From Halovenus carboxidivorans (GTDB taxonomy: Archaea > Halobacteriota > Halobacteria > Halobacteriales > Haloarculaceae): a stretch of 64,000 nt of DNA. Below the pieces are notes generated by a model. The model was given only the letters and a program-made list of their open reading frames with translations, was not told the DNA's origin and made no database searches. Each line of letters starts with the position of its first letter. Within the stretch, counting starts at the first letter, position 1. The DNA lies in contig NZ_WUUT01000001.1 of assembly GCF_009831575.1 (NCBI RefSeq), forward strand, positions 124,001 to 188,000, read 5' to 3'. Positions 1 through 64,000 of this stretch are shown here, piece by piece. A program made the position numbers and the translations under genes.

Positions 1-1
1 G

Positions 2-835
2 GACCGTGGCCACGAGATCGAGAAGATCGATGTTCGCAAACAGACGTTCAGTCTCTCGGAGCCGCCCGAAGCCTTCGCGGACGTGGACGTGCTCGTCGAC
101 CGCTGTCTGGCGACGAGCCGGAGTCTCTACACCACGCGGTTCGCCGAGGCCTACGGGATTCCGATCGTCAACAGCGCCGAGACCGCCGCGATCTGTGCGA
201 ACAAGGTCAGAAACAGCCTCGCGCTCGAACGGGCGGGCGTCCCCACGCCCGCGACGGACGTGGCGTTCACCAAGGAGTCGGCGATGGACATCGTCGAGCG
301 GTTCGGCTACCCCTGCGTGCTCAAGCCGGTCATCGGCTCGTGGGGGCGGCTGATGGCGAAACTCGACTCCGAGTCCGCGGCCGAGGCCATCTTCGAGCAC
401 AAGGAGACGCTGGGCCACTACGAACACAAGGTCTTCTACATTCAGGAGTTCGTCGACAAGCCCGGCCGGGACATCCGCGTCGTCGCGCTGGACGGCGAAC
501 CGGTCGGCGCGATGGTCCGCAAGTCCGACCACTGGCTGACCAACGCCGCCAAGGGTGCCGAAACCGAGGAGTTCGAGTTGGACGACGAGGCCCGCGAACT
601 CGTCGCCGAGGCCAGCGCGGCCGTCGGCGGCGGCCTGCTGGGCGTCGACCTCATGGAGACAGGGGAGCCGCAAGGCTCCCAGTCGAGCGGGCAGGATGCC
701 CGCGAGAGCGGATACACCGTCCACGAGGTCAACCACAACGTCGAGTTCAAGGCGCTGAACGAGGCCGCCGACGTGGACGTGCCGGCGGCGGTCGTCGACT
801 GGCTGGAAGACACCGTCGCGGGGGTGGAGTCATGA
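2..835 (+). CDS. lysX: LysW-glutamate/aminoadipate ligase ArgX/LysX (5' partial)
   Basis: ATP-grasp ligase that joins the alpha-amino group of glutamate or 2-aminoadipate to the C-terminal Glu of the carrier LysW, opening arginine or lysine synthesis. The frame is open from base 2, so the true start lies before the window. The ATP-grasp core (PCVLKPVIGSWGR, then DIRVVALDGEPVGAM) and the family signature VHEVNHNVEFK near the C terminus are visible. It overlaps argC by ATGA and heads a six-gene operon. Oddity: 16 extra codons (662-709) sit between METG and GYTVHEVNH and are made of two perfect hairpins. Whether the substrate is glutamate, aminoadipate or both cannot be told from sequence; with argF downstream an arginine role is certain for the operon. 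Confidence 0.93.
   Translation, partial: DRGHEIEKIDVRKQTFSLSEPPEAFADVDVLVDRCLATSRSLYTTRFAEAYGIPIVNSAETAAICANKVRNSLALERAGVPTPATDVAFTKESAMDIVERFGYPCVLKPVIGSWGRLMAKLDSESAAEAIFEHKETLGHYEHKVFYIQEFVDKPGRDIRVVALDGEPVGAMVRKSDHWLTNAAKGAETEEFELDDEARELVAEASAAVGGGLLGVDLMETGEPQGSQSSGQDARESGYTVHEVNHNVEFKALNEAADVDVPAAVVDWLEDTVAGVES
662..709 (+). repeat. Two-hairpin palindromic element inserted in frame in lysX
   Basis: Exactly 48 bases (16 codons). Hairpin 1 is GGGAGCC / GGCTCCC (663-669 with 674-680) closed by a GCAA tetraloop. Hairpin 2 is GCGGGCA / TGCCCGC (687-693 with 697-703) with a GGA loop. The encoded peptide GEPQGSQSSGQDARES is Gly/Ser/Gln-rich and interrupts the otherwise standard join between LMET and GYTVHEVNH. 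The element looks like an extragenic palindrome tolerated as a surface loop. That it is mobile or dispersed is inference. Confidence 0.75.
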
Positions 836-1869
836 CCTACACCGCGAGCGTCGTCGGCGGCAGCGGATTCACCGGCGGCGAGTTGCTCCGCCTGCTCGCC
901 GGCCACCCCGAGTTCGAGGTCGTCCAGGCCACGAGTCGCTCGAAGACCAACAAGACGGTCGGCCACGCCCACCCGAACCTCCGGAACCTGGATCTGCGCT
1001 TCTCCAGCCCCGAGGAACTGGAGTCGGTGGACGTGCTCTTCGCCGCGACGCCACACGGCATCTCGATGGAGTCCATCGACCGCTTCCGGGACGCGGCCGA
1101 CACCGTCGTGGATCTCTCGGCGGATTTCCGGCTGTCCTCGGAGAGTCGGTACGACGAGTGGTACGACGGCCACGAGCGGCCGGAACTGCTGGCGGAGTCG
1201 GTCTACGCGCTACCCGAACTGAACCGCGAGCAGTTGCCCGGCGCGGATCTGATCGCCGCCGGCGGCTGTAACGCGACGGCGACAATCGTCGGCCTGCTCC
1301 CGCTGGTCGAGGAAGAGATTCTCACCGGTGACGAGCAGGTCGTCGTCGACGTGAAGGTCGGGTCGAGCGAGGGCGGCGCCGGCGGCGGCGAAGCGTCCTC
1401 ACATCCCGAGCGCTCGGGCGTCGTCCGCCCGTACGCGCCGACGGGACACCGCCACGAGGCCGAGATCGAGGAGTTCCTCGGCCTGGACGTGTCCTTTACG
1501 GTCCACGCGGTCGACATGATCCGCGGCGCCTCGGCGACCTGTCACCTGTTCCCCGGCGAACCGGTCTCGAAAAGCGACCTCTGGCAGGCGTATCGGGGCC
1601 GGTACGCCGACGAGCCGTTCGTGGACATCGTCGCCGGCGGTGGCGGCGTCTACCGCTACCCCGAGCCGAAGTCCGTCGCGGGCTCGAACCGCGCGGAGGT
1701 CGGCTTCGAACTCGACGCCTCGAACAAGCGCGTCGTCGCTTTCTCGGCCATCGACAACATGATGAAAGGCTCGGCCGGGCAGGCGGTCCACGCCGCCAAC
1801 ATCGCGCTCGGTCTGGAGGAGACGAAAGGACTCGAACTCACCGGGTTCCACCCGGTTGGTGCGCCATGA
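832..1869 (+). CDS. argC: N-acetyl / LysW-gamma-glutamyl(aminoadipyl)-phosphate reductase
   Basis: NADPH-dependent reductase that turns the LysW-bound acyl phosphate into the semialdehyde, third step of the LysW pathway. 345 residues, family-typical. Dinucleotide-binding start SVVGGSGFTGGELLRLL; active-site cysteine in AAGGCNATA; later VHAVDMIRGASATCH and SAIDNMMKGSAGQAVHAAN as in ArgC. The ATG overlaps the lysX stop (ATGA), so this start is preferred over upstream in-frame codons. Its own stop overlaps the ATG of a 29-codon mini-ORF leading to argB. Confidence 0.95.
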   Translation: MTYTASVVGGSGFTGGELLRLLAGHPEFEVVQATSRSKTNKTVGHAHPNLRNLDLRFSSPEELESVDVLFAATPHGISMESIDRFRDAADTVVDLSADFRLSSESRYDEWYDGHERPELLAESVYALPELNREQLPGADLIAAGGCNATATIVGLLPLVEEEILTGDEQVVVDVKVGSSEGGAGGGEASSHPERSGVVRPYAPTGHRHEAEIEEFLGLDVSFTVHAVDMIRGASATCHLFPGEPVSKSDLWQAYRGRYADEPFVDIVAGGGGVYRYPEPKSVAGSNRAEVGFELDASNKRVVAFSAIDNMMKGSAGQAVHAANIALGLEETKGLELTGFHPVGAP

Positions 1870-1955
1870 CGGGGCGGTTCGCGACGACTTCCGGAGGACG
1901 ATCCGACGGCCGCGACTTCCGACGGCACGCTCATCTCCGGAGGGGATTCGCGTGA
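1866..1955 (+). other. Bridging mini-ORF between argC and argB (29 codons)
   Basis: ATG at 1866 overlaps the argC stop as ATGA, and its TGA (1953-1955) overlaps the argB GTG start as GTGA. The peptide is Arg/Gly-rich (MTGRFATTSGGRSDG...) and looks like nothing I know. It may simply carry ribosomes across the 82-base gap; the argB ribosome-binding site GGAGGGG (1939-1945) lies inside it. Whether the peptide itself matters is unknown. Confidence 0.45.
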
Positions 1956-2809
1956 CCGTCGTCGTCAAAATCGGCGGCGCCCGCGCGGTCGACCCCGCGG
2001 GTGCGCTGGCCGACGTGGCGGCGCTCGTCGACGCCGGCGAGGATGTCGTGATCACGCACGGCGGATCGACGGCCGTCGACGACACGCTCGAACGGCTGGG
2101 TATCGAACCGGAGTACGTCGAGACGCCCTCGGGCGTCGTCGGCCGGTTCACCGACGAGGAGACGATGGAGGTCTTCGAGATGGTGCTGCCCGGCCTGCTG
2201 AACACGGAGATGGTCGCCTCGCTGCAGAGCCAGGGCGTCGATGCGGTCGGCCTCTCCGGCGTCGACGGGAAACTCCTGCACGGCCCGCGCAAATCCGCGG
2301 TCCGCGTCGTGGAGGGCGGCAAGCGGAAGATCCGCCGCGGCGACCACTCCGGGACGATCAAGGAGGTCAACACCGACCTGCTGGAGACGCTACTCGATGC
2401 GGGACACACGCCCGTCGTCAGTCCGCCGATGGCCGGTGCCGACGAGGACGAGGACGGGAACTCGATCATCACCGCGGTCAACACCGACGCCGACCGGACC
2501 GCCGCGACGCTGGCCGGTGATCTCGGCGCGCGACTCGTGTTGCTGACGGACGTGCCCGGAATTCTCGAAGACCCCGACGACGAATCGACGCTGATCGAGT
2601 CCGTCGAGACGCCCGGGGAGTTCGACGAGTTAGAGAGCGCCGCCGAGGGGTTCATGGGTCGAAAGGTGATGGCCATCGAGGAGGCGCTGGACGCCGGCGC
2701 GAGCGACGCCATCGTCGCCGACGCGAACGCCACCGAACCGATCACGAGCGCGCTCGACGGTGCGGGAACCCACGTCACCGCGGGCGCAGTCACGGAGGAG
2801 CAATCATGA
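1952..2809 (+). CDS. argB: LysW-glutamate/aminoadipate kinase (acetylglutamate kinase family)
   Basis: Amino-acid kinase that phosphorylates the side-chain carboxylate of LysW-bound glutamate or aminoadipate. 285 residues. N-terminal VVVKIGGARAV phosphate-binding strand-loop, THGGSTAVDD substrate loop, LTDVPGI and GRKVMAIEEALDAG near the C terminus are family hallmarks. I chose the GTG at 1952 because GGAGGGG stands 6 bases before it and the protein then begins directly with the conserved VKIGG strand; the upstream in-frame extension is Arg-rich and unlike the family. It overlaps argD by ATGA. Confidence 0.93.
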   Translation: MTVVVKIGGARAVDPAGALADVAALVDAGEDVVITHGGSTAVDDTLERLGIEPEYVETPSGVVGRFTDEETMEVFEMVLPGLLNTEMVASLQSQGVDAVGLSGVDGKLLHGPRKSAVRVVEGGKRKIRRGDHSGTIKEVNTDLLETLLDAGHTPVVSPPMAGADEDEDGNSIITAVNTDADRTAATLAGDLGARLVLLTDVPGILEDPDDESTLIESVETPGEFDELESAAEGFMGRKVMAIEEALDAGASDAIVADANATEPITSALDGAGTHVTAGAVTEEQS

Positions 2810-3933
2810 GTGGATTCATCTTTTCGGAGAAACCGATCGAAATCGTCGAGGGTGACGGCGCGTACGTCACCGACAGCAACGGCACCGAGTATCTGGACAT
2901 GGGCGCGAGTTACGCCTGTGTCCCGCTCGGCCACGGCCACGACGCCGTCCAGGAGGCCGTCCGGGACCAACTCGACCGGCTGACCTACGTTCAGGGGTCG
3001 TATCCCGTCGAGATCCGGACGAAACTGTACGAGTTGCTCGCGGAGACGGCGCCGAAGACCGTCGATTACACGTGGCTCTGTAACTCCGGCACCGAAGCCA
3101 ACGAGGCGGCGCTGAAGTTCGCCCGCTCCGCGACCGGCAACTCGAAGATCATCTCGACGAAACGCGGCTTCCACGGCCGGACGATGGGCGCGCTGGCGAC
3201 GACCTGGAAGGACAAGTACAAGAAGCCGTACGAGCCGCTGATCGGCGACGTCGAGTTCGTCCCCTACGACGACGCCGAGGCCATGGCCGAGGCGATCGAC
3301 GACGACACCGCCGCGGTGATCGTCGAACCGGTCCAGGGCGAGGGCGGGATCAACCCCGCCCGCAAGGAGTTCCTCCAGCGCACACGCGTCGAGACCGCAA
3401 CCAGCGGCGCGGCGCTGATCTTCGACGAAGTCCAGACTGGAATGGGCCGGACAGGCACGCTGTGGGCCTCGGAGTGGGCCGACGTGGTGCCGGACATGAT
3501 CACCAGCGCGAAGGGGCTGGGCAACGGCCTGCCCATCGGCGCGACGCTGTGCCGGGAGTGGATCGCCGAGAACTACGGCTCACACGCCTCGACGTTCAGC
3601 GGCGGGCCGGTCATCTCCGCGGCCGCACACGCGACCGTCTCGACGGTCGTCGACGAGGGGATTCCGGCCCACGCCGCCGAAATCGGTGAGTACCTGCGCG
3701 AGGAGTTACGCGCGGAACTCGGCGACGACGTGCGGGACGTTCGCGGCGAGGGACTGATGATCGGAATCGAGGTCAAACGCGGCGCCAACCGCATCCTGCG
3801 TGACCTCGCCATCGATCAGCAACTGCTGGCGCTGCCGGCCGGCCGAACGGTCGTCAGGCTGCTCCCGCCGCTGACGATCACCGAGGAGGAGGCCGACGAG
3901 GCGGTCGACGCGCTCGGTGAGGTGATCGGCTGA
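2806..3933 (+). CDS. argD: LysW-ornithine/lysine aminotransferase (acetylornithine aminotransferase family)
   Basis: PLP class III aminotransferase that converts the LysW-bound semialdehyde to the ornithine or lysine side chain. 375 residues. Visible: NSGTEANEAALKFAR, the PLP-nitrogen aspartate in IFDEVQTGMGRTG and the Schiff-base lysine in TSAKGLGNGLPIGA; the C-terminal LLPPLTIT is typical. GGAGG (2794-2798) precedes the ATG, which overlaps the argB stop. Its own TGA overlaps the ATG of a 9-codon mini-ORF. Confidence 0.95.
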   Translation: MSGFIFSEKPIEIVEGDGAYVTDSNGTEYLDMGASYACVPLGHGHDAVQEAVRDQLDRLTYVQGSYPVEIRTKLYELLAETAPKTVDYTWLCNSGTEANEAALKFARSATGNSKIISTKRGFHGRTMGALATTWKDKYKKPYEPLIGDVEFVPYDDAEAMAEAIDDDTAAVIVEPVQGEGGINPARKEFLQRTRVETATSGAALIFDEVQTGMGRTGTLWASEWADVVPDMITSAKGLGNGLPIGATLCREWIAENYGSHASTFSGGPVISAAAHATVSTVVDEGIPAHAAEIGEYLREELRAELGDDVRDVRGEGLMIGIEVKRGANRILRDLAIDQQLLALPAGRTVVRLLPPLTITEEEADEAVDALGEVIG

Positions 3934-3962
3934 TGGCCCGTCCGCCGGAGGGACAGCAATGA
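3933..3962 (+). other. Bridging mini-ORF between argD and argE (9 codons)
   Basis: ATG at 3933 overlaps the argD stop as TGATG, and its TGA (3960-3962) overlaps the argE ATG as ATGA. The nine codons contain GGAGGG (3947-3952), correctly spaced for argE. This is the same arrangement as between argC and argB and suggests ribosome hand-over; it could also be chance. Confidence 0.4.
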
Positions 3963-5008
3963 GCGCCATCCAGCAGACCGAGGCCCGCGAACTGCTGACC
4001 AAACTCGTCAGGATTCCCTCGGTGACCGGTAACGAGCGCCCCTGCGCGCAGCAACTCGCGCGCTTCTTCGAGCGCCACGACCGCGAGGTCTGGATCGACG
4101 ACGTCGGCAACGTCCGGGCACCGGCCGACGATACCGTCCTCCTCACCTCGCATATCGACACCGTGCCCGGAGACATCCCGGTCCACATCGAGGAGGAAGA
4201 CGGCGACGAGATCCTCTGGGGTCGGGGCAGTGTCGACGCGAAGGGCCCGCTGGCCTCGATGGCCGTCGCGGCCGTCCACACCGGTGCGAGTTTCATCGGC
4301 GTCGTCGGCGAGGAGGTCGACTCCCGGGGCAGTCGGTACGTCGTCGAGGACCGCGACTCGGAGCCGGAGTACGTCATCAACGGCGAGCCCTCCGGCTGGA
4401 ACGGGATCACGCTCGGCTACCGCGGACTGCTCGGCGGCACCTACGTCGCGACCTCCGAGTCAGGCCATTCCTCGCGGCCGGAGAACAACGCGATCCAAGA
4501 CGCGATCGAGTGGTGGAACCGCGTCGACGAGGAGTTCGAGCACGACGAGTGGGTGCAGGTCTTCGAGCGAGTCACCTGCAAGCCCATCGAGTTCGAGGGC
4601 GGGGTCTCTGACGACGGGCTCTCAGTCGAGGCGACCGTCGACGTGCAACTGCGGGTGCCGCCCGCTTACACCACCGACGAGGTCCGAGAGATCGCAGACG
4701 GTCACCTCGAAACGGGGACCGTCAACTGGCACGACAGAGTCGAACCGGTGATGGAGAGTCCCCGGACGCCGGTCGCGCGGGCGTTCCGCGCCGCGATCCG
4801 CCAGGAGGACGGCGATCCGCGGATGCTGCGCAAGACGGGCACGAGCGACCAGAACGTCTTCGCCCACGCCTGGGACGTCGATACCGTCTCCTACGGACCC
4901 GGCGACTCGGATCTGGACCACTCCCCGAACGAACACCTCTCGATGAACGAGTACGACAAGGCAGTGTCAGTCCTCGAAACCGTCACCGAACGTCTCCAAG
5001 ACTCATGA
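3959..5008 (+). CDS. argE: LysW-ornithine/lysine carboxypeptidase-type hydrolase
   Basis: M20 metallopeptidase that frees ornithine or lysine from the LysW carrier. 349 residues. Metal and catalytic motifs: TSHIDTVPG, GRGSVDAKGPLASM and GEEVDSRGSRY (catalytic Glu), then ESGHSSRPENNA and TGTSDQNVF near the C terminus. The ATG has a well-spaced GGAGGG and overlaps the upstream mini-ORF stop. It overlaps argF by ATGA. The operon context (argF follows) supports ornithine release in addition to any lysine role. Confidence 0.93.
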   Translation: MSAIQQTEARELLTKLVRIPSVTGNERPCAQQLARFFERHDREVWIDDVGNVRAPADDTVLLTSHIDTVPGDIPVHIEEEDGDEILWGRGSVDAKGPLASMAVAAVHTGASFIGVVGEEVDSRGSRYVVEDRDSEPEYVINGEPSGWNGITLGYRGLLGGTYVATSESGHSSRPENNAIQDAIEWWNRVDEEFEHDEWVQVFERVTCKPIEFEGGVSDDGLSVEATVDVQLRVPPAYTTDEVREIADGHLETGTVNWHDRVEPVMESPRTPVARAFRAAIRQEDGDPRMLRKTGTSDQNVFAHAWDVDTVSYGPGDSDLDHSPNEHLSMNEYDKAVSVLETVTERLQDS

Positions 5009-5898
5009 CCACCAACATCGTCGACGTGGACGATCTGACCGGCGACCAGCTACACGAGGTGCTCGATCTGGCGGCCGAGTTGAAAGCCGCCCAGCGGGCC
5101 GGCGACGGCCGGAAACCGCTGACCGACCGGACGCTGGCGATGATCTTCGAGAAGCCCTCGACGCGGACACGGGTCTCCTTCGAGACGGGGATGACACAGC
5201 TCGGCGGCCACGCCATCTTCCTCGGCCCGGACGACATCCACCTGGGCCACGGCGAGCCGATCAAAGACACCGCCCGGGCGGTCTCGCGGTACGCCGACTT
5301 CATCATGGCGCGGGTGTTCGACCACGACGACATCGTCGAACTCGCGGAGTACGCGACCGTACCCGTCATCAACGGGCTGACCGACGACGCCCACCCCTGC
5401 CAGACGCTCGCGGATCTGCTGACGATCCGCGAGCGGTTCGGCGGCTTCGACACGGACGTGGCGTGGGTCGGTGACGGCAACAACGTCTGCCAGTCCTTCG
5501 TGATCGGCGCGGCGATGACCGATATCGATCTGACCGTCGCGACCCCGGAGGGCTACGGCATCGCCGGAGACGTCCGCGACCGCGCGGCCGAACTCGGCAA
5601 CGCCCCCGAGGAGACGACGGACCCGGACGCGGCTATCGAGGGCGCGGATATCGTCTACACCGACGTCTGGGTCAGCATGGGTCAGGAGGATAGACGCGAA
5701 CAGAAACTGCAGGATTTCGACGGCTTCCAACTCACGACCGACCGCGTCGGCGACCGCCCGGTGATGCACTGTCTGCCGGCCCACCGCGGCGAGGAGATCA
5801 CTGACGACCTGCTCGAAAGCGACAACGCCATCGTCTGGGACCAGGCGGAGAACCGCCTGCACGCCCAGAACGGGCTGTTGGCGTGGCTTGCTGAGTAG
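5005..5898 (+). CDS. argF: Ornithine carbamoyltransferase
   Basis: Makes citrulline from ornithine and carbamoyl phosphate. 297 residues. Carbamoyl-phosphate loop FEKPSTRTRVSFETG, the HPCQTLADLLTI motif, and the ornithine and catalytic-cysteine loop MHCLPAHRGEEI all match OTCase. The ATG overlaps the argE stop, and the gene is last in the operon; a strong hairpin follows it. argG and argH are not in the window. Confidence 0.97.
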   Translation: MTTNIVDVDDLTGDQLHEVLDLAAELKAAQRAGDGRKPLTDRTLAMIFEKPSTRTRVSFETGMTQLGGHAIFLGPDDIHLGHGEPIKDTARAVSRYADFIMARVFDHDDIVELAEYATVPVINGLTDDAHPCQTLADLLTIRERFGGFDTDVAWVGDGNNVCQSFVIGAAMTDIDLTVATPEGYGIAGDVRDRAAELGNAPEETTDPDAAIEGADIVYTDVWVSMGQEDRREQKLQDFDGFQLTTDRVGDRPVMHCLPAHRGEEITDDLLESDNAIVWDQAENRLHAQNGLLAWLAE

Positions 5899-5902
5899 AG
5901 GG

Positions 5903-5937
5903 CACTCGCCGCGAACGGAGTGAGCGGCGAGGGAGTG
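5903..5937 (+). repeat. Intergenic palindrome after argF
   Basis: CTCGCCGC (5905-5912) pairs perfectly with GCGGCGAG (5924-5931) around the loop GAACGGAGTGA, and outer CACTC / GAGTG arms can extend it with a bulge. It lies 6 bases after the argF stop. It could act as an RNA 3' end structure or be a dispersed haloarchaeal palindrome. No T-run follows, so a classical terminator is doubtful. Confidence 0.55.
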
Positions 5938-6024
5938 TTTCGTCCACGTTTTCTCCAGCGGCGGCTCCCCTCTCGGTACCCTCTGAGGCGACGAGATCAT
6001 TCGACGGGACTGGTAACGCGACGT

Positions 6025-6390
6025 ATGGAGAAAGTCAACTTGGACGAGGCGTTCGCGTCGTTCAGCGAGCAGTGGGACCCGCGGATCGCCGGGGAACTCA
6101 ACGGGCAGGCGGTGAAACTGGCCAAAGTCGAGGGCGAGTTCGTCTGGCACAGCCACGACGACGCCGACGAGCTATTTCTGGTCCGTAGCGGGACGCTTCG
6201 GATCGAACTCCGCGAGCAGTCCGACATCGTCCTCGACGAGGGGGAGTTCGTCGTCGTCCCCCGTGGCGTCGAACACCGCCCGGTGGCCGACCAGCAGGCG
6301 GACATTCTGCTCTTCGAGCCGGCGGAGACGACCAACACCGGCGACGTCGACGCCGAACAGACCCAGACCGAACAGAAGTACATCGACTGA
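6025..6390 (+). CDS. Cupin-domain protein
   Basis: Single-domain cupin of 121 residues. Metal ligands of cupin motif 1 are visible as WHSHDDADELFLV (two His and a Glu), and motif 2 as FVVVPRGVEHRPVA (His). The C-terminal tail is Gln/Thr/Asp-rich and probably disordered. The ATG at 6025 gives the usual MEKVN start; an in-frame upstream extension is Arg-rich and runs into the palindrome after argF. The substrate is unknown; small cupins of this kind are often isomerases, dioxygenases or sugar-binding proteins. Confidence 0.85.
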   Translation: MEKVNLDEAFASFSEQWDPRIAGELNGQAVKLAKVEGEFVWHSHDDADELFLVRSGTLRIELREQSDIVLDEGEFVVVPRGVEHRPVADQQADILLFEPAETTNTGDVDAEQTQTEQKYID

Positions 6391-6469
6391 CCCCGCCGAC
6401 GGGGCCTTCCACCGTCCGGAGCGGTGGCCCGACCACAGAGTTATCCCTGTCGGCAGAGTACCTACATGA

Positions 6470-7060
6470 ATGGCAGATAACAAAAGCGGGCGAGACAAGC
6501 AGGCCCACGACGAGGCCAAACGTCAGCAGAAACGCGAGATGGTTGCCGAACTGGAGCGGATGGACGAGACCGAACCGCCGGTACCGGAGTCGGATCTCAG
6601 CGAACTCAAAGACGAACTCGAAGCGGTCTCGTTCCCGGCGACGGGGGCGGAACTCGTCGAGGCGGTCGGAGACGTGCCGGTCTATGAGGAGTACGTGGCG
6701 GCCGACCTGCTCCCGGCGACCGACGCCGACCGATACGAGACGGCGGGGGCGGTCACGGCACAGGTCCAGCGACCGACAGTCGCCGGCGCGATGAAACAGA
6801 TCACGGAAGCCAGCGAGACGGTCACCTCCCTGGAGTTCGGCCGCTCGCAGTGGGACGCCTACCAGAAGACGATGCGGGCGCTCACTGCAATCGACGCCGA
6901 CGACGACGATATGGCCGTGACGGTGATGACCGAATGGATCGTCGACAAGATCACCGCGGGAGAGACGCTCCCCGGCTCTCGGGCCGTCCGACGGCAGGCC
7001 GCAACATTCTGCCGCGAAGCGGGCTACGAAATCCGCAACGACGAGTGGCTGGGTGTGTGA
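6470..7060 (+). CDS. Conserved haloarchaeal protein, DUF5789-like
   Basis: 196 residues, no signal peptide or membrane segment. The N terminus is a charged helix (Lys/Gln/Glu), followed by an acidic segment and a folded part from about residue 50 (VSFPATGAELVEAVGD). It resembles haloarchaeal DUF5789-type proteins from memory; I cannot confirm the family. TTATCCC at 6441-6447 is a possible weak promoter about 27 bases before the ATG. No catalytic motif is recognisable. Confidence 0.75.
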   Translation: MADNKSGRDKQAHDEAKRQQKREMVAELERMDETEPPVPESDLSELKDELEAVSFPATGAELVEAVGDVPVYEEYVAADLLPATDADRYETAGAVTAQVQRPTVAGAMKQITEASETVTSLEFGRSQWDAYQKTMRALTAIDADDDDMAVTVMTEWIVDKITAGETLPGSRAVRRQAATFCREAGYEIRNDEWLGV

Positions 7061-7211
7061 GCCGTCAGCCTTGGTAAAAGAACAATTTCCAGATCTCCTT
7101 GCTTTCGAGGTTCTGTCCAACTGAAACTGGCCGGGGTGGCAGTGGCGAGTATACTCGTAACAACTGGGAACTCACACTTCCTGATTTACAACTCGGCAAT
7201 TCTGGATCAGA

Positions 7212-7249
7212 CTTTTAAAAGAAAATAAGTAGGAACGGGATAACTTATT
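7212..7249 (+). promoter_or_regulatory. TATA box and inverted repeat before a membrane-protein gene
   Basis: The AT-rich core CTTTTAAAAG (7212-7221) is a strong TATA candidate. Directly after it AATAAGT (7224-7230) and ACTTATT (7243-7249) form a perfect 7-base inverted repeat with a 12-base spacer, centred close to the expected transcription start. This looks like an operator. The regulator is unknown. Confidence 0.5.
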
Positions 7250-7275
7250 CGGTACTTGCGTGAGTGCTGTCACTC

Positions 7276-7800
7276 ATGGGCGTTGTCAAACGCGAGGGCG
7301 ACTGGCGACTTGAAAAGCGTGGCGAGGGCGTCTACGAGGTGACTTATCAGAAGGATGTAGAAGTCAGAATCTACACAGAGGATGCCCCACCAGATGCGCA
7401 GATGGGATTCGATACGATCAAGACGAGACAGGTCTCGTCGTACCACGACGCCGAGGAGATCTTTGAGCAGTATGCTCATGGGGAACAGCCGATGGGTATG
7501 GGCACGTTGCAAGCCGCTACCGGCGAGACATCAACAACGCCTGCAACTACTGGTGACGAGATAACACTGAGTGAGGTCCCCCCTGCTGGGATTGCATTTG
7601 TCATGATCGTTGCTGGTTCATTCACGCTCTATCTCTACAGCCAGAATCCGATGATGATTTTCTTGCCCGTCGGCGCACTCATGCTGGTGGCTGGCATCGG
7701 AATCATCGCTTACGGCCTGTATCTCGGGAGTGCTGAGGGGTGGCGCGAAGCGAGTACTTTTCTGATGACTACCGAACAAGAGCGACAGAACTCGGAGTGA
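7276..7800 (+). CDS. Uncharacterised two-helix membrane protein
   Basis: 174 residues. A soluble N-terminal part (to about residue 90) is followed by a Thr-rich linker and two hydrophobic helices (about 105-125 and 130-153, rich in Ile, Met, Ala and Gly), then a short cytoplasmic tail. The ATG at 7276 is preferred; a GTG at 7264 is in frame. Base composition of this gene and its flanks (7061-7964) is clearly lower in GC than the neighbours, with codons such as aga and ata, so recent acquisition or weak selection is possible. No known domain recognised. Confidence 0.7.
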   Translation: MGVVKREGDWRLEKRGEGVYEVTYQKDVEVRIYTEDAPPDAQMGFDTIKTRQVSSYHDAEEIFEQYAHGEQPMGMGTLQAATGETSTTPATTGDEITLSEVPPAGIAFVMIVAGSFTLYLYSQNPMMIFLPVGALMLVAGIGIIAYGLYLGSAEGWREASTFLMTTEQERQNSE

Positions 7801-7964
7801 TCGCTGCTCGCTTCCAGCAACCCACAGCACGAGCAACTTCCCAGTACTTCGGCTCTCCGAGTTGGGAGTTGTGGTTAATGTGTTGTCCCGCCATTACGAC
7901 AGTGCGACCGCGTGAATAGTATTCCTCCAGTCATCCAAACCACGGCAACCACCTAAAGGCAGAC

Positions 7965-8546
7965 TCAGTTCTGTTGGATCGCGTCGATGACCATCGACGC
8001 GGCGACGACGGCCTCTTTCGGTACGTCGCTCGCGTCGTCGATACTGATCTCGTAGGTGTCCTTCATCGAGAACTGCCCGGAGATGGTCCCGACGTGGCCG
8101 CCGTCGGCGTCGGTGATTTCGTACTCGTGGGGGATCAGTTCGCCGAGCGGGAGCATGTTTCGGGCGAGCGTAACGGCCGCACCGCGGGAGCTGATCTCCG
8201 CGAGTACCGCCTCCGTCCGTGGGTCGCGGACTTTCCAGACATCCTGGAGTATCGAGTAATCGTTGTCGAGGACGACGACCTCCTCACCGGTCTGTGCGTC
8301 GCTGAGGACGTAGTTTCCGGCGACGTCGACGATGCCGCCGGCCTCGACTGTGAAGACGTCGTTGCCGTCGGCGTCGGTGAACGGGAACTGCTCTTTCATC
8401 TTGAACATCTTCTGTGCGCCCCGGAGGACGACCTCGCCCGTTGAGTTCTCGGCGCGGTACTTGTTCCGGGCGAGCGACTGGACGACGGTGTAACTGTCGT
8501 CGGTGAGATCGATCCCGCTGAGTTGCGGCGTCTGTGCTGTTGACAT
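7965..8546 (-). CDS. LURP-one-related (LOR) family protein
   Basis: 193 residues with the Tubby-like LOR pattern: repeated beta strands such as YRAENSTGEVVLRG, FPFTDADGNDVFTVEAGG, YVLSDAQTGEEVVVLDND, a conserved WKVRDPRTEAVLAEI turn, and a hydrophobic C-terminal helix (AVVAASMVIDAIQ). The family is related to phospholipid scramblases and Tubby folds; the role in archaea is unknown. Start at 8546 (MSTAQTPQLS) rather than the ATG eight codons upstream. Confidence 0.75.
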   Translation of the reverse strand: MSTAQTPQLSGIDLTDDSYTVVQSLARNKYRAENSTGEVVLRGAQKMFKMKEQFPFTDADGNDVFTVEAGGIVDVAGNYVLSDAQTGEEVVVLDNDYSILQDVWKVRDPRTEAVLAEISSRGAAVTLARNMLPLGELIPHEYEITDADGGHVGTISGQFSMKDTYEISIDDASDVPKEAVVAASMVIDAIQQN

Positions 8547-8613
8547 CGTACGCACACGTTCGGCCAGCAACCACTATATTCACGTGCCGGCTCTCACAGT
8601 CAGAAACAGCGAG

Positions 8614-10131
8614 CTACAGCCAGTCGGTGAAACAGCCCTCGACCAGCGTCTCCTGTTGGTTGTCGATGTACTCGGCCTGCATCCCCCAGATCGCCTCTCC
8701 GAGCGGGACGCCGGCCTCGACGCTGCCCCGGACGTGGTCGTGTTTCCAGCGAGCGGGGGTGGTCCGGCGGTCGAGTCGCTCCCGGAGCGGCCGGATGTAC
8801 CGGCGTGCCTCGTCGGTCGACAGCCCCCGGAGTTCGAGGCCGTCGCGGGCGAACTCGAAACACTCCCCGCAGATCTCGTCGATCTCGGTGGTGTCCTCGC
8901 CGTCGGCGGTGATCCAGGTGAGATCCGCCTGGAGGCCGTCCTCGACGGCGGCGTAGAAGTTCTGTTCGGCGTCGTCCCAGGGGAGCTGTCTGATGGGGTG
9001 CTGGCGGCGAGGCAGACTCTCCATCAGTCCGGCGAAGACCGCCTCGAACGCCACCGAATCGCGGACGGTCGGCTGTGCCGGGAGCGGTCGGAACTCGATG
9101 CGGGCGTTTGCCGACGAGCGGGAGGCGCCGTCGAAGACCGGTCTGATCCAGCGCCAGTAGCTGCCGTGTTTGTGCCGCAGGTGCCGGAAGGCGTCGTCGA
9201 AGCGGTCCGTCTCCGGCACGTTCATCGGGACGATACAGGTGTCCGCGGCGATGTCGTCGATGGCCGCTTCGACGGTCTCGAACTCCGGCGGGAACCGGAC
9301 TTTCGGCGCTTCTGACGATCCCTCCGGTGGGTTCAGGACCGTCTCGAAGACGTGAACGCGGTTCTCCATGTGTGCTTCCGAGACGATTTCGGCATCGGGA
9401 GCGTCGTCGTAGAGATCCGGCGGGAAAAACGGCGAGTTGACGCCCAGCGCCAGAAGCGGGGCTGCGACACGTCCCGCGTAGCTGAAGTAATCCGGCAGGT
9501 CGGGCGCGTGCGGGACCTGATAGTGGGGCTGGATCGAGGTGATTAGGCTCTCGGGCATCACCGTCTCGCCGTCCAGACTGACGTGTGGCGCGTCGATCCG
9601 ACAGCCGGACGGATACTCGGTGTTTGCCATCGCGTGGTACCGGACCGCGTCGCTCATGTTGGTCGCGATCCGGACGCCGTCCTGTTCGACCGAGTCGGTC
9701 AGATACGCCGTCGCGGTCTCACCCGTCGGCGGCACCGTCCACATGCCGTCCGAGACGAGTCGAATCTCCTCGGCGGCGGTCTTGTCGAGTGCCGGGTCGA
9801 TGTGGGCCTGAATCTCCTTCTCCTGGGCGTCCAGCCCGTAGGTGGTCAGCGGGAGCGGCGTGGTCTGCATCTCGGCGTTGTGCAGGCCCAACTCCTTCTC
9901 GAACCCGATCAACCCGAGCAGTCCTCGCGGCATCCGACGGAGCGCGTCCGTCCGGGAGTTGACGGCGTACAGTTCGAGTTCCAGCCCGACCAGCGCCTGC
10001 GAGTTGTCGAAGGTGCCGTCGTTCACTTCCGCTTTGAGATGGTCGGCTTCCGCCTGGGCGCGTGATCGAAACTCCTCGGCGTCGACATCGAGGGCCTCTC
10101 GAACCGCCGCGGCCAGTTCCGAGGCTGACAT
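8614..10131 (-). CDS. Glutamate-cysteine ligase / carboxylate-amine ligase superfamily protein
   Basis: 505 residues. N-terminal GLELELYAVN resembles the metal-binding Glu-x-Glu strand of the superfamily; ELGLHNAEMQTTPLPL matches the second acidic strand; C-terminal ANARIEFRPLPAQPTVRD matches the conserved Glu/Arg and Pro-Thr motif. Together these suggest an ATP-dependent ligase linking an amine to a carboxylate, but the substrate is not evident. It is longer than the haloarchaeal gamma-glutamylcysteine synthetase. It shares a short divergent region with the 30-residue membrane peptide gene at 10220. Confidence 0.65.
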   Translation of the reverse strand: MSASELAAAVREALDVDAEEFRSRAQAEADHLKAEVNDGTFDNSQALVGLELELYAVNSRTDALRRMPRGLLGLIGFEKELGLHNAEMQTTPLPLTTYGLDAQEKEIQAHIDPALDKTAAEEIRLVSDGMWTVPPTGETATAYLTDSVEQDGVRIATNMSDAVRYHAMANTEYPSGCRIDAPHVSLDGETVMPESLITSIQPHYQVPHAPDLPDYFSYAGRVAAPLLALGVNSPFFPPDLYDDAPDAEIVSEAHMENRVHVFETVLNPPEGSSEAPKVRFPPEFETVEAAIDDIAADTCIVPMNVPETDRFDDAFRHLRHKHGSYWRWIRPVFDGASRSSANARIEFRPLPAQPTVRDSVAFEAVFAGLMESLPRRQHPIRQLPWDDAEQNFYAAVEDGLQADLTWITADGEDTTEIDEICGECFEFARDGLELRGLSTDEARRYIRPLRERLDRRTTPARWKHDHVRGSVEAGVPLGEAIWGMQAEYIDNQQETLVEGCFTDWL

Positions 10132-10219
10132 GACCGGCCCTTTCGACGGGGACAGGTTTCAATGTCGTGGTCGGCGGGAAATCTGTGCCTTTTTACTCGT
10201 GCTCCTGAAACTGCCACGC

Positions 10220-10312
10220 ATGAGCAAAGCAACGAAGATCGTTCTCGGAACGGTCGGCGCGTCGCTGGTGATCGCAGTCGCCATCGTCGCGGTCGTCGCG
10301 ACCGGACTCTGA
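10220..10312 (+). CDS. 30-residue single-helix membrane peptide
   Basis: MSKATKIVLGTV... consists of a short basic start followed by one hydrophobic helix to the C terminus. The TGA overlaps the ATG of the next gene as TGATG, so the two are probably translated together. The coding sense is supported by clean hydrophobicity and by the coupling. A TTTTTACTC stretch (10191-10199) lies about 25 bases before the ATG as a possible promoter. Function unknown. Confidence 0.6.
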   Translation: MSKATKIVLGTVGASLVIAVAIVAVVATGL

Positions 10313-11091
10313 TGTTCAGCACCCGCGAACTGAGCGCAGCCGTCGAGGCCGTCCGCGACGAGCACGCACCGGGAGCGCTCGTCCTCGACTGCGCGCACGA
10401 CTTCGAGACCGTCCCGCCGGCACAGGCAGAAGAACTCGGCCTCCTCGTCGACAGCCTCGATCCCGCGAGCTACCCCGCGGAGTGGCTGCCAGCGGACGCG
10501 CCGGAGGTGCTGGTCACCTACGCGAGTTCGGATCTGACCGTCGGAATGCCCGGCGACGGCGGCGTCGCGTGGACGCGTCAGACCGAGCCGCCGGTCGTCC
10601 TCTGTAAACCCCGTCTCGACGGCTCTCCGGACTCGTTCGTCGACTTTCTGATCGCCGAGGCGCTCGTCGAAGTCGGACTCGACGAGCCAGAACACATGCT
10701 CGGGTTCTTCGGCGCGGAGTATCCGAACTTCGCCGACGCCGTGCGGCCGTCGCTTGACCCCGTCGGAACCTACCAGCTCGCGGTCGCCTGTTACGACGCC
10801 TATCTCGGCCTGCAGACCCGAGAGATATTCGCCGAGTGGGACGGCCCGCTGTTCGAGGCGTGGCTCGACGCCGGCGACCGACTGTCCGGGCGAGTCGAGG
10901 AACTACCGACCGCCATCGCGACCGGCGAACTCTCCGTCCCCGAGGCGGCCGAACTCGCCTGTAACGCGATCAAACACGCCGGCGAACTCCCGGCACCCTT
11001 CGACGCACTCGACGCGTCGGCATACCTGGATCACGGGGCCTCCTACGCCGTCGAGTGGGCCGAACGCGTCGCCGAGACGATCAGCGGGTAA
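10312..11091 (+). CDS. Uncharacterised haloarchaeal protein
   Basis: 259 residues, soluble, acidic. It contains PGALVLDCAHDFETVPPAQAEELG near the N terminus and a mostly helical C-terminal half. No signal peptide, membrane helix or catalytic motif is seen. The ATG overlaps the stop of the small membrane peptide gene (TGATG). Probably one of the haloarchaea-only conserved families. Confidence 0.75.
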   Translation: MFSTRELSAAVEAVRDEHAPGALVLDCAHDFETVPPAQAEELGLLVDSLDPASYPAEWLPADAPEVLVTYASSDLTVGMPGDGGVAWTRQTEPPVVLCKPRLDGSPDSFVDFLIAEALVEVGLDEPEHMLGFFGAEYPNFADAVRPSLDPVGTYQLAVACYDAYLGLQTREIFAEWDGPLFEAWLDAGDRLSGRVEELPTAIATGELSVPEAAELACNAIKHAGELPAPFDALDASAYLDHGASYAVEWAERVAETISG

Positions 11092-11110
11092 GCGGCGCCC
11101 GAACCACGGA

Positions 11111-11118
11111 TATTTATT
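11111..11118 (+). promoter_or_regulatory. TATA box before the prolyl-tRNA synthetase-like gene
   Basis: TATTTATT stands 72 bases before the ATG at 11183, implying a 5' leader of about 40 bases, unlike the leaderless starts common elsewhere in the window. Confidence 0.45.
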
Positions 11119-11182
11119 CGCCGGTGGATAGCTTCGAACTACGACGGGACCCCGCCGTCTCGACCCTGGGGTGGTGACTGCT

Positions 11183-12433
11183 ATGCGCCGGAGTGAACTC
11201 ACACTGTTTACGAGCCGCGAGCCGGGAAGCCAACAGAACGAGACGGTCAGACTCGCGCTGCGCGCGGGGCTGATCCGGCAGTTCGGGAGCGGCCTGTACG
11301 CCTTCGCGCCGATCGGACAGCGCATCCGCGCCAGCATCATCGATCACGTCGACCGCGAGATGCGCGCCATCGGCGCCCGCGAGGTCTCACTCCCACAACT
11401 GAACTACAGCGGCATGTGGGAAGAGAGCGGTCGGTGGGGTGATTTCGGCGGCGAGATGTTCACCTTCGAGAACCGCGACGGCAAGCGCATGTGTCTCGCT
11501 CCCTCCCACGAAGAAGGGATCGTCCGCCTGCTCTCCGGCACGATCCGCTCCTACGAGGACCTCCCGGGGCTGTACTACCAGATCAGCAGAAATCACCGCG
11601 ACGATCACCCCCGGAGCGGACTCCTTCGCACGAAGGAATTTACGATGAAGGACGCCTACAGCGTCCACGCAACGGCTGAATCTCTCGACGAGCAGTACGA
11701 GCGCGTCCGGGAGGCGTACGTTCGTATCTTCGAGGACTTGGACATCGAGTTCGTGATCGCGGACGCGGAGAACAACCTCATGGGCGGCTCTGCCTCCGAG
11801 GAGTTTCTGGCGGTCGCGGAGACCGGCACCGCGGACCTGTGGTACTGCCCCGAGGACGACTGCCGGTTCGGGGCGACGGGTGAGTCCCCGCAGTCGGACC
11901 TGTCTGCCGGCGACGACTGCCCGGACTGCGGCGGGAGTCTCGCCGCGGGCGAGGGCGTCGAAATCGGCCACATCTTCAAACTCGGGACGCGGTACTCCGA
12001 GCCGATGGGGCTGACCGTCGACCTCGACGACGGCAGCCGGCAGGACGTTCTGATGGCGAGTTACGGCATCGGAATCGAGCGGCTCCTGTACTCGCTGATC
12101 GAGCAACACGCCGACGAGGACGGCTGTCGGTGGTCGGCCGACGGCTCCGGCATCGTCGCCCCCTACGCCGCCTCGATCATTCCGCTGCAGTACGACGACG
12201 AACTCGCGGCGGTCGCGGACTACCTCTACGAGGACTGCGGCCCCGACCAGACGCTCCTGTTCGACGACCCCGACCAGTCCATCGGCGAGCGTTTTGCGGA
12301 GAGTGATCTGCTGGGCGTCCCCTACAAGATCATCGTCGGCAACGAGTTCCGCGAGACGGGCGAGGTCGAACTGGAGAGCCGCGACGGCGAGACGGAGTAT
12401 CTGACCATCGAGGAAGTCCCCGAACGGATCTGA
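11183..12433 (+). CDS. Bacterial-type prolyl-tRNA synthetase homologue without INS editing domain
   Basis: Class II aminoacyl-tRNA synthetase core, 416 residues. It begins RSELTLFTSREPG and continues RAGLIRQFGSGLYAFAP as bacterial ProRS does. Motif 2 is NHRDDHPRSGLLRTKEF (138-153) and motif 3 is ASYGIGIERLL (292-302); a C-terminal anticodon-binding-like part follows. Between GGSASEEF (201-208) and EIGHIFKLGTRYSEP (260-274) bacterial ProRS carries an editing domain of about 180 residues. Here there are about 50 residues with C222, C227, C246 and C249, a likely zinc ribbon. Haloarchaea normally charge tRNA-Pro with an archaeal-type ProRS, so this may be a second synthetase or a paralogue with another job. 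The ATG is preferred over GTG codons at 11171 and 11174. Confidence 0.8.
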   Translation: MRRSELTLFTSREPGSQQNETVRLALRAGLIRQFGSGLYAFAPIGQRIRASIIDHVDREMRAIGAREVSLPQLNYSGMWEESGRWGDFGGEMFTFENRDGKRMCLAPSHEEGIVRLLSGTIRSYEDLPGLYYQISRNHRDDHPRSGLLRTKEFTMKDAYSVHATAESLDEQYERVREAYVRIFEDLDIEFVIADAENNLMGGSASEEFLAVAETGTADLWYCPEDDCRFGATGESPQSDLSAGDDCPDCGGSLAAGEGVEIGHIFKLGTRYSEPMGLTVDLDDGSRQDVLMASYGIGIERLLYSLIEQHADEDGCRWSADGSGIVAPYAASIIPLQYDDELAAVADYLYEDCGPDQTLLFDDPDQSIGERFAESDLLGVPYKIIVGNEFRETGEVELESRDGETEYLTIEEVPERI

Positions 12434-12475
12434 CCGTCTGCGTTTACGCCGTATCTCTTTGTATACGCGGCCGAA

Positions 12476-13603
12476 TCAGAGCCGATCAGTGACCGCCTCG
12501 GCGTCGTAGTTCAGGCTCAGCTCCCGCGAGCGGCCCCGGCCCTCGACCTCGGTGTAGCTGGCGTCGATGATCCCGAGTTGGTCGAGTTTGTTGATGATCT
12601 CGGAGTAGCGGGTGTAGCCCAGGCCGGTCTCGTCGTTGAAGATGTCGTAGATTTCGCCGGCCTGCTTCCCGTCGTTCTCGGCGATCACCTTCACGAGGGC
12701 CGTCTCGGAGTCCGACAGTTCCCGGAGCCGCCGGGAGAGATGGACGTACTTCGAGGTCTCGTAGGCCTCCTCGACGTCCTGGAGTTCGACGTGGCGGCTG
12801 GCCCGCATCTCGGCTTTCAGCCCGGCGCGTCGCAGCAGATCAATCCCGACGCGGAGGTCACCACCCTGCTCGGCGGTCAGTTCGGCGACCCGGTCGAGCA
12901 CCGAGGTCGTGATCACGTCGTCGTGAAAGCCGCGTTTGGCTCGCTCGCGGAGGATCTCGACGATTTCGGCCTCGCCGTACTTCGGGAAGTACACGTCCTC
13001 GGGTCGGAAGACGCTCTGGACGCGGCCGTCGAGTTCCTCCAGGATGTCCAGATCGAGATCCGAGGAGATGAGGATCACGCCGATTTTCGCGCCGCCCTGT
13101 TCCTCGTGGGCGCGCAGAAGCGAGTACAGCGTGTCCGAGGCTTCGGACTCGTAAAACAGGTAGTTCACGTCGTCGAGCGCGACGACGAGCACCTCGTCGT
13201 CGTCGACGAGCTTGTCGGTCACCTGCGAGAACAACTTCTTGAAGGAGATGCCCGAGGAGGGCGGCTCGTACTCGAAGACGCCCTCGAACAGCTGCGAGAA
13301 GATGGCGTAGCGGGTGGAGTTGACCTGGCAGTTGACCCGGATCGTCTTCACGTCGGTCTGAGCGCGCAGTTCGTCGAAGATGATCTGGACGGAGGTCGTC
13401 TTTCCCGTCCCGGGCGGCCCCTGTGCCATCACGTTCAGCGGTCGCGAGCCCCGAACGGCCGGCTTGAGCGCGTACTTCAGGCTCTCCATCTGGCTCTCCC
13501 GGTGGAGGAAATTCTCGGGCACGTAATCGATCTCGAAGACGTGTTCGTTGCGAAAGACGGACTCGTCCCAGGACAACATCTCCTCGTCGGAATCGTCCGT
13601 CAT
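12476..13603 (-). CDS. Orc1/Cdc6-type replication initiator
   Basis: AAA+ ATPase with a C-terminal winged helix, 375 residues. Walker A is GPPGTGKTT. Walker B is ALDDVNYLF, where the usual Asp-Glu-x-Asp is Asp-Asp-Val-Asn. ISSDLDLDILEELDGRVQSVFRPEDVYFPKY holds sensor 1 and the initiator-specific part, and the winged helix covers about residues 295-375. The start at 13603 (MTDDSDEEML) gives the usual length; the in-frame upstream extension is basic and atypical. No cluster of origin-recognition boxes flanks it, so it may not mark an origin. Confidence 0.92.
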   Translation of the reverse strand: MTDDSDEEMLSWDESVFRNEHVFEIDYVPENFLHRESQMESLKYALKPAVRGSRPLNVMAQGPPGTGKTTSVQIIFDELRAQTDVKTIRVNCQVNSTRYAIFSQLFEGVFEYEPPSSGISFKKLFSQVTDKLVDDDEVLVVALDDVNYLFYESEASDTLYSLLRAHEEQGGAKIGVILISSDLDLDILEELDGRVQSVFRPEDVYFPKYGEAEIVEILRERAKRGFHDDVITTSVLDRVAELTAEQGGDLRVGIDLLRRAGLKAEMRASRHVELQDVEEAYETSKYVHLSRRLRELSDSETALVKVIAENDGKQAGEIYDIFNDETGLGYTRYSEIINKLDQLGIIDASYTEVEGRGRSRELSLNYDAEAVTDRL

Positions 13604-13701
13604 TATACTTTCACCGAGCTTGCGACGGCACTTAAGGGTAATGGGGATTCTGACCGTCAGCCGGGATAACGACTTTTTTCCACCGGGTAGAACCACGACG
13701 T

Positions 13702-13896
13702 ATGGACCCTGAACTCCGCTGGCGACTCGATCTGATCATCGGGTTACTGACAGTGCTTGCCCTCTGTGCAGCGGCGCTGGTGCTCATCTTCGGCGGTCTC
13801 GGGGCGTTCGGCGTGGTGGTGGTCGCTGGATTCCTCGCCGGCCTGTTGGGACGAGGGCTGCGACACGGGCTGATCTGGCAGCGAGAAACGCGCTAA
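13702..13896 (+). CDS. Small two-helix membrane protein
   Basis: 64 residues with two hydrophobic helices (about 12-31 and 33-52) joined by a short GGLGAFG turn and a basic C-terminal tail (RGLRHGLIWQRETR). It is divergent from the Orc1/Cdc6 gene, and its stop comes just before the converging MutS-like gene. GACTTTTTTCC (13671-13681) lies about 25 bases before the ATG. Function unknown. Confidence 0.7.
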   Translation: MDPELRWRLDLIIGLLTVLALCAAALVLIFGGLGAFGVVVVAGFLAGLLGRGLRHGLIWQRETR

Positions 13897-13897
13897 C

Positions 13898-15880
13898 TTA
13901 GAACTTCTCTAACAGCGCGTCGTAGAAGCCGTCTTCGGCCGTCCGGTCCTCCGCTAGCTTCTCGACGATCAGTTCGGGCGTCGACCGCGCCAACTGCCCT
14001 TTCACCGGTGTCCGGTCGACGATCAGTTCCCCGTCTTCGATGCCGTCGGCCTGGATCCCGTCGACGGCCAACTCGGTGTCGGCGGCGTCGATGATCTCGC
14101 GGGCGAGATGCGAGACGAACACCGCCGTCGCGCCCCGTTCGTCGAGCGCTTCGAGAATCCCGGCCATGATGTTCGCGCTCGCGCCCGGCTCGGTGATACT
14201 TTCGAGTTCGTCGACCAGGACCAGCACCGACCGCTGCTCGCTGACGCTCGTGACGAGGTTACCGAACTCCCGCAGCGTCGACTCGAACGCCCCGGCGTCG
14301 AGTGTCCCCTGGGTTTTCGCGTGGTAGTGGAGTTCGTCGATCCGCTCGACGCGGGCGTACTCGGCCGGGACCGGCAGGCCCATGTGCGCGAGCGTGACGA
14401 CTAGCCCGACGAGATCCAGCGTCGAGGTCTTGCCGCCGCTGTTGACCCCCGAAAGCAGGGCGACGCCCTCGACGCGGTAATCGACCGACTCGACCGCCTC
14501 GAAGGCGACATCGAGCAGCGGCGACCGCCCGCCCTCGATTGCGAAGCCGTCGCCGCCGAACTCCGGCATCGTGCAGTCGAACGCCTCCGCGAAGCGAGCG
14601 ACCGCCAGTTCGACATCGAGTTCGAGCGCCCGGTCGACGAGTTCTCGGCAGTCGGCCTGCAGGCCGGCGAGTTCGTCGGCGACCTCCCGCTTTCGTCTGC
14701 CGGCCCGCCGGTCGCGCGTCGCCGTCAACTCCTCGCGGAGCCGCGACAGCGCCTGCTCGTCGTGTTCGACCGGGAAAGTCGGCTCCTCCTCGAAGACGCG
14801 GTTCGCGAGGCTGACGGTGTCTTCGAGATCCAGGGCGTCGACGAACTGCTCGCGGGCCTTCCTGATCGCGGTCGCGTACTCCTCTGCGAGTTCGCGCTGC
14901 AACAGCGAGTCGACGCCGGCCCCGCGCTCGACCAGCGAGAGCAGATCGCCCCCCTCGATGGTCACGTCCCGCTCCTCGATTGCGTTGCGGAGATGGTCGT
15001 TCGCCAGCCGTTCGGCCTCCTCGACCGCTCCGTCCAGACTGGCGAGCGCGGCGTTCAGCCGATCGAGATCCTCGTCGCCGCGGACCGCCCCGTCGGAATC
15101 GAGTCGGTCGAGCGCCCCGTCGAGCGTATCCAGGTCACAGGGCGGGTCGAGGTCCGCTTCACGGTGGACGGCCGCGGCCGCCTGTAGCGTCTCGCGGTTG
15201 TGCGCGAAAAAGGAGAGTGTGCGCTCGGGGACGACCGACTCCGGATCGTCCAGGGCGTCGGGTTCCACGCGGACGTCCCCTTCCAGATCCGTTCCGGCGA
15301 AGGCCTCATCGAGCGCGATGACCGTCGAGTAGCCGCGTGCGAGTTCGGAGAGCTGACGGGTGTCCTCGACGAGTTCGACGCTCAGCTCCGGGACGGCCTC
15401 GCGGGCCCGCGAGTATGTCTCGGCGTCCTGGGTCGCGAGACACCGGTCCCGGACGTGTACGTCGCTCGGTTCGTCGAGCGGTTCGACCGCTTCGAGCGCG
15501 TCGAGAACGGCGTCTGTCGGGTCGTGCTCCATCGCCTCCCGGGCGAACGCCCGGACCTCGTCGATTCGGGACTGCACGCCGCTCGGATACAGCGTTTCGA
15601 GCCGCTTCGCGGCGTAGTCGGTCACCGTCCGGTCTTTGAGCAACTCCAGCGCGTCGCGGTGCAGTTCCCGCGCACGGGCGGTCGCAGTGAACCCCCCGGG
15701 GTCGTCGTGGCGGGCGCGGATCGCACCCCGAGCGATGCGGGCGGCTCGCCCCTCGCTGATCCCCGATGCGCGTGCGAGCGCCGACACGTCGCCGTCTCGC
15801 AACGCCCGTTCCGGGTCGTCGAGTTCGCGCAGCGACGCCGCCGTCTTCTCGCCGACACCGGGAATCGACGTGAGTTCCAT
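13898..15880 (-). CDS. MutS family ATPase with helix-hairpin-helix N terminus (archaeal MutS5/MutS2-like)
   Basis: 660 residues. An N-terminal helix-hairpin-helix (SIPGVGEKTAASL, about 4-16) suggests DNA binding. The middle is coiled and acidic, like the MutS lever/clamp. The C-terminal ABC ATPase has Walker A SGVNSGGKTST, Walker B VLVLVDELES and the switch histidine VSHLAREI. There is no N-terminal mismatch-recognition domain and no Smr nuclease domain, so canonical mismatch repair or bacterial MutS2 activity should not be assumed. An A/T-rich stretch at 15906-15912 sits about 28 bases upstream. The start at 15880 begins directly before the HhH motif. Confidence 0.88.
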   Translation of the reverse strand: MELTSIPGVGEKTAASLRELDDPERALRDGDVSALARASGISEGRAARIARGAIRARHDDPGGFTATARARELHRDALELLKDRTVTDYAAKRLETLYPSGVQSRIDEVRAFAREAMEHDPTDAVLDALEAVEPLDEPSDVHVRDRCLATQDAETYSRAREAVPELSVELVEDTRQLSELARGYSTVIALDEAFAGTDLEGDVRVEPDALDDPESVVPERTLSFFAHNRETLQAAAAVHREADLDPPCDLDTLDGALDRLDSDGAVRGDEDLDRLNAALASLDGAVEEAERLANDHLRNAIEERDVTIEGGDLLSLVERGAGVDSLLQRELAEEYATAIRKAREQFVDALDLEDTVSLANRVFEEEPTFPVEHDEQALSRLREELTATRDRRAGRRKREVADELAGLQADCRELVDRALELDVELAVARFAEAFDCTMPEFGGDGFAIEGGRSPLLDVAFEAVESVDYRVEGVALLSGVNSGGKTSTLDLVGLVVTLAHMGLPVPAEYARVERIDELHYHAKTQGTLDAGAFESTLREFGNLVTSVSEQRSVLVLVDELESITEPGASANIMAGILEALDERGATAVFVSHLAREIIDAADTELAVDGIQADGIEDGELIVDRTPVKGQLARSTPELIVEKLAEDRTAEDGFYDALLEKF

Positions 15881-15929
15881 CACCTGACCAATTCGGTCCA
15901 GGGGAGAAAAATCTAGCGAGGCGACAGCC

Positions 15930-15935
15930 CTTAAC
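15930..15935 (+). promoter_or_regulatory. TATA-like box of the phosphodiesterase gene
   Basis: CTTAAC centred about 27 bases before the ATG at 15959, the spacing expected for a leaderless haloarchaeal transcript. Confidence 0.4.
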
Positions 15936-15958
15936 GGCCGAGTGCCCTTCGGGCAGCT

Positions 15959-16618
15959 ATGAGAGTGGGCGTCCTCTCGGACATTCACGGCAACAAGGTC
16001 GCGCTCGATGCGGTCCTCGACGATATGCCGCCGGTCGACCGGCTGCTCTGTGCCGGCGATATCGTCGGCTACAACCCCTGGCCCGCCGAGTGCGTCGAGT
16101 TCGTTCGGGAGCGTTCGGTGCCGACGGTGATGGGCAACCACGACCGCGCGACCGCGGGCGGCGGGGCCTTCGGCTTCAACAGCATGGCCGGCGCGGGGGT
16201 CGAACACGCCCGCGAGCAACTCTCGGACGACCAGTTGGCGTTTCTCGGCGCACTGCTCGACTCCCGCCGGGAGTGCAACGACCGCGTCCGGATCGTCCAC
16301 GGCCACCCCGCCGACCCGGACCGGTACACCTACCCCGCACAGTTCGGCCCGGAACTGCTCGGCGAGGAGGACGTGCTGGTGATGGGCCACACCCACATTC
16401 AGGCTCACGAGCGCTACGACGAGGGCATCGTGATGAATCCCGGCAGCGTCGGTCAGCCCCGTGACGGCGACCCGCGGGCGGCATACTCGGTGCTCGACCT
16501 CGACGCGATGACCGTCACCGAACACCGCGTCGAGTACGACATCGAACGGGTACAGGAGGCCGTCAGAGAGGCGGGCCTCCCGGAGCAGATCGGTGACAGA
16601 CTCGACAAAGGGCGGTGA
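15959..16618 (+). CDS. YfcE/MJ0936-type metallophosphoesterase
   Basis: Calcineurin-like phosphodiesterase, 219 residues. All five metal-binding blocks are present: SDIHGN, CAGDIVGYNPWP, MGNHDRA, IVHGHP and MGHTHIQ, and then NPGSVGQPRD, typical of the YfcE branch. Family members hydrolyse phosphodiesters such as bis-pNPP or cyclic nucleotides; the natural substrate is unknown. It is divergent from the MutS-like gene. Confidence 0.9.
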   Translation: MRVGVLSDIHGNKVALDAVLDDMPPVDRLLCAGDIVGYNPWPAECVEFVRERSVPTVMGNHDRATAGGGAFGFNSMAGAGVEHAREQLSDDQLAFLGALLDSRRECNDRVRIVHGHPADPDRYTYPAQFGPELLGEEDVLVMGHTHIQAHERYDEGIVMNPGSVGQPRDGDPRAAYSVLDLDAMTVTEHRVEYDIERVQEAVREAGLPEQIGDRLDKGR

Positions 16619-16656
16619 GCCGCTGTCCGCTCCGCCCAGGTATCAGAACCGGTCGC

Positions 16657-17070
16657 TCAGGTAGAGACGAGCCAGATCGCGACGCCTGCGAGTACGATTC
16701 CGAGTCCCTTGCGCACCGAGAGTGACTCCCCGAGGGCGACGATTCCGACGACGGAGGAGAGCACCAGAAAGGTGCCGAATATCGGGGTTACGACGCTGAC
16801 AGGCCCTGCTTCGAGTGCCCGGTAGTACGCGAGAATCGCGATCGCGAGAAAGGCCCCGGCCGCGTACATGTACGGGGCGGCGTCGTCTGCGAGATACGTC
16901 GTCGGTGCGGTGTCCGAGACCAGAATGACGAGCACTCCAGCAACGACGAGCATCCCGTTCGTCGTGACCAACACCACCTCGCTCGGAATCTCGTTCGTCG
17001 CGAGGCTGACAAGCGGCGCGACCAGCGCGTAACTGAGCAGCGCAACGACTGACCACAGGATGTAGTTCAT
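16657..17070 (-). CDS. Half-size EamA/DMT transporter protein
   Basis: 137 residues with five predicted hydrophobic helices, covering one EamA domain instead of the usual two. The end of the domain shows the typical SVVTPIFGTFLVLSSVVGI followed by ALGESLSVRKGLGIVLAGVA. Such single-domain members are thought to work as dimers, like small multidrug transporters. Substrate unknown. Confidence 0.85.
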   Translation of the reverse strand: MNYILWSVVALLSYALVAPLVSLATNEIPSEVVLVTTNGMLVVAGVLVILVSDTAPTTYLADDAAPYMYAAGAFLAIAILAYYRALEAGPVSVVTPIFGTFLVLSSVVGIVALGESLSVRKGLGIVLAGVAIWLVST

Positions 17071-17120
17071 GGGTGGCCGTCCGTCCGCCGAGAATATGGC
17101 TGATTCGTTCTCCGGAGGGG

Positions 17121-18302
17121 TCAGAACACGTCCCGGAGCAGATCGAGCGCCTGCTCGCGGTCCTCCCAGTCGACGAACACGGAGACGGAGGTGGCGCTGG
17201 TCACCACGTCGTGGAGGTAGATGTTGTGCTCGGCAAGCGGCGTCAGCACGCGGTTGACCGCACCGCTCTGGCCTTCGAGTTCGCCGCCGGCGATCCGGAT
17301 CACGGCGATGTCCTCCTCGATGGTGACACTGGAGAGAATCTCGTCTTCGACGACCTGCTCGTGGAGCACCGACTCGGCCTCCTCGGCGTCTTCGCCGTCG
17401 ACGTAGAAGGTAACGGAGTCCAGGCCGCTGGCGTTGGTCTCGACGTTGACGCCGGCTTCGGAGAGCGCGCTCGACAGACGAGTGAGCACGCCCGGCTGGT
17501 TGCGAATCGACCGGCCGGCGACGGTGAGACAGGCCAGTTTCCGCTCCTGTAGATCGATCAGGTTCTCGAACTCCCCCTCGATGTCGGTGCCGCCGGAGAG
17601 CAAGTCGCCGTGCTGGTGGTGGACGACCCGGACGTCCAGGTCGTCTGTCTTGTAGGTGAGCGCCGAGGGAGCGACGACCTCGGCCCCGCGGAAGGAGAGG
17701 TTTCGGAGTTCGTCGACGGTGATCTCGCCGACGTTTCGCGCGCCCTCGACGACGTTCGGATCGCCGGTCATGACGCCCTCGACGTCGGTGACGATGACGA
17801 CCTCGTCGGCCTCCATGTAGTTGCCGAGCATGACCGCCGTGGTGTCGCTCCCACCGCGGCCGAGCGTCGTGATCGTGCCGTTGTGGTCCTCGGCCAGAAA
17901 GCCGGTGATGACCGGTACGACGCCTTCGCTCATCGCCTTGGCGCAGTCCATGGCTCGGCTCTTGGTCACGTCGACGTCGACCTCGCCGTACTCGTCGGTG
18001 ATGATCGGCCAGTTCGGCCGCCCCGGTTCCAGGAACTCGGCGTCGATGCCGCGGGCCTCCAGCGCGCCCTTGAGCATCCGCACCGAAGTCCGCTCGCCCA
18101 TGCTGACGATTTCGGCACGGTCGGCCTCGGTCGCGTCGAACTTCATCTCTTCGAGGAGCACGTCCGTCGTCCCGCCCATCGCGCTGACGACGACTGCTAC
18201 CTCGTGACCGGCCTCGACCGCCGCCGCGATCGAATCCGCGGCCCGGTTGATCCGATCACCGTTGGCGACGCTCGTCCCGCCGAACTTGGCGACTATCCGC
18301 AT
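17121..18302 (-). CDS. lysC: Aspartate kinase with ACT domains
   Basis: Phosphorylates aspartate, the first step towards threonine, methionine and homoserine. 393 residues. N-terminal VAKFGGTSVANGDRI, then VVVSAMGGTTD, ITGFLAEDHNGTITTLGRGGSDTTA and VTDVEGVMTGDPNVV are the kinase motifs. The C-terminal 130 residues hold two ACT modules (SIRNQPGVLTRLSSAL and GQSGAVNRVLTPLAEHNI), so feedback control by an amino acid is likely. The ATG at 18302 starts at the conserved strand; a longer in-frame start exists at 18371. Confidence 0.93.
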   Translation of the reverse strand: MRIVAKFGGTSVANGDRINRAADSIAAAVEAGHEVAVVVSAMGGTTDVLLEEMKFDATEADRAEIVSMGERTSVRMLKGALEARGIDAEFLEPGRPNWPIITDEYGEVDVDVTKSRAMDCAKAMSEGVVPVITGFLAEDHNGTITTLGRGGSDTTAVMLGNYMEADEVVIVTDVEGVMTGDPNVVEGARNVGEITVDELRNLSFRGAEVVAPSALTYKTDDLDVRVVHHQHGDLLSGGTDIEGEFENLIDLQERKLACLTVAGRSIRNQPGVLTRLSSALSEAGVNVETNASGLDSVTFYVDGEDAEEAESVLHEQVVEDEILSSVTIEEDIAVIRIAGGELEGQSGAVNRVLTPLAEHNIYLHDVVTSATSVSVFVDWEDREQALDLLRDVF

Positions 18303-18534
18303 ACGATCACCCGTGTGTGTCGCTGACTCATTTTCCGCCCCTTTGTCGCCGGGGTGGATAACTGTGTTCATCCCTCGAAGTGTTGCCCGACAAATACGTC
18401 TCCGCCGCCGGGTCGAGTCGGGCCGACGACAGACGCCCCTCAGCAGTGATTCCACCAGCGTCCCGGTTCCGTCGTTCGGTCAGAGGCCCCACGACCGACG
18501 CGCCAGCGGGGGGTCTGCCCTCCTCGACGCATGG

Positions 18535-18540
18535 TTTAAT
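18535..18540 (+). promoter_or_regulatory. TATA-like box of the acetyltransferase gene
   Basis: TTTAAT lies about 28 bases before the ATG at 18566, consistent with a leaderless transcript. The rest of 18303-18534 shows no gene. Confidence 0.45.
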
Positions 18541-18565
18541 TGGGTGCGGTGTTAACGAGACACGC

Positions 18566-18952
18566 ATGGAACTGCGGGACGCCCTCGAAGCGGACGCCGG
18601 CAGACTCGCCTCCCTGACGGATACCCCACGGGACGTGATGCGCAATCTCGTCCACGACCGGACCGTCCGGATCGCCGAGCGCGACGGGGATATCGTCGGG
18701 TTCGTCAGCTACGACGCCCGCGACCAGACGATCCACGTCACGCAACTCGAAGGGAAGGAATCGATCTACGACCGACTACTCGAAGAGCCGTTGCGATTCG
18801 CCCGTAGCGAGGACATGGCCGTCGAACTGCTCGTACTCGAAACGGAATCGGAGATCCAATCGGTCGCCGCGGAGATGGGCTTCGACCGGATCGGACCCGG
18901 ACCGCGGTTCGAGGGCGAGCCGACGGTCCGCTTTCGCGCCGAGGATCTCTGA
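18566..18952 (+). CDS. GNAT-family N-acetyltransferase-like protein
   Basis: 128 residues. The pattern fits a compact GNAT fold: ELRDALEADAGRLASL start, ERDGDIVGFVSYDA central strand pair, LLVLETESEIQSVAAEMGFDRIG as the late strand-helix with the usual G-F near the end. The acetyl-CoA pyrophosphate loop (Q/R-x-x-G-x-G/A) is not clearly seen, so the protein may be degenerate or bind another ligand. Confidence 0.65.
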   Translation: MELRDALEADAGRLASLTDTPRDVMRNLVHDRTVRIAERDGDIVGFVSYDARDQTIHVTQLEGKESIYDRLLEEPLRFARSEDMAVELLVLETESEIQSVAAEMGFDRIGPGPRFEGEPTVRFRAEDL

Positions 18953-19100
18953 CCCGCCGACGCCCCCCGATTTCTGACAGCGAGCTAATCGCTCGGTTTA
19001 TACGTGATGACGGCCGTCGAACAGCCGTCTGACGGCCGGCATATGCGGCTGCCGTCTGTCGATTCGGGGGTTTATATTGTCACACGCACCTTTAAGTACA

Positions 19101-19135
19101 GCCAGCGGCACCACCGGAATGCAGTCGCGACTGCA
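19101..19135 (+). promoter_or_regulatory. Promoter and perfect 16-base palindrome upstream of threonine deaminase
   Basis: TGCAGTCGCGACTGCA (19120-19135) is a perfect palindrome. TTTAAGTA (19101-19108) stands about 23 bases before its centre, so the palindrome covers the expected transcription start: the geometry of a repressor operator. The coding start at 19202 would then have a leader of about 70 bases. Confidence 0.5.
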
Positions 19136-19201
19136 CGTCACACGCTATCCGCCCCCTGTCGGACACACAGTATTTCACCGACGGGATCGAAGAGGTGTCG
19201 T

Positions 19202-20464
19202 ATGCTCGAGTTAGCAGACGTACTGGCGGCTCGCGACCGCGTTGCGGAGACATCGCGGCACACGCCGCTGGTGTACTCACACACCTTTTCTGCGATGACC
19301 GGTGCCGACGTGCACGTCAAACAGGAGATGCTCCAGCGCACCGGCGCGTTCAAGATCCGCGGGGCGACCAACCGCATTGCGACGCTCTCCGAAGCCGAAC
19401 GGGAAGCCGGCGTCGTGACGGCCAGCGCCGGCAACCACGCACAGGGTGTCGCCCTGGCGGCCACGCGGATGGGCGTCGACTCGACGGTCGTCATGCCCGA
19501 GGACGCCCCCATCTCGAAGATCGAGGCGACGCGGAGCTACGGGGCGGACGTGGTGCTTCACGGGGTCGACTACGACGCCGCCGCCGACCGCGCCCGCGAG
19601 ATCGAACGCGAGGAGGATCTGTACTATCTGCCCGCTTTCGACGACTGGGAAGTGATGGCCGGGCAGGGGACGCTCGGCATCGAGATTCTCGAAGACCTCC
19701 CCAGCGTCGATACCGTCGTCGTCCCCATCGGCGGCGGCGGACTCATCTCGGGAATCGCCACTGCACTCAAGGGAAAGAAGCCAGACGTGCGGGTGATCGG
19801 CGTCCAGGCGGAGGGGGCTTCGAGTGTTGCACCCTCACTGGAGAAAGGCGAACGTATCGTCAGGGACAGCGTCGACACCATCGCCGACGGAATCGCGACC
19901 CGGACTGTCGGCGAGAAGACCTTCGAGGTGATCAAAGAGCGCGTCGACGAGGTCGTCACCGTCTCGGACGCGGATATCGCGGTTGCGATGACGACGCTGC
20001 TGGAGCGCTCGAAGACGCTCGTCGAGGGGGCGGGCGCGGTCCCGCTCGCGGCGCTGCTCGCGGGTGCGTTCGAGTACGACGAGGGGGAGACGGTCGTCCC
20101 GGTGCTCTGCGGGGGCAACATCGACATGAACACGCTGACGACGGTCATCATGCGCGGGCTGATCGAGACGGGGCGCTACCTGCGGATCAGGACGGTGCTG
20201 CCCGACCGTCCGGGTGCCCTCGATTCGCTCGTCCAGGTGCTCGCGGAGTACGAGGTGAACATCTACGCGATCCAGCACGACCGCACGTCGCGGGACGTGT
20301 CGATGGACGACGCCGAGATCGAGATCGACCTCGAAACCCGCGGTCACAGCCACATCGAGGCGCTACTCGACGGACTCGCCGAGGCCGGCTACGACATCGA
20401 CGTGCTCACAGGCGAGAAGACGCCCGACGGCTCGCGGGCCGACTCGGCCGGTACGCGCAGTTAA
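19202..20464 (+). CDS. ilvA: Threonine ammonia-lyase with C-terminal ACT domain
   Basis: PLP enzyme that deaminates threonine to 2-oxobutanoate, feeding isoleucine synthesis or catabolism. 420 residues. PLP lysine in RTGAFKIRGATN, phosphate loop IGGGGLISGIA, and CGGNIDMNTLTT. The last 80 residues form one ACT domain beginning IRTVLPDRPGALDSLV, as in the IlvA/TdcB-with-ACT group. The start at 19202 is the first ATG before the conserved LADVLAARDRV helix. It converges with the glutaredoxin gene, overlapping its end by 4 bases. Confidence 0.93.
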   Translation: MLELADVLAARDRVAETSRHTPLVYSHTFSAMTGADVHVKQEMLQRTGAFKIRGATNRIATLSEAEREAGVVTASAGNHAQGVALAATRMGVDSTVVMPEDAPISKIEATRSYGADVVLHGVDYDAAADRAREIEREEDLYYLPAFDDWEVMAGQGTLGIEILEDLPSVDTVVVPIGGGGLISGIATALKGKKPDVRVIGVQAEGASSVAPSLEKGERIVRDSVDTIADGIATRTVGEKTFEVIKERVDEVVTVSDADIAVAMTTLLERSKTLVEGAGAVPLAALLAGAFEYDEGETVVPVLCGGNIDMNTLTTVIMRGLIETGRYLRIRTVLPDRPGALDSLVQVLAEYEVNIYAIQHDRTSRDVSMDDAEIEIDLETRGHSHIEALLDGLAEAGYDIDVLTGEKTPDGSRADSAGTRS

Positions 20465-20802
20465 CCGTCGAGTCTGGCTTCGAGTTCGCCGCGCTCTTCG
20501 AGGGTCGCGAGTCGCTCGCTGCCGCCGATGAACTCCCCGTCGACGTACACCTGCGGAATCGTCTCCCATCCGCTCTCCGCGGCGAGGGCCGCCCGGTACT
20601 CCTCCAGGGCCGCGAGCACGTCGACGGTGACGATATCGTCGCGATACCGCGTGAGCAACTGCAGTGCCTCCCGGGAGTACGCACACTCGGGGACCTGTTC
20701 CGAGCCCTTCATGAAGAGGACGACCTCGTTTTCGGCGAGCACCCGTTCGACCCGCTCGGCGGCCTCCTGAGCGGTGATCTCCGGTTGGGGGCGAAACTCC
20801 AT
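20461..20802 (-). CDS. Monothiol glutaredoxin (Grx4-like)
   Basis: 113 residues, thioredoxin fold. The active-site region VVLFMKGSEQVPECAYS has a single cysteine (C40-A-Y-S43), where the Grx4/Grx5 family usually shows CGFS. The WETIPQVYVDGEFIGGS motif with cis-proline and glutathione-binding Gly-Gly follows. The family acts in iron-sulfur cluster transfer or redox sensing. Haloarchaea use gamma-glutamylcysteine rather than glutathione, so that is the likely thiol partner. Confidence 0.88.
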   Translation of the reverse strand: MEFRPQPEITAQEAAERVERVLAENEVVLFMKGSEQVPECAYSREALQLLTRYRDDIVTVDVLAALEEYRAALAAESGWETIPQVYVDGEFIGGSERLATLEERGELEARLDG

Positions 20803-20869
20803 AGCCGTCAGTTAGCGTGGGTAATAAAATCAGTTCCGAACTCCGCGAGCGCTCTTTCCCACGAGCGAA

Positions 20870-22216
20870 CTACCGCCGCCGTCGGGAGACTCGTTCCTCC
20901 GCGGTCTCCTCGGTGACGAGTTCGTAGAGAATCGCCGCGCGGTCGCCTTCGGTCGGCCGCAGGATCCGACCGAGTCGCTGGGTGAACTCCCGTTCACTGC
21001 CGGACCCCGACAGGAGGACCGCCACGTTCGCGGCGGGCACGTCGACGCCCTCGTCGAGGACGTTCGCGGTGACGATCCGGGAGTACTCGCCGGTCCGGAA
21101 CCGGTCGAGAATCTGTCTCCGTTCGCTGGCGGCGGTTTCGTGGGTGATCGCCGGCAGCAGGAACCGCTCGGAGAGCCGGTAGACGAGGTCGGTGTGGGCG
21201 GTGAAGACGATGACGCGGTCCCCGCGGTGGCGGTCGAGCAGGTCGGCGAGGCGATCCACCTTCCGCTCGGCGTTCATCATCACCTCGCGAGCGCGCTGTT
21301 TGGCCAGCAGCGCCTCCCGGGCGCGCGGATCGGTCCCGGAGCGTTTGACCAGTTGCTGGTAGTCGCTGCCGCTGTTCAGTTGGATGTTCGACTGCGCGAG
21401 GTAGTCGGTAAAGGTCTCCTGGTTGTCCTCGTATCGCTCCCGCTCCGCCGGGGTCAACGACACCTCGATCCGTTTGATGTCGTACGCCGCCAGATACTCC
21501 CCGGCCAGCTCCTCCGGATCCAGCCGGAAGACGACTTCGCCGACGAGATCCGCGACCGCCTCGTGGGCTCCATCGGGACGCTCGAACGTCGCCGTCAGTC
21601 CGAGCCGGGCGGGTGCCGCGAGCAGGCGGGCGATGTCGCGGTACCCCTCACCGCCGAGGTGATGCACCTCGTCGAAGACGACCAGCCCGAACCGGTCCCC
21701 GAGTTCGTCCGCGCGGAGATACGCCGAGTCGTACGTCGAGACGGTGATCTCCTCGACGCGCTGGCTCCCGCCGCCGAGGCGACCGATCGGCCGGTCGAAC
21801 TCCGCCCGGAGTTCCTCGATCCACTGATCGAGCAGATCGATCGTCGGGACGACGATCAGCGCGGGCGTCCCGAGTCGCTCGACGGCGGCGATCCCGATGA
21901 CGGTCTTCCCGCTGCCGGTCGGGAGTTCGAGCACGCCGCGCTCGCCCGCGTCCAGCCACGCCCCGAGCGCCTCCTTCTGGTACTCTCGGAGCTGATACGA
22001 CGACGACAGCGAGAGCGTCGGCAACTCGAATACGTCGTCTGCGTGGTCGGTCCCCGCCAACCGCTCGCGCAGGCTGTCGTACCGAAACGCCGGCACCCGG
22101 TGACACTTCGAGCGGGGATCGTACTCGACGTATTCGTCCAGCGGTGGCTCCGACTCGGGCTCTAGCCCGTCGATCCGGATCGTCCCGTCCTCGAAGGTGA
22201 GCCGAAGCCGTGACAC
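20870..22216 (-). CDS. XPB/Rad25-type superfamily 2 DNA helicase
   Basis: 448 residues, GTG start. Walker A LPTGSGKTVIG, DEVH box LVVFDEVHHLGG, motif III LGLTATFERPD, motif IV-V VIVFTAHTDLVYRL and NVLDEGVDVPAANVAV, motif VI QRLGRILRPTEG. An N-terminal segment of about 70 residues before the helicase core resembles the archaeal XPB damage-recognition domain. Archaeal XPB works in transcription-coupled or nucleotide-excision repair, often with the nuclease Bax1; no Bax1 gene is next to it here. Confidence 0.88.
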   Translation of the reverse strand: MSRLRLTFEDGTIRIDGLEPESEPPLDEYVEYDPRSKCHRVPAFRYDSLRERLAGTDHADDVFELPTLSLSSSYQLREYQKEALGAWLDAGERGVLELPTGSGKTVIGIAAVERLGTPALIVVPTIDLLDQWIEELRAEFDRPIGRLGGGSQRVEEITVSTYDSAYLRADELGDRFGLVVFDEVHHLGGEGYRDIARLLAAPARLGLTATFERPDGAHEAVADLVGEVVFRLDPEELAGEYLAAYDIKRIEVSLTPAERERYEDNQETFTDYLAQSNIQLNSGSDYQQLVKRSGTDPRAREALLAKQRAREVMMNAERKVDRLADLLDRHRGDRVIVFTAHTDLVYRLSERFLLPAITHETAASERRQILDRFRTGEYSRIVTANVLDEGVDVPAANVAVLLSGSGSEREFTQRLGRILRPTEGDRAAILYELVTEETAEERVSRRRR

Positions 22217-22249
22217 AGTTAGAATCGGACCCGAACGGCGGTCATTTAC

Positions 22250-22840
22250 TCACTCCGTCGGCGATCCGGACTCGTACTCTAGGTCCCGGAACGCGGCGGC
22301 GAAATCGTCGTCGTCGAACTCCGAGATGGCCTCGTCGAGTTCGTCGCGGACCGCGGACATCTCGGATTTGAGCTGCTGGAACTGTTCGCTTTCCTGTAGC
22401 TCTGATTCGGGTTTGTTGGCGATGAGCGTGGCGTGTTTCGCCGTCAGGGCGTAGTACCGCCGGAGCTTCTCCTCGTACTCCGAGCAGGCGAGCAGTCGGT
22501 CGATCGTCTCGAAGAGGTCGTCCCGCGAGACCGGCTTGATGACGTAATCGTCGAAGGGCATCTCGATGATGTCGAAATCCGGATCCACCGCCGTCACCAT
22601 CGCCACGCGGATGTTCAGGTCGCGCTCGCGGATCTTCGCGAGGACTTCGTCGCCGGAGATTCCGGGCATCCGGCGGTCGAGCAGGACGACATCGACGGCA
22701 TCGTCGATCTTGTCGAGCGCCTCCTGGCCCCCGTAGGCTGTCGAGACGATGTACTCACTCTCCAACTGGGCCGCGTACGCGTCGGCGACATCGGGCTCGT
22801 CGTCCACGACGAGTACCGTCGCGGGCTCGGTCCCACTCAT
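22250..22840 (-). CDS. HalX-domain response regulator
   Basis: 196 residues. Receiver domain with acidic pair D13-D14, phosphoacceptor D55 in VVLLDRRMPGISGDEVL and conserved K102 in DYVIKPVS. The C-terminal part (about 110-185) is the helical, coiled HalX domain found in haloarchaeal regulators, with no DNA-binding motif. The partner histidine kinase is not in the window. Confidence 0.9.
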   Translation of the reverse strand: MSGTEPATVLVVDDEPDVADAYAAQLESEYIVSTAYGGQEALDKIDDAVDVVLLDRRMPGISGDEVLAKIRERDLNIRVAMVTAVDPDFDIIEMPFDDYVIKPVSRDDLFETIDRLLACSEYEEKLRRYYALTAKHATLIANKPESELQESEQFQQLKSEMSAVRDELDEAISEFDDDDFAAAFRDLEYESGSPTE

Positions 22841-22919
22841 TCTGTCTTACCTAGCGGCGACTGGAGGCAAAAGGTTTCCGGGTGTTTCGGGCCGCTGGCC
22901 GCGTGTCAGGAGCGAATAT

Positions 22920-22925
22920 GTTTAG
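22920..22925 (+). promoter_or_regulatory. TATA-like box of the TrpD2-like gene
   Basis: GTTTAG centred about 26 bases before the ATG at 22949, fitting a leaderless transcript. Confidence 0.45.
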
Positions 22926-22948
22926 GAATCCCTCGCCGTAATGCACGT

Positions 22949-24004
22949 ATGAGCGAGTCTCCGAGCGAGCAGTGGTCGTTGCGCCGACTCATGACCGACG
23001 TAGTTGGCTCTGGCTACAAATCCGCAGACGACATGACCCGCGAACAGGCCCGCGAAGCGATGACGCGAGTCTTCGCGCGCGAGCCGGACGAGACGACACT
23101 CGGGGCCTTCTGGCTGGCGAATCGCTGGAAACGCAACACGCCGACGGAGCTGGCCGCCTTCAGCGACGTGATGCGCGAGGAGAGCGTCCAGACGGCGGCC
23201 CCGGCGTGTGATCCCGTCGACTGCGGGGCGAACTACGACGGCAAACACACGACGGCACTGCTCGGGGTCGCGGCCGGTCTCGTCGCGGCCGCCGCCGGGA
23301 CGCCGGTCGTCACCCACAGCGGCGACCGCGTCCCCACACAGGAGGCCGACGCCTACAAACACGTGCTCGACGAACTCGGCGTTCGGACCGATCTCTCCCC
23401 CGAGGAGAGCGCCGAGATGACCGACGAGGTCGGATTCGGCTTCTACTACCAGCCCCGGTTCAACCCCGCGGTCGACGACCTCTACGACCGCCGCGCGCAG
23501 ATGGGCGTCCGGACGTATCTCAACACCATCGAGACGCTCGCCAACCCGGCCGAGGCCGACGTTCACCTCGGAAGCTTCTATCACCTCTCCCTCGCCAAGC
23601 GGATCGTGGACACCTTCTCCGAGATGGAGTCTCAGGAGCTCTCCCGGGTCATCATGTTCCAGGGGCTGGAGGGCTACGACGACATCCGTCCCGGCTCGAC
23701 GGTCGTCGCCGAGTACGACGGCGAGTTCGACGACTTCGAGATCGAGACGGCGGAATACGGAATGGACTTCGAGCGCGAACAGCTCGAAGTCGAAGACGTG
23801 GCGGCCGACTCCGCGGCGATCACCCGCGAGGTCCTGACCGGCGAGCGCGAGGACGCCTTCGCCGACGCCGTCGCGCTGAACGCGGCGGTCCGGATCTACG
23901 CCGGCGGCGACGCAGAGAGTCTCGACGGCGGCCTCGAACGGGCCCGGGCGGTCATCGCCGACGGGTCGGCGGCCGACCGTCTCGATGCGCTCCGGGCGTT
24001 CTGA
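22949..24004 (+). CDS. Anthranilate phosphoribosyltransferase family protein (TrpD2-like)
   Basis: 351 residues. An N-terminal helical domain (EQWSLRRLMTDVVGSG ... DDMTREQAREAMTRVF) and the DETTLGAFWLANRWKRNTPTELA stretch match the TrpD fold. TTALLGVAAGLVAAA and THSGDRVPTQEADAYKHVLDELGV match the nucleoside-phosphate region, but the GTGGD phosphoribosyl-pyrophosphate loop is replaced by CGANYDGKH. It is therefore closer to the TrpD2/YbiB group, which binds nucleic acid and lacks tryptophan activity, than to TrpD. The epoxide-hydrolase-like gene follows after 5 bases. Confidence 0.75.
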   Translation: MSESPSEQWSLRRLMTDVVGSGYKSADDMTREQAREAMTRVFAREPDETTLGAFWLANRWKRNTPTELAAFSDVMREESVQTAAPACDPVDCGANYDGKHTTALLGVAAGLVAAAAGTPVVTHSGDRVPTQEADAYKHVLDELGVRTDLSPEESAEMTDEVGFGFYYQPRFNPAVDDLYDRRAQMGVRTYLNTIETLANPAEADVHLGSFYHLSLAKRIVDTFSEMESQELSRVIMFQGLEGYDDIRPGSTVVAEYDGEFDDFEIETAEYGMDFEREQLEVEDVAADSAAITREVLTGEREDAFADAVALNAAVRIYAGGDAESLDGGLERARAVIADGSAADRLDALRAF

Positions 24005-24009
24005 GGCCG

Positions 24010-24954
24010 ATGACCGCAGACCCGCCCGCCCACCCCGACGACCCCGACGAGTGGCGACACGAACGGGTTCGGGTCAACGGGGTCGACCTGCACTGTGTCG
24101 TCGTCGATCCGGACCGAGCGGCGGTCGACAACCCGACCGGTGCCCCTCCTCTCGTCGTCCTGCTACACGGCTTTCCCGAGCACTGGTACGCTTGGCACCG
24201 CCAACTCGACGCGGTGGCGGCCGCCGGCTACCGGGTCGTCGCGCCCGATCTGCGCGGCTACAACCGCTCCGACCAGCCCGCGGGGGTCGCCCCGTACCGG
24301 CCGGCCGAACTCGTCGCCGACGTTCGGGGCCTGATCGCCCACTACGGCGGGCCGACGGCGACCGTGGTCGGCCACGACTGGGGCGGGCTGGTCGGCTGGG
24401 AACTCGCCATCCGCGACCCCGAGGTCGTCCGGCGACTCGCCGTCCTGAACGCTCCCCACCCCGACAGCTACCGGCGACGCCTGCGACGCTCCCCCGAACA
24501 GCTCCTGCGGTCGTGGTACGTCTTCGCCGCGCAACTGCCCTGGGTCCCCGAACGACTGCTGTGGGCCGGGCGTGACCGGCTGGTCGACGCCATCGCCGCC
24601 GACGCCGTCGATCCGGCGGCGGTCACCGAGGCGACCCGGACGCGGTACCGCGAGGCAATCGAGCGCGCGGGCTCGCTGGCCGGCCCGATCAACTACTACC
24701 GGGCGATGGGCCGGGAGACGCTCGAACTGGCGGGGAAATCGCTGTTGCCGGGCCGCTCGCCGCGGGACGGGACCGTCACCGTGCCGACGCTGGTCTGTTG
24801 GGGCGTCGACGACCCGATGCTGGGGCCGGCGCTGCTTGCCGACCTCGACGAGTGGGTCCCCGAGTGCCGCATCCGGCGGTTTTCGGAGACGAGTCACTGG
24901 CCACAGCTCGAACGCCCGCAACGGGTGACAGAAGAGCTACTCGACGTTCTCTGA
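24010..24954 (+). CDS. Alpha/beta hydrolase, epoxide-hydrolase type
   Basis: 314 residues. Oxyanion motif LLHGFPEHWYAWHRQ, catalytic Asp in VVGHDWGGLVGWE (Asp nucleophile, as in epoxide hydrolases and dehalogenases, rather than Ser), cap domain about 135-225 with tyrosines, and the histidine in SETSHWPQLERP. It probably hydrolyses epoxides; a haloalkane or other ester substrate is possible. It is likely co-transcribed with the preceding gene. Confidence 0.85.
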   Translation: MTADPPAHPDDPDEWRHERVRVNGVDLHCVVVDPDRAAVDNPTGAPPLVVLLHGFPEHWYAWHRQLDAVAAAGYRVVAPDLRGYNRSDQPAGVAPYRPAELVADVRGLIAHYGGPTATVVGHDWGGLVGWELAIRDPEVVRRLAVLNAPHPDSYRRRLRRSPEQLLRSWYVFAAQLPWVPERLLWAGRDRLVDAIAADAVDPAAVTEATRTRYREAIERAGSLAGPINYYRAMGRETLELAGKSLLPGRSPRDGTVTVPTLVCWGVDDPMLGPALLADLDEWVPECRIRRFSETSHWPQLERPQRVTEELLDVL

Positions 24955-24955
24955 C

Positions 24956-26035
24956 TCAGGCGTCGGAGCCGCTGCTGCCTTCCAGCACGTCGCGGCTGTA
25001 GGTGGCCTCCGCGACGAGACGATTGTCGCCCTGGAAGTCGACCGAGACGTCCGTTCGGTCGCTCTGGAACTCCGATTCGATCTGTCCCTGATCGGTCTCG
25101 GCGATGCCGTCGGAACTGGCCGCGATGACGGAGGTCACTTGCTCCCCGTCGAAACTGATCGATCCGACGAATCCGCCGCTGTTCTGGACGAAGCTCAGTT
25201 CCGTCTCGCTCGACCCGCCGGAGCCGTCGTTTTGCCCGCCGGAGCCGTCGTTTTGCCCGCCGGAGCCGCCGCTTTGCCCGCCGAAGCCGCTGAAGCCGTC
25301 GGGGCCGTACCCGCCAAGTGCGACGAGACCGTCTCCGCCGTTGTCGAGGAGCCACCGGAACTCGTCGAACTCGTCGACGGCCCGCCCGTCGCCGCCGACG
25401 GCGCTGATGACGGCGTCGACCAGTTCCCGGCTTTCCGCCACGAGCAGTTCCGTCCCGCTGACGGCCGCGACACCGCTGCTCGTGGTCATCCCTGAATCGG
25501 AGTTCGCCGGCTCGTAGAAGGTGTAGCCGTTTGATTCGTCGGTCTGCTCGTACTGCGTGGCGAAACTCCCCTCGGACTCCGAGGTCAACTGGCTGTCGAT
25601 TTCGTCGGTGTCCATGTCCCCGACGACGACCAGCGCCCCGTTCGATAGCAGGATCTGGTTGCCCTGCGAACTGAGCTCAGACCCGCTTTCGGTCTGGATC
25701 AGTCCGCTCAGCCCGAGCGCCCCGAGCTGAAAGCCCGCCGCGAAGCCGATCAGGAGCAGCCCGCCCACCGGTGCGAGCATCGGTTCGTCGAGGCCGAGAT
25801 CACCTTGACTGCCGCCTCCGCCGCTGTCTCCCGTATTGAACTCCTGTAGCGCCTGGAAGTCGGCGTAGGCGAACGACACCTGGTTATTCCGGACCGCCAG
25901 GTACTGCTCGTACCCCGTCGAGCCCGAGCCTCCGGAGTCGCCGTCGTCGCTCCCGCTGCTACACCCAGCTATCGCTGCCACCGTCGCCGCCCCGCCCAAC
26001 TGGAGCATCGTTCGTCGGTCGATAGTTCGATCCAT
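24956..26035 (-). CDS. Twin-arginine lipoprotein with Gly/Ser/Asn repeat
   Basis: 359 residues. Tat signal DRRTMLQLGGAATVAAIAG with lipobox AGCSSG, so it should be exported folded and anchored by the cysteine. The mature part has strands such as QILLSNGALVVVGDMDTDEID and a low-complexity linker at about residues 254-277 built from GGQNDGS units. The last 80 residues form a second folded part with a QGDNRLVAEATYSRDV strand. The long hydrophobic stretch at about 88-110 (PVGGLLLIGFAAGFQLGALG) could be an additional membrane segment. Function unknown. Confidence 0.8.
   Translation of the reverse strand: MDRTIDRRTMLQLGGAATVAAIAGCSSGSDDGDSGGSGSTGYEQYLAVRNNQVSFAYADFQALQEFNTGDSGGGGSQGDLGLDEPMLAPVGGLLLIGFAAGFQLGALGLSGLIQTESGSELSSQGNQILLSNGALVVVGDMDTDEIDSQLTSESEGSFATQYEQTDESNGYTFYEPANSDSGMTTSSGVAAVSGTELLVAESRELVDAVISAVGGDGRAVDEFDEFRWLLDNGGDGLVALGGYGPDGFSGFGGQSGGSGGQNDGSGGQNDGSGGSSETELSFVQNSGGFVGSISFDGEQVTSVIAASSDGIAETDQGQIESEFQSDRTDVSVDFQGDNRLVAEATYSRDVLEGSSGSDA
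25214..25276. repeat. Tandem 21-base repeat inside a lipoprotein gene
   Basis: Three consecutive 21-base units (25214-25234, 25235-25255, 25256-25276). The first two are identical; the third differs at two bases, and a degenerate fourth follows. They encode the GGQNDGS/GGQSGGS linker of the lipoprotein on the minus strand. Confidence 0.85.
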
Positions 26036-26098
26036 GTCTATTCGTTTAAATTGGTAATCCTATAAAAGTGTGCCGCATAGTTGCATCTCCGGCGAACG

Positions 26099-26830
26099 TC
26101 ATCGCGCTCCAGCGAGCCGATCGGCCGCTTCACGCGCTAACGCCTCGAAATCCGCTTCGCTGGCGACGAAATCGACCTCGATGCCGACATCTGCGGCCGT
26201 CTCCGCGGTCGGCGGGCCGATCACGCCGACCAGCGCGTCGTCGAGTCCGGCGAGTGCGGCCGCCTCGCGGTCCCGTTCGGCCGCCGCCGCCCGGAAGTTC
26301 TCGACGGTGAGCGAGGAGGTGAACAGGGCGGCGTCGAGTTCGCCCTCGGCCGCCGCGACGGCGGACTCGCCGGCGTCCGGTGGCCGCCGCAGTTCGTACA
26401 GCACCGTCTCGTGGACGTACGCGCCCGCGGCTTCGAGGCCGTCGAGCAACACCGCCGAGCCGTGATCGCTGCGGGCTACCTCGACGCGTTTCCCGTCGAC
26501 GCGGTCGGCCAGCGCCTGCACCAACCCCTCCGAGGTGAACTCCTCGGGCACGATGTCGACCGTGTAGCCGGCCGCTCGGAGCGCGGCCGCGGTCGATTCC
26601 CCGATGGCACACACCTGCCCGCCCGCCGTCCACTCCTCGCCGAGCAGTTCGACTCCGGTCTTGCTCGTCAGAATCGTGTACTCGCCGTCCGTGCGCGGCT
26701 GTGCCCCCGTCGGCTCGATTGCCAGCATCGGGTCGGCCAGCGGATCGACACCCAACTCGGTGAGCAGTTCGAGTGCGCTGTCGAGGCGCTCGTCGGCCGG
26801 CCGGAACACCGCGACTGTCGGTTCACTCAT
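26099..26830 (-). CDS. hemD: Uroporphyrinogen-III synthase
   Basis: Cyclises hydroxymethylbilane with inversion of ring D. 243 residues, family size. Visible patterns: VAVFRPADERLDSALELL start, YTILTSKTGVELL, CAIGESTAAALRAAGYTVDIVPEEF, DAALFTSSLTVENFRAAA and VGVIGPPTAETAADVGIEVDFVA, all typical of the two-domain HemD fold. The start at 26830 overlaps the end of the methyltransferase gene by 8 bases: third gene of a hemC-sumT-hemD operon. Confidence 0.93.
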   Translation of the reverse strand: MSEPTVAVFRPADERLDSALELLTELGVDPLADPMLAIEPTGAQPRTDGEYTILTSKTGVELLGEEWTAGGQVCAIGESTAAALRAAGYTVDIVPEEFTSEGLVQALADRVDGKRVEVARSDHGSAVLLDGLEAAGAYVHETVLYELRRPPDAGESAVAAAEGELDAALFTSSLTVENFRAAAAERDREAAALAGLDDALVGVIGPPTAETAADVGIEVDFVASEADFEALAREAADRLAGAR

Positions 26831-27599
26831 AGTTGGTTGCGAGAAACTCCAGTGCCGTCTCACGGGTTCCGGCCACGTCGCCGATGATCGTCACGGCCGG
26901 CGGCTCGATGTCGGCCTCGTCGGCGGCCTCGACGATCGTTTCGAGTGTCCCGGTGACGACCTGCTGGGCGGGCCAGGTCGCCCGCTCGACCATTGCCACC
27001 GGCGTCGTCGGCGCCAGTCCGGCGTCGATCAGCCGGTCGGTGTACTCCGGCAGTCGGGTCACGCCCATCAGGACGACGATCGTCCCGCCGGTCGCGGCCA
27101 GCGCCTCCCAGTCGACGGCCGACTCCTCCTTGTTCGGGTCTTCGTGGCCCGTCACGACCGAGAACGTCGAGGCGTGGTTGCGGTCTGTGACGGGGATGCC
27201 GGCGACCTCCGGGCCGGCGATGGCGGAAGTGATCGCCGGGACGACCTCGAAGGGAACGCCGTGGTCGGCGAGATAGCGCATCTCCTCGCCGCCGCGACCG
27301 AAGACGGTCGGATCGCCGCCCTTGAGTCGGACGACCGTTTTCCCCTCGCGGGCGAGTTCGACCATCCGCTCGTTGACGTACGATTGCGGCGTCGTGTCTC
27401 CGTGGCCCCGGGTTCCGACGTCTTCGAGGCGGTCGGGGTCGATCCGGTCGAGGATGTCCGGTCCCGAGAGCTTGTCGTGGAGGATGATATCACCCTCTTC
27501 GAGCAGTCGCTTGGCCTTGACCGTCAGTAGCTCCGGATCACCGGGCCCGGCCCCGACCAGGTAGACGATTCCGTCGGCTGTCTCGGCGCGTTCGGTCAT
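26823..27599 (-). CDS. cobA: Uroporphyrinogen-III C-methyltransferase
   Basis: SUMT: methylates uroporphyrinogen III at C2 and C7 to precorrin-2, the branch point to sirohaem, cobalamin and archaeal haem. 258 residues. VYLVGAGPGDPELLTVKAKRLL start, VVRLKGGDPTVFGRGGEEM, PAITSAIAGPEVAGIPVTDRN and VVLMGVTRLPEY are characteristic. The ATG overlaps the hemC stop (ATGA). Confidence 0.95.
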   Translation of the reverse strand: MTERAETADGIVYLVGAGPGDPELLTVKAKRLLEEGDIILHDKLSGPDILDRIDPDRLEDVGTRGHGDTTPQSYVNERMVELAREGKTVVRLKGGDPTVFGRGGEEMRYLADHGVPFEVVPAITSAIAGPEVAGIPVTDRNHASTFSVVTGHEDPNKEESAVDWEALAATGGTIVVLMGVTRLPEYTDRLIDAGLAPTTPVAMVERATWPAQQVVTGTLETIVEAADEADIEPPAVTIIGDVAGTRETALEFLATNYE

Positions 27600-28714
27600 G
27601 ATCGTTTGGGCTCGTCGGGCTCGTCTCGACGCGCCTGTTCGATGAGTTCCGTCGCACCCTGGTCGGCGAGGTCGCGGGCGAACTCCCGGGCGGCCTCGGC
27701 GTGTCGCTGGATCGGGATATCGCGGCTCGCCCGCACCTCGTCGCCGCCGTCCTGTGCGAGCACCCGGACCGTGGTGTTGACGTACTCGCCCTGGAGGCGG
27801 GCGCGGATGCCGACCGGCGCGACACAGCCCCCGCCGAGTTCGGCAAGAATCGACCGCTCGACGGTCGTCTCGACTCGCGTGTGCGGGTGATCGAGAATCT
27901 CGTGCAGTTGGTCAGCGAGGTCCCCGTCCAGCGCCGTCACGGCGATGGCTCCCTGCGCGGGGGCGGGCACAATCGTCGTCGGATCGAGACGTTCGTACTC
28001 GACGAGTTCGAGGAGGTCGCTCCGCGCGAGTCCGGCCTCGGCCAGACAGATGGCGTCGTACTCCGTCTCGACCTCCCGTCCGAGCGCCTGCCGTTCGAGT
28101 TCGCTCAGATCGTCGAACCACTCCTCCGAGCCACGCTCGTACTCCGTGTCGTCGTCGGGCTGTTCCGCCTCCTCGTCCTCGCCGGGCTTTTCGGCCTCGA
28201 TACGAGCCTCGTGCTCCCGCTGTAGCGACGGCGCGAGCAGTTTCTGGACCCGCGTGTCGACGTTGCCCCGGAGCGGCTGTACGTCGAGGTCCGGCCGCTC
28301 GGCGAGCAGTTGTGCCCTCCGGCGGAGACTCGACGTGCCGACCGTCGCGCCCTCGGGCAGGTCCGCGAGCGCCCGGCCGTCGGGGGTGACGAGCACGTCC
28401 CCGGCGGGGCCGCGTTCGGGCGTGCCCGCGACGATCAGTTCGTCGGGCTGTTCGGTCGGCATGTCCTTCATCGAGTGGACGGCCGCGTCGAGGTCGCCCG
28501 AGAGCACCTTCTCGTCGAGACTCCGGACGAAGGCTCCGGTCGTTCCCAGTCGGTGGATGAGTTCGTCCTGAATCTGGTCGCCGGTGGTCTCGACCTCGAC
28601 CAGTTCGACCGACAGGCGACGCTGTGTGAGTTGTTCCTCGATCATCGCCGCCTGTCGGCGGGCCAGTGCCGACCCGCGCGTGGCGATCCGTACGGTGTCC
28701 CCGCGAGTACTCAT
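27596..28714 (-). CDS. hemC: Porphobilinogen deaminase (hydroxymethylbilane synthase)
   Basis: Joins four porphobilinogens into hydroxymethylbilane. 372 residues. IATRGSALARRQAAMI, HSMKDMP, GTSSLRRRAQLL, LRGNVDTRVQKLL and the cofactor cysteine in LGGGCVAPVGI. Compared with the family it carries an extra segment of about 55 acidic residues between VDTRVQKLL and TEYDAICLAEAGL (residues about 162-218). That segment probably loops out on the surface. First gene of the minus-strand hem operon. Confidence 0.95.
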   Translation of the reverse strand: MSTRGDTVRIATRGSALARRQAAMIEEQLTQRRLSVELVEVETTGDQIQDELIHRLGTTGAFVRSLDEKVLSGDLDAAVHSMKDMPTEQPDELIVAGTPERGPAGDVLVTPDGRALADLPEGATVGTSSLRRRAQLLAERPDLDVQPLRGNVDTRVQKLLAPSLQREHEARIEAEKPGEDEEAEQPDDDTEYERGSEEWFDDLSELERQALGREVETEYDAICLAEAGLARSDLLELVEYERLDPTTIVPAPAQGAIAVTALDGDLADQLHEILDHPHTRVETTVERSILAELGGGCVAPVGIRARLQGEYVNTTVRVLAQDGGDEVRASRDIPIQRHAEAAREFARDLADQGATELIEQARRDEPDEPKRS

Positions 28715-28826
28715 TACCGTTTCTCTGCGGTCCGTGGTGAAAAACGCATCCTCTCGCGAGTCCCGCTGATCCGGGACTCCCGACACAGGTCGTACGGATT
28801 ATTGGCCTGCGACCAGTGGGACGACT

Positions 28827-29549
28827 GTGACCGACTGGCCGCCGACCGATCCGACCGACGCGAGCGCCGTTGCCGACCGACGGGACGACCTGGTCGCCGC
28901 CGTGACCGACCACGCCGGACAGATCGCCTACCAACTCGCCCGCCTGGAGGGCGGCGATTACGGCCAGCGGACCTTCGAGACCGAGCGCGGCGACTGGACG
29001 CTCGACTACGAGGCCGGGGACATCTCCTATCTCCGGTTCGACCCCGGCCGCGGCGAGGAGGTGTACGTCGTCTCGACGAAACAGCCACCCGAACCGGGAC
29101 CGCTCGCCGACGCGCTCCGGGATTACGACGCCTTCGTCTCCGCGTTCAACGAGTACGTCGACTCGCTCGACGGCGTCCTCGACGACGTTTCGACCGACTT
29201 CCCGCCCGTCCACTCCACGGACGAGGCCGTCGCGGAGCGCGACCGCGTGCTGGACCGTATCCGCGATGTCTGTGACCGCATCGCCCGCGAACTCGAACGG
29301 TACGAGGGCGGCGAGTACGGCACCTTCACGACGCGGGTCGGCGGCACGCGCTGGGAACTCAACTGGGACCGCGACGGCGTCTCGTATCTCCGCGTCGGCG
29401 GCGAGGACGGCATCTATCTGCTCTCGCAGTACCAGCCACCCTCGGCCGACGACATCCGGGAGTGTGCGCCCGACTTCCCGGCGTTCGTCCGGGCGTACAA
29501 CGACGAGGTCGCCCGTCTGGAGGCCGACCTCGAACAGATACAGCTGTGA
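28827..29549 (+). CDS. Uncharacterised protein of two tandem repeats
   Basis: 240 residues, GTG start, no signal or membrane segment. Residues 19-118 and 137-236 are clear copies of one module: LARLEGGDYG / LERYEGGEYG, ISYLRF / VSYLRV, VYVVSTKQPP / IYLLSQYQPP, YDAFVSAFNEYV / FPAFVRAYNDEV. Each module has a helix, a short sheet and a final helix. No catalytic residues are evident. It is divergent from the hem operon, 112 bases away. Confidence 0.8.
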   Translation: MTDWPPTDPTDASAVADRRDDLVAAVTDHAGQIAYQLARLEGGDYGQRTFETERGDWTLDYEAGDISYLRFDPGRGEEVYVVSTKQPPEPGPLADALRDYDAFVSAFNEYVDSLDGVLDDVSTDFPPVHSTDEAVAERDRVLDRIRDVCDRIARELERYEGGEYGTFTTRVGGTRWELNWDRDGVSYLRVGGEDGIYLLSQYQPPSADDIRECAPDFPAFVRAYNDEVARLEADLEQIQL

Positions 29550-29612
29550 ACTCCGGCGCGGACGACTGCCGGCGTTCGTGGGGGATTTGTAGCTGCTGGC
29601 CCCAGTGAGCGT

Positions 29613-30161
29613 ATGACAGATCTCGGCTGGGAAACCGTCTCTGAACAGATCGCATACAGTTGCGAGGGCTTCGACATCGTCAACGAGCGGGTCCGGCTTC
29701 CAGACGGGACCGAAGCGGAGTTCGATTACCTGACAGAGGGCGCGAGCGCGGTCGTTCTCCCCTTCACGACCGACGGCGAGGTGGTCGTCATCGACGAGTG
29801 GCGCCACGCCGTCAAACGGCGGAACCGCGGCCTCCCGGCCGGGAGCCTCGAAGCCGGCGAGGACCGCGAGCAGGGCGCGCGCCGGGAACTCCGCGAGGAG
29901 ACCGGCTACGAGGCCGGAAAGATGTCGTATCTCGGCGGTTTCGAGCCCGCGAACGGCTTCTCCGACGCCTATTTCCACTACTTCGTCGCCCGCGACTGCG
30001 AGCCAGCGGGCGAGCAGTCGCTGGATGTCGACGAGACGATCGAGGTCACCACGACGGCGTTCGGAGACCTGCTCGATGCGGTCCGGAGCGGCGACCTGGA
30101 AGACGGCCGCACCGCGACCGCGATTCTCTACTACGCGCTGTTCGAGCGCGACGAGAGCTGA
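29613..30161 (+). CDS. NUDIX hydrolase, ADP-ribose pyrophosphatase type
   Basis: 182 residues. The NUDIX box is complete: GSLEAGEDREQGARRELREE followed by TGYEAG. Upstream VVLPFTTDGEVVVIDEWRHAVKRR and the preceding strand resemble ADP-ribose pyrophosphatases, which clear free ADP-ribose; other nucleoside diphosphates are possible substrates. Confidence 0.9.
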   Translation: MTDLGWETVSEQIAYSCEGFDIVNERVRLPDGTEAEFDYLTEGASAVVLPFTTDGEVVVIDEWRHAVKRRNRGLPAGSLEAGEDREQGARRELREETGYEAGKMSYLGGFEPANGFSDAYFHYFVARDCEPAGEQSLDVDETIEVTTTAFGDLLDAVRSGDLEDGRTATAILYYALFERDES

Positions 30162-30184
30162 GAACACCGAGCCGCCGACCCGGA

Positions 30185-31735
30185 TCAGTCGTCGGCCGTC
30201 ACCGCTCGTTCTTCGGTGATCAGTTCGGCGGCCTTCTCCGCGATTGCAATCGTCGGCGCGTTGGTGTTGCCGCTGGAGATGGTGGGCATCACCGAGGCGT
30301 CGACGACGCGCAGATCGGAGACGCCGTGGACCCGGAGTTCGTCGTCGACGACCGCCATCTCGCCGTCACCCATCTTGCAGGTGCCGACCGGATGATAGAC
30401 GGTGTGAGCCGTCTCGCGGACGTGTTCTTCGATCTCCTCGTCGGTCTGGACGTCCTCGCCCGGCCAGACCTCCTCGCCGCGCCACTCCTCGAGCGCGTCC
30501 TGCTGGGCAATCTCGCGGGCCTGTTTGACCCCTTCGACGATCACGTCGAGATCCGTCTGTTCGGAGAAGTACTGCGGATCGATGATCGGATCGTCGTGCG
30601 GATCGTCGGACGCGAGTTCGACGTAGCCGCGGCTCTCCGGTCGGAGTTGGGTCGCGCCGATGGAGAAGCCCTGGCCCTCCTCGGGGTTGGCGAAGCCGTG
30701 TTCCATGTAGTACACCGGGGCGAAGTGAAACTGCAGGTCCGGCGCCGGTGCGCTCTCGTCGGCGTAGGTGAACCCCCCGGCCTCCCCGATGTTCGTCGTC
30801 GGTGCCGGCTCACCGCCTTTCGTCCGTTCGTAGACGACGAACCCGAAGAGGTGATCCTGCAGGTTCTGACCCACGCCGGGTCGATCCGCCACCACGTCGA
30901 CCCCGTGATCCCGGAGGTGCTCGGCCGGGCCGATTCCCGACAGCATCAACAGCTGTGGGGAGTTGACCGCGCCCGCGGAGACGATCACCTCGGCGTCGGC
31001 GTCGGCCTCGTGACGGTCGCCGTCCTGTTCGTAGCTGACGCCGACGGCCTGGTCGCCGTCGAAGCGGATCTCGGTGACCTGTGCGCCGGTCTCGACGGTG
31101 AGATTGTCCCGGTCGAGAATCGGCGTGATGTACGCCTTGGCGGCGCTGCAGCGCTGCCCGTCCTCCTGGGTGACGTGATAGAGCCCGGTCCCCTCCTGCT
31201 CGGCCCCGTTGAAGTCGTCGTTGCGCGGAATTCCGTACTCGGCGGCGGCGTCGACCATCGCCTCCGAGACGGGGTGTGGGTCGGCCGCGCTGGCGACGTT
31301 CAGCGGTCCCCCCTGGCCGTGGTACTCCGACTCGCCGGGCTCGAAGTGCTCGGCCTTCTTGAAGTACGGCAGCATCTCGTCGTAGCCCCACCCCTCGTTG
31401 CCGCGTTCGGCCCACGTGTCGTAGTCGTGGGGCACGCCCCGGATGTAGATCATCGCGTTGATCGAACTCGACCCCCCGAGGGTCTTGCCGCGGGGCCAGT
31501 ACAGTTCCCGACCGTTCATCTCCGGCTGCGGCGTCGTGCTGTAATCCCAGTCGACCTCGCTTTTCATCAGGTGCGGGAACATCGCCGGGACGTGAATCTC
31601 CTCTTTCTCGTCCGGCTGTCCCGCTTCGAGCAGGAGCACGTCCGCGCCCGCTTCTGTCAGGCGGTGCGCCATCGCACAGCCTGCCGATCCCGCCCCGACG
31701 ACCACGTAGTCGTGTGCTACCTTGCCACTTGACAT
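30185..31735 (-). CDS. GMC-family FAD oxidoreductase (choline dehydrogenase-like)
   Basis: 516 residues. FAD-binding VVVGAGSAGCAMAHRLTEAG, GMC signature 1 GRELYWPRGKTLGGSSSIN, signature 2 VIVSAGAVNSPQLLMLSGIG and the C-terminal TVYHPVGTCKMG with catalytic His and ISSGNTNAPTIAIAEKAA. The closest functional classes are choline and long-chain alcohol dehydrogenases. No betaine aldehyde dehydrogenase is next to it, so the substrate is open. Start at 31735 (MSSGKVAHDY) since upstream codons do not fit the family. Confidence 0.88.
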   Translation of the reverse strand: MSSGKVAHDYVVVGAGSAGCAMAHRLTEAGADVLLLEAGQPDEKEEIHVPAMFPHLMKSEVDWDYSTTPQPEMNGRELYWPRGKTLGGSSSINAMIYIRGVPHDYDTWAERGNEGWGYDEMLPYFKKAEHFEPGESEYHGQGGPLNVASAADPHPVSEAMVDAAAEYGIPRNDDFNGAEQEGTGLYHVTQEDGQRCSAAKAYITPILDRDNLTVETGAQVTEIRFDGDQAVGVSYEQDGDRHEADADAEVIVSAGAVNSPQLLMLSGIGPAEHLRDHGVDVVADRPGVGQNLQDHLFGFVVYERTKGGEPAPTTNIGEAGGFTYADESAPAPDLQFHFAPVYYMEHGFANPEEGQGFSIGATQLRPESRGYVELASDDPHDDPIIDPQYFSEQTDLDVIVEGVKQAREIAQQDALEEWRGEEVWPGEDVQTDEEIEEHVRETAHTVYHPVGTCKMGDGEMAVVDDELRVHGVSDLRVVDASVMPTISSGNTNAPTIAIAEKAAELITEERAVTADD

Positions 31736-31867
31736 GACGAGTCGTACATCGGAAAGATCCATCATAAATGTTTGTGAACGTACTACGAGTTTGCCGCCGC
31801 CTACGCACACGTTGGATACCGGGGCGGTTAGCGGTGGGCACTCTGTGTATGTGCACTACAGTACCAC

Positions 31868-32179
31868 ATGCTGACGTTCCCAACGACGGACAGCGTCCGT
31901 CTCTACTACGAGGAGTGAGACGGCGAGCCGATCGTACTCGTCTACGGCTGGACCGACGACTACCGTGGGATGCCCTCGGATCTCTCGGTACGGGCCCTCG
32001 TCACACGCGGCGGGCGGAGCGTTCTCTACACGCCGGAGACCGCCGAGTCCATCGCGGCGCAGATCCCGGGCTTGCCGTTGGTCGGCTTCTCAGATGTCGA
32101 CCACGGTGTGTCGCTGTGTGTGGCCGACGAGCTGCTGGCGGACTGCGTGCGTTTCTGTAACGACAGACCACAGCGTTGA
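31868..32179 (+). pseudogene. Decayed alpha/beta hydrolase gene
   Basis: The frame reads MLTFPTTDSVRLYYEE, then TGA (31916-31918), then continues in the same frame with DGEPIVLVYGWTDDYRG and jumps to RALVTRGGRSVLYTPETAESIAAQIPGLPLV. The first half matches the start of an alpha/beta hydrolase up to the oxyanion strand (usually LVHGW, here LVYGW). The second half matches its C-terminal strand and helix. The middle, with nucleophile and cap, about 150-200 codons, is missing. One nonsense codon plus one internal deletion explain it. Confidence 0.8.
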
Positions 32180-32205
32180 AACGATATCCCGCGGTAGTAC
32201 CGCTA

Positions 32206-33696
32206 ATGACGCTTCGAGTGACGAACTCTCTGTCCGGTGAGCGCGAGCCCTTCGAGCCACAGGATCCCGACTCCGTGCTGCTGTACTATTGCGGGCTGAC
32301 GACCTCCGATCCGGCACATCTCGGTCACGCTCGCGGCTGGGTGCACGTCGACGTGATGCACCGCTGGCTCGATTGGCTCGGCTACGACGTTCGTCACGTG
32401 GAGAACTTTACGGACGTAAACGAGAAGATCGTCGCCCGGGTCGGCGAGGACGGGACGAGCGAGGCCGACGTTGCCGAGTCCTACGTCCGCTCGATCATCG
32501 AGGACATGCGCGGACTGAACCTCAAGCGCGCGGAGGTCTACCCCCGCGTCTCCGAACACGTCCCGGAGATCATCGACCTCGTCGAGCGGCTGATCGACCG
32601 CGGCTACGCCTACGAGGCTAACGGTTCGGTCTACTTCGACGTGACCAGTTTCGAGGAGTACGGCAAACTCTCGAACCAGGACCTCGACGAGATGGAGGCC
32701 CAGGGGACCCCCGAGGAACAGTCCGAGAAGCGCAACCCGGCCGACTTCGCCCTCTGGAAGGCCGGCGGCGTCGATCCCGACGCCATCGAAGACCACCAGC
32801 ACGAGGGGGCCGCCCCCCCGGAGGAGGCCTGCGAGACCGCCCAGACCTGGGAGTCGCCGTGGGGCGAGGGCCGTCCCGGCTGGCACATCGAGTGCTCTGC
32901 GATGAGCATGACCCACCTCGACGAGACGATCGACATCCACGTCGGCGGGCAGGATCTCGTCTTCCCCCACCACGAGAACGAGGTCGCACAGAGCGAGGCC
33001 GCCACGGGCGAGACCTTCGCGAAGTACTGGCTGCACGTCCGCCTGCTCGACGCTCCCGACGACGAGAAGATGTCCTCCTCGCTGGGGAACTTCGAGACCG
33101 TCGCCGAGGCGCTCGACAGCTACGGGCCGAACGTGGTCCGGACGTTCCTGCTCTCGACGGCCTATCACAGCCCCGCGACCTACAGTTCGGAGACGATCAG
33201 CGAGGCCGAGGCCCGCTACGAGCGGCTGGAGCGCGGCTACGAGCGCGCGACCGGGGCCCTCGACAGCACCGACGCCCGGACGAAAGTCGAGGACGAACAG
33301 CTCCGGGCGGCCGTCGAGACGGCCCGCGAGGAGTTCGAGGCCGCGATGAACGACGACTTCAACACCCGCGGCGCGCTGGCCAGCCTCCGCGAGTTGACCG
33401 GCGCAGTGAACGCCCACCTCGACGAGCACGAGGCGTACGATTACGTCGGTCTGCGCGAAGCGGTCGAAACCTACGAGGAGTTCGGCGGCGACGTGCTCGG
33501 GTTGACCTTCGGGACCGGCGTCGAGGAGGGAACCGTCGATCTGGCCGGCGAACTGGTCGAACTCGTGCTCTCGGTGCGCGAACAGGAGCGGGAGGCCGGC
33601 AACTACGAGCGGGCCGACCAGTTACGCGACGACCTCGAAGCCCTCGGCGTCGAAGTGCAGGACACCCACGACGGCCCCGAGTTCCGCCTCGAATAA
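32206..33696 (+). CDS. cysS: Cysteinyl-tRNA synthetase
   Basis: Class I synthetase, 496 residues. Zinc and HIGH region YYCGLTTSDPAHLGHARG, then HVENFTDVNEKIVARV, WHIECSAMSM (zinc ligand Cys), QDLVFPHHENEVAQ and the KMSKS-like DDEKMSSSLGNF. The C-terminal anticodon-binding helices contain DDFNTRGALASLREL. A long acidic linker (about 170-225, Glu/Gln/Ala-rich) is typical of halophiles. Start at 32206; ten in-frame codons upstream look non-coding. Confidence 0.96.
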   Translation: MTLRVTNSLSGEREPFEPQDPDSVLLYYCGLTTSDPAHLGHARGWVHVDVMHRWLDWLGYDVRHVENFTDVNEKIVARVGEDGTSEADVAESYVRSIIEDMRGLNLKRAEVYPRVSEHVPEIIDLVERLIDRGYAYEANGSVYFDVTSFEEYGKLSNQDLDEMEAQGTPEEQSEKRNPADFALWKAGGVDPDAIEDHQHEGAAPPEEACETAQTWESPWGEGRPGWHIECSAMSMTHLDETIDIHVGGQDLVFPHHENEVAQSEAATGETFAKYWLHVRLLDAPDDEKMSSSLGNFETVAEALDSYGPNVVRTFLLSTAYHSPATYSSETISEAEARYERLERGYERATGALDSTDARTKVEDEQLRAAVETAREEFEAAMNDDFNTRGALASLRELTGAVNAHLDEHEAYDYVGLREAVETYEEFGGDVLGLTFGTGVEEGTVDLAGELVELVLSVREQEREAGNYERADQLRDDLEALGVEVQDTHDGPEFRLE

Positions 33697-33719
33697 CGCC
33701 GTCGTACCACGTCACGGGG

Positions 33720-33725
33720 TTTATT
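33720..33725 (+). promoter_or_regulatory. TATA-like box of the DUF2071 gene
   Basis: TTTATT centred about 26 bases before the ATG at 33748; leaderless spacing. Confidence 0.45.
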
Positions 33726-33747
33726 GCTGCGAGCGCCAAACTCCGGT

Positions 33748-34437
33748 ATGGTCGTCGAGATCGAAATGGGCTGGCGGCAGTTGCTTTTCGAGAACTATCC
33801 GGTCGATCCCGCAATCGTCGAACCCCACGTTCCCGACGGACTCGACGTGGACACGTTCGACGGCTCGGCGTATCTCTCTGTCGTGCCCTACACCAACATC
33901 GACGTGCGGCCGAAAGGCCTGCCGGCGTGGGCCGGCTCACCGCTCCCGGAACTGAACCTCCGGACGTACGTCAGCCACGACGGCGTCCCGGGCGTGTACT
34001 TCCTCAGCCTGGACGCACAGGGGGTGCCGGGCGTGCTCGGCGCGCGGCTGCTCCAGTCGCTGCCGTACTACTACGCGCGGATCTCGATGGACTCGACGGG
34101 CGATCGGATCCACTACCGCAGCACCCGTCGCCACCCCGGGGCCCGCCACGCCGCCTACGAGGCCACCTACGGCGCGGACGGCGACCCCTACGAGGCCCCC
34201 GAGGACCCGCTCACCGAATTCCTCCTCGAACGCTACCGGCTGTACACCGAATCGCCGAGCGGTCGGCTCCGGACGACCGCGGTCGAACACGAACCGTGGA
34301 CGGTCTATCCGGCCGAAGCCGATGTCACGACGAACACGCTGTTTGCGGCCAACGGTTTCGACAAGCCCGACAGCGAACCGGTCCGGTACTACGCGCCGGG
34401 CGTCGACGTGCTCGCGAGACGGAGCCAGTCGGTGTGA
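33748..34437 (+). CDS. DUF2071 / YqjF family protein
   Basis: 229 residues. Family hallmarks: MGWRQLLFENYPVDP start, VPDGLDVDTFDGSAYLSVVPY, ELNLRTYVSHDGVPGVYFLSLDA and the PYYYARISM / EFLLERYRLYTE region. The fold is related to acetoacetate decarboxylase, but activity has not been assigned. It converges on hmgA. Confidence 0.88.
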   Translation: MVVEIEMGWRQLLFENYPVDPAIVEPHVPDGLDVDTFDGSAYLSVVPYTNIDVRPKGLPAWAGSPLPELNLRTYVSHDGVPGVYFLSLDAQGVPGVLGARLLQSLPYYYARISMDSTGDRIHYRSTRRHPGARHAAYEATYGADGDPYEAPEDPLTEFLLERYRLYTESPSGRLRTTAVEHEPWTVYPAEADVTTNTLFAANGFDKPDSEPVRYYAPGVDVLARRSQSV

Positions 34438-35649
34438 TCACCGGCCGAGTTCCTCGTGTGCGCTGGAGAGGTGTCGCGAACAGAACGCGGCGACCAGCGA
34501 GAGTTCGCCGGCGAGCGCGCCCGTCGCGATCACTTCCGCGAGGCCGTCCGCGTTGGCTCCTGCCGGATCGCCGCCGCCACCGAGTCCGAGCACGTCGAGC
34601 GCCTCGCTCTGAGTGTCGAGGCTCGTCCCGCCGCCGACGGTCCCGACCTCTAGGGAGGCGAAGGAGATGCTCGCGTACAGCCCGTCCTCCCGGGCCTCCA
34701 TCGTCGTGATGGCGTTTGCGCCCTCGACCACCTGCGCGGCGTCCTGTCCCGTCGCCAGGAAGGCCGCGGCGACGGTGTTCGCGGCGTGGGCGTTGAAGCC
34801 GAGGCTGGCGGCTTTGGCGCTGCCGATCAGGTTCTTCCGGGTGTTGCCCTCGGCCATCGCCTCGGGCGTGGTGTTGAGTCGCTCCTCGACGAGGCCGCGG
34901 TCGATGACGGCGTCGGCGGTCACCGACCGCCCTCTCCCCTCGATGGCGTTGATCGCCGCCGGTTTCTTGTCCGAGCAGAGGTTTCCGGAGAGGGCCACGA
35001 GTCGGGCGGGCGTCTCCGCCTCGATCACCTCACTCGCCTCCCGCGTCGCGATCGTGGCCATGTTCATCCCCATCGCGTCTTTCGTGTCGTAGATAAACCG
35101 CAGGAAGACGTTGTCACCGACGACGTACGGATCGATCTCCAGCAGTTCGCCGTGGCTGGTCGTCGACTCGGCGGCCTCTCGCAGTCGGTCGGTGTTGTCG
35201 TCGACCCACTCGATGACAGCCTCGGCCTCGGCGACGCCCGCGACCTGAAAGACGGGGGCGCGGGTCATCCCCGAATCGGTCACGCGAGCGGTCGCACCGC
35301 CGGAGTCCTGAATCGCGGAGAGGCCGCGGTTGACGCTGGCCAGAAGCGCCCCCTCCGTCGTCGCGAGCGGCAGGAAAAACTCCCCATCGGCGCCGGAACC
35401 GTCGATTTCGACCGGGCCGGCGACGCCCATCGGAATCTGTGCGCCGCCGATCATGTTCTCGATGTTCGAGTCGGCCTCGCCGGCGTCGAAGGCGTACTCC
35501 CCGACGGTCGCTAAGTCCGCCCCGGTCTCGCGTTCGACGTACAGCCGCCTGGCCGCCGCGGCCGTCTCGGCGTCGGTGTGGTCGTCGAGTTCGTACAGTC
35601 GAAGCTCCCCGCTGGCGAGTCGGTCAGCGAGGGTCTCGGCGTCGGTCAT
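34438..35649 (-). CDS. hmgA: Hydroxymethylglutaryl-CoA reductase, class I
   Basis: NADPH-dependent, commits carbon to mevalonate and archaeal isoprenoid lipids. 403 residues. ENMIGGAQIPMGVAGPVEI, TTEGALLASVNRGL (catalytic Glu), KDAMGMNMAT, LCSDKKPAAINAIEGRGRSV (catalytic Lys), VGTVGGGTSLDTQSEAL and the C-terminal histidine region SRHLSSAHEELGR. The protein is known as the statin/mevinolin target in haloarchaea. CTTACA at 35674-35679 on this strand is about 27 bases upstream, fitting a leaderless transcript. Confidence 0.96.
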   Translation of the reverse strand: MTDAETLADRLASGELRLYELDDHTDAETAAAARRLYVERETGADLATVGEYAFDAGEADSNIENMIGGAQIPMGVAGPVEIDGSGADGEFFLPLATTEGALLASVNRGLSAIQDSGGATARVTDSGMTRAPVFQVAGVAEAEAVIEWVDDNTDRLREAAESTTSHGELLEIDPYVVGDNVFLRFIYDTKDAMGMNMATIATREASEVIEAETPARLVALSGNLCSDKKPAAINAIEGRGRSVTADAVIDRGLVEERLNTTPEAMAEGNTRKNLIGSAKAASLGFNAHAANTVAAAFLATGQDAAQVVEGANAITTMEAREDGLYASISFASLEVGTVGGGTSLDTQSEALDVLGLGGGGDPAGANADGLAEVIATGALAGELSLVAAFCSRHLSSAHEELGR

Positions 35650-35673
35650 GCCTGTACGGTTACCGCCGCCGAA

Positions 35674-35679
35674 TGTAAG
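35674..35679 (-). promoter_or_regulatory. TATA-like box of hmgA
   Basis: CTTACA on the minus strand, about 27 bases before the hmgA start at 35649. Confidence 0.4.
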
Positions 35680-35706
35680 CACACCGGACGCCACTGCCCG
35701 GGAGAG

Positions 35707-36183
35707 TCAGTCCAGCGCCGGCACGGCCGCCCCCGGCGTCTCGGCCTGTTCGGACGCGAGGGTGTCGAGTCGGTCCAGCACCGACTCCGCTCCCGTTTCG
35801 CCCTCGTTCGGCGTCAGATAGACCAACTCCTCGCCCTCGTACTCGGCCAGCGCCATCGTCGGGAGCGTGGTCACCTCACGGGTCGTCTGCGTCACCGCGG
35901 AGTCGATCCGCTCCCGTCGGAAAAACCGGCCGATGTCGCGCTCGTTGCGGTCCGCCCACGCCTCGAACTCCGCGAGCCGATCCCGTAGCCGTCGACCGGC
36001 CCCCGTCCGAGCAATCGGCTCGTCGTGAGCGATCCGGTCCCCCCAGACCCGTATCTCGTAGTCGTCGACGACGCCCTGATCGGACAGCGATTCGAGCCGA
36101 TCGAGGGCCGTCCGCTGGTTGCCTCCCGTTCCCTCCGGTGCGAGCGAGCGCACGAACAGCGTGAGCGTTCGGTTGGCTGACAT
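35707..36183 (-). CDS. Uncharacterised haloarchaeal protein
   Basis: 158 residues, soluble. The N terminus RTLTLFVRSLAPEGTGGNQ and YEIRVWGDRI, followed by LAEFEAWADRNERDIGRFFRRERIDS and LPTMALAEYEGEELVYLTPNEG, match a family repeatedly found in haloarchaea and sometimes labelled HTH-domain protein. I see no convincing helix-turn-helix. Function unknown. Confidence 0.75.
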   Translation of the reverse strand: MSANRTLTLFVRSLAPEGTGGNQRTALDRLESLSDQGVVDDYEIRVWGDRIAHDEPIARTGAGRRLRDRLAEFEAWADRNERDIGRFFRRERIDSAVTQTTREVTTLPTMALAEYEGEELVYLTPNEGETGAESVLDRLDTLASEQAETPGAAVPALD

Positions 36184-36276
36184 CGAAATCAGTTCGCATA
36201 TGGGCTTTCTGGATGAAATTTGTTACCTTCCGCTCGGACCGTGCGCCGACGCCGGGGCCGCTGTGTTGAACACTGA

Positions 36277-36282
36277 CTTATA
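36277..36282 (+). promoter_or_regulatory. TATA-like box of the DUF5791 gene
   Basis: CTTATA centred about 24 bases before the ATG at 36304; leaderless spacing. Confidence 0.5.
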
Positions 36283-36303
36283 CGCGGCCCGCCAACAGCG
36301 GGT

Positions 36304-36732
36304 ATGCTCAGAGGACGTTTCGAGGCGGCCGGCGACCTATCGCCGGGGGAGTTGCGATCGGAGTACGAGGCGGCGCTCGTCGAGACCATCGAGAGCGTCG
36401 GTGCGGCGGCGGTCGCCGACCGGACCGGACTCGACGAGGCGACGATCCGAGCGCTGGTCGACGGGGAGAGCCCGGAACTCACCCTGGAGGAGGCCGCGGC
36501 GATTCTCGGCACAGACGACCAGTACCCCGACGCCGACGCCATCGAGGCCGAAGCGCGGGACATCCTGCTGATGGGGATGTCGATTGCCGTGCTGGATGTC
36601 GAGGCGATTGCCGCCGGGATCAACGACCGACTCGAACCCAAGGAGATCCAGCAGAAAGTCGAGGGCCGGTATCCGATCACCCTCGAAGAGTACGCCATCA
36701 TCCACAGCTACATCGAGCGTGAGAAACGATGA
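36304..36732 (+). CDS. DUF5791 family protein
   Basis: 142 residues, all helical and acidic. LRSEYEAALVETIESVGAAAVADRTGLDEATI is followed by TLEEAAAILG and ARDILLMGMSIAVLDVEAIAAGI; the pattern matches the haloarchaeal DUF5791 family from memory and has a helix-turn-helix flavour (two short helix pairs) without proven DNA binding. It overlaps the epimerase gene by ATGA. Confidence 0.78.
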   Translation: MLRGRFEAAGDLSPGELRSEYEAALVETIESVGAAAVADRTGLDEATIRALVDGESPELTLEEAAAILGTDDQYPDADAIEAEARDILLMGMSIAVLDVEAIAAGINDRLEPKEIQQKVEGRYPITLEEYAIIHSYIEREKR

Positions 36733-37625
36733 CGGTGCTCGTCCTCGGTTGCGGCTACGTGGGGCTCGAACTCGGCCGTCAACTCACCGACGCGGGCGAA
36801 CGCGTCGTCGGCGTCCGCCGCTCGCACTCCGGCATCGAAGCCATCGAGGAGGCGGGCTTTCGAGCCATCCAGGCTGATATCACTGACCCCGACGCGCTCT
36901 CGACGCTACCCGAGGCCGACACCGTCGTCTACGCGGCGAGTTCGGGCGGTCGCGGCGCCGACGCCGCCCGCGAAATCTACGTCGAGGGCCAGCAGGCGGC
37001 CATCGCGGAGTTCGCCGACCGCGATGAACCACCGGAACGGTACCTCTACACCTCCAGCACGGGCGTCTACGGCGACCACGACGGCGAGTGGGTCGACGAG
37101 GAGACGCCCCTGGAGCCGACGACGGAGAAGACGGAGGTGCTGGTCGAGGCCGAGCGCGTCGCGCTCGAAGCGACCGCAGAGGCGGGCATCGACGGCACGG
37201 TTGCTCGCCTCGCCGGCATCTACGGCCCGGACCGGTACCGCCTCCAGCGGTACATCGAGGGACCGGTGACCGAGGGCTACCTGAACATGGTCCACCGCGA
37301 CGACATCGCGGGCGCGATCAGTTTCCTCCTCGAGGAGGACCTGGCCCGGGACGAGGTCGTGTTGATCGTCGACGACGAACCAGTCCAGAAGTGGGAGTTC
37401 GCGGACTGGCTCGCCGAGGAGTGCGGCGTCGACGCCCCGCCGAAGCGGACCACGGAGGAACGTCTCGACGACGCGGATCTCTCCGAGACCGCACGACGGC
37501 GTATCGAGACGAGCAAACGCTGCAGCAACGACAAGCTCAGAGACCTCGGCTACGAGTTCACGTACCCGACCTACCGCGAGGGCTACCGCGACCGGATCGA
37601 GCAGTTCCGCGCGTCGAACGCCTGA
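36729..37625 (+). CDS. NAD-dependent epimerase/dehydratase-like protein
   Basis: 298 residues, extended SDR fold. Nucleotide-binding start is GCGYVGLELGRQL (G-x-G-x-x-G form). YLYTSSTGVYGD is the serine strand; the catalytic Tyr-x-x-x-Lys is replaced by TTEKTEVLVEAE, so the usual SDR pair is not evident. VHRDDIAGAISFLLE is typical of the YeeZ-like branch. Co-translated with the DUF5791 gene. Substrate unknown. Confidence 0.82.
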   Translation: MTVLVLGCGYVGLELGRQLTDAGERVVGVRRSHSGIEAIEEAGFRAIQADITDPDALSTLPEADTVVYAASSGGRGADAAREIYVEGQQAAIAEFADRDEPPERYLYTSSTGVYGDHDGEWVDEETPLEPTTEKTEVLVEAERVALEATAEAGIDGTVARLAGIYGPDRYRLQRYIEGPVTEGYLNMVHRDDIAGAISFLLEEDLARDEVVLIVDDEPVQKWEFADWLAEECGVDAPPKRTTEERLDDADLSETARRRIETSKRCSNDKLRDLGYEFTYPTYREGYRDRIEQFRASNA

Positions 37626-37661
37626 CCCGTCCGCGTGCCGTCTGGTAGCAAACATACAAAC

Positions 37662-37672
37662 AATAATACTTA
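37662..37672 (+). promoter_or_regulatory. AT-rich promoter of the DHH phosphoesterase gene
   Basis: AATAATACTTA is the core of an AT-rich patch (37650-37676) centred about 30 bases before the ATG at 37698, suggesting a leaderless transcript. Confidence 0.5.
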
Positions 37673-37697
37673 GTAGCCAGACAATCCCAGTGACCGT

Positions 37698-38855
37698 ATG
37701 CTGGTTGCTGGTGTCGTCGGCGTCACCCTCTCATCAGCAGTCACGGTCCGTCCGCTCGTGTTGGCTGCTCTCGCCGGCGCCGTCCTCCTCCCCGTCGGGT
37801 ATCTAATCTACAGACGCTTTTTCGCACCCCCCGGCAAGCGCTTCGCTCGCGCCGTCGGTTCGGCCGAGGAGGTGGCCGTGCTGATGCACCCGAACCCGGA
37901 TCCCGACGCCATGTCCTCCGCGCTGGGCGCACGCGCCGTCGCCGACAGCGTCGACACCGAGACGACGCTTTACTATCCCGGACAGATCCGCCACCACGAG
38001 AACCGCGCCTTCCAGACGGTACTCGACGTGACCTTCCAGCGGATCGACAGCGCCGACGACATCGACGAACAGGAGGTCGTCCTCGTCGATCACAACGAAG
38101 CCCGCGGCTTCGAGGGGGCCGAAGCGATCAACCCTTTGGCGGTCGTCGATCACCACCCCGGCGGCGGCACGGCGGAGGAGTTCACCGACGCACGCACCGA
38201 CTACGGGGCCTGCGCGACGATTTTCGCCGAGTACCTCCGACAGATCGGCAAGGAACCGATCCCTCCCGACGACGCCGACGGCACCGACCGGGACGGTACG
38301 ATCCCTCCCCGGGTGGCGACGGCGCTGGTCCACGGCATCCAGTCGGACACGAAACACCTGACCAACGGCTGTTCGGCCGCGGAGTTCGACGCCGCCAGTT
38401 TCCTCTATCACGGTATCGATCAGGACAAACTCGACCGGATCGCGAACCCCGAAATCGACGCGGAATCGCTCGAAGTGAAAGCGCGGGCGATCACCGACCG
38501 ACAGGTCGAGGGCGCCTTCGCGGTCAGCGACGTGGGGACGGTCTCGAACGCCGACGCGATTCCCCAGGCGGCAGACGAACTCCGCCGTCTCGAAGGGATC
38601 AACGCCGTCGTCGTCCTCGGGGACAACGACGGTGCGATCCAACTCTCCGGGCGCTCGACGGACGACCGCGTTCACATGGGCAAGGTGCTGGAGACCGCCG
38701 TCGAATCGGTCCCGATGGCAGAGGCCGGGGGACACGCCCGGATGGGCGGCGGTCAGGTCCCGCTCGATCACATGGAGGGGCTCGCTCCCGGCGAGGGGCT
38801 GACCCGCGAGGAGCTGAAAGCGCGGCTGTTCGACGCGATGAACGGCGCGCTCTGA
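37698..38855 (+). CDS. DHH/DHHA1 phosphoesterase with N-terminal membrane segment
   Basis: 385 residues. Two hydrophobic stretches (about 1-17 and 21-40) anchor it to the membrane. The DHH core shows [24 protein letters not shown] and AVVDHHPGG (the DHH motif), then the DHHA1 end with [13 protein letters not shown]. The family degrades nanoRNA, phosphoadenosine phosphate or cyclic dinucleotides; the N-terminal anchor recalls bacterial GdpP, but no PAS or GGDEF domain is present. Confidence 0.88.
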
Positions 38856-38892
38856 ACGTGCGATTTACGGGCCGCCGCCGCGACGGACCCGT

Positions 38893-39477
38893 ATGCTCAT
38901 CACGCTCGAGGGACTCGACGGCAGCGGCAAAACGAGTTGCGTGGAGACGCTTCGGGAGGCGGTCCCGGAGGCGACGTTCACCCGCGAACCCACGGATTCG
39001 TGGTACGGCGAGGCAGTCCAGCGCTCGATCGACGACGACGACGCGGACCCGCTCGCGGAGCTGTTTCTGTACGTCGCGGACCACGCCGCCCACCTGAGCC
39101 GCACGATCGAGCCGGCGCTGGCGGCAGACCAGACTGTCATCTCAGACCGCTACTCCGATTCGCGCTTTGCCTACCAGGGCGCGACGCTCTCGGACCGCTT
39201 CGAGGACAGTCTCGCCTACGTCCAGCGGCTCCACGAGCCGTGGACACGCCCGCCCGACGCGACGATCTATCTCGACGTCGACCCGGCGACGGCGACCGAG
39301 CGCAGCGGCGCGACCAACAAGTTCGAGACCGAACAGTATCTCGAAACTGTCCGCGAGAACTACGAGCGGCTGATCGAGGCCGAACCCGAGCGGTTCGTCC
39401 GGGTCGACGCGACCCAGTCGCGACAGGCCGTTCAGCAGGAGGTTCTGGAAGCCGTCGAGACGCTTCGCAACGAGTGA
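38893..39477 (+). CDS. tmk: Thymidylate kinase
   Basis: Phosphorylates dTMP to dTDP. 194 residues. P-loop [24 protein letters not shown], the DR-Y motif [14 protein letters not shown] and the LID segment with [14 protein letters not shown]. It is shorter in the LID than bacterial enzymes. 37 bases after the DHH gene. Confidence 0.94.
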
Positions 39478-39508
39478 GTGTGCACACCGAACGCGGAACC
39501 AGCACACG

Positions 39509-39514
39509 CTTAAC
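39509..39514 (+). promoter_or_regulatory. TATA-like box of the TauE-type permease
   Basis: CTTAAC about 28 bases before the GTG start at 39539. Confidence 0.4.
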
Positions 39515-39538
39515 CCCGAACGCGGCGGAAGCTCACCC

Positions 39539-40324
39539 GTGTCGATCCCACTGACGCCGACGGTCGTGACGCTGGTCGTGGTCGTCTTCCTGCTCGCGGG
39601 CGCGATCAACGGTCTCGCGGGCTTCGGATTCGCTCTCGTCGGGACGATGGCCCTCGCCGTCTCGATCGATCCGGCCGTCGCGGTCGTCTTTGTCGTCGTC
39701 CCGATACTCGCTGTAAACCTCTCGCTGGTCGGGGAGCTGTCTGGCTCTGACCTCCGAACCTGCGGGCGGCGTTTCGCCCCGCTGCTGGCGGCGGCGCTGG
39801 TCGGCACCGTCCTCGGGATGGCCGTCATCGACCGCCTCCCCGCCGCCCCGCTTCGGGTCGGACTGGGTCTCGTGACGCTGGCGTTCGTTCTCAGCCTGCA
39901 GTCGGCCGTGCCGATTCCGGGGCTCGACCGGGCGAAAGAGGGGTGTTTCGCCGAGACCACCCCAGCGATGCTCGGTATCGGTGTCGTCTCGGGGCTACTC
40001 TTCGGTGGGACGAACGTCGGCGTCCAACTCGTCGCCTATCTGCGTAGCTGTGACCTCTCTCACGGCCTGTTCGTCGGCGTCGTGGCGATGGTGTTCGTCG
40101 GACTCAACGCCGTTCGAGTGGCCGCCGCGGGCGTGCTCGGTCTCTACCCCGACCCCGCGACGGTCGGGCTCTCCGTCGCCGCGGCGGTTCCGGCAGTCGT
40201 CGGTGTCGCGGTCGGGAGACGACTCCGAGACGTCATCAGCGAACGGGCGCGAAACGGGGGTGTCATGGCGCTGTTGACCGTGATCGGCCTCCGACTCGTC
40301 GCCGGCGGGTTGGGGCTGTTCTGA
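39539..40324 (+). CDS. TauE/SafE family membrane permease
   Basis: 261 residues, GTG start, about eight hydrophobic helices in two similar halves. GAINGLAGFGFALVGTM and ISGLLFGGTNVGVQLVAYL-like segments (here VVSGLLFGGTNVG) are the two family signature loops. Members export sulfite, sulfonates or similar organic anions; substrate not predictable here. Confidence 0.85.
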   Translation: MSIPLTPTVVTLVVVVFLLAGAINGLAGFGFALVGTMALAVSIDPAVAVVFVVVPILAVNLSLVGELSGSDLRTCGRRFAPLLAAALVGTVLGMAVIDRLPAAPLRVGLGLVTLAFVLSLQSAVPIPGLDRAKEGCFAETTPAMLGIGVVSGLLFGGTNVGVQLVAYLRSCDLSHGLFVGVVAMVFVGLNAVRVAAAGVLGLYPDPATVGLSVAAAVPAVVGVAVGRRLRDVISERARNGGVMALLTVIGLRLVAGGLGLF

Positions 40325-40327
40325 GCC

Positions 40328-41890
40328 CTATTCGCCTATCGTCCCGACGGCGTGTGCGACCGCTCGGGCAGCGGCCTCGACGGTCCGGCCGTCACGGTCC
40401 AGCGGCGGCGCCGCCTCGACGAGTTCGACGCCGGCGATGCGGTCGTCGCTGGTCAGCAGTCGCACGACGCGGAACAGTTCCCGCGTGCTGAGCCCCCCGG
40501 GTGCGGGATCGGACACGCCGGGTGCGGCCGCCGCATCGAGCACCGAGAGGTCGATGCTGACGTACAGGTGATCGACCTCTTCCATCGCTCCGAGCGCGCG
40601 GTCCGTGGCCTCGACCGGATCGTCCGCCACCTCCTCGGCCGTGACGACCGTCCCGTCGTTGTCACGCAGTACGTCCGCCTCCGCGGTCGAACTCTCGAAG
40701 TGTCGCGCACCGAGTACCGCGAGTGCATCCAGTCCGTCGGCAAGCAACTGTCGGTACGCACTCCGGTTCGTCGGCTCGCCGTCGCCTGGCTGGCAGTCCA
40801 GCCGCGCATCGAGGCTGACAACGCCGACGCTTCCACTCTCGCCCGCCCCCGTCTCCTCGGCGGGGCTGGCCGCGCCCCCTTCGATCACCTCCGTCTCCGT
40901 CTCGCTGTCCGGCATCGAGAACGCCGTATCGTCGACTGCCGACCCTCCCTCGGGTTCCTGTTCGTCGTCTCGTTCGTCGACTTCCGTCGTGTCGTCTGTA
41001 ATGTCCCCCTCGTCATCTGTCGCGATGTTCTCCTCGTCATCCGTCGCGATGTCCTCTCCGTCGTCACCCTCTTGGTCGCCTTCGTCGGCTTCATCGCCGT
41101 TGTCGTCTGAGTCCTCTTCGTCGTCACCCTCCCGTTCCTCCTCGTCGCCGCCATCGGCGGGCGCAGCGTCGTCAGTCCCCTCGTCGTCTGCCTCGTCGAC
41201 CGTCCCGGCGGCGTCGCTGTCGTCTGGCTCGGTTTCCTCGTTGCTCACCTCGGGTTCTCCTCGCTCTCCCGTCCCAGTCTCGTCGTCTTCGTCGCCGTCG
41301 GCGGTCGTATCGGCGTCCTCACCCTCTGTACTGTCGTCGCTCTCTCCATCATTCTCCGCCTCTGATTCCTCGGCGTCGCTGTCCTCGTCCGTGGTCGTCG
41401 GATCGAAATGCTCGACGTCCCCGACGGACTCCTCGTCCTCGCCGAATCCCCCGTCGGTCACGTAGCCGCCGTCCGTCGCGGCCGTCGCTTCGAGTAAGCC
41501 GGCGACGTTGGCGTAGGTCAGCGAGCCGTCCCCGCCGAGTACCACCGGCACCGTCTCGGCGTCGTGCAGTTCGTCCATCGTCTCTCGAACCCGTTCGCGG
41601 GCCGTCGAAACGGACGCACCGGGAGGGACCTCGACCGTTCCGACGTCGCCCACCGACTCCACCGGGCCGGCGTCGAGGTGATGGGTCTCGACGGCAGCCA
41701 GCGCCTCGCGGATCGCCGCCGGACCCTCCCGAGCGCCCGGTCGTCCGACGGAGCCGCCGTCGTAGGGCTCTCCGACGAGCACGGCGCTGTACTCACCACT
41801 GTCTTCGACCGTCGTCGACTCGATGATCTCCCCGAACTGCCCGCTCGCGGTTGTCGGCTCCTCCTCGCCCCAGGCTGATGTGCGAACCAT
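40328..41890 (-). CDS. Ureohydrolase (HutG/agmatinase) relative with acidic insert and lost metal ligands
   Basis: 520 residues. The two ends match haloarchaeal formimidoylglutamase: AVLVGEPYDGGSVGRPGAREGPAAIRE and VVLGGDGSLTYANVAGLL at the N-terminal side, VGVVSLDARLDCQ, LGARHFESS, SIDLSVLDAAAAPGVSDPAP and VELVEAAPPLDRDGRT at the C-terminal side. Between them, residues 135-351 are almost only Asp, Glu, Ser, Thr and Gly, with an eight-residue duplication IATDDEEN/IATDDEGD. Of the six expected Mn ligands three are changed: His of GGDHS is G122, His of DAHLD is R363, and the second Asp of SxDxD is S449. An active arginase-fold enzyme is unlikely; binding or regulation is possible, or this is decay. 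No hut genes are adjacent. Confidence 0.75.
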   Translation of the reverse strand: MVRTSAWGEEEPTTASGQFGEIIESTTVEDSGEYSAVLVGEPYDGGSVGRPGAREGPAAIREALAAVETHHLDAGPVESVGDVGTVEVPPGASVSTARERVRETMDELHDAETVPVVLGGDGSLTYANVAGLLEATAATDGGYVTDGGFGEDEESVGDVEHFDPTTTDEDSDAEESEAENDGESDDSTEGEDADTTADGDEDDETGTGERGEPEVSNEETEPDDSDAAGTVDEADDEGTDDAAPADGGDEEEREGDDEEDSDDNGDEADEGDQEGDDGEDIATDDEENIATDDEGDITDDTTEVDERDDEQEPEGGSAVDDTAFSMPDSETETEVIEGGAASPAEETGAGESGSVGVVSLDARLDCQPGDGEPTNRSAYRQLLADGLDALAVLGARHFESSTAEADVLRDNDGTVVTAEEVADDPVEATDRALGAMEEVDHLYVSIDLSVLDAAAAPGVSDPAPGGLSTRELFRVVRLLTSDDRIAGVELVEAAPPLDRDGRTVEAAARAVAHAVGTIGE

Positions 41891-41978
41891 TTACTCGGGT
41901 ACTGCAACCGCCAGCGGCTTGTCTGCATCGGTCCGGAGCCGCCGCTGTGCGGCGCGGATAAAACGAGAAACCGCCGAG

Positions 41979-43193
41979 TTAGGCGAAGGTCCGGGAGACG
42001 TCTTCGGCTTCCTCTTCCTCGGCTTCGATCTTGTCGTACGCTTCCTGGAAGTCCGTCATTCGGACCTCCGTGCGGTCGTCACGGATGGCGAACATCCCCG
42101 CCTCCGTACAGATCGCCTTCACGTCGGCACCGGAGGCGTCGACGGCCATCTCGGCGAGTTCGGCGTAGTCGACGTCGTCGGCGATGTTCATCGAGCGGGT
42201 GTGGATCTTGAAGATCTGCTCGCGACCCGCGGCGTCTGGCTTGGGCACCTCGATGAGGCGGTCGAACCGGCCGGGGCGGAGAATCGCGCGGTCGAGCATG
42301 TCGAAGCGGTTGGTCGCCGCGATGATACGGATGTCACCGCGGTCCTCGAAGCCGTCCATCTCCGAGAGCAGTTGCATCATCGTTCGCTGGACCTCGGCGT
42401 CGCCGGAGGTCTTCGAGTCCGTCCGTTTGGCGGCGATGGCGTCGATCTCGTCGATGAAGATGACCGCGGGCTGGTGCTGGCGGGCGAGTTCGAAGAGGTC
42501 ACGAACCAGTTTCGCGCCCTCTCCGATGAACTTGTGCACCAGCTCCGAGCCGGCCATCTTGATGAAGGTGGCGTCGGTCTGGTTGGCGACGGCCTTGGCG
42601 AGCATCGTCTTTCCGGTGCCCGGCGGACCGTGCAGCAGCACGCCCGACGGCGGGTCGATACCCACGTCGTCGAACATGCCAGGGTTTTTCAGCGGCATCT
42701 CGACGGTCTCGCGGACTTCGTCGATCTGGGCGCTGATACCGCCGATATCCTGGTAGGTCACGTCCGGGCTCTCGTCGACCTGCATCACCCGAGCGCGCAC
42801 GTCGGTCTCGTCGTCCAGCGATTTGACCACCGACAGCGAGTTGTTGACGGCCACCCGCGAGTCCGGCTCCAGATCCTCGCGCATCTCCTCGGTGACCTCG
42901 GTCAGCGCTTCCTGGTTGTTGCCGTGCTGTTTGATGATTACGCCGTCGTCGGTCAGCTCCTGAACCGTCGCGACGAACAGCGGCGACTGTTTGAGCTTCT
43001 TGTTCTCGTGGGTCAGCCGCTCCAGTTTCTGCTGGTACTTGTTGTTCTCCGCGTTGGCGTCGAGCAGTTTGTCCCGCATCTCCTCGTTCTGGGACTCCAG
43101 CACTTCGAGACGCTCCTGTAGCGATTCGATCTTCTCCTGTTTGGACGCGTCTTCGTCGTACGGCAGATCGACGTCGTCCACCATGTCGGTCAT
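41979..43193 (-). CDS. pan: Proteasome-activating nucleotidase PAN
   Basis: AAA+ unfoldase that feeds the archaeal 20S proteasome. 404 residues. N-terminal coiled coil (about 15-65, EKIESLQERLEVLESQNEEM), OB domain (about 70-140), AAA+ core with GPPGTGKTMLAKAVA, IFIDEIDAIAAKR, second-region ATNRFDMLD and RPGRFDR arginine fingers. The C terminus is SRTFA, so the HbYX docking motif (hydrophobic-Tyr-any) is present only with Phe for Tyr. Start at 43193, as M-T-D-M precedes the coiled coil; it is divergent from a small winged-helix gene. Confidence 0.95.
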   Translation of the reverse strand: MTDMVDDVDLPYDEDASKQEKIESLQERLEVLESQNEEMRDKLLDANAENNKYQQKLERLTHENKKLKQSPLFVATVQELTDDGVIIKQHGNNQEALTEVTEEMREDLEPDSRVAVNNSLSVVKSLDDETDVRARVMQVDESPDVTYQDIGGISAQIDEVRETVEMPLKNPGMFDDVGIDPPSGVLLHGPPGTGKTMLAKAVANQTDATFIKMAGSELVHKFIGEGAKLVRDLFELARQHQPAVIFIDEIDAIAAKRTDSKTSGDAEVQRTMMQLLSEMDGFEDRGDIRIIAATNRFDMLDRAILRPGRFDRLIEVPKPDAAGREQIFKIHTRSMNIADDVDYAELAEMAVDASGADVKAICTEAGMFAIRDDRTEVRMTDFQEAYDKIEAEEEEAEDVSRTFA

Positions 43194-43266
43194 TACCATT
43201 AATAAGGGCTCTCGGCAATAAGAGGCTTCGGGTCGGCCCCAAATTCTGAAATCACACTGGGCTGGC

Positions 43267-43281
43267 TGACAGTCGCTGTCA
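43267..43281. promoter_or_regulatory. Inverted repeat between pan and a winged-helix gene
   Basis: TGACAG-TCG-CTGTCA, a perfect 6-base inverted repeat with a 3-base spacer, placed in the 174-base divergent region between pan and the small regulator gene. A plausible operator for the neighbouring winged-helix protein. Confidence 0.45.
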
Positions 43282-43331
43282 CGGGTGCCGGTTTCCCGGT
43301 CTGCTATTCCCGTTGGTAATATATCGGAGTA

Positions 43332-43341
43332 AAAAGTATTA
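43332..43341 (+). promoter_or_regulatory. TATA box of the winged-helix gene
   Basis: AAAAGTATTA about 30 bases before the ATG at 43368, in an AT-rich patch (43318-43344). Confidence 0.5.
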
Positions 43342-43367
43342 TTTCCCTGCATCCCGAACCCGGAGAT

Positions 43368-43646
43368 ATGAGCACGTCAGAGTCAGCAGGATCCGCGGAG
43401 GTATCGGCCACCGGCTGGGACGCAGTGTCGGAGCTGCCCCCCAGTGCGAAACTGGTGGCGAAAGTTCTCGAATACCAGGGGCCGCTCACCCAGAGCCAGC
43501 TCGCCGAGGAGACGCTGTTGCCCGCCCGAACGGTCCGGTACGCCCTGAGCCGACTCGAAGAGATCGATGTCGTCGACTCGCGGTTCTCGTTCAACGACGC
43601 CCGCAAGCGGGTCTACACGCTCGCGGTCGACCCGGACGATCAGTAA
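43368..43646 (+). CDS. Small winged-helix (MarR/TrmB-like) transcription factor
   Basis: 92 residues. One wHTH: PSAKLVAKVLEYQGPLTQSQLAEETLLPARTVRYALSRLEEIDVVDSRF covers helix 1 to the wing, with LPARTVRYALSRL as the recognition helix and NDARKRVYTLAV as the last strand. No ligand domain. Its stop overlaps the end of the converging gene by 7 bases. It may regulate itself or pan through the inverted repeat between them. Confidence 0.85.
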   Translation: MSTSESAGSAEVSATGWDAVSELPPSAKLVAKVLEYQGPLTQSQLAEETLLPARTVRYALSRLEEIDVVDSRFSFNDARKRVYTLAVDPDDQ

Positions 43647-44092
43647 TCGGCTTCGTCTTCGTCGCGTTCCGCGGCCGCCGTCCCGGCGTTCGTGAGGATT
43701 TCGGCACCCTCCTCCGAGAGCCTCGGTACCACGTTTTTGTCCGTGACCCTGTTGATCTCGTTGATGTTCCCCGAGAGCACCTTCAGCGCGTCCTGTGGGT
43801 TCGGATAGACCATCATGTACCCGTTCTCGCCCATCGTGACGAGCTGGGTGTCCGAGACCATGATCTGTTCGTTCTGGATGGTCGCGGCGACTGCGGGAAT
43901 CGCCTCGGGGCGCCCGTCGTCGTCCTCGTCCTCCGTGACCCACCGGATGTGGATGTCGTCGAGTTCGGTGTGCTGGACGTTCTCCTCGATGATCTCGGCA
44001 CAGGCGACCAGATCACGCGTGATCTTCGTCTTGTGTTCGTTCTCGTGTTCGCCCTCGTAACAGTGTCGACAGACCCGGAGTTCGATCCGCAT
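43640..44092 (-). CDS. Uncharacterised protein with N-terminal CxxC
   Basis: 150 residues, soluble. RIELRVCRHCYEGEHENEHKT carries a Cys-x-x-Cys and three histidines in the first 20 residues, possibly a metal site. IPAVAATIQNEQIMVSDTQLVTMGENGYMMVYPNPQDALKVL is the folded middle. The C terminus is charged and probably disordered. No family recognised. Confidence 0.7.
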   Translation of the reverse strand: MRIELRVCRHCYEGEHENEHKTKITRDLVACAEIIEENVQHTELDDIHIRWVTEDEDDDGRPEAIPAVAATIQNEQIMVSDTQLVTMGENGYMMVYPNPQDALKVLSGNINEINRVTDKNVVPRLSEEGAEILTNAGTAAAERDEDEADY

Positions 44093-44205
44093 TTACCGAG
44101 GATAGGCCGCTCGGACTCAAAAGGCCACGGCTTCCCGATGACAGCCGCGTTTCTCGGCGTGAACCGCTCCGCCAGAGCTATCAACGCGGCGGAATCAGCG
44201 GTGGT

Positions 44206-44448
44206 ATGGTCGGGATCCAGATCTCCGGCGGGCTCGCAGTCGCCCTCGGGGTGATCGGTGGCGACTGGATCTACCTCGACGGCCGAAAGCGCGGGCTGGA
44301 TACCGCGGATATGTGGGCCGTCGGCTTCTTCGTCGGGATGTTCATTCCGCCGATCATCGGCGCCGTTGTCGTCGCAATGCTGTACCTTCAACGGCGAAAC
44401 CGCCGCGGCGGTAACGCCCGCCCGGTCCGCCGGGTCGAGCGGAAGTGA
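44206..44448 (+). CDS. Small two-helix membrane protein
   Basis: 80 residues. Two hydrophobic helices (about 5-23 and 37-60, GFFVGMFIPPIIGAVVVAML) separated by an acidic loop with DGRKRGLDTADMW, then a basic tail (QRRNRRGGNARPVRRVERK). The loop resembles phospholipase-D nuclease N-terminal type membrane modules of haloarchaea only loosely. The stop overlaps an in-frame GTG of the next gene. Confidence 0.68.
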   Translation: MVGIQISGGLAVALGVIGGDWIYLDGRKRGLDTADMWAVGFFVGMFIPPIIGAVVVAMLYLQRRNRRGGNARPVRRVERK

Positions 44449-44483
44449 AAACGGCAAAGTTCGACGAACACCGACCCGTCGGT

Positions 44484-45608
44484 ATGGATTACGAGACGCC
44501 GCAGTTCTTCCGCGTGATGCAGTACGCCCAGCGGGCCGACCGCGACGTCGTCGACATGGTCAGCGGCAACCCCGACTGGGAACCGCCCCAGGCGCTCCGC
44601 GAGGGCCTGCGGACCTACGCCGACGGCGAGCCAGCGGAGTTTCAGTACCCCGACAGCGTCGGCCTCCGGGAACTCCGTGAAGAGATTGCTACCCGCCGCG
44701 GCGTCGACATCGAACAGGTGATCGTGACCAACGGTGCGGGCGAGGCGAACCACCTCGCGATGGCCGAGAGTCTCGAACAGATGTCCGGCGACGAAGTGCT
44801 GCTCGTCGATCCGGTGTATCCGTACTACGCCGGCCGCGCGGAGATGCTCCACGCCGACATCCGGTTCGTCCCCGCCACCGACCGCGGCGGTCTCGACCCG
44901 GCGGACGTGTACGAACAGATCAGCGAGGACACCGCCGCCGTCGTGATCAACTCCCCGAACAATCCGCTGGGCGTGACCTACGACGCCGAGACGGTTCACG
45001 AACTCGTCGCTGCCGCCGAGGAGCACGACGCGATGCTGGTGAGCGACGAAGTCTACGACCACTTCGACTACTCGGGGCGGTTCGAGTCCGCGCTTTCGGT
45101 CGACTCCCCCAACCGGATCGTCACCAACTCCTTCTCGAAATCGATGGCGATTACCGGCTTTCGCGTCGGCTATGCCATCTTTCCCCACCCCGACGGTCCG
45201 AACGGCGGCCTGATGGACGGAGCACGCTCGCGGCACATGCTGACGAACGTGACGAGTTCCCGGCCCGCACAGGCCGCGGTCCTCCACGCCCTGCGCAACA
45301 CCGACCCGAGTTACTACGAGGCGAACCGCGACCTGCTCCGCGAGCGCATCGACGCCTTCACCGATGCGCTCGACGCCGCCGGCGCCGAGTACACCGAACC
45401 CGAGGGGGCCTTCTACGTGATGGCCCGGTTCCCCGGGTTCGAGGGGACGATGGACAACGTCGAGCGCCTGATCGACGAGGCCGGCATCGCCGGTATGCCC
45501 GGTGAGGCGTTCAGTGACACGCGACGGGAGTGGATGCGATTCGCCCTCGTCACGCCGCGGGTCGGGGAAGCGGCGGATCGGCTGGCGGCGTTTTTCGACG
45601 CTCGATAA
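44484..45608 (+). CDS. PLP-dependent aminotransferase, class I/II
   Basis: 374 residues. VVDMVSGNPDWEPPQALREGLR start, NGAGEANHLAMAE, VVINSPNNPLGVTYD, LVSDEVYDHFDYSG and the PLP lysine in NSFSKSMAITGFRVGYAIF, all of the aspartate-aminotransferase fold I. Substrate not predictable. ATG 44484 is chosen; GTG 44445 is in frame and would overlap the preceding gene. Confidence 0.88.
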   Translation: MDYETPQFFRVMQYAQRADRDVVDMVSGNPDWEPPQALREGLRTYADGEPAEFQYPDSVGLRELREEIATRRGVDIEQVIVTNGAGEANHLAMAESLEQMSGDEVLLVDPVYPYYAGRAEMLHADIRFVPATDRGGLDPADVYEQISEDTAAVVINSPNNPLGVTYDAETVHELVAAAEEHDAMLVSDEVYDHFDYSGRFESALSVDSPNRIVTNSFSKSMAITGFRVGYAIFPHPDGPNGGLMDGARSRHMLTNVTSSRPAQAAVLHALRNTDPSYYEANRDLLRERIDAFTDALDAAGAEYTEPEGAFYVMARFPGFEGTMDNVERLIDEAGIAGMPGEAFSDTRREWMRFALVTPRVGEAADRLAAFFDAR

Positions 45609-45662
45609 ATCGCTGTTTGAGCCGACAGAAGCCGTTTATCCGTCTTCGACGGACCGGTTCAT

Positions 45663-46631
45663 ATGGCCCGAACCCGTCGAGACCTGCTCGCGGCCCTCGC
45701 GGGAGGTGGGGTCGTCCTCGCAGGCTGTGTCGGCGATGGATCTAGCACCGACTCCGGAGACGAGACCGATACGACCAGTCCTGACTCCGCTGCCGGTGCG
45801 CCGGCCTCCCTCCCCGAAGATAGCTATCCCGGGGACTGTCCGGCGTACGAGACGGCCCGCGTGATCTGTTACGATCCCGTCGCCGGCAGCGACGATACGC
45901 CCGCCGTCGAGAACGTTCCCGCAGTGCTCGAACCCTCGACGCGGTCGCTCTCCGGAGGCGAGTCTATCGAGTTCGTGCTGTCGAACCAGAGTGACGTGCC
46001 GTTGTCGACGAACTTCTACAACTGGCGGCTGGACAAGCGAGTCGACGGCGAGTGGTACCACGTCGCGCCTCTTGCGGTCAACCAGCCGTTGATGTCGATC
46101 CCGCCGGGTGAGCGCCACACGTGGTCCGTGACAATCGACAACAGCGCGGTCGAAGGCGGGGAGACGCTTCCTCGCGCATCCGGAACGGACGATCTGACGC
46201 TCGCGGGGATCGGCGGCGGGCGGTACGCATTTCGCGCTCGCGGCTGGTTCGGAGACGACCACGAGACCGACATCGCCTTCGCCGCGACCTTCGCGTACGA
46301 AGCCGACCCGGTCGAACTCACCACGACCCCGCGGATCGACCGCACCGAGTTCGACGGCGACACTCTCGTCGCCGAGGCCGGTGACGCGAACCGGACGTAC
46401 CTCCTCGAATCCGCCCCGTCCGGCGGCGAACGACGTATCACCGAGCAACTTCTGCGCAGTCCGCCACACCGGGACGCCGTCGCGCTCGCACGCCGGCACG
46501 ACGCCGACCGCGTTCGACTCGACGGCTACGACACGCCCGCCCCCCTGAGGGACGGCCTCGGCCGCTTCCGATACGACGGCGACCACTACGAACTGACAAC
46601 GCAGGGCGACGACTGTGGCTGCCGGCAGTGA
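45663..46631 (+). CDS. Twin-arginine lipoprotein
   Basis: 322 residues. Tat signal RTRRDLLAALAGGGVVLAGC with lipobox cysteine at residue 22, then an acidic Ser/Thr linker. The mature part has a beta-sandwich-like block (RSLSGGESIEFVLSNQSDVPLSTNFYNW ... ERHTWSVTIDNSAVEGG) and ends with a cysteine pair (DDCGCRQ). Probably surface-anchored; function unknown. Confidence 0.8.
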   Translation: MARTRRDLLAALAGGGVVLAGCVGDGSSTDSGDETDTTSPDSAAGAPASLPEDSYPGDCPAYETARVICYDPVAGSDDTPAVENVPAVLEPSTRSLSGGESIEFVLSNQSDVPLSTNFYNWRLDKRVDGEWYHVAPLAVNQPLMSIPPGERHTWSVTIDNSAVEGGETLPRASGTDDLTLAGIGGGRYAFRARGWFGDDHETDIAFAATFAYEADPVELTTTPRIDRTEFDGDTLVAEAGDANRTYLLESAPSGGERRITEQLLRSPPHRDAVALARRHDADRVRLDGYDTPAPLRDGLGRFRYDGDHYELTTQGDDCGCRQ

Positions 46632-46678
46632 GTCGGGATCCGTAGGTTCAAACCCGAGGACGCCCCAGTCACGCCCGA

Positions 46679-49075
46679 ATGACTGACGCCGCGTGGGGGG
46701 AGTATTTCGCCTTCGACCGCCCCTACGACAACCAGGCCGACGCTATCGAGACCGCGATCGAGGTCGGTGAGTCCCGCGGCTATCTCGCCATGGAGGGGCC
46801 CTGCGGGACCGGCAAGACGATGGCCTCGCTGACCGCGGCGACGACGCTCATCGAGGACGGCACCTTCGAGCGGGCGCTCGTCGTCACGCCGGTCAAACAG
46901 CAACGGCTCCAGTTCATCGAGGATCTCCGGGCGCTCAACGACGGCCTCGACGAGCCGATGGATTCGATTGCTCTCGTTGGCAAGCAAGATCTCTGTCCGT
47001 ACGGCCGAGAGGGGGTCTTTCCGGAGGATGTCGGCGTCCACGAGCGCTGTGAGGACCTTCGAGAGAACACCGCCCGTCTCGTCGAAAGCGACGGCGACGC
47101 CGACGACCTCCCGGCGGCCGATGCCGCCGTTGGCGTCCAGACGGAGGATATCTGGTGGGACCCACAGCGGGCGAGCGATCTGGTGAAAGCCGCCAGACCG
47201 GGCGGTGCCGGCCAGCAACGGATCGGCCAGGACACCCTCCAGACGGCCGGCGCGACGAGCCCGTACGTCCGGAGCCAGCCGAGCGCGCCGGACTCGACCA
47301 CCGACGGCGACGACGAACCGCTGTACTGCCCGTTCGAGGCCGACTGGTACGCCCGAAACAAGGGCTCGCCGTTCGACTTCTCCGCCGGCGAGAACCACGT
47401 CCTGACCGCGGAGGAGTACCTGCCGCAGGCGACCGAACGCGGGATCTGTCCCCACCGCGCGATGGGCGTCCTCCTGGAGTCGGCGGATATCGTCGTCGGC
47501 AACTACAACCACCTCTTCGACCCGAACTCTCGGCCGCTGGTCGAGGCGATCCTCGACGAAGACACGTTCCTGATCGTCGACGAGGCGCACCGATTGGAGG
47601 AGCGGGTCCGGGATCTGCTCTCGGATCGCGTCGGTCGCTCGACGCTGACCCGCGCTCGCAACGACCTCAACACGCTGCTCACGCAGGCCCGCGAGAGCGA
47701 CAGCAACGAGTCTCAACTCCGAGACGAACTGTCGAGCCACGACGTGCCGCTCGAAGCGGTCCAGCGCGCCCACGACTTCTACGACGATCTGCTGGCGTGG
47801 CTGGACGACCGCATCGCGTCGCATCTCGACGAGGAGGTCGGAACGGGGTGGCGGGCCGGCGCCCCCGACAACCTCCCGGAGCGGTCGATGGAGATACCGT
47901 TGCGTGATCCCGAGACCGTCGAGCAGGACGACCTGACGGCGTGGGCCGAGCAGCAGGGCTACACAGGCGATCTCTGGCGTGCGTTGCCGACGATCGGGCT
48001 GGCCGTCGAGGAGGCAATCGACGCGGCGGGGCTGACCCGGACCCCGGTCTGTACGGCCGTGGGCGCGGTGTTCGCCCGGTGGTGGGAGACCGACCACGCC
48101 AGCTACCTCCGCGAGATCGAACTCGAACACGCCCCGAAAGACCCCCGCTCCGTCGGTGAGCCCTGGCAAGCCGCCTACACCGCCGGACTCGTCCTCTTCG
48201 AGTGCATGCCCGGCGAGACCCTGCAGGAGATCTTCGACGGCCTCGGCGGCGGGATGCTCATGAGCGCGACGCTCGAACCGCTCGACGTGTTCACGGAGGT
48301 CTCGGGGCTGGAGGCGCTGCGGGAGTCGAACCGACCGGTCGTCGAACGGACCTACGATCTCCCCTTTCCCGAGCGCAACCGCGCGAGCTTCCTGGTGGAT
48401 ACCACACCGTTCACGGCACACAACCGCGGTGACCCCGACGAGAACAGCGATCCGGAGACGTGGAACCGAACCCGCGACGAGTACGCCCACGTCTTGCGGA
48501 CGCTCGCGCGCTCTCCGGGCAACGTCCTGATCGCGATGCCGAACTACCGCGAGGCGGCGTGGGCGGGTTCGTATCTGGATCGCGTCGTCGACAAGCCGGT
48601 TCTCGTCGACGAGAGCTCCTCGAACGAGGACACCGAAGCGCTGAAACAGGCGTTTTTCGCCGGCGGCGGGAAGGTGCTCGTCACGAGCACGCGCGGGACG
48701 CTTACCGAAGGCGTCGATTACGACGGCGAGAAGCTGAGTACGTGCGCTGTCGTCGGCGTGCCGCTGGTCAACATCGGCTCGCCGCGGGTGCGTGCGATCC
48801 AGCGAGCCTACGGCGACGCCTTCGGCGAGGACAACGCCTTCGAGTACGCGCTGACTGTGCCCGCGGTGCGTCGGGCGCGCCAGACCCTGGGCCGGGTGAT
48901 CCGCGGCGTCGACGAGGTGGGCGTGCGGGCGCTGGTCGGTCGGCGGTACGTTCCGGATGCCCGCCACTCCGTGTTCCCGTATCTCTCACCCGGCGAGCAG
49001 TCGGAGTTCGTCCGGCTCACCCCGGAGTTTCTGGGTCAAAAGATCGACGCCTTCTGGGCCGACCGCGGCGAGTAG
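46679..49075 (+). CDS. XPD/DinG-type superfamily 2 helicase
   Basis: 798 residues. MEGPCGTGKTMASL (Walker A), VVTPVKQQRLQF, cysteines in LCPYGREG, ERCEDL, LYCPFEAD and GICPHRAM (possible iron-sulfur cluster ligands), LIVDEAHRLEERV (DEAH box), MSATLEPLDV, ITSTRGTLTEGVDYDG-type motif V (here VTSTRGTLTEG) and RRARQTLGRVIRGVDEVG (motif VI). Repair or recombination helicase of the Rad3 group. The acidic insertion after the first cysteines is halophile-like. Confidence 0.9.
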   Translation: MTDAAWGEYFAFDRPYDNQADAIETAIEVGESRGYLAMEGPCGTGKTMASLTAATTLIEDGTFERALVVTPVKQQRLQFIEDLRALNDGLDEPMDSIALVGKQDLCPYGREGVFPEDVGVHERCEDLRENTARLVESDGDADDLPAADAAVGVQTEDIWWDPQRASDLVKAARPGGAGQQRIGQDTLQTAGATSPYVRSQPSAPDSTTDGDDEPLYCPFEADWYARNKGSPFDFSAGENHVLTAEEYLPQATERGICPHRAMGVLLESADIVVGNYNHLFDPNSRPLVEAILDEDTFLIVDEAHRLEERVRDLLSDRVGRSTLTRARNDLNTLLTQARESDSNESQLRDELSSHDVPLEAVQRAHDFYDDLLAWLDDRIASHLDEEVGTGWRAGAPDNLPERSMEIPLRDPETVEQDDLTAWAEQQGYTGDLWRALPTIGLAVEEAIDAAGLTRTPVCTAVGAVFARWWETDHASYLREIELEHAPKDPRSVGEPWQAAYTAGLVLFECMPGETLQEIFDGLGGGMLMSATLEPLDVFTEVSGLEALRESNRPVVERTYDLPFPERNRASFLVDTTPFTAHNRGDPDENSDPETWNRTRDEYAHVLRTLARSPGNVLIAMPNYREAAWAGSYLDRVVDKPVLVDESSSNEDTEALKQAFFAGGGKVLVTSTRGTLTEGVDYDGEKLSTCAVVGVPLVNIGSPRVRAIQRAYGDAFGEDNAFEYALTVPAVRRARQTLGRVIRGVDEVGVRALVGRRYVPDARHSVFPYLSPGEQSEFVRLTPEFLGQKIDAFWADRGE

Positions 49076-49076
49076 C

Positions 49077-51302
49077 TCAGTCCGCGGCTTCGCTCTCGCC
49101 GCGGCGGGTCGCAGAGATCCGCCGGTCGACGCCGTCGTAGATCCACAGCAGGCCGAGGCCGAAGCCGTACGCCAGACTCGCCGGGATCGCGACGATGAAC
49201 ATCGTGAAGATACCCGACGGCGAGAGGAAGCCGGCGGCGGCGAAGAAGGCCAGCACGACCCCGCGCCAGCTCTCGCGCATCCGCCGGTAGGGGACGATGT
49301 TCCCGTGGTGGAACAGGATCATCGTCACCGGGATCATCGTCAGGAAGCCGATCCCGACGGTGAGATAGATGACCAGCCAGCCGAAACTGTTGATCCGGTA
49401 GGCGATGATCATGTTCGAGGAGATCACGTCCAACGCGAGGATCGAGATGACCGTCGGGGCGATGTAGACGAACCCGAGTGCGCTCCCCCCGATCAGCGCG
49501 GCGAACAGCGTTCCGCCCCAGACCAGGAGGATGTTCCGGTCGCCCTCGGTCCCGAACCGGTCTTCGATGGCCGGCCACGCGAAGTACAGCACGACCGGGA
49601 GGATCGAGACGGCGGCCAGCAGCGTCGAGAACTTGATCATGAAGATCAGCGCCTCGACGGGGTGGAGCACGACGATTTCGACCTCCTGGAAGAGTTCGTC
49701 CGGGATGTTCCGGAAGAACACTCCCTGCACCCGTTCGATGCCCCCGTAAAACAGGAACATGAACGTCCCCGCGAGGACGGTCATGAAGACCGCGACGATC
49801 CAGATCGCCTTCGAGGTCAGCGAGTCGAGGATGAACGCGAGGTCGTAGTAGTACCCGCCGATGTCGTCCTCGTCGGTGTCCTCGCCGGTGAACGCGTCGA
49901 GCATCCCGGTCGTCGTCGAGGTGACGACGTCGTCGGGTTCGTCGTCCAAGTCGAGTTCCTGCGCGGCCTCGAACCGATCCATGATGACCCGAGCCTTCTC
50001 GGCGTCGTCGTCGTCGGCGGCCGCCTGTGCGTACTCGAGTACCTGCTCCTGATCCAGCCGCGCGAACTCCTCGAGGGGAATCTGCCGGAGCGCACCGGCG
50101 CTCGCAGCGCCGATGTTGACCGTCGCGGGATCGCCGGGGTCGGGCGTGGACTCTTCTTCCTCCTCGTCCGCTTCGCCTAGCTCGCCCGCGAGCGCCGCCT
50201 GGCGCTCCTCCTCGGTGGTGAGCCGTTCGAGTTCGACGATCCGGTAATAAAACAGCGCGATCCCGACGGCGATCAGACCGACGAACACGCCGACTCCCAC
50301 CGCGGTCGCGACCGGCGGCCCGCCGAGGACGCCGAGATCACCGGCAGTCGGGAACCGGTAGGCGGACCCGACCGTTTCGAGCAGGCTGTTGGTCGCCGAC
50401 AGCCCCCCCTCGAGGAGATAGGCGTACATCGCCGCGAACGCGACCAGGAAGACCCCGGCGAGGACGTTGACTCGCTTGCGGGCGATTGCCGTCGTCGAGA
50501 CCTGCTCGCCGGCCTGTTTCGAGAGGACGGCGACCTTGGTGATTCCGAGGCTGATGAAATACAGCGAGACCAGCGGCACGCCCCACATGATCTGTGTGAA
50601 CGGATCCGGCGGGGAGAACACGGCACCGAAGACGAAGATGGCGACGACGGCGTAGCGCCACTTATCGCGGAAGGTCTCGTAGCCGACGATGTTCAGCCGG
50701 GCCAGCGAACTCATCAGAAGCGGTAGCTGAGCGGCGATCCCGAACGACAGCGCGAGGAAGAAGATGAACTCCGTCCACTTCGCGATCGACCACGTCGGGG
50801 TAAATCCCGACTGGACGGCGTTGGCCGCGAGAAAGTTGAACATGATCGGGAAAAACAGGAGATACGCGTAGGCGACACCGCCGAGAAACAGCAGGATGAC
50901 GGCCACGATGAATCCCCAGATCTTCCAGCGGGGGATGTACGAGTCCGGCCAGTAACCCCGGCGTTTGAGCGAGTCACGACTGTAGTAGAGCAAGACGGGA
51001 ACCGTGCCGACGATACCGACCGCGACCCCGATTTTGACCTGTAGGAGGATCACCTCGAAGGGGTTGGTGGTGACGATCTCCGTCGCCTCTCGGACCTCCG
51101 GGGTCATCCGGTTGTAGACGAGATCGCGGCGGAGCCGATCCCAGATGAACAGCCGCAGCGCGTAGAACGAACCGAGCCAGAAGATCAGAAACACGACGAA
51201 CGCGCGCTTGAGGTTCTGCTGTGCGGCCGACAGCATCGCACCGATAGTCTGGCGGCCGCTCGCGAGCGTCTTGGCAGTATCTTCATCAAGCGCGCCAGAC
51301 AT
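49077..51302 (-). CDS. tatC2: Twin-arginine translocase TatCt (double TatC fusion)
   Basis: 741 residues with two TatC domains fused by an acidic linker and extra helices. N-terminal half: FVVFLIFWLGSFYALRLF, DSLKRRGYWPDSYIPRW, LLFFPIMFNFLAANA. C-terminal half, after about residue 495: KAIWIVAVFMTVLAGTFMFL, PVEALIFMIKFSTLLAAVSILPV, IYLTVGIGFLTMIPVTMILFHHG. The double-TatC protein is a haloarchaeal feature, which fits their heavy use of Tat export; several Tat lipoproteins lie in this window. Divergent from tatC1. Confidence 0.93.
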   Translation of the reverse strand: MSGALDEDTAKTLASGRQTIGAMLSAAQQNLKRAFVVFLIFWLGSFYALRLFIWDRLRRDLVYNRMTPEVREATEIVTTNPFEVILLQVKIGVAVGIVGTVPVLLYYSRDSLKRRGYWPDSYIPRWKIWGFIVAVILLFLGGVAYAYLLFFPIMFNFLAANAVQSGFTPTWSIAKWTEFIFFLALSFGIAAQLPLLMSSLARLNIVGYETFRDKWRYAVVAIFVFGAVFSPPDPFTQIMWGVPLVSLYFISLGITKVAVLSKQAGEQVSTTAIARKRVNVLAGVFLVAFAAMYAYLLEGGLSATNSLLETVGSAYRFPTAGDLGVLGGPPVATAVGVGVFVGLIAVGIALFYYRIVELERLTTEEERQAALAGELGEADEEEEESTPDPGDPATVNIGAASAGALRQIPLEEFARLDQEQVLEYAQAAADDDDAEKARVIMDRFEAAQELDLDDEPDDVVTSTTTGMLDAFTGEDTDEDDIGGYYYDLAFILDSLTSKAIWIVAVFMTVLAGTFMFLFYGGIERVQGVFFRNIPDELFQEVEIVVLHPVEALIFMIKFSTLLAAVSILPVVLYFAWPAIEDRFGTEGDRNILLVWGGTLFAALIGGSALGFVYIAPTVISILALDVISSNMIIAYRINSFGWLVIYLTVGIGFLTMIPVTMILFHHGNIVPYRRMRESWRGVVLAFFAAAGFLSPSGIFTMFIVAIPASLAYGFGLGLLWIYDGVDRRISATRRGESEAAD

Positions 51303-51371
51303 CTGTTCGCCACTTACTGACTTGTCGTTATCAATCTATTCCTCTCGCCCGCGTCCCGTTCGAGAAGAAGG

Positions 51372-51377
51372 CTTACA
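51372..51377 (+). promoter_or_regulatory. TATA-like box of tatC1
   Basis: CTTACA about 28 bases before the ATG at 51403, in the 100-base region shared with the divergent tatC2. Confidence 0.4.
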
Positions 51378-51402
51378 AGAACAGCAACACAACCAGCGAG
51401 CA

Positions 51403-52260
51403 ATGGCGGAGGGCAACTCCGAGCGCGACAGCCGCCCGGTCAGCGACGGCGGCGTCTCCCCGGAATCCGATACCTTCAGCGGCGCGCCCGACGACGAGGA
51501 GATGCCCCTGACCGAACACATCAGAGAGATGATCCAGCGCCTGCTGGTCGTCCTGTTCGTGATGGGGGCTGTCAGCGCGGTCATGTTCATCATCCCGAAC
51601 CCCTCCCGTCCGTTCGCCGACCAGGCCGTCGAGTTCCTCTGGTACTCCTTTCTCGACGTCGGGGGCAACGATCCCTCCGCGTGTGTGAACTCCCCGCAGG
51701 AGGCGGTCGCCTGTCCGCGCGTTTACCACCCGCTCGGGCTGATTCTCACCCGACTGAAGGTGGCCTCTCTCGCCGGATTCATCGTCGCACTGCCGGTGTT
51801 CGTCTACGAGACCTACCTGTTCATGCGGCCGGGACTGTACCCGAAAGAGCGGCGGTACTACCTCGCCTCGGTGCCGACGAGTCTGGTGCTCGCGCTGGTC
51901 GGCGTCGCCTTCGCGTACTTCCTGGTCCTCCCGATCATCTTCTCGTATTTCCTCTATTACTCCCAGGACGTGGCGACGATTGCCTTCGGCCTGCAGGAGA
52001 CCTTCGACATGATCCTGCTGATGATGGGGCTGTTCGCCGCGGTCTTCCAGATTCCGCTTTTCATCATGCTGGCGATCATGATGGGGCTGGTGACTCGCCG
52101 CTGGCTCGAACAGCGCCGTCTGCTGTTCTGGGCCTCTTTCGGCGGCGTTGCCTTCCTCTTCAGCCCCGACCCAACCGGGATGGCACCCGTGTTGGTCGCG
52201 GTGACGATGATCGGCCTCTTCGAGTCGACGCTGCTTCTGCTCAGGTGGACCGGTCGGTAG
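51403..52260 (+). CDS. tatC1: Twin-arginine translocase TatCo
   Basis: 285 residues: an acidic N-terminal extension, then six membrane helices. TatC hallmarks: PLTEHIREMIQRLLVVLFV, FIVALPVFVYETYLFMRPGLYPKERRYYL and the FLVLPIIFSYF / FPIFIMLAIMMGLV-like region (here QIPLFIMLAIMMGLV). Receptor for twin-arginine signals together with TatA, which is not in the window. Confidence 0.95.
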   Translation: MAEGNSERDSRPVSDGGVSPESDTFSGAPDDEEMPLTEHIREMIQRLLVVLFVMGAVSAVMFIIPNPSRPFADQAVEFLWYSFLDVGGNDPSACVNSPQEAVACPRVYHPLGLILTRLKVASLAGFIVALPVFVYETYLFMRPGLYPKERRYYLASVPTSLVLALVGVAFAYFLVLPIIFSYFLYYSQDVATIAFGLQETFDMILLMMGLFAAVFQIPLFIMLAIMMGLVTRRWLEQRRLLFWASFGGVAFLFSPDPTGMAPVLVAVTMIGLFESTLLLLRWTGR

Positions 52261-52307
52261 CGACAGCGTTCCGCCGCGTGGTGGCCCGTGCGTCCTCAGA
52301 TGTGAGA

Positions 52308-52589
52308 CTACACCGTGAACAGATGGCCTTCCGTCGGCACGTCCAGCAGGCCGATCCGAGCGCCGCAGTCAAGCCAGGCGTGGCCGTAGGAAAAGGCCGC
52401 CAGCGCGTTGACCGCGTCGTCGTGCTCCCGGAAGTGCCGGCCGTCTTCGAGATAGGAGCGGGCCATCTCCTCGCAGTCGGCGGCCGCCTCGGCGAGCGGC
52501 GTCTCCGCCGGCGCGGCGATCTCGGCGGCGTCGACGGCCTCCGCGAGCAACTGCTCGTACTTGTCGGTCTTGTCGTCGAGATGGGTCAT
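52308..52589 (-). CDS. DUF357 family protein
   Basis: 93 residues, helical. YLEDGRHFREHDDAVNALAAFSYGHAWLDCGARIGLLDV is the DUF357 core, a helical hairpin seen across archaea. Start at 52589 (MTHLDDKT); a longer in-frame start overlaps the trxB promoter. Function unknown. Confidence 0.85.
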   Translation of the reverse strand: MTHLDDKTDKYEQLLAEAVDAAEIAAPAETPLAEAAADCEEMARSYLEDGRHFREHDDAVNALAAFSYGHAWLDCGARIGLLDVPTEGHLFTV

Positions 52590-52693
52590 GGTGGTCGTTC
52601 GGTCCCAGCGGTGTAGAGCCTTCGGCATACGGTCTGGCGAGGCGGGATCACGACAGCGCAACGTACAAACGGCCGGTTACCGTAACTCTTGAT

Positions 52694-53749
52694 ATGACAA
52701 CAGAGCCAGTCGAGCACCGGCGACTGATCATCGCCGGGACGGGAATCGCAGGGCTGTCGGCCGCAATCTACGCCGGGCGGGCCAACAACGACCCCCTCGT
52801 CTTCGAGGGCGACGAACCCGGCGGACAGCTGACGCTGACGACCGACGTCGCCAACTATCCGGGCTTTCCCGAGGGGATCGGCGGCACCGAACTCGTCCAG
52901 CAGATGAAAGAGCAGGCCACGCAGTTCGGGGCCGATATCACCCACGGCGTCGTCGAAGACGCCCAGAAACGCGAGGACGGCACGATTCGCGTCGAGCTGT
53001 CGAACGGTGACGTCTACACCGCCGACGCCTTCCTCGCCGCCTCCGGTGCCAGCGCCCGGACGCTCGGCGTCCCCGGCGAGGACGAACTCATGGGCTACGG
53101 CATCTCGACGTGTGCCACCTGTGACGGCGCCTTCTTCCGCGGCGAGGATATGCTCGTCGTCGGCGGCGGCGACGCCGCGATGGAGGAGGCCAGCTTTCTG
53201 ACGAAGTTCGCCGACACCGTCTATCTCGCCCACCGCCGGGAGAACTTCCGAGCGGAGCAGTACTGGGTCGACCGCGTCCAGGAACACGCCGACGACGGCG
53301 AGATCGAGATCATGCGCAACACCGAACTGCTGGAGGTCCACGGCTCCCAGGAGGACGGCGTCGACCACGTCACTCTCGCCCGTAACGAGGACGGCTATCC
53401 GAAGGACAACCTCGACGACGAGGACACCGAGCAGTTCGACCTCGACGTGGGCGCGGTGTTCATCGCCATCGGCCACACGCCGAACACCGAGTATCTCGAA
53501 GACACCGGCGTCGAACTCGACGAGACGGGCTACGTCGAGACCCAAGGCGGCGACGGCGGCGGCCAGACCAAGACCGATGTCGAGGGCATCTTCGCCGCCG
53601 GCGACGTGGTCGATCACCACTACCAGCAGGCGATCACCGCCGGCGGGATGGGGACCAAAGCCGCGCTGGACATCGACGACTATCTCGAAGATCTCCCCGA
53701 GGCAGAGACGGCGACGGCGGGCACGCAGGCGGCCGAAGGCGACGACTGA
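52694..53749 (+). CDS. trxB: Thioredoxin reductase
   Basis: Flavoprotein that reduces thioredoxin. 351 residues. FAD start IIAGTGIAGLSAAIYAGRAN, GGQLTLTTDVANYPGFPEGIGG, redox-active TCATCDG (C-A-T-C), VVGGGDAAMEEASFL for the pyridine nucleotide, and GIFAAGDVVDHHYQQAITAGGMG. An acidic C-terminal tail (ETATAGTQAAEGDD) is added. Haloarchaeal homologues can use NADPH or other donors; not decidable here. Confidence 0.93.
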   Translation: MTTEPVEHRRLIIAGTGIAGLSAAIYAGRANNDPLVFEGDEPGGQLTLTTDVANYPGFPEGIGGTELVQQMKEQATQFGADITHGVVEDAQKREDGTIRVELSNGDVYTADAFLAASGASARTLGVPGEDELMGYGISTCATCDGAFFRGEDMLVVGGGDAAMEEASFLTKFADTVYLAHRRENFRAEQYWVDRVQEHADDGEIEIMRNTELLEVHGSQEDGVDHVTLARNEDGYPKDNLDDEDTEQFDLDVGAVFIAIGHTPNTEYLEDTGVELDETGYVETQGGDGGGQTKTDVEGIFAAGDVVDHHYQQAITAGGMGTKAALDIDDYLEDLPEAETATAGTQAAEGDD

Positions 53750-53753
53750 CGGC

Positions 53754-54761
53754 TCAGTTCTGATCCGCTGGCTGTCCGACGCCAGGCAGCGCAACCGTCC
53801 GTTCGAGCAGCCCCATCGCCAGCGCAATCGTCAACACGAGCAGCAGATAGAACACGCCGACGATGATGTAGATCTCCTGATACCGGAAGGTATCGGAGGC
53901 GATGTTCCGGGCCTGACGGAACAGCTCCGGCACGGTGATGAACGCGGCCAGCGAGGAGTATTTGACCAGGTAGATGAACTCGTTGGTCCAACCGGGAATC
54001 GCGTACCGGAGCCCCTGCGGGAGGATGACGTGTCGGATCGCCTGGCCCTTGCTCAGTCCGACTGCCCGTGCGGCCGCGAGTTGCCCCTCGTCGACAGATT
54101 CCAGTGCCGTCCTGATGTACTCCGACTGGTAGGCCGAGGAGTTGATCGTGAAGGCGACGACGGCGACCATCACGGCCGCCCGAGGGATCCCGTTTCGGCC
54201 GACGAACCCGGCGGCGTCGAAATAGCCCGCCAGCGGCAGCGCGAAGTACCAGAAAAACAGCTGTGCGAGCAGCGGCGTCCCCCGGATTAGCTCCGTGTAG
54301 ACCAGCGCGGCCGTGCTGGCGATTCGCCCTCCGTAGACCCGCGCGACCGACAGCGGGACGGCGATGACGAGGCCGAACAGCATCCCGAGCACCGTCATGT
54401 AGACCGTAATGAACGCACCGGCGGCGAGTTCCGGGCCGGCGGTCGTCGCGAAGGCCGCGAGTTCGAAGACGCCGGCGATCCGGTCGAAGACGAATCCCGG
54501 CGGTACGCTCCCGATACTGTCGGCCGCCGACTGGAACGGCTCGGCGGGGAGCCACGGCTCACGTCGGCGGACGCCGTACTCCGAGCGGATCAGATCCGGG
54601 AGGCCGAGCGCGGTACAGATCCGGTCGAGCAGCGTGTTGTGATACGCCCACCGGGCCAACAGCCACAGCCAGAACAGCCCGCCGACCAGCGCGACGACGA
54701 GCCGTCCGCTGCCGGAGACGCGACCGACCGCCGTCCCGCGTGTCTCGACAGTGTCCGCCAT
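53754..54761 (-). CDS. Amino-acid ABC transporter permease
   Basis: 335 residues. An extended N-terminal region with one helix, then the HisM/GlnP core with five helices. The EAA loop reads DEGQLAAARAVGLSKGQAIRHVILPQ. Last gene of a minus-strand operon: binding protein, permease, ATPase, permease. The ATG overlaps the ATPase stop as TGATG. The extra 110 residues with a hydrophilic loop before the core are longer than usual. Confidence 0.9.
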   Translation of the reverse strand: MADTVETRGTAVGRVSGSGRLVVALVGGLFWLWLLARWAYHNTLLDRICTALGLPDLIRSEYGVRRREPWLPAEPFQSAADSIGSVPPGFVFDRIAGVFELAAFATTAGPELAAGAFITVYMTVLGMLFGLVIAVPLSVARVYGGRIASTAALVYTELIRGTPLLAQLFFWYFALPLAGYFDAAGFVGRNGIPRAAVMVAVVAFTINSSAYQSEYIRTALESVDEGQLAAARAVGLSKGQAIRHVILPQGLRYAIPGWTNEFIYLVKYSSLAAFITVPELFRQARNIASDTFRYQEIYIIVGVFYLLLVLTIALAMGLLERTVALPGVGQPADQN

Positions 54762-55492
54762 CAGTAGATATCCGCGAGTTCGCCGAGGAACTGTTCTGTT
54801 CGGTCCTCGCGCGGGTCCTCGAAGAGCTGTTCGGGAGGGCCGCGCTCGACGATTCGACCGTCGTCTAGGAACATGAGCCGGGTCGCGACCGACCGGGCGA
54901 AATCCATCTCGTGGGTCACGACGAGCATCGTCATCCCCTCCTCGGCGAGGTCGCGCATCACCGTCAGTACCTCCCCGATCAGCTCGGGATCGAGCGCCGA
55001 GGTCGGCTCGTCGAAGAGGATGAGTTCGGGCTCCATCGCCAGCGCGCGAGCGATCCCGACCCGCTGTTTCTGACCGCCGGAGAGCTCTGCGGGATACGAC
55101 TCCGCCTGATCCTCGAGGCCGACCTGTCTGAGATACTCCATCGCCTTCGCCTGTGCCTCCGCTGCGGGCATACCGAGCACCTCGCGCAGGCCCAGTGTGA
55201 TGTTCTTCTGGGCGGTCAGATGCGCGAAGAGGTTCGAGCCCTGGAAGACCATCCCGACGCGCCGGCGGAGTTCGTTCTCGTCGAGGTCGTGGATCTCGTC
55301 GTCGTTGAGGTAGATCTCGCCGCTATCGATCTCGGTGAGCCGGTTCATACACCGCAACAGCGTCGACTTACCGGAGCCACTCGGGCCGACGATCACCTCG
55401 ACGTCCTGCTGGTCGAGCCCGAAACTCACGTCTTCGAGTACCTCTTCCTCGTCGTAGGACTTGTATATCGAATCGACATCTAACAGTGTCAT
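54761..55492 (-). CDS. Amino-acid ABC transporter ATP-binding protein
   Basis: 243 residues. Walker [16 protein letters not shown], signature [16 protein letters not shown], Walker [14 protein letters not shown] and the switch VVTHEMDFA. GlnQ/HisP-like. Overlaps both neighbours: ATGA with the preceding permease and TGATG with the following one. Confidence 0.95.
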
Positions 55493-56205
55493 CCTGATCC
55501 CTCCGGAACGGCGTATCGCTGTTCGAGACGGTCGAGCGCGCGGTTCGTCGCGAACGTGAGCACGAAGTAGATCACCGAAATCGTCACGATCACCTCGACG
55601 ACCGCCGTGTCGTGTCCGGGCTGGAGATAGAGCTGTTCCGCCCGGGTGAGCAACTCCGCCAGCCCGATGGCGAAAGCGATGCTCGTGTCCTTCAGCACGA
55701 TGGTGAACTCGTTTTGAAAGCCGGGCACCGAGCGGCGGATCGCCTGCGGGAAGATCACGTGTCGGATCGCCTGGAACTTCGAGAGCCCGACCGACCGCGC
55801 GGCCTCCATCTGCCCCTCGTCGATTGACTGGATGGCCCCGCGGAACACCTGTGCCTGGTAGGCCGCCGACCGCAGGCCGAGGGCAATCGTCGCGACGATG
55901 AAGGCGTCGACCTTCGCGTCGATGATGATGAACGTCCCGAGTTGCGGGATCGGCAACGCGAAAAAGAACAGGACGATCAACACGACGATCGGCGTCCCGC
56001 GGAGGATCACGCCTGCAGCGCTGACGGGCTTGCGGAGCCACCCGGGGGCGTACACCTCGATCGCTCCGGCCGGGAAGCCGGCCACGAACCCGACGACGAG
56101 ACTGGTGATCGTCAACAGGATCGTCACGGCGGTACCGAGGGCGAACTGTTCCCAGTTCGCGAGGATGAACGCCCAGTCGTTGCTCTGCAAGACGATCGCT
56201 TCCAT
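55489..56205 (-). CDS. Amino-acid ABC transporter permease
   Basis: 238 residues, five hydrophobic helices. EAA loop [48 protein letters not shown] is typical of HisMQ permeases. It pairs with the 335-residue permease to form a heterodimeric channel. Confidence 0.94.
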
Positions 56206-56211
56206 CGCTGC

Positions 56212-56997
56212 TTAGCCGAAGTACTCGCTGACGAGTTCGTCGTAGGTGCCGCTCTCTTGGACCGCACTCAGCCCCTCGTTGATGTCTTCGATCCGGTCGT
56301 CGTCCTGGCGCATCCCGAAGCCGAAGTTCTCGTTGGTCTGGATGGTGAAGGCGATCTCGACGTCCCGGGACGCCGCGAAGTTCTCCGCGACGGGGACATC
56401 CGCCACAACCGCGTCGACGTCGCCGCTTTCCAGCGCGTCGACCGCGAGCGGGTAGTTCTCGAACTGCCGGAAATTCTCCCCGCTGAGCGTCCCCTCTTCG
56501 ATCATCCGTTCGACCTCTCCTTCCCCGGTCGTCCCGGACTGCGCGCCGACGCGGTTGCCCGAGAGGTCGTCCTCCGACTCGGGCTGGAAACTGCCGCCCT
56601 CGCGGACGAGCACCGACTGGTTGGATTCGAAGTAGGGGTCCGAGAAGGCAATCTGCTGGGATCGCTCGTCGGTGATCGTCATCCCCGCCGCGATGATATC
56701 GATATCGCCCTCCGTCAGCGACGGAATGAGCGTCTCGAAGTCGAGTTCACTCCACTCGGCGAGTTCGTAGCCGGCCTCCTCCGCGACCGCCGCGAGTAGA
56801 TCGATATCGAAGCCGGTCAGTTCGCCGCCTTCCTTGAACTCGAACGGCGCGAACCCGGGTGCGGTGCCGGGAACCAGCGTCTCTGCATCCGACCCGCTGC
56901 TGCCCTCCTGCGTACAGCCGGCGAGCAGCGCGGTCGCCCCTGCTGCCCCAATCGTCGTGAGGTATGCTCGTCTGTCCATATCGTACTGGCGTGCCAT
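56212..56997 (-). CDS. Amino-acid ABC transporter substrate-binding lipoprotein
   Basis: 261 residues. Tat signal [20 protein letters not shown] and lipobox AGCTQEG; it is anchored outside the membrane. The SBP family 3 fold begins [20 protein letters not shown] and includes [24 protein letters not shown] and [10 protein letters not shown]. Ligand likely a polar amino acid. An in-frame ATG at 56979 would also give a complete signal peptide. First gene of the transporter operon. Confidence 0.92.
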
Positions 56998-57190
56998 ACC
57001 GGGTGGTCGTCTGTGCCGCTGTTCAATGTTACGACCCCGGATCGAACGAACCCACAGAAAATTCCCGACTCACTGTCGAACTGTTCTCCCCTGACTAACA
57101 GATCGACCGATACTCCAGCTCCGCATCGCGGGGCTGGCTGTCGATCGTCGCCGCCCGACGGACCCGGAATCCGGGAATCGACCCGGAGAT

Positions 57191-57196
57191 GTTTAT
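57191..57196 (+). promoter_or_regulatory. TATA-like box of the small acidic protein gene
   Basis: GTTTAT centred about 26 bases before the ATG at 57220. The remaining 57000-57190 shows no gene. Confidence 0.45.
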
Positions 57197-57219
57197 GTCC
57201 GCCACCCCCTATCCGAGAT

Positions 57220-57504
57220 ATGGCAACTGAAACAGTTACGGTCACTATCGAAACGGAAGACGCACAGGACGAACTCGAAGTACCGGTCGACGCGATCGAT
57301 CTCCTCAACGAGAGCGACGAGGGCGTTCCGACGGTGCTCGGTGACCTGGCGCTTCTGGGCGTCGCACAACAGGTCCACGGCATCATCCACCACACCCAGG
57401 AGGAGGTCGGCGAGGACGTCGAAGCCGCCGAGGAGAAGACGATGGAACTGTTCGAGGAGCGGTTCGGCCAGTCCTTCGCCGACATGGTCGGCCACGACCA
57501 CTGA
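57220..57504 (+). CDS. Small conserved haloarchaeal acidic protein
   Basis: 94 residues. A short beta start (VTVTIETEDAQDELEVPVDAIDLL), then a helical block (TVLGDLALLGVAQQVHGIIHHTQEEVGEDVEAAEEKTMELFEERFG) ending DMVGHDH. Several histidines could bind metal. No function known; the pattern recalls a haloarchaeal family I cannot name with certainty. Confidence 0.78.
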   Translation: MATETVTVTIETEDAQDELEVPVDAIDLLNESDEGVPTVLGDLALLGVAQQVHGIIHHTQEEVGEDVEAAEEKTMELFEERFGQSFADMVGHDH

Positions 57505-57520
57505 GCGGCCGACAGCCCGA

Positions 57521-58183
57521 TTACTCCGTCGTGTAGGTGAGCACTACGCCCTCCCCGATCCGTTCGACGTTCTCCAGCGTCAGCGCCGGGAACTCGTCGG
57601 TGAACCCGTCGCCGTCGGCCAGCGTCGGGGCCTCTCTCCCGCCGATGACCATCGGGCCGACGAACACCGAGAGTCGGTCCACGAGGTCGGCCTCGAACAG
57701 CGAGTAGATGATCTCGCCGCCGCCCTCGACCATGAGCTGATCGACCCCGTGGTCGGCCAACTCCTCGAAGGCCGCGGCCAGGTCGACGCGGGACTCGCCG
57801 GCCCGGATGACGGTCGCGCCCGACTCCTCCATCTGCGCGACGAAATCCGTCGGCGCGGCCTCGCTGACCAGCAGATAGCTCTCGGCGCGGTCGTCGAGCA
57901 CCGCCGCGTCCGGCGGGGTTCGGATCCGGGAGTCCGCGACGACCCGGGCGGGGTGGCCGGGTTCGCCTCGCTCGGTCCGCTCGTCGATCAGATCCTCGTC
58001 GTCGAGCGTGAGCGAGGGGTCGTCGGCCAGCACCGTGCCGACGCCGACCATCACCGCATCGCTGTCGGCCCGCAGTCGGTCGACCCGCTCGAAGTCCGCC
58101 CGATTGCTGATGTCGACCTGCTCGCGCTCGCGCGAGGAGAGCTTCCCGTCCACGCTGGTCGCCGCGTTCACGACTACTCGCAT
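57521..58183 (-). CDS. 2,5-diamino-6-ribosylamino-pyrimidinone 5'-phosphate reductase
   Basis: RibD_C-fold reductase (ArfC/RIB7 type) of riboflavin and F420-precursor synthesis in archaea. 220 residues. VVNAATSVDGKLSSRER start, DSDAVMVGVGTVLADDPSLT, VVADSRIRTPP, QLMVEGGGEIIYSLFEADLVD and FVGPMVIGGREAPTL are characteristic. Converges with the small acidic gene. Confidence 0.92.
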   Translation of the reverse strand: MRVVVNAATSVDGKLSSREREQVDISNRADFERVDRLRADSDAVMVGVGTVLADDPSLTLDDEDLIDERTERGEPGHPARVVADSRIRTPPDAAVLDDRAESYLLVSEAAPTDFVAQMEESGATVIRAGESRVDLAAAFEELADHGVDQLMVEGGGEIIYSLFEADLVDRLSVFVGPMVIGGREAPTLADGDGFTDEFPALTLENVERIGEGVVLTYTTE

Positions 58184-58233
58184 ATCCGCTCAGGCGACCT
58201 GCTCCAAGTTACCGGTTTCGGTCCCGCGGGCGC

Positions 58234-58683
58234 TCATCCCGCCGTCTCGTTGCCGGTCCCCTCGTCCGAGTCGGGCGGCTCGCCTTCCCGCACGACGAGT
58301 TCGTAGCCGCCGATTTCGCTCTCGGCCTCGTCGACGTTGAACCGGATCTCCGCGATCTCGTCGGGCGCGATCGGACCGTGCTGTCTGGTGTACTCCGACC
58401 CCAGGTCGTTTCCCTCCCGGTCGCGCATCTGTAGCGAGATGTCGGCGTACTCCGGCTCCGTCCCGATGTTTTTGAGTCTGAGGATGATTGAGACCTGTCC
58501 GTTTTCGACGATACGGTTGTCCGCCTGCCGCGTGAGGTTGTCCGCCCGTATCCGCACCTCCCGGTGATCGCCGCTGGCGGACGGTCCGTCGTCGGGAGTC
58601 TCCTCGTCGTCGGATCCGAGACAGCCCGCGACGCCTCCCGCGAACGCACAGCACAGCCCCGAGACGAACGTCCGTCGGTCCAT
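58234..58683 (-). CDS. Small twin-arginine lipoprotein
   Basis: 149 residues from the ATG at 58683. MDRRTFVSGLCCAFAGGVAGC gives the Tat motif and lipobox; an acidic linker and a beta-sandwich-like domain (IILRLKNIGTEPEYADISLQMRD ... RFNVDEAESEIGGYELVVREG) follow, similar to FxLYD or CARDB-type modules. Function unknown. Confidence 0.78.
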   Translation of the reverse strand: MDRRTFVSGLCCAFAGGVAGCLGSDDEETPDDGPSASGDHREVRIRADNLTRQADNRIVENGQVSIILRLKNIGTEPEYADISLQMRDREGNDLGSEYTRQHGPIAPDEIAEIRFNVDEAESEIGGYELVVREGEPPDSDEGTGNETAG

Positions 58684-58796
58684 GCATGCATGTCGCACCG
58701 AGACCGGGATAAACGTACCCATCCCGGTGATCGGTAACGGGTCCGGCGGCTCCGGACAACGGTGCTCATTTCAGCCTCGCGGCCCCATCGACTGAC

Positions 58797-59714
58797 GTGA
58801 CTCGGGACCACGACGCGCCTGCTACCCGCCCCTCGTTCCGGTCAGACGGGCTCTCGGTCGGCGTCGGCTTTCCGCTAACCGGAGTGAACGACTCCCGACC
58901 CTCGATCTCCCGGGAACTCGCGCTCGCGGAACACGCCGAGGAGGTCGGTTTCGACGCGCTGTGGGCGCGGGACGTGCCGCTGTACTGGCCGAAGTTCGGC
59001 GACGCGGGCCAGACCTTCGACACCTGGCCCTGGCTCGCGACCGTCGCCGCCCGGACCGACGAGATCGCTCTCGGGACGGCGAGTGTCGTCCTCCCGATCC
59101 GACACCCCATTCACGTCGCAAAGAGCGCCGCGACCGTCGACCGACTCTCCGACGGCAGACTCGTGTTGGGGGTCGCGACCGGGGACCGCGACCCGGAGTA
59201 CGACGCCTTCGATGTCGATCCCGAGAGCCGTGGCGAACTGTTCCGCGAGAGCGTCCGGTGGCTCCGAACCCTGTGGTCGGAGCCGTTTCCCGAACTGGAC
59301 GGCCCCTGGGGCCGTCTCGACGGGCGCTTGGATCTCCGCCCGAAACCGGCCGGAGAGATTCCGCTGTTTCCGACCGGCCACGCCAGACAGGAGCTGTCGT
59401 GGATCGGCGCACACGGCGACGGCTGGCTGTTCTATCACCTCCCGGAGGAGACGCTGGACTCGTTTCTCTCCGACTGGCGCGATGTCGGCGGCGACAAGCC
59501 GTATCTCATGGCACTGCAGGCCGAACTCGCGGCGGATCCGACCGCGGACCCGGAACCGATCCACCAGGGCTACCGCGCCGGGATCGAGTGGTTCCGCGAG
59601 TATTTCGGCCGACTGGAGGCCGCGGGCGTCGATCACGTGATCGTCGGTATCAGCGGCCGAGAACCCGAGGCGGGGCTGACGGCCTTCGCTGATGGCGTTC
59701 TGGCCTACCGCTGA
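58797..59714 (+). CDS. Luciferase-like monooxygenase (probably F420- or flavin-dependent)
   Basis: 305 residues, GTG start. LLM (beta/alpha)8 fold: LAEHAEEVGFDALWARDVPLYW, EIALGTASVVLPIRHPIHVAKSAATVDRLSDGRLVLGVATGDRDPEYDAF and LFPTGHARQELSWIGAHGDGWL. The class uses reduced flavin or F420 to oxidise organic compounds; no specific substrate can be assigned. Confidence 0.88.
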   Translation: MTRDHDAPATRPSFRSDGLSVGVGFPLTGVNDSRPSISRELALAEHAEEVGFDALWARDVPLYWPKFGDAGQTFDTWPWLATVAARTDEIALGTASVVLPIRHPIHVAKSAATVDRLSDGRLVLGVATGDRDPEYDAFDVDPESRGELFRESVRWLRTLWSEPFPELDGPWGRLDGRLDLRPKPAGEIPLFPTGHARQELSWIGAHGDGWLFYHLPEETLDSFLSDWRDVGGDKPYLMALQAELAADPTADPEPIHQGYRAGIEWFREYFGRLEAAGVDHVIVGISGREPEAGLTAFADGVLAYR

Positions 59715-59850
59715 GCCGAATCACTGCGTTTCTGAGTCAGAAACAGGCGGAGCTACTTATTCATGCGCTCGCGAAAGGAAGGCCGGGGGAAGTCGGTTCC
59801 CCGTCCTCTGACATCGGCCCTCCGACGGCCGACGCCCTGCGGTCGGTTTT

Positions 59851-60120
59851 CTACGCGCTCACAGAGTCCGCTCCGGGCTCGTTCTGGACCTCGCTGGCGA
59901 GCTTGAACATCCCGTAGCTACCCCAGAACGCGAACAACAGACCGATCGTGATCCCGACTCCGTAGCCGATTCCCGTCGTCGGGAACCCGCCCGGTGCGAA
60001 GATCTGATCGGACAGGATGATCGCGAAGGCTCCGGTGATGTACGCGAACGGCAGCGAGACGATCACCAGTGCCGGGAACGACAGTGCCGCGCTGACCTTC
60101 GGATCGAGTTTGTCGAACAT
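59851..60120 (-). CDS. Small two-helix membrane protein
   Basis: 89 residues from the ATG at 60120. Two hydrophobic helices (about 11-37 and 51-73). The loop FAPGGFPTTGIGYG is Gly-rich. The stretch upstream in the same frame is Arg-rich and runs into the next gene in another frame, so the later ATG is preferred. Function unknown. Confidence 0.68.
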   Translation of the reverse strand: MFDKLDPKVSAALSFPALVIVSLPFAYITGAFAIILSDQIFAPGGFPTTGIGYGVGITIGLLFAFWGSYGMFKLASEVQNEPGADSVSA

Positions 60121-60206
60121 TCTCTCTATCGGATCTAAGACGAACCCTAATATAGAACTGTCGACTCGGCCCAGTAGTTCGGGCCGTCGACTCGGTGCCC
60201 CCGCGA

Positions 60207-60860
60207 TCAGGCTTCGGTCTCGACGGGCGCACCGGGGGCGTTCGACCTGACCGAGTTCAGCCCCTGTTTGCACTTCTGTTTCGAGGAGTAGCCGCGACCG
60301 CAGTCCGCGATGATGTTGCCGTTGTCGTGGACGAGTCGCCAGCGCCACTTCTCCTGTTTGTCCTCGTAGAGTTCGAAGGTCGCCTTGCTGGTCCCCTCCT
60401 GTGGCTCCTCCTGCTCGTCCTTCGAGAGGTCGTCGATGGGGGCGCCGGCGACGTTTTTCTTGACGCTCTCCAGTCCCTGTTCGGCTTTCTGCTTCGAGGA
60501 ATACCCCTCCGAGCCGTCGGCGATGATGTTGCCGTTGTCGTGGCGGAGCCGCCAGCGGTGCTCGCCGCCGTCGTCCTCGTACAGCACGAACGTCGCCTTG
60601 CTCGCCTGCGTCTCCGTTTCGATCTCTCCGCCCTCCTCCTCGGGCCACTCGACCTCGATTTCGAGGCTTACGTCGCCGCCTTCGCGCTCGACTTCGACTT
60701 CCAGTTCGGCCTCCTCCGCCGGCTCGACGGTGACGGTCTGTTCCTCGTCGACGGGAACTGGCTCGCCTCGCCGGAGTCGGTTCGAGATCCGCCGCAGGAA
60801 CGACGAGATGCCGCGTCGGCTTCGCTTCTCCTCGGTCTCGTGGACTGTCTCCTCTGTCAT
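60207..60860 (-). CDS. Amphi-Trp plus tandem DUF1508 protein
   Basis: 217 residues. A charged start (MTEETVHETEEKRSRR), a segment LEVEVEREGGDVSLEIEVEW that looks like the amphi-Trp module, then two DUF1508 (YegP/HVO_2922) copies at residues 88-141 and 159-212. The copies share KATFVLYED / KATFELYED, HRWRLRHDNGNIIAD / WRWRLVHDNGNIIAD, GYSSKQKAEQGLESVK / GYSSKQKCKQGLNSVR. DUF1508 is a small beta fold without known activity. Confidence 0.88.
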   Translation of the reverse strand: MTEETVHETEEKRSRRGISSFLRRISNRLRRGEPVPVDEEQTVTVEPAEEAELEVEVEREGGDVSLEIEVEWPEEEGGEIETETQASKATFVLYEDDGGEHRWRLRHDNGNIIADGSEGYSSKQKAEQGLESVKKNVAGAPIDDLSKDEQEEPQEGTSKATFELYEDKQEKWRWRLVHDNGNIIADCGRGYSSKQKCKQGLNSVRSNAPGAPVETEA

Positions 60861-60913
60861 ACGACTAACAGACGACCGCCTCCCATATAATGGTACTCCC
60901 GACGTACCCCGAA

Positions 60914-61789
60914 TTAGCCGACCGCTACCCGCTCGACCGCCAGACGCTCTGTCGCGGTGATCGTAACCGTTCCCTGCTCGGTCGCGACGGCGATTTCCAG
61001 CCGTACCGGATCGCGGCTGACCGACACCTCTTCGTCCGGCCGCTCCCAGCCGTGGCCGGTCGGGTCGATACCGATCTCTCGCAGCGCCGACCCGACGCGG
61101 TCGTCGGTCAACAGCGTCGATAGCGGCTCGACCCCGACGACGAACGTACAGCTCTCACAGCCGAGTTCGATCCAGTGGTCGTCCCCGTCGACTGACTCGA
61201 TCCTGGGATCGACCGCGATCTGTCCGGCACAGGCCGGACACTGCCCCGTCCGGGCGAGACCGATCTCGTGTCGGACGCGGTCCTGTACCGCTTCGAGCAG
61301 GCTCTCCTCGTGCTGCTCGAACCCGTTCTGTGGAAACGGGTACGTGAACCCGTCCCAGGAGTCACACGCCTGGCAAGCGACGGCCACGAACCCCCGCTCG
61401 TACTCCAGTACCGGCTGTCCGCCACAGTCCGGACAGGCGGCCTCGGTCACCGGCTGCTCGAACTCGACGGTCTCGGTCGGACGGGTCGCGAGTACGGTCC
61501 GATACAGCGCCGTCGCGCTCGCCGTCGGCACGTACCCGTCGTCGACTTTCTCGACGTAGACGCCCTGGAGTTTGCTCAGGTGGTAGTTGAACTTGCCACT
61601 GTCTTCCAGTCCGACGGCCGCCATCAACTCCGCGTAGGACTTCGGCTCGGTGTAGACCGCCATCCAGTCCTCGAGCAGCGCGAAGAGAATATCCAGTCGG
61701 ATCTCGTGTCCGAGCAGGGCGAACGCGTCCCGCGCGTCGACAGTCGAGCCGCTGTTGGCGTCCGGCGGGTGATCCTCTCCCCGATCCAT
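60914..61789 (-). CDS. Winged-helix regulator with two zinc ribbons
   Basis: 291 residues. N-terminal ArsR-like wHTH (ALLGHEIRLDILFALLEDW ... KSYAELMAAVGLEDSGKFNYHLSKLQGVYVEK), then cysteine pairs ACPDCGGQ and ACQACDSW, and a second set CPACAGQ and CESCTF: two zinc ribbons typical of haloarchaeal regulators of unknown ligand. Start at 61789 (MDRGEDHPPD). Confidence 0.85.
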   Translation of the reverse strand: MDRGEDHPPDANSGSTVDARDAFALLGHEIRLDILFALLEDWMAVYTEPKSYAELMAAVGLEDSGKFNYHLSKLQGVYVEKVDDGYVPTASATALYRTVLATRPTETVEFEQPVTEAACPDCGGQPVLEYERGFVAVACQACDSWDGFTYPFPQNGFEQHEESLLEAVQDRVRHEIGLARTGQCPACAGQIAVDPRIESVDGDDHWIELGCESCTFVVGVEPLSTLLTDDRVGSALREIGIDPTGHGWERPDEEVSVSRDPVRLEIAVATEQGTVTITATERLAVERVAVG

Positions 61790-61906
61790 ACGTCCTGTTA
61801 TTCGACCGGGACAAAGATCGTTCCGCTCCCCGTGACAGGTGTTCACACCCTGTGTGAAATCGAGTTCGCAAAATGACTAATTACCAACAGCCCGTCCAAT
61901 CAGTCG

Positions 61907-63349
61907 ATGTCCGAACAACGAGCGTCGACCGACCTTCCGACGCGGCTGCGGCGGCTGCTCCGCAGGGCCGATCCGACGCGGCTCTGGCTGCTCGGGCTGG
62001 TTGCACTGCCCAGCTACGTCGTCGAGTCCCTGGCGTTTCTCCGGATCTTCAACGTCTTCTTCCTGGCGTTTCTCTGGATCTTTCTCGAACCGGTCGTCGA
62101 CGCGGTGCTGGCACGCGGCGCAGCGGAGCAGACGGAACCGACCGACTGGATCGGCACGGGCGACTGGCGGGAGTGGGTGGTCAGCTACGCCACGCTCCCG
62201 CTGACGTTCGTGAACCCGATTCTGCTGGTGCAGGACGCGTTTCAGTTCCTCGGCTCGGCCGTCGCCGCCGTCCGTCACCGCGGCTCGTTGCCCGCTCGCG
62301 GCGACGACCGCGCGGTCGAGTACCGCCTCCCGGTCGACGGCGAGTGGACCGTCGTCAACGGCAGTCTCGACCGGGAGTTCTCTCACTCCTGGTTCCCGGC
62401 CACGCAGCGGTACGCCTACGATTTCGTCATCACCGACGAGGACGGCCGGACCCGTCCGGAGGGAACCGCGGCGGCCGTCGAGAACTACTACTGCCACGAC
62501 GAACCCGTCCTCGCGCCGGCCGACGGCGTCGTCGTCGACGTTTTCGAGACGGATCTCGAACCGGGCCGCGGGGGCGGATTCTCCCACCCGCTGAAACGGG
62601 ATATCCGGGGCAATTACGTCACGATCCAGCACGCCCCGGGGGAGTTCTCCTGCCTCGCGCATCTCCGGCCCGGTAGTCTCACCGTCGAACCCGGGACGAC
62701 GGTCGAACGCGGCGAGGTGATCGGCCGCTGTGGTCACACTGGCAACTCCTCGGAACCGCACCTGCACTTCCAACTCCAGGACAGCCCGGTCTTCGAGATG
62801 GCCGCCGGCCTCCCCGTCGAGTTCACGGGAGCGACGACGACATCACCGTGGCGCGAGGAGACCGCGACACCGTCGACCCGAAGGGCGGACTCGACGGCGG
62901 TATCCGACGGCGGGACGACGGCGATTACGGCCGGACAGCGCGTCTCGCAGGAGCGGGTGGCCGATTCCGCCTCCACCGAGTACACCGTTCCCGACCGTCG
63001 GCTCACCGCGGCCCTCGAACGGACGGCACTCGGGTTCGCGGTCGGCCTCCTCCTCGCGGTGTTCGGCGGATTCGTCCTCGAACAACCACTGCTCTCTGCC
63101 GCGCTCGGCGCGCTCGGTGTCGCCGGCGTCGGTGGATGGGCGGTGCTTCGGCGCGTCCGAACCGCACGTCCCGGCGGTGTCGGCCTCCCGCTGGGTCTCG
63201 CTATCGCGGCGACAGTGTGGTGGATCGACCCCCCTGTCAGCGCGCTTGTCCTCGCCCTCTCGGCCGGCCTCGTCTACGCCGCCGTCGCCGAGTTCGACCG
63301 GGTCCGCTCTCGCCGCGGGTTCGGTTCCGGTGAGCACCGAATACATTGA
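61907..63349 (+). CDS. M23 (LytM-like) peptidase domain in a membrane protein
   Basis: 480 residues. Two N-terminal hydrophobic helices (about 26-45 and 47-66), a further amphipathic stretch near 95-123, then a LytM domain (about 140-300) with RYAYDFVI (Asp at 172, preceded by H160 as likely first ligand), PVLAPADGVVVDVFE, AHLRPGSLTVEPGTTVERGEVIG and HTGNSSEPHLHFQL (HxH ligand). A Ser/Thr-rich linker and four C-terminal hydrophobic helices follow. Haloarchaea have no peptidoglycan, so the target must be another peptide or glycoprotein, or the domain is non-catalytic. Confidence 0.85.
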   Translation: MSEQRASTDLPTRLRRLLRRADPTRLWLLGLVALPSYVVESLAFLRIFNVFFLAFLWIFLEPVVDAVLARGAAEQTEPTDWIGTGDWREWVVSYATLPLTFVNPILLVQDAFQFLGSAVAAVRHRGSLPARGDDRAVEYRLPVDGEWTVVNGSLDREFSHSWFPATQRYAYDFVITDEDGRTRPEGTAAAVENYYCHDEPVLAPADGVVVDVFETDLEPGRGGGFSHPLKRDIRGNYVTIQHAPGEFSCLAHLRPGSLTVEPGTTVERGEVIGRCGHTGNSSEPHLHFQLQDSPVFEMAAGLPVEFTGATTTSPWREETATPSTRRADSTAVSDGGTTAITAGQRVSQERVADSASTEYTVPDRRLTAALERTALGFAVGLLLAVFGGFVLEQPLLSAALGALGVAGVGGWAVLRRVRTARPGGVGLPLGLAIAATVWWIDPPVSALVLALSAGLVYAAVAEFDRVRSRRGFGSGEHRIH

Positions 63350-63375
63350 TAACCGAGGCTCCGTTACAGTTGACT

Positions 63376-63756
63376 GTGACAGACGTTCAAGACGAGTTTC
63401 AGATCCCGGTCTACAGCGGGAAAGCGGCTGTCGAAGCCGGCTACGCACAGGCCCAGCAGGAGGGGGTGCCCTTTTTCGGTATCGAGGAGTACGAGGAGGG
63501 GTATGCGGTCACCTACGACCTGCTGCCCGCCGACGAGCAGCTCGCGCCGACCGCTCGCAAGGAAGTCCAGACGAGACTGACCGCCGAAGTAGAGGATATC
63601 GTCGGTGACAGCGAGTTGGCGACGGTCGAGGTGAGCAAGTCGGTCAACGACTCGCTGGGCAACGTCTCCCTGCTCGAAACCGAAGCCAGCGCTCGCCGGA
63701 TCGCCCGGGCAATCGCGCCGATTGTCCTCGATGCGGCAAACTGGGACGACCGCTGA
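63376..63756 (+). CDS. Uncharacterised small soluble protein
   Basis: 126 residues, GTG start. IPVYSGKAAVEAGYAQAQQEGVPFFGIEEYEEGYAVTYDLL, then a charged helix and VEDIVGDSELATVEVSKSVNDSLGNVSLLETEASARRIARAI. No family recognised. It stands 2 bases before the aldolase gene and may be co-transcribed. Confidence 0.68.
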   Translation: MTDVQDEFQIPVYSGKAAVEAGYAQAQQEGVPFFGIEEYEEGYAVTYDLLPADEQLAPTARKEVQTRLTAEVEDIVGDSELATVEVSKSVNDSLGNVSLLETEASARRIARAIAPIVLDAANWDDR

Positions 63757-63758
63757 CC

Positions 63759-64000
63759 ATGCAGGGGATCGGCCCACCGCTCGTGACGCCGTTCGACGAG
63801 CACGGCGACGTCGACTACGACCGACTGACCGACCTCGTCGGCCGCCTCGAACGCGAGGGCGTCGACTTCCTGGTTCCCTGCGGGTCGACCAGCGAAGCGC
63901 CGCTGCTCACTCCCGAGGAGCGCACCCGAGTTATCGAGACGACCGCCGAGGTCGCGTCGGTCCCGGTGCTCGCGGGGACGGGGGCTCCCGGCCTCCGTCA
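63759..64000 (+). CDS. DapA/KDG-aldolase family protein (3' partial)
   Basis: The first 80 codons read QGIGPPLVTPFDEHGDVDYDRL, then VPCGSTSEAPLLTPEERTRVIETTAE and VPVLAGTGAPG, the N-terminal part of a class I (beta/alpha)8 aldolase. PCGSTSEAPLL replaces the usual GTTGE phosphate-side loop, more like 2-keto-3-deoxygluconate aldolases than DapA. Cut by the window end, so catalytic Tyr and Lys are not visible. Confidence 0.85.
   Translation, partial: MQGIGPPLVTPFDEHGDVDYDRLTDLVGRLEREGVDFLVPCGSTSEAPLLTPEERTRVIETTAEVASVPVLAGTGAPGLR

Follow-up and report, generated by a model that had tools for sequence, protein, structure and literature searches.

A probable pseudoenzyme of formimidoylglutamase ancestry bearing a long acidic insert in Halovenus

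What becomes of a ureohydrolase that has lost half of its metal ligands and gained an acidic insert of about 200 residues: is it a working enzyme, a relic, or a protein kept for something else? The question is raised by an open reading frame on the minus strand of a 64,000-nucleotide stretch of Halovenus carboxidivorans DNA (contig NZ_WUUT01000001.1), hereafter the window, whose numbering is used throughout. The frame, at positions 40328-41890, encodes 520 amino acids, as given in the initial annotation, and matches both Pfam Arginase and the hutG model TIGR01227. The match to Pfam Arginase (PF00491) reached 161 bits in total, against a cut-off of 22, in two blocks that flank the insert. TIGR01227 was the best NCBIfam model with 217.4 bits, just below the cut-off of 229.15 at which a protein is taken as an equivalog; we refer to the protein as pseudo-HutG. 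In an AlphaFold model computed with 27 aligned sequences as input, pLDDT was 84-97 across most of the N-terminal half (residues 1-134, 41489-41890, minus strand) and the C-terminal half (residues 353-520, 40331-40834, minus strand), and below 50 across most of the insert. The top structural match of the model was formimidoylglutamase 3m1r of B. subtilis (Z 37.5, rmsd 2.1, 293 residues), and formiminoglutamase of T. cruzi (Z 36) and metformin hydrolase chains were also close. Profile and model together place the protein in the ureohydrolase superfamily, and its core is predicted to be a complete ureohydrolase fold, in line with the fold originally proposed.

Whether the altered features recur elsewhere was examined by a search for orthologues. 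Halovenus sp. LUM.6, a metagenome-assembled genome (MAG) that is 86% complete, encodes a pseudo-HutG (11128-12588 of its locus) with the same insert, the same ligand losses and the same gene order, and 72% identity in the C-terminal half. Since LUM.6 is a separate assembly, this recurrence shows that the insert and the substitutions are not due to chance, and an assembly artefact was rejected on the same ground. In a survey of the family, 52 of 146 genomes had a close relative, of which only the H. carboxidivorans and LUM.6 proteins were of the insert-bearing type, as assigned by identity, gene order and inspected sequences. No pseudo-HutG relative was confirmed on viral contigs. The HutGs used for comparison numbered 28, five loci with wrong frames having been left out. 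In the tree, the two pseudo-HutGs formed a single clade (100/100), which was nested among the Halovenus HutGs (97/94). Their common stem measured 0.45 changes per site and the tips 0.22 and 0.33. Of the named species, Halovenus salina, H. rubra and H. aranensis are the closest relatives. Some other HutG loci have longer open frames (up to 1390 aa), which were considered as insert carriers and rejected as upstream read-through where inspected.

We then compared the metal-binding motifs. The true HutGs have GGDN, DAHLD (DTHLD in one) and S[VL]DxD, and B. subtilis HutG has GGDN, DAHHD and SVDMD. The corresponding motifs are GGDG, DARLD and SIDLS in the H. carboxidivorans protein, which thereby retains D361, D365 and D447 out of the six ligands of HutG, and GGDS, SARLD and SIDLS in LUM.6, where the additional D361S loss leaves two of the six. 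The substitutions, which had been noticed from the sequence at the outset, thus fall at ligand positions 1, 3 and 6, and all three positions are also lost in LUM.6. R363 (codon at 40802-40804, minus strand) is Arg in both pseudo-HutGs and His in all 28 HutGs; S449 (40544-40546, minus strand) is encoded by TCG in both, where 28 of 28 HutGs have Asp. At position 122 (41525-41527, minus strand) the substitution itself stands, but the ancestral residue was not His: the 28 haloarchaeal HutGs of the comparison all have Asn here, as does B. subtilis HutG, so that the change is from N to G. We take this Asn to match the manganese ligand N114 of T. cruzi formiminoglutamase, which fits the PDB title of an N114H variant. 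The codon is AAC or AAT in Halovenus HutGs, AGT (Ser) in LUM.6 and GGC in H. carboxidivorans, and a simple route through Ser would connect them.

The losses extend beyond the ligands. Among 87 HutG-invariant columns, defined by at least 96% identity across the 28 HutGs, the H. carboxidivorans protein departs from 18 and the LUM.6 protein from 22, with 17 changed in both; by the same count, a leave-one-out control gave 0-7 losses for true HutGs. The common losses include N122, H363, D449, R367, S375, G376, P378, T400, Y404, A461 and T463, and many of them fall in the metal motifs and in loops 367-378, 400-404 and 461-463, which would correspond to the substrate pocket. These changes bear on whether pseudo-HutG could still be an enzyme, with altered chemistry and one metal or none. 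The conserved core and the three aspartates kept in H. carboxidivorans would allow it, but the LUM.6 orthologue lacks D361 as well and the substrate-loop positions S375, G376, P378 and Y404 are changed in both proteins, which makes such an enzyme very unlikely. From these losses, pseudo-HutG would be expected to have no hydrolase activity. Both proteins are also devoid of lysine, and the HutG-invariant lysine at position 68 is Glu or Asp; haloarchaeal HutGs hold only 1-4 lysines, so this absence may mean little.

The insert (residues 135-352, 40835-41488, minus strand) comprises 218 residues, close to the roughly 215 first estimated, and is predicted to be disordered. It contains 98 Asp or Glu (45%), three arginines and no lysine, for a net charge of -95, and recurs in LUM.6 with 184 residues. 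As the initial annotation stated, it splits the fold; however, it does not lie directly after the strand of the first ligand (114-119) but one helix later, between helix 125-137 and strand 355-360, which runs up to the DAHxD motif, in the AlphaFold model. In all 28 true haloarchaeal HutGs the corresponding loop spans just a few residues, and none of them has an acidic insert. Conservation within the insert is uneven. At its start, a 27-residue stretch (residues 138-164, 41399-41479, minus strand; ATDGGYVTDGGFGEDEESVGDVEHFDP) is 93% identical between the two proteins, a 17-residue insertion in LUM.6 left aside, with a dN/dS of 0.02 (bootstrap 0-0.10). The acidic low-complexity middle (residues 165-328, 40907-41398, minus strand; 50% Asp plus Glu) is only 41% identical, with length differences and a dN/dS of 0.28, and could be little more than halophile acidic filler. 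Near the end, TETEVIEG (residues 331-338, 40877-40900, minus strand) is identical in LUM.6.

As for the origin of the insert, the 27-residue stretch at its border had no match beyond the pseudo-HutG pair among 392 genomes sampled from the order, and five Halovenus genomes gave nothing but one weak match (E 0.2); on this ground, borrowing from another protein was rejected. Expansion of a tandem repeat was likewise rejected, the repeats being only short and imperfect, 66 bases at most. Opposite the insert lies an antisense open frame of 286 aa (40605-41465, plus strand), a serine-rich mirror of the Asp and Glu codons, and another of 432 aa (41823-43121, plus strand) lies opposite the neighbouring gene for the proteasome-activating ATPase PAN; both are probably artefacts of GC-rich DNA.

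We investigated whether selection still maintains the altered protein, using Nei-Gojobori estimates between the two pseudo-HutGs with bootstrap intervals. The core gave a dN/dS of 0.156 (95% bootstrap 0.105-0.214) at a dS of about 1.3, which is near saturation; the N-terminal half gave 0.20 and the C-terminal half 0.13. Intact Halovenus HutG pairs gave 0.09-0.15 and eight neighbouring genes 0.03-0.18. Third codon positions differed in 54% of codons, against 12-20% at first and second positions, a pattern unlike that of a neutral relic. These values, well below 1 and similar to those of intact HutGs, indicate that purifying selection acts on the core, and they agree with the earlier description of an intact frame and a conserved remainder, the frame being open in both species. 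The initial annotation had named intact orthologues together with relaxed selection as the mark of simple decay; the nearest orthologue is instead equally altered.

A functionless relic of a hut operon, decaying slowly, would fit the many lost active-site positions, the long stem branch and the state of the pathway in H. carboxidivorans. That genome does not hold the full histidine utilisation pathway expected around a HutG enzyme: no hutU, no hutH, no hutI above the cut-off and no other HutG were found in it, which settles the proposed search for a true hutG elsewhere in this genome. In five other Halovenus genomes, a normal hutG lies within a hutU-hutG-hutI-hutH operon. LUM.6 has the beginning of hutU at a contig end and may for this reason still encode a true hutG. 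Against the relic stand the frame kept open in both species, the core interval of 0.105-0.214, the near absence of amino acid change in the 27-residue stretch inside the insert and the clustering of the losses around the active site. With the core value so close to that of functional HutGs, simple decay is disfavoured, and we rejected it on the dN/dS together with the loss pattern common to both proteins; a slowly decaying relic appears highly improbable.

The gene order around pseudo-HutG raises another possibility. The PAN gene (41979-43196, minus strand) lies directly upstream on the same strand with a gap of 88 bases, and in LUM.6 PAN and pseudo-HutG follow each other on the same strand and in the same order with a gap of 62 bases, in an otherwise shared neighbourhood. 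A protein directly downstream of PAN in both carrier genomes might be co-transcribed with it and act as its adaptor or regulator, with the disordered arm as the region for initiation or docking; an AAA+ unfoldase could plausibly use a long unstructured segment as a handle. In other Halovenus genomes, however, PAN is present and pseudo-HutG is absent, the two carriers share one ancestral neighbourhood and so amount to a single observation, and a T-rich stretch after PAN may terminate its transcript. Pseudo-HutG is possibly linked to PAN, the basis being gene order, and a role as PAN adaptor is quite improbable. Within the gap, a stretch at about 41916-41934 (minus strand) is almost identical in LUM.6 (GGACCGATGC-GACAAGCC) and may be an element of a promoter or 5' leader. 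The neighbours of pseudo-HutG in H. carboxidivorans are PAN, a TauE-like gene and tmk; the TauE/SafE-like membrane protein gene (39539-40324, plus strand) lies between tmk and pseudo-HutG, and LUM.6 has no such gene at that place, tmk and pseudo-HutG nearly touching.

Pseudo-HutG resembles HutG (TIGR01227; 3m1r, 4mxr) in fold, family and ancestry, its C-terminal half being 66-69% identical to Halovenus HutGs. It differs in lacking three metal-ligand positions (four in LUM.6) and several substrate-loop positions, in carrying the acidic insert, in standing outside any hut operon and in scoring below the TIGR01227 cut-off. A functional parallel is MetCb of metformin hydrolase, a metal-free arginase-family pseudoenzyme subunit that sets a precedent for a ureohydrolase retained as a binder; its authors list further metal-free arginase relatives with roles not known (PMC11271267). 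Both MetCb and pseudo-HutG are arginase-family proteins without the binuclear metal site, and binding, for which MetCb is kept, would be the role of pseudo-HutG. One could suppose that pseudo-HutG stabilises or activates another cellular ureohydrolase in the same manner as MetCb does MetCa. MetCb binds an active partner (PMC11271267), the close structural matches include metformin hydrolase chains, and two further Arginase-family proteins are encoded in the H. carboxidivorans genome. These lie on other contigs (C2 and C4), however, whereas MetCa and MetCb are named in one gene cluster; no active ureohydrolase is encoded beside pseudo-HutG, and a MetCb-like role is less likely for that reason. 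Many relatives have similar paralogues and no pseudo-HutG, and the long acidic arm, which is not known for MetCb, would be left unexplained. We therefore regard such a subunit as unlikely.

Taken together, the evidence favours a metal-free pseudoenzyme that arose from a HutG ancestor within the genus Halovenus and is probably kept for binding. The pseudoenzyme originally proposed gains support from the catalytic residues lost in both orthologues, the purifying selection on the remaining protein and a genome with no true hutG; the case for retention rests on two orthologues, one of them from the incomplete MAG. A hutG copy would have moved to the position behind PAN, after which the binuclear manganese site and the substrate pocket would have been dismantled while the ureohydrolase fold was kept. 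A disordered polyanionic arm of roughly 200 residues would have been gained in the loop ahead of the DAHxD strand. Arg363 may sit in the emptied site and substitute for the charge of the metal. Like its relatives, the protein is probably a trimer or hexamer and would then display several arms. Its function would be the binding of a partner through the 27-residue stretch and the polyanion rather than hydrolysis, and cations or basic proteins are possible ligands of the arm. More tentatively, and with considerable doubt, pseudo-HutG may be a dedicated binding hub, in which an oligomeric metal-free core carries several 200-residue arms, each with a 27-residue stretch for partner recognition, possibly linked to PAN.

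Metal-free ureohydrolases are a small and poorly understood group, and MetCb is one of the few whose role is known. The eukaryotic metal-free arginase-like protein of 2015, as it is cited in PMC11271267, is similar in that the ureohydrolase fold outlives the metal cluster, and differs in being eukaryotic and arginase-like where pseudo-HutG is HutG-like. Metal-free ureohydrolase pseudoenzymes are already known, and what is new is a Halovenus-specific pseudo-formimidoylglutamase bearing a long acidic arm. We know of no polyanionic insert in the eukaryotic protein. Pseudo-HutG offers a clean and recent archaeal case, with intact enzymes in sister species, two apparently dead copies on which selection acts, one of the two genomes without the pathway, and an acidic disordered arm that arose at a single defined loop. 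An enzyme that would have become a binding protein can here be compared before and after the change, and the short conserved stretch of pseudo-HutG can be used directly as bait.

Other irregularities of the histidine pathway were seen in the genus and beyond it. A Halovenus genome that is 88% complete (G016; C114, locus L082:16-4654) has an operon with hutU, hutI and hutH and without hutG, in which hutI begins where hutU ends; the rest of that genome yielded no HutG either. In LUM.6, a HutH-like protein (L081:1308-2906, minus strand, contig C156), encoded divergently to the truncated hutU start, is 40% identical to true HutH; its MIO-forming region reads SQGSGD in place of GSLGASGD, and QDPLS stands where QDAYS is conserved. 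A relative from another genus (G049, L167), 80% identical, has SEGSAD and a TAG within the aligned stretch. From these changes, the LUM.6 protein is possibly a second altered or dead enzyme of the histidine pathway.
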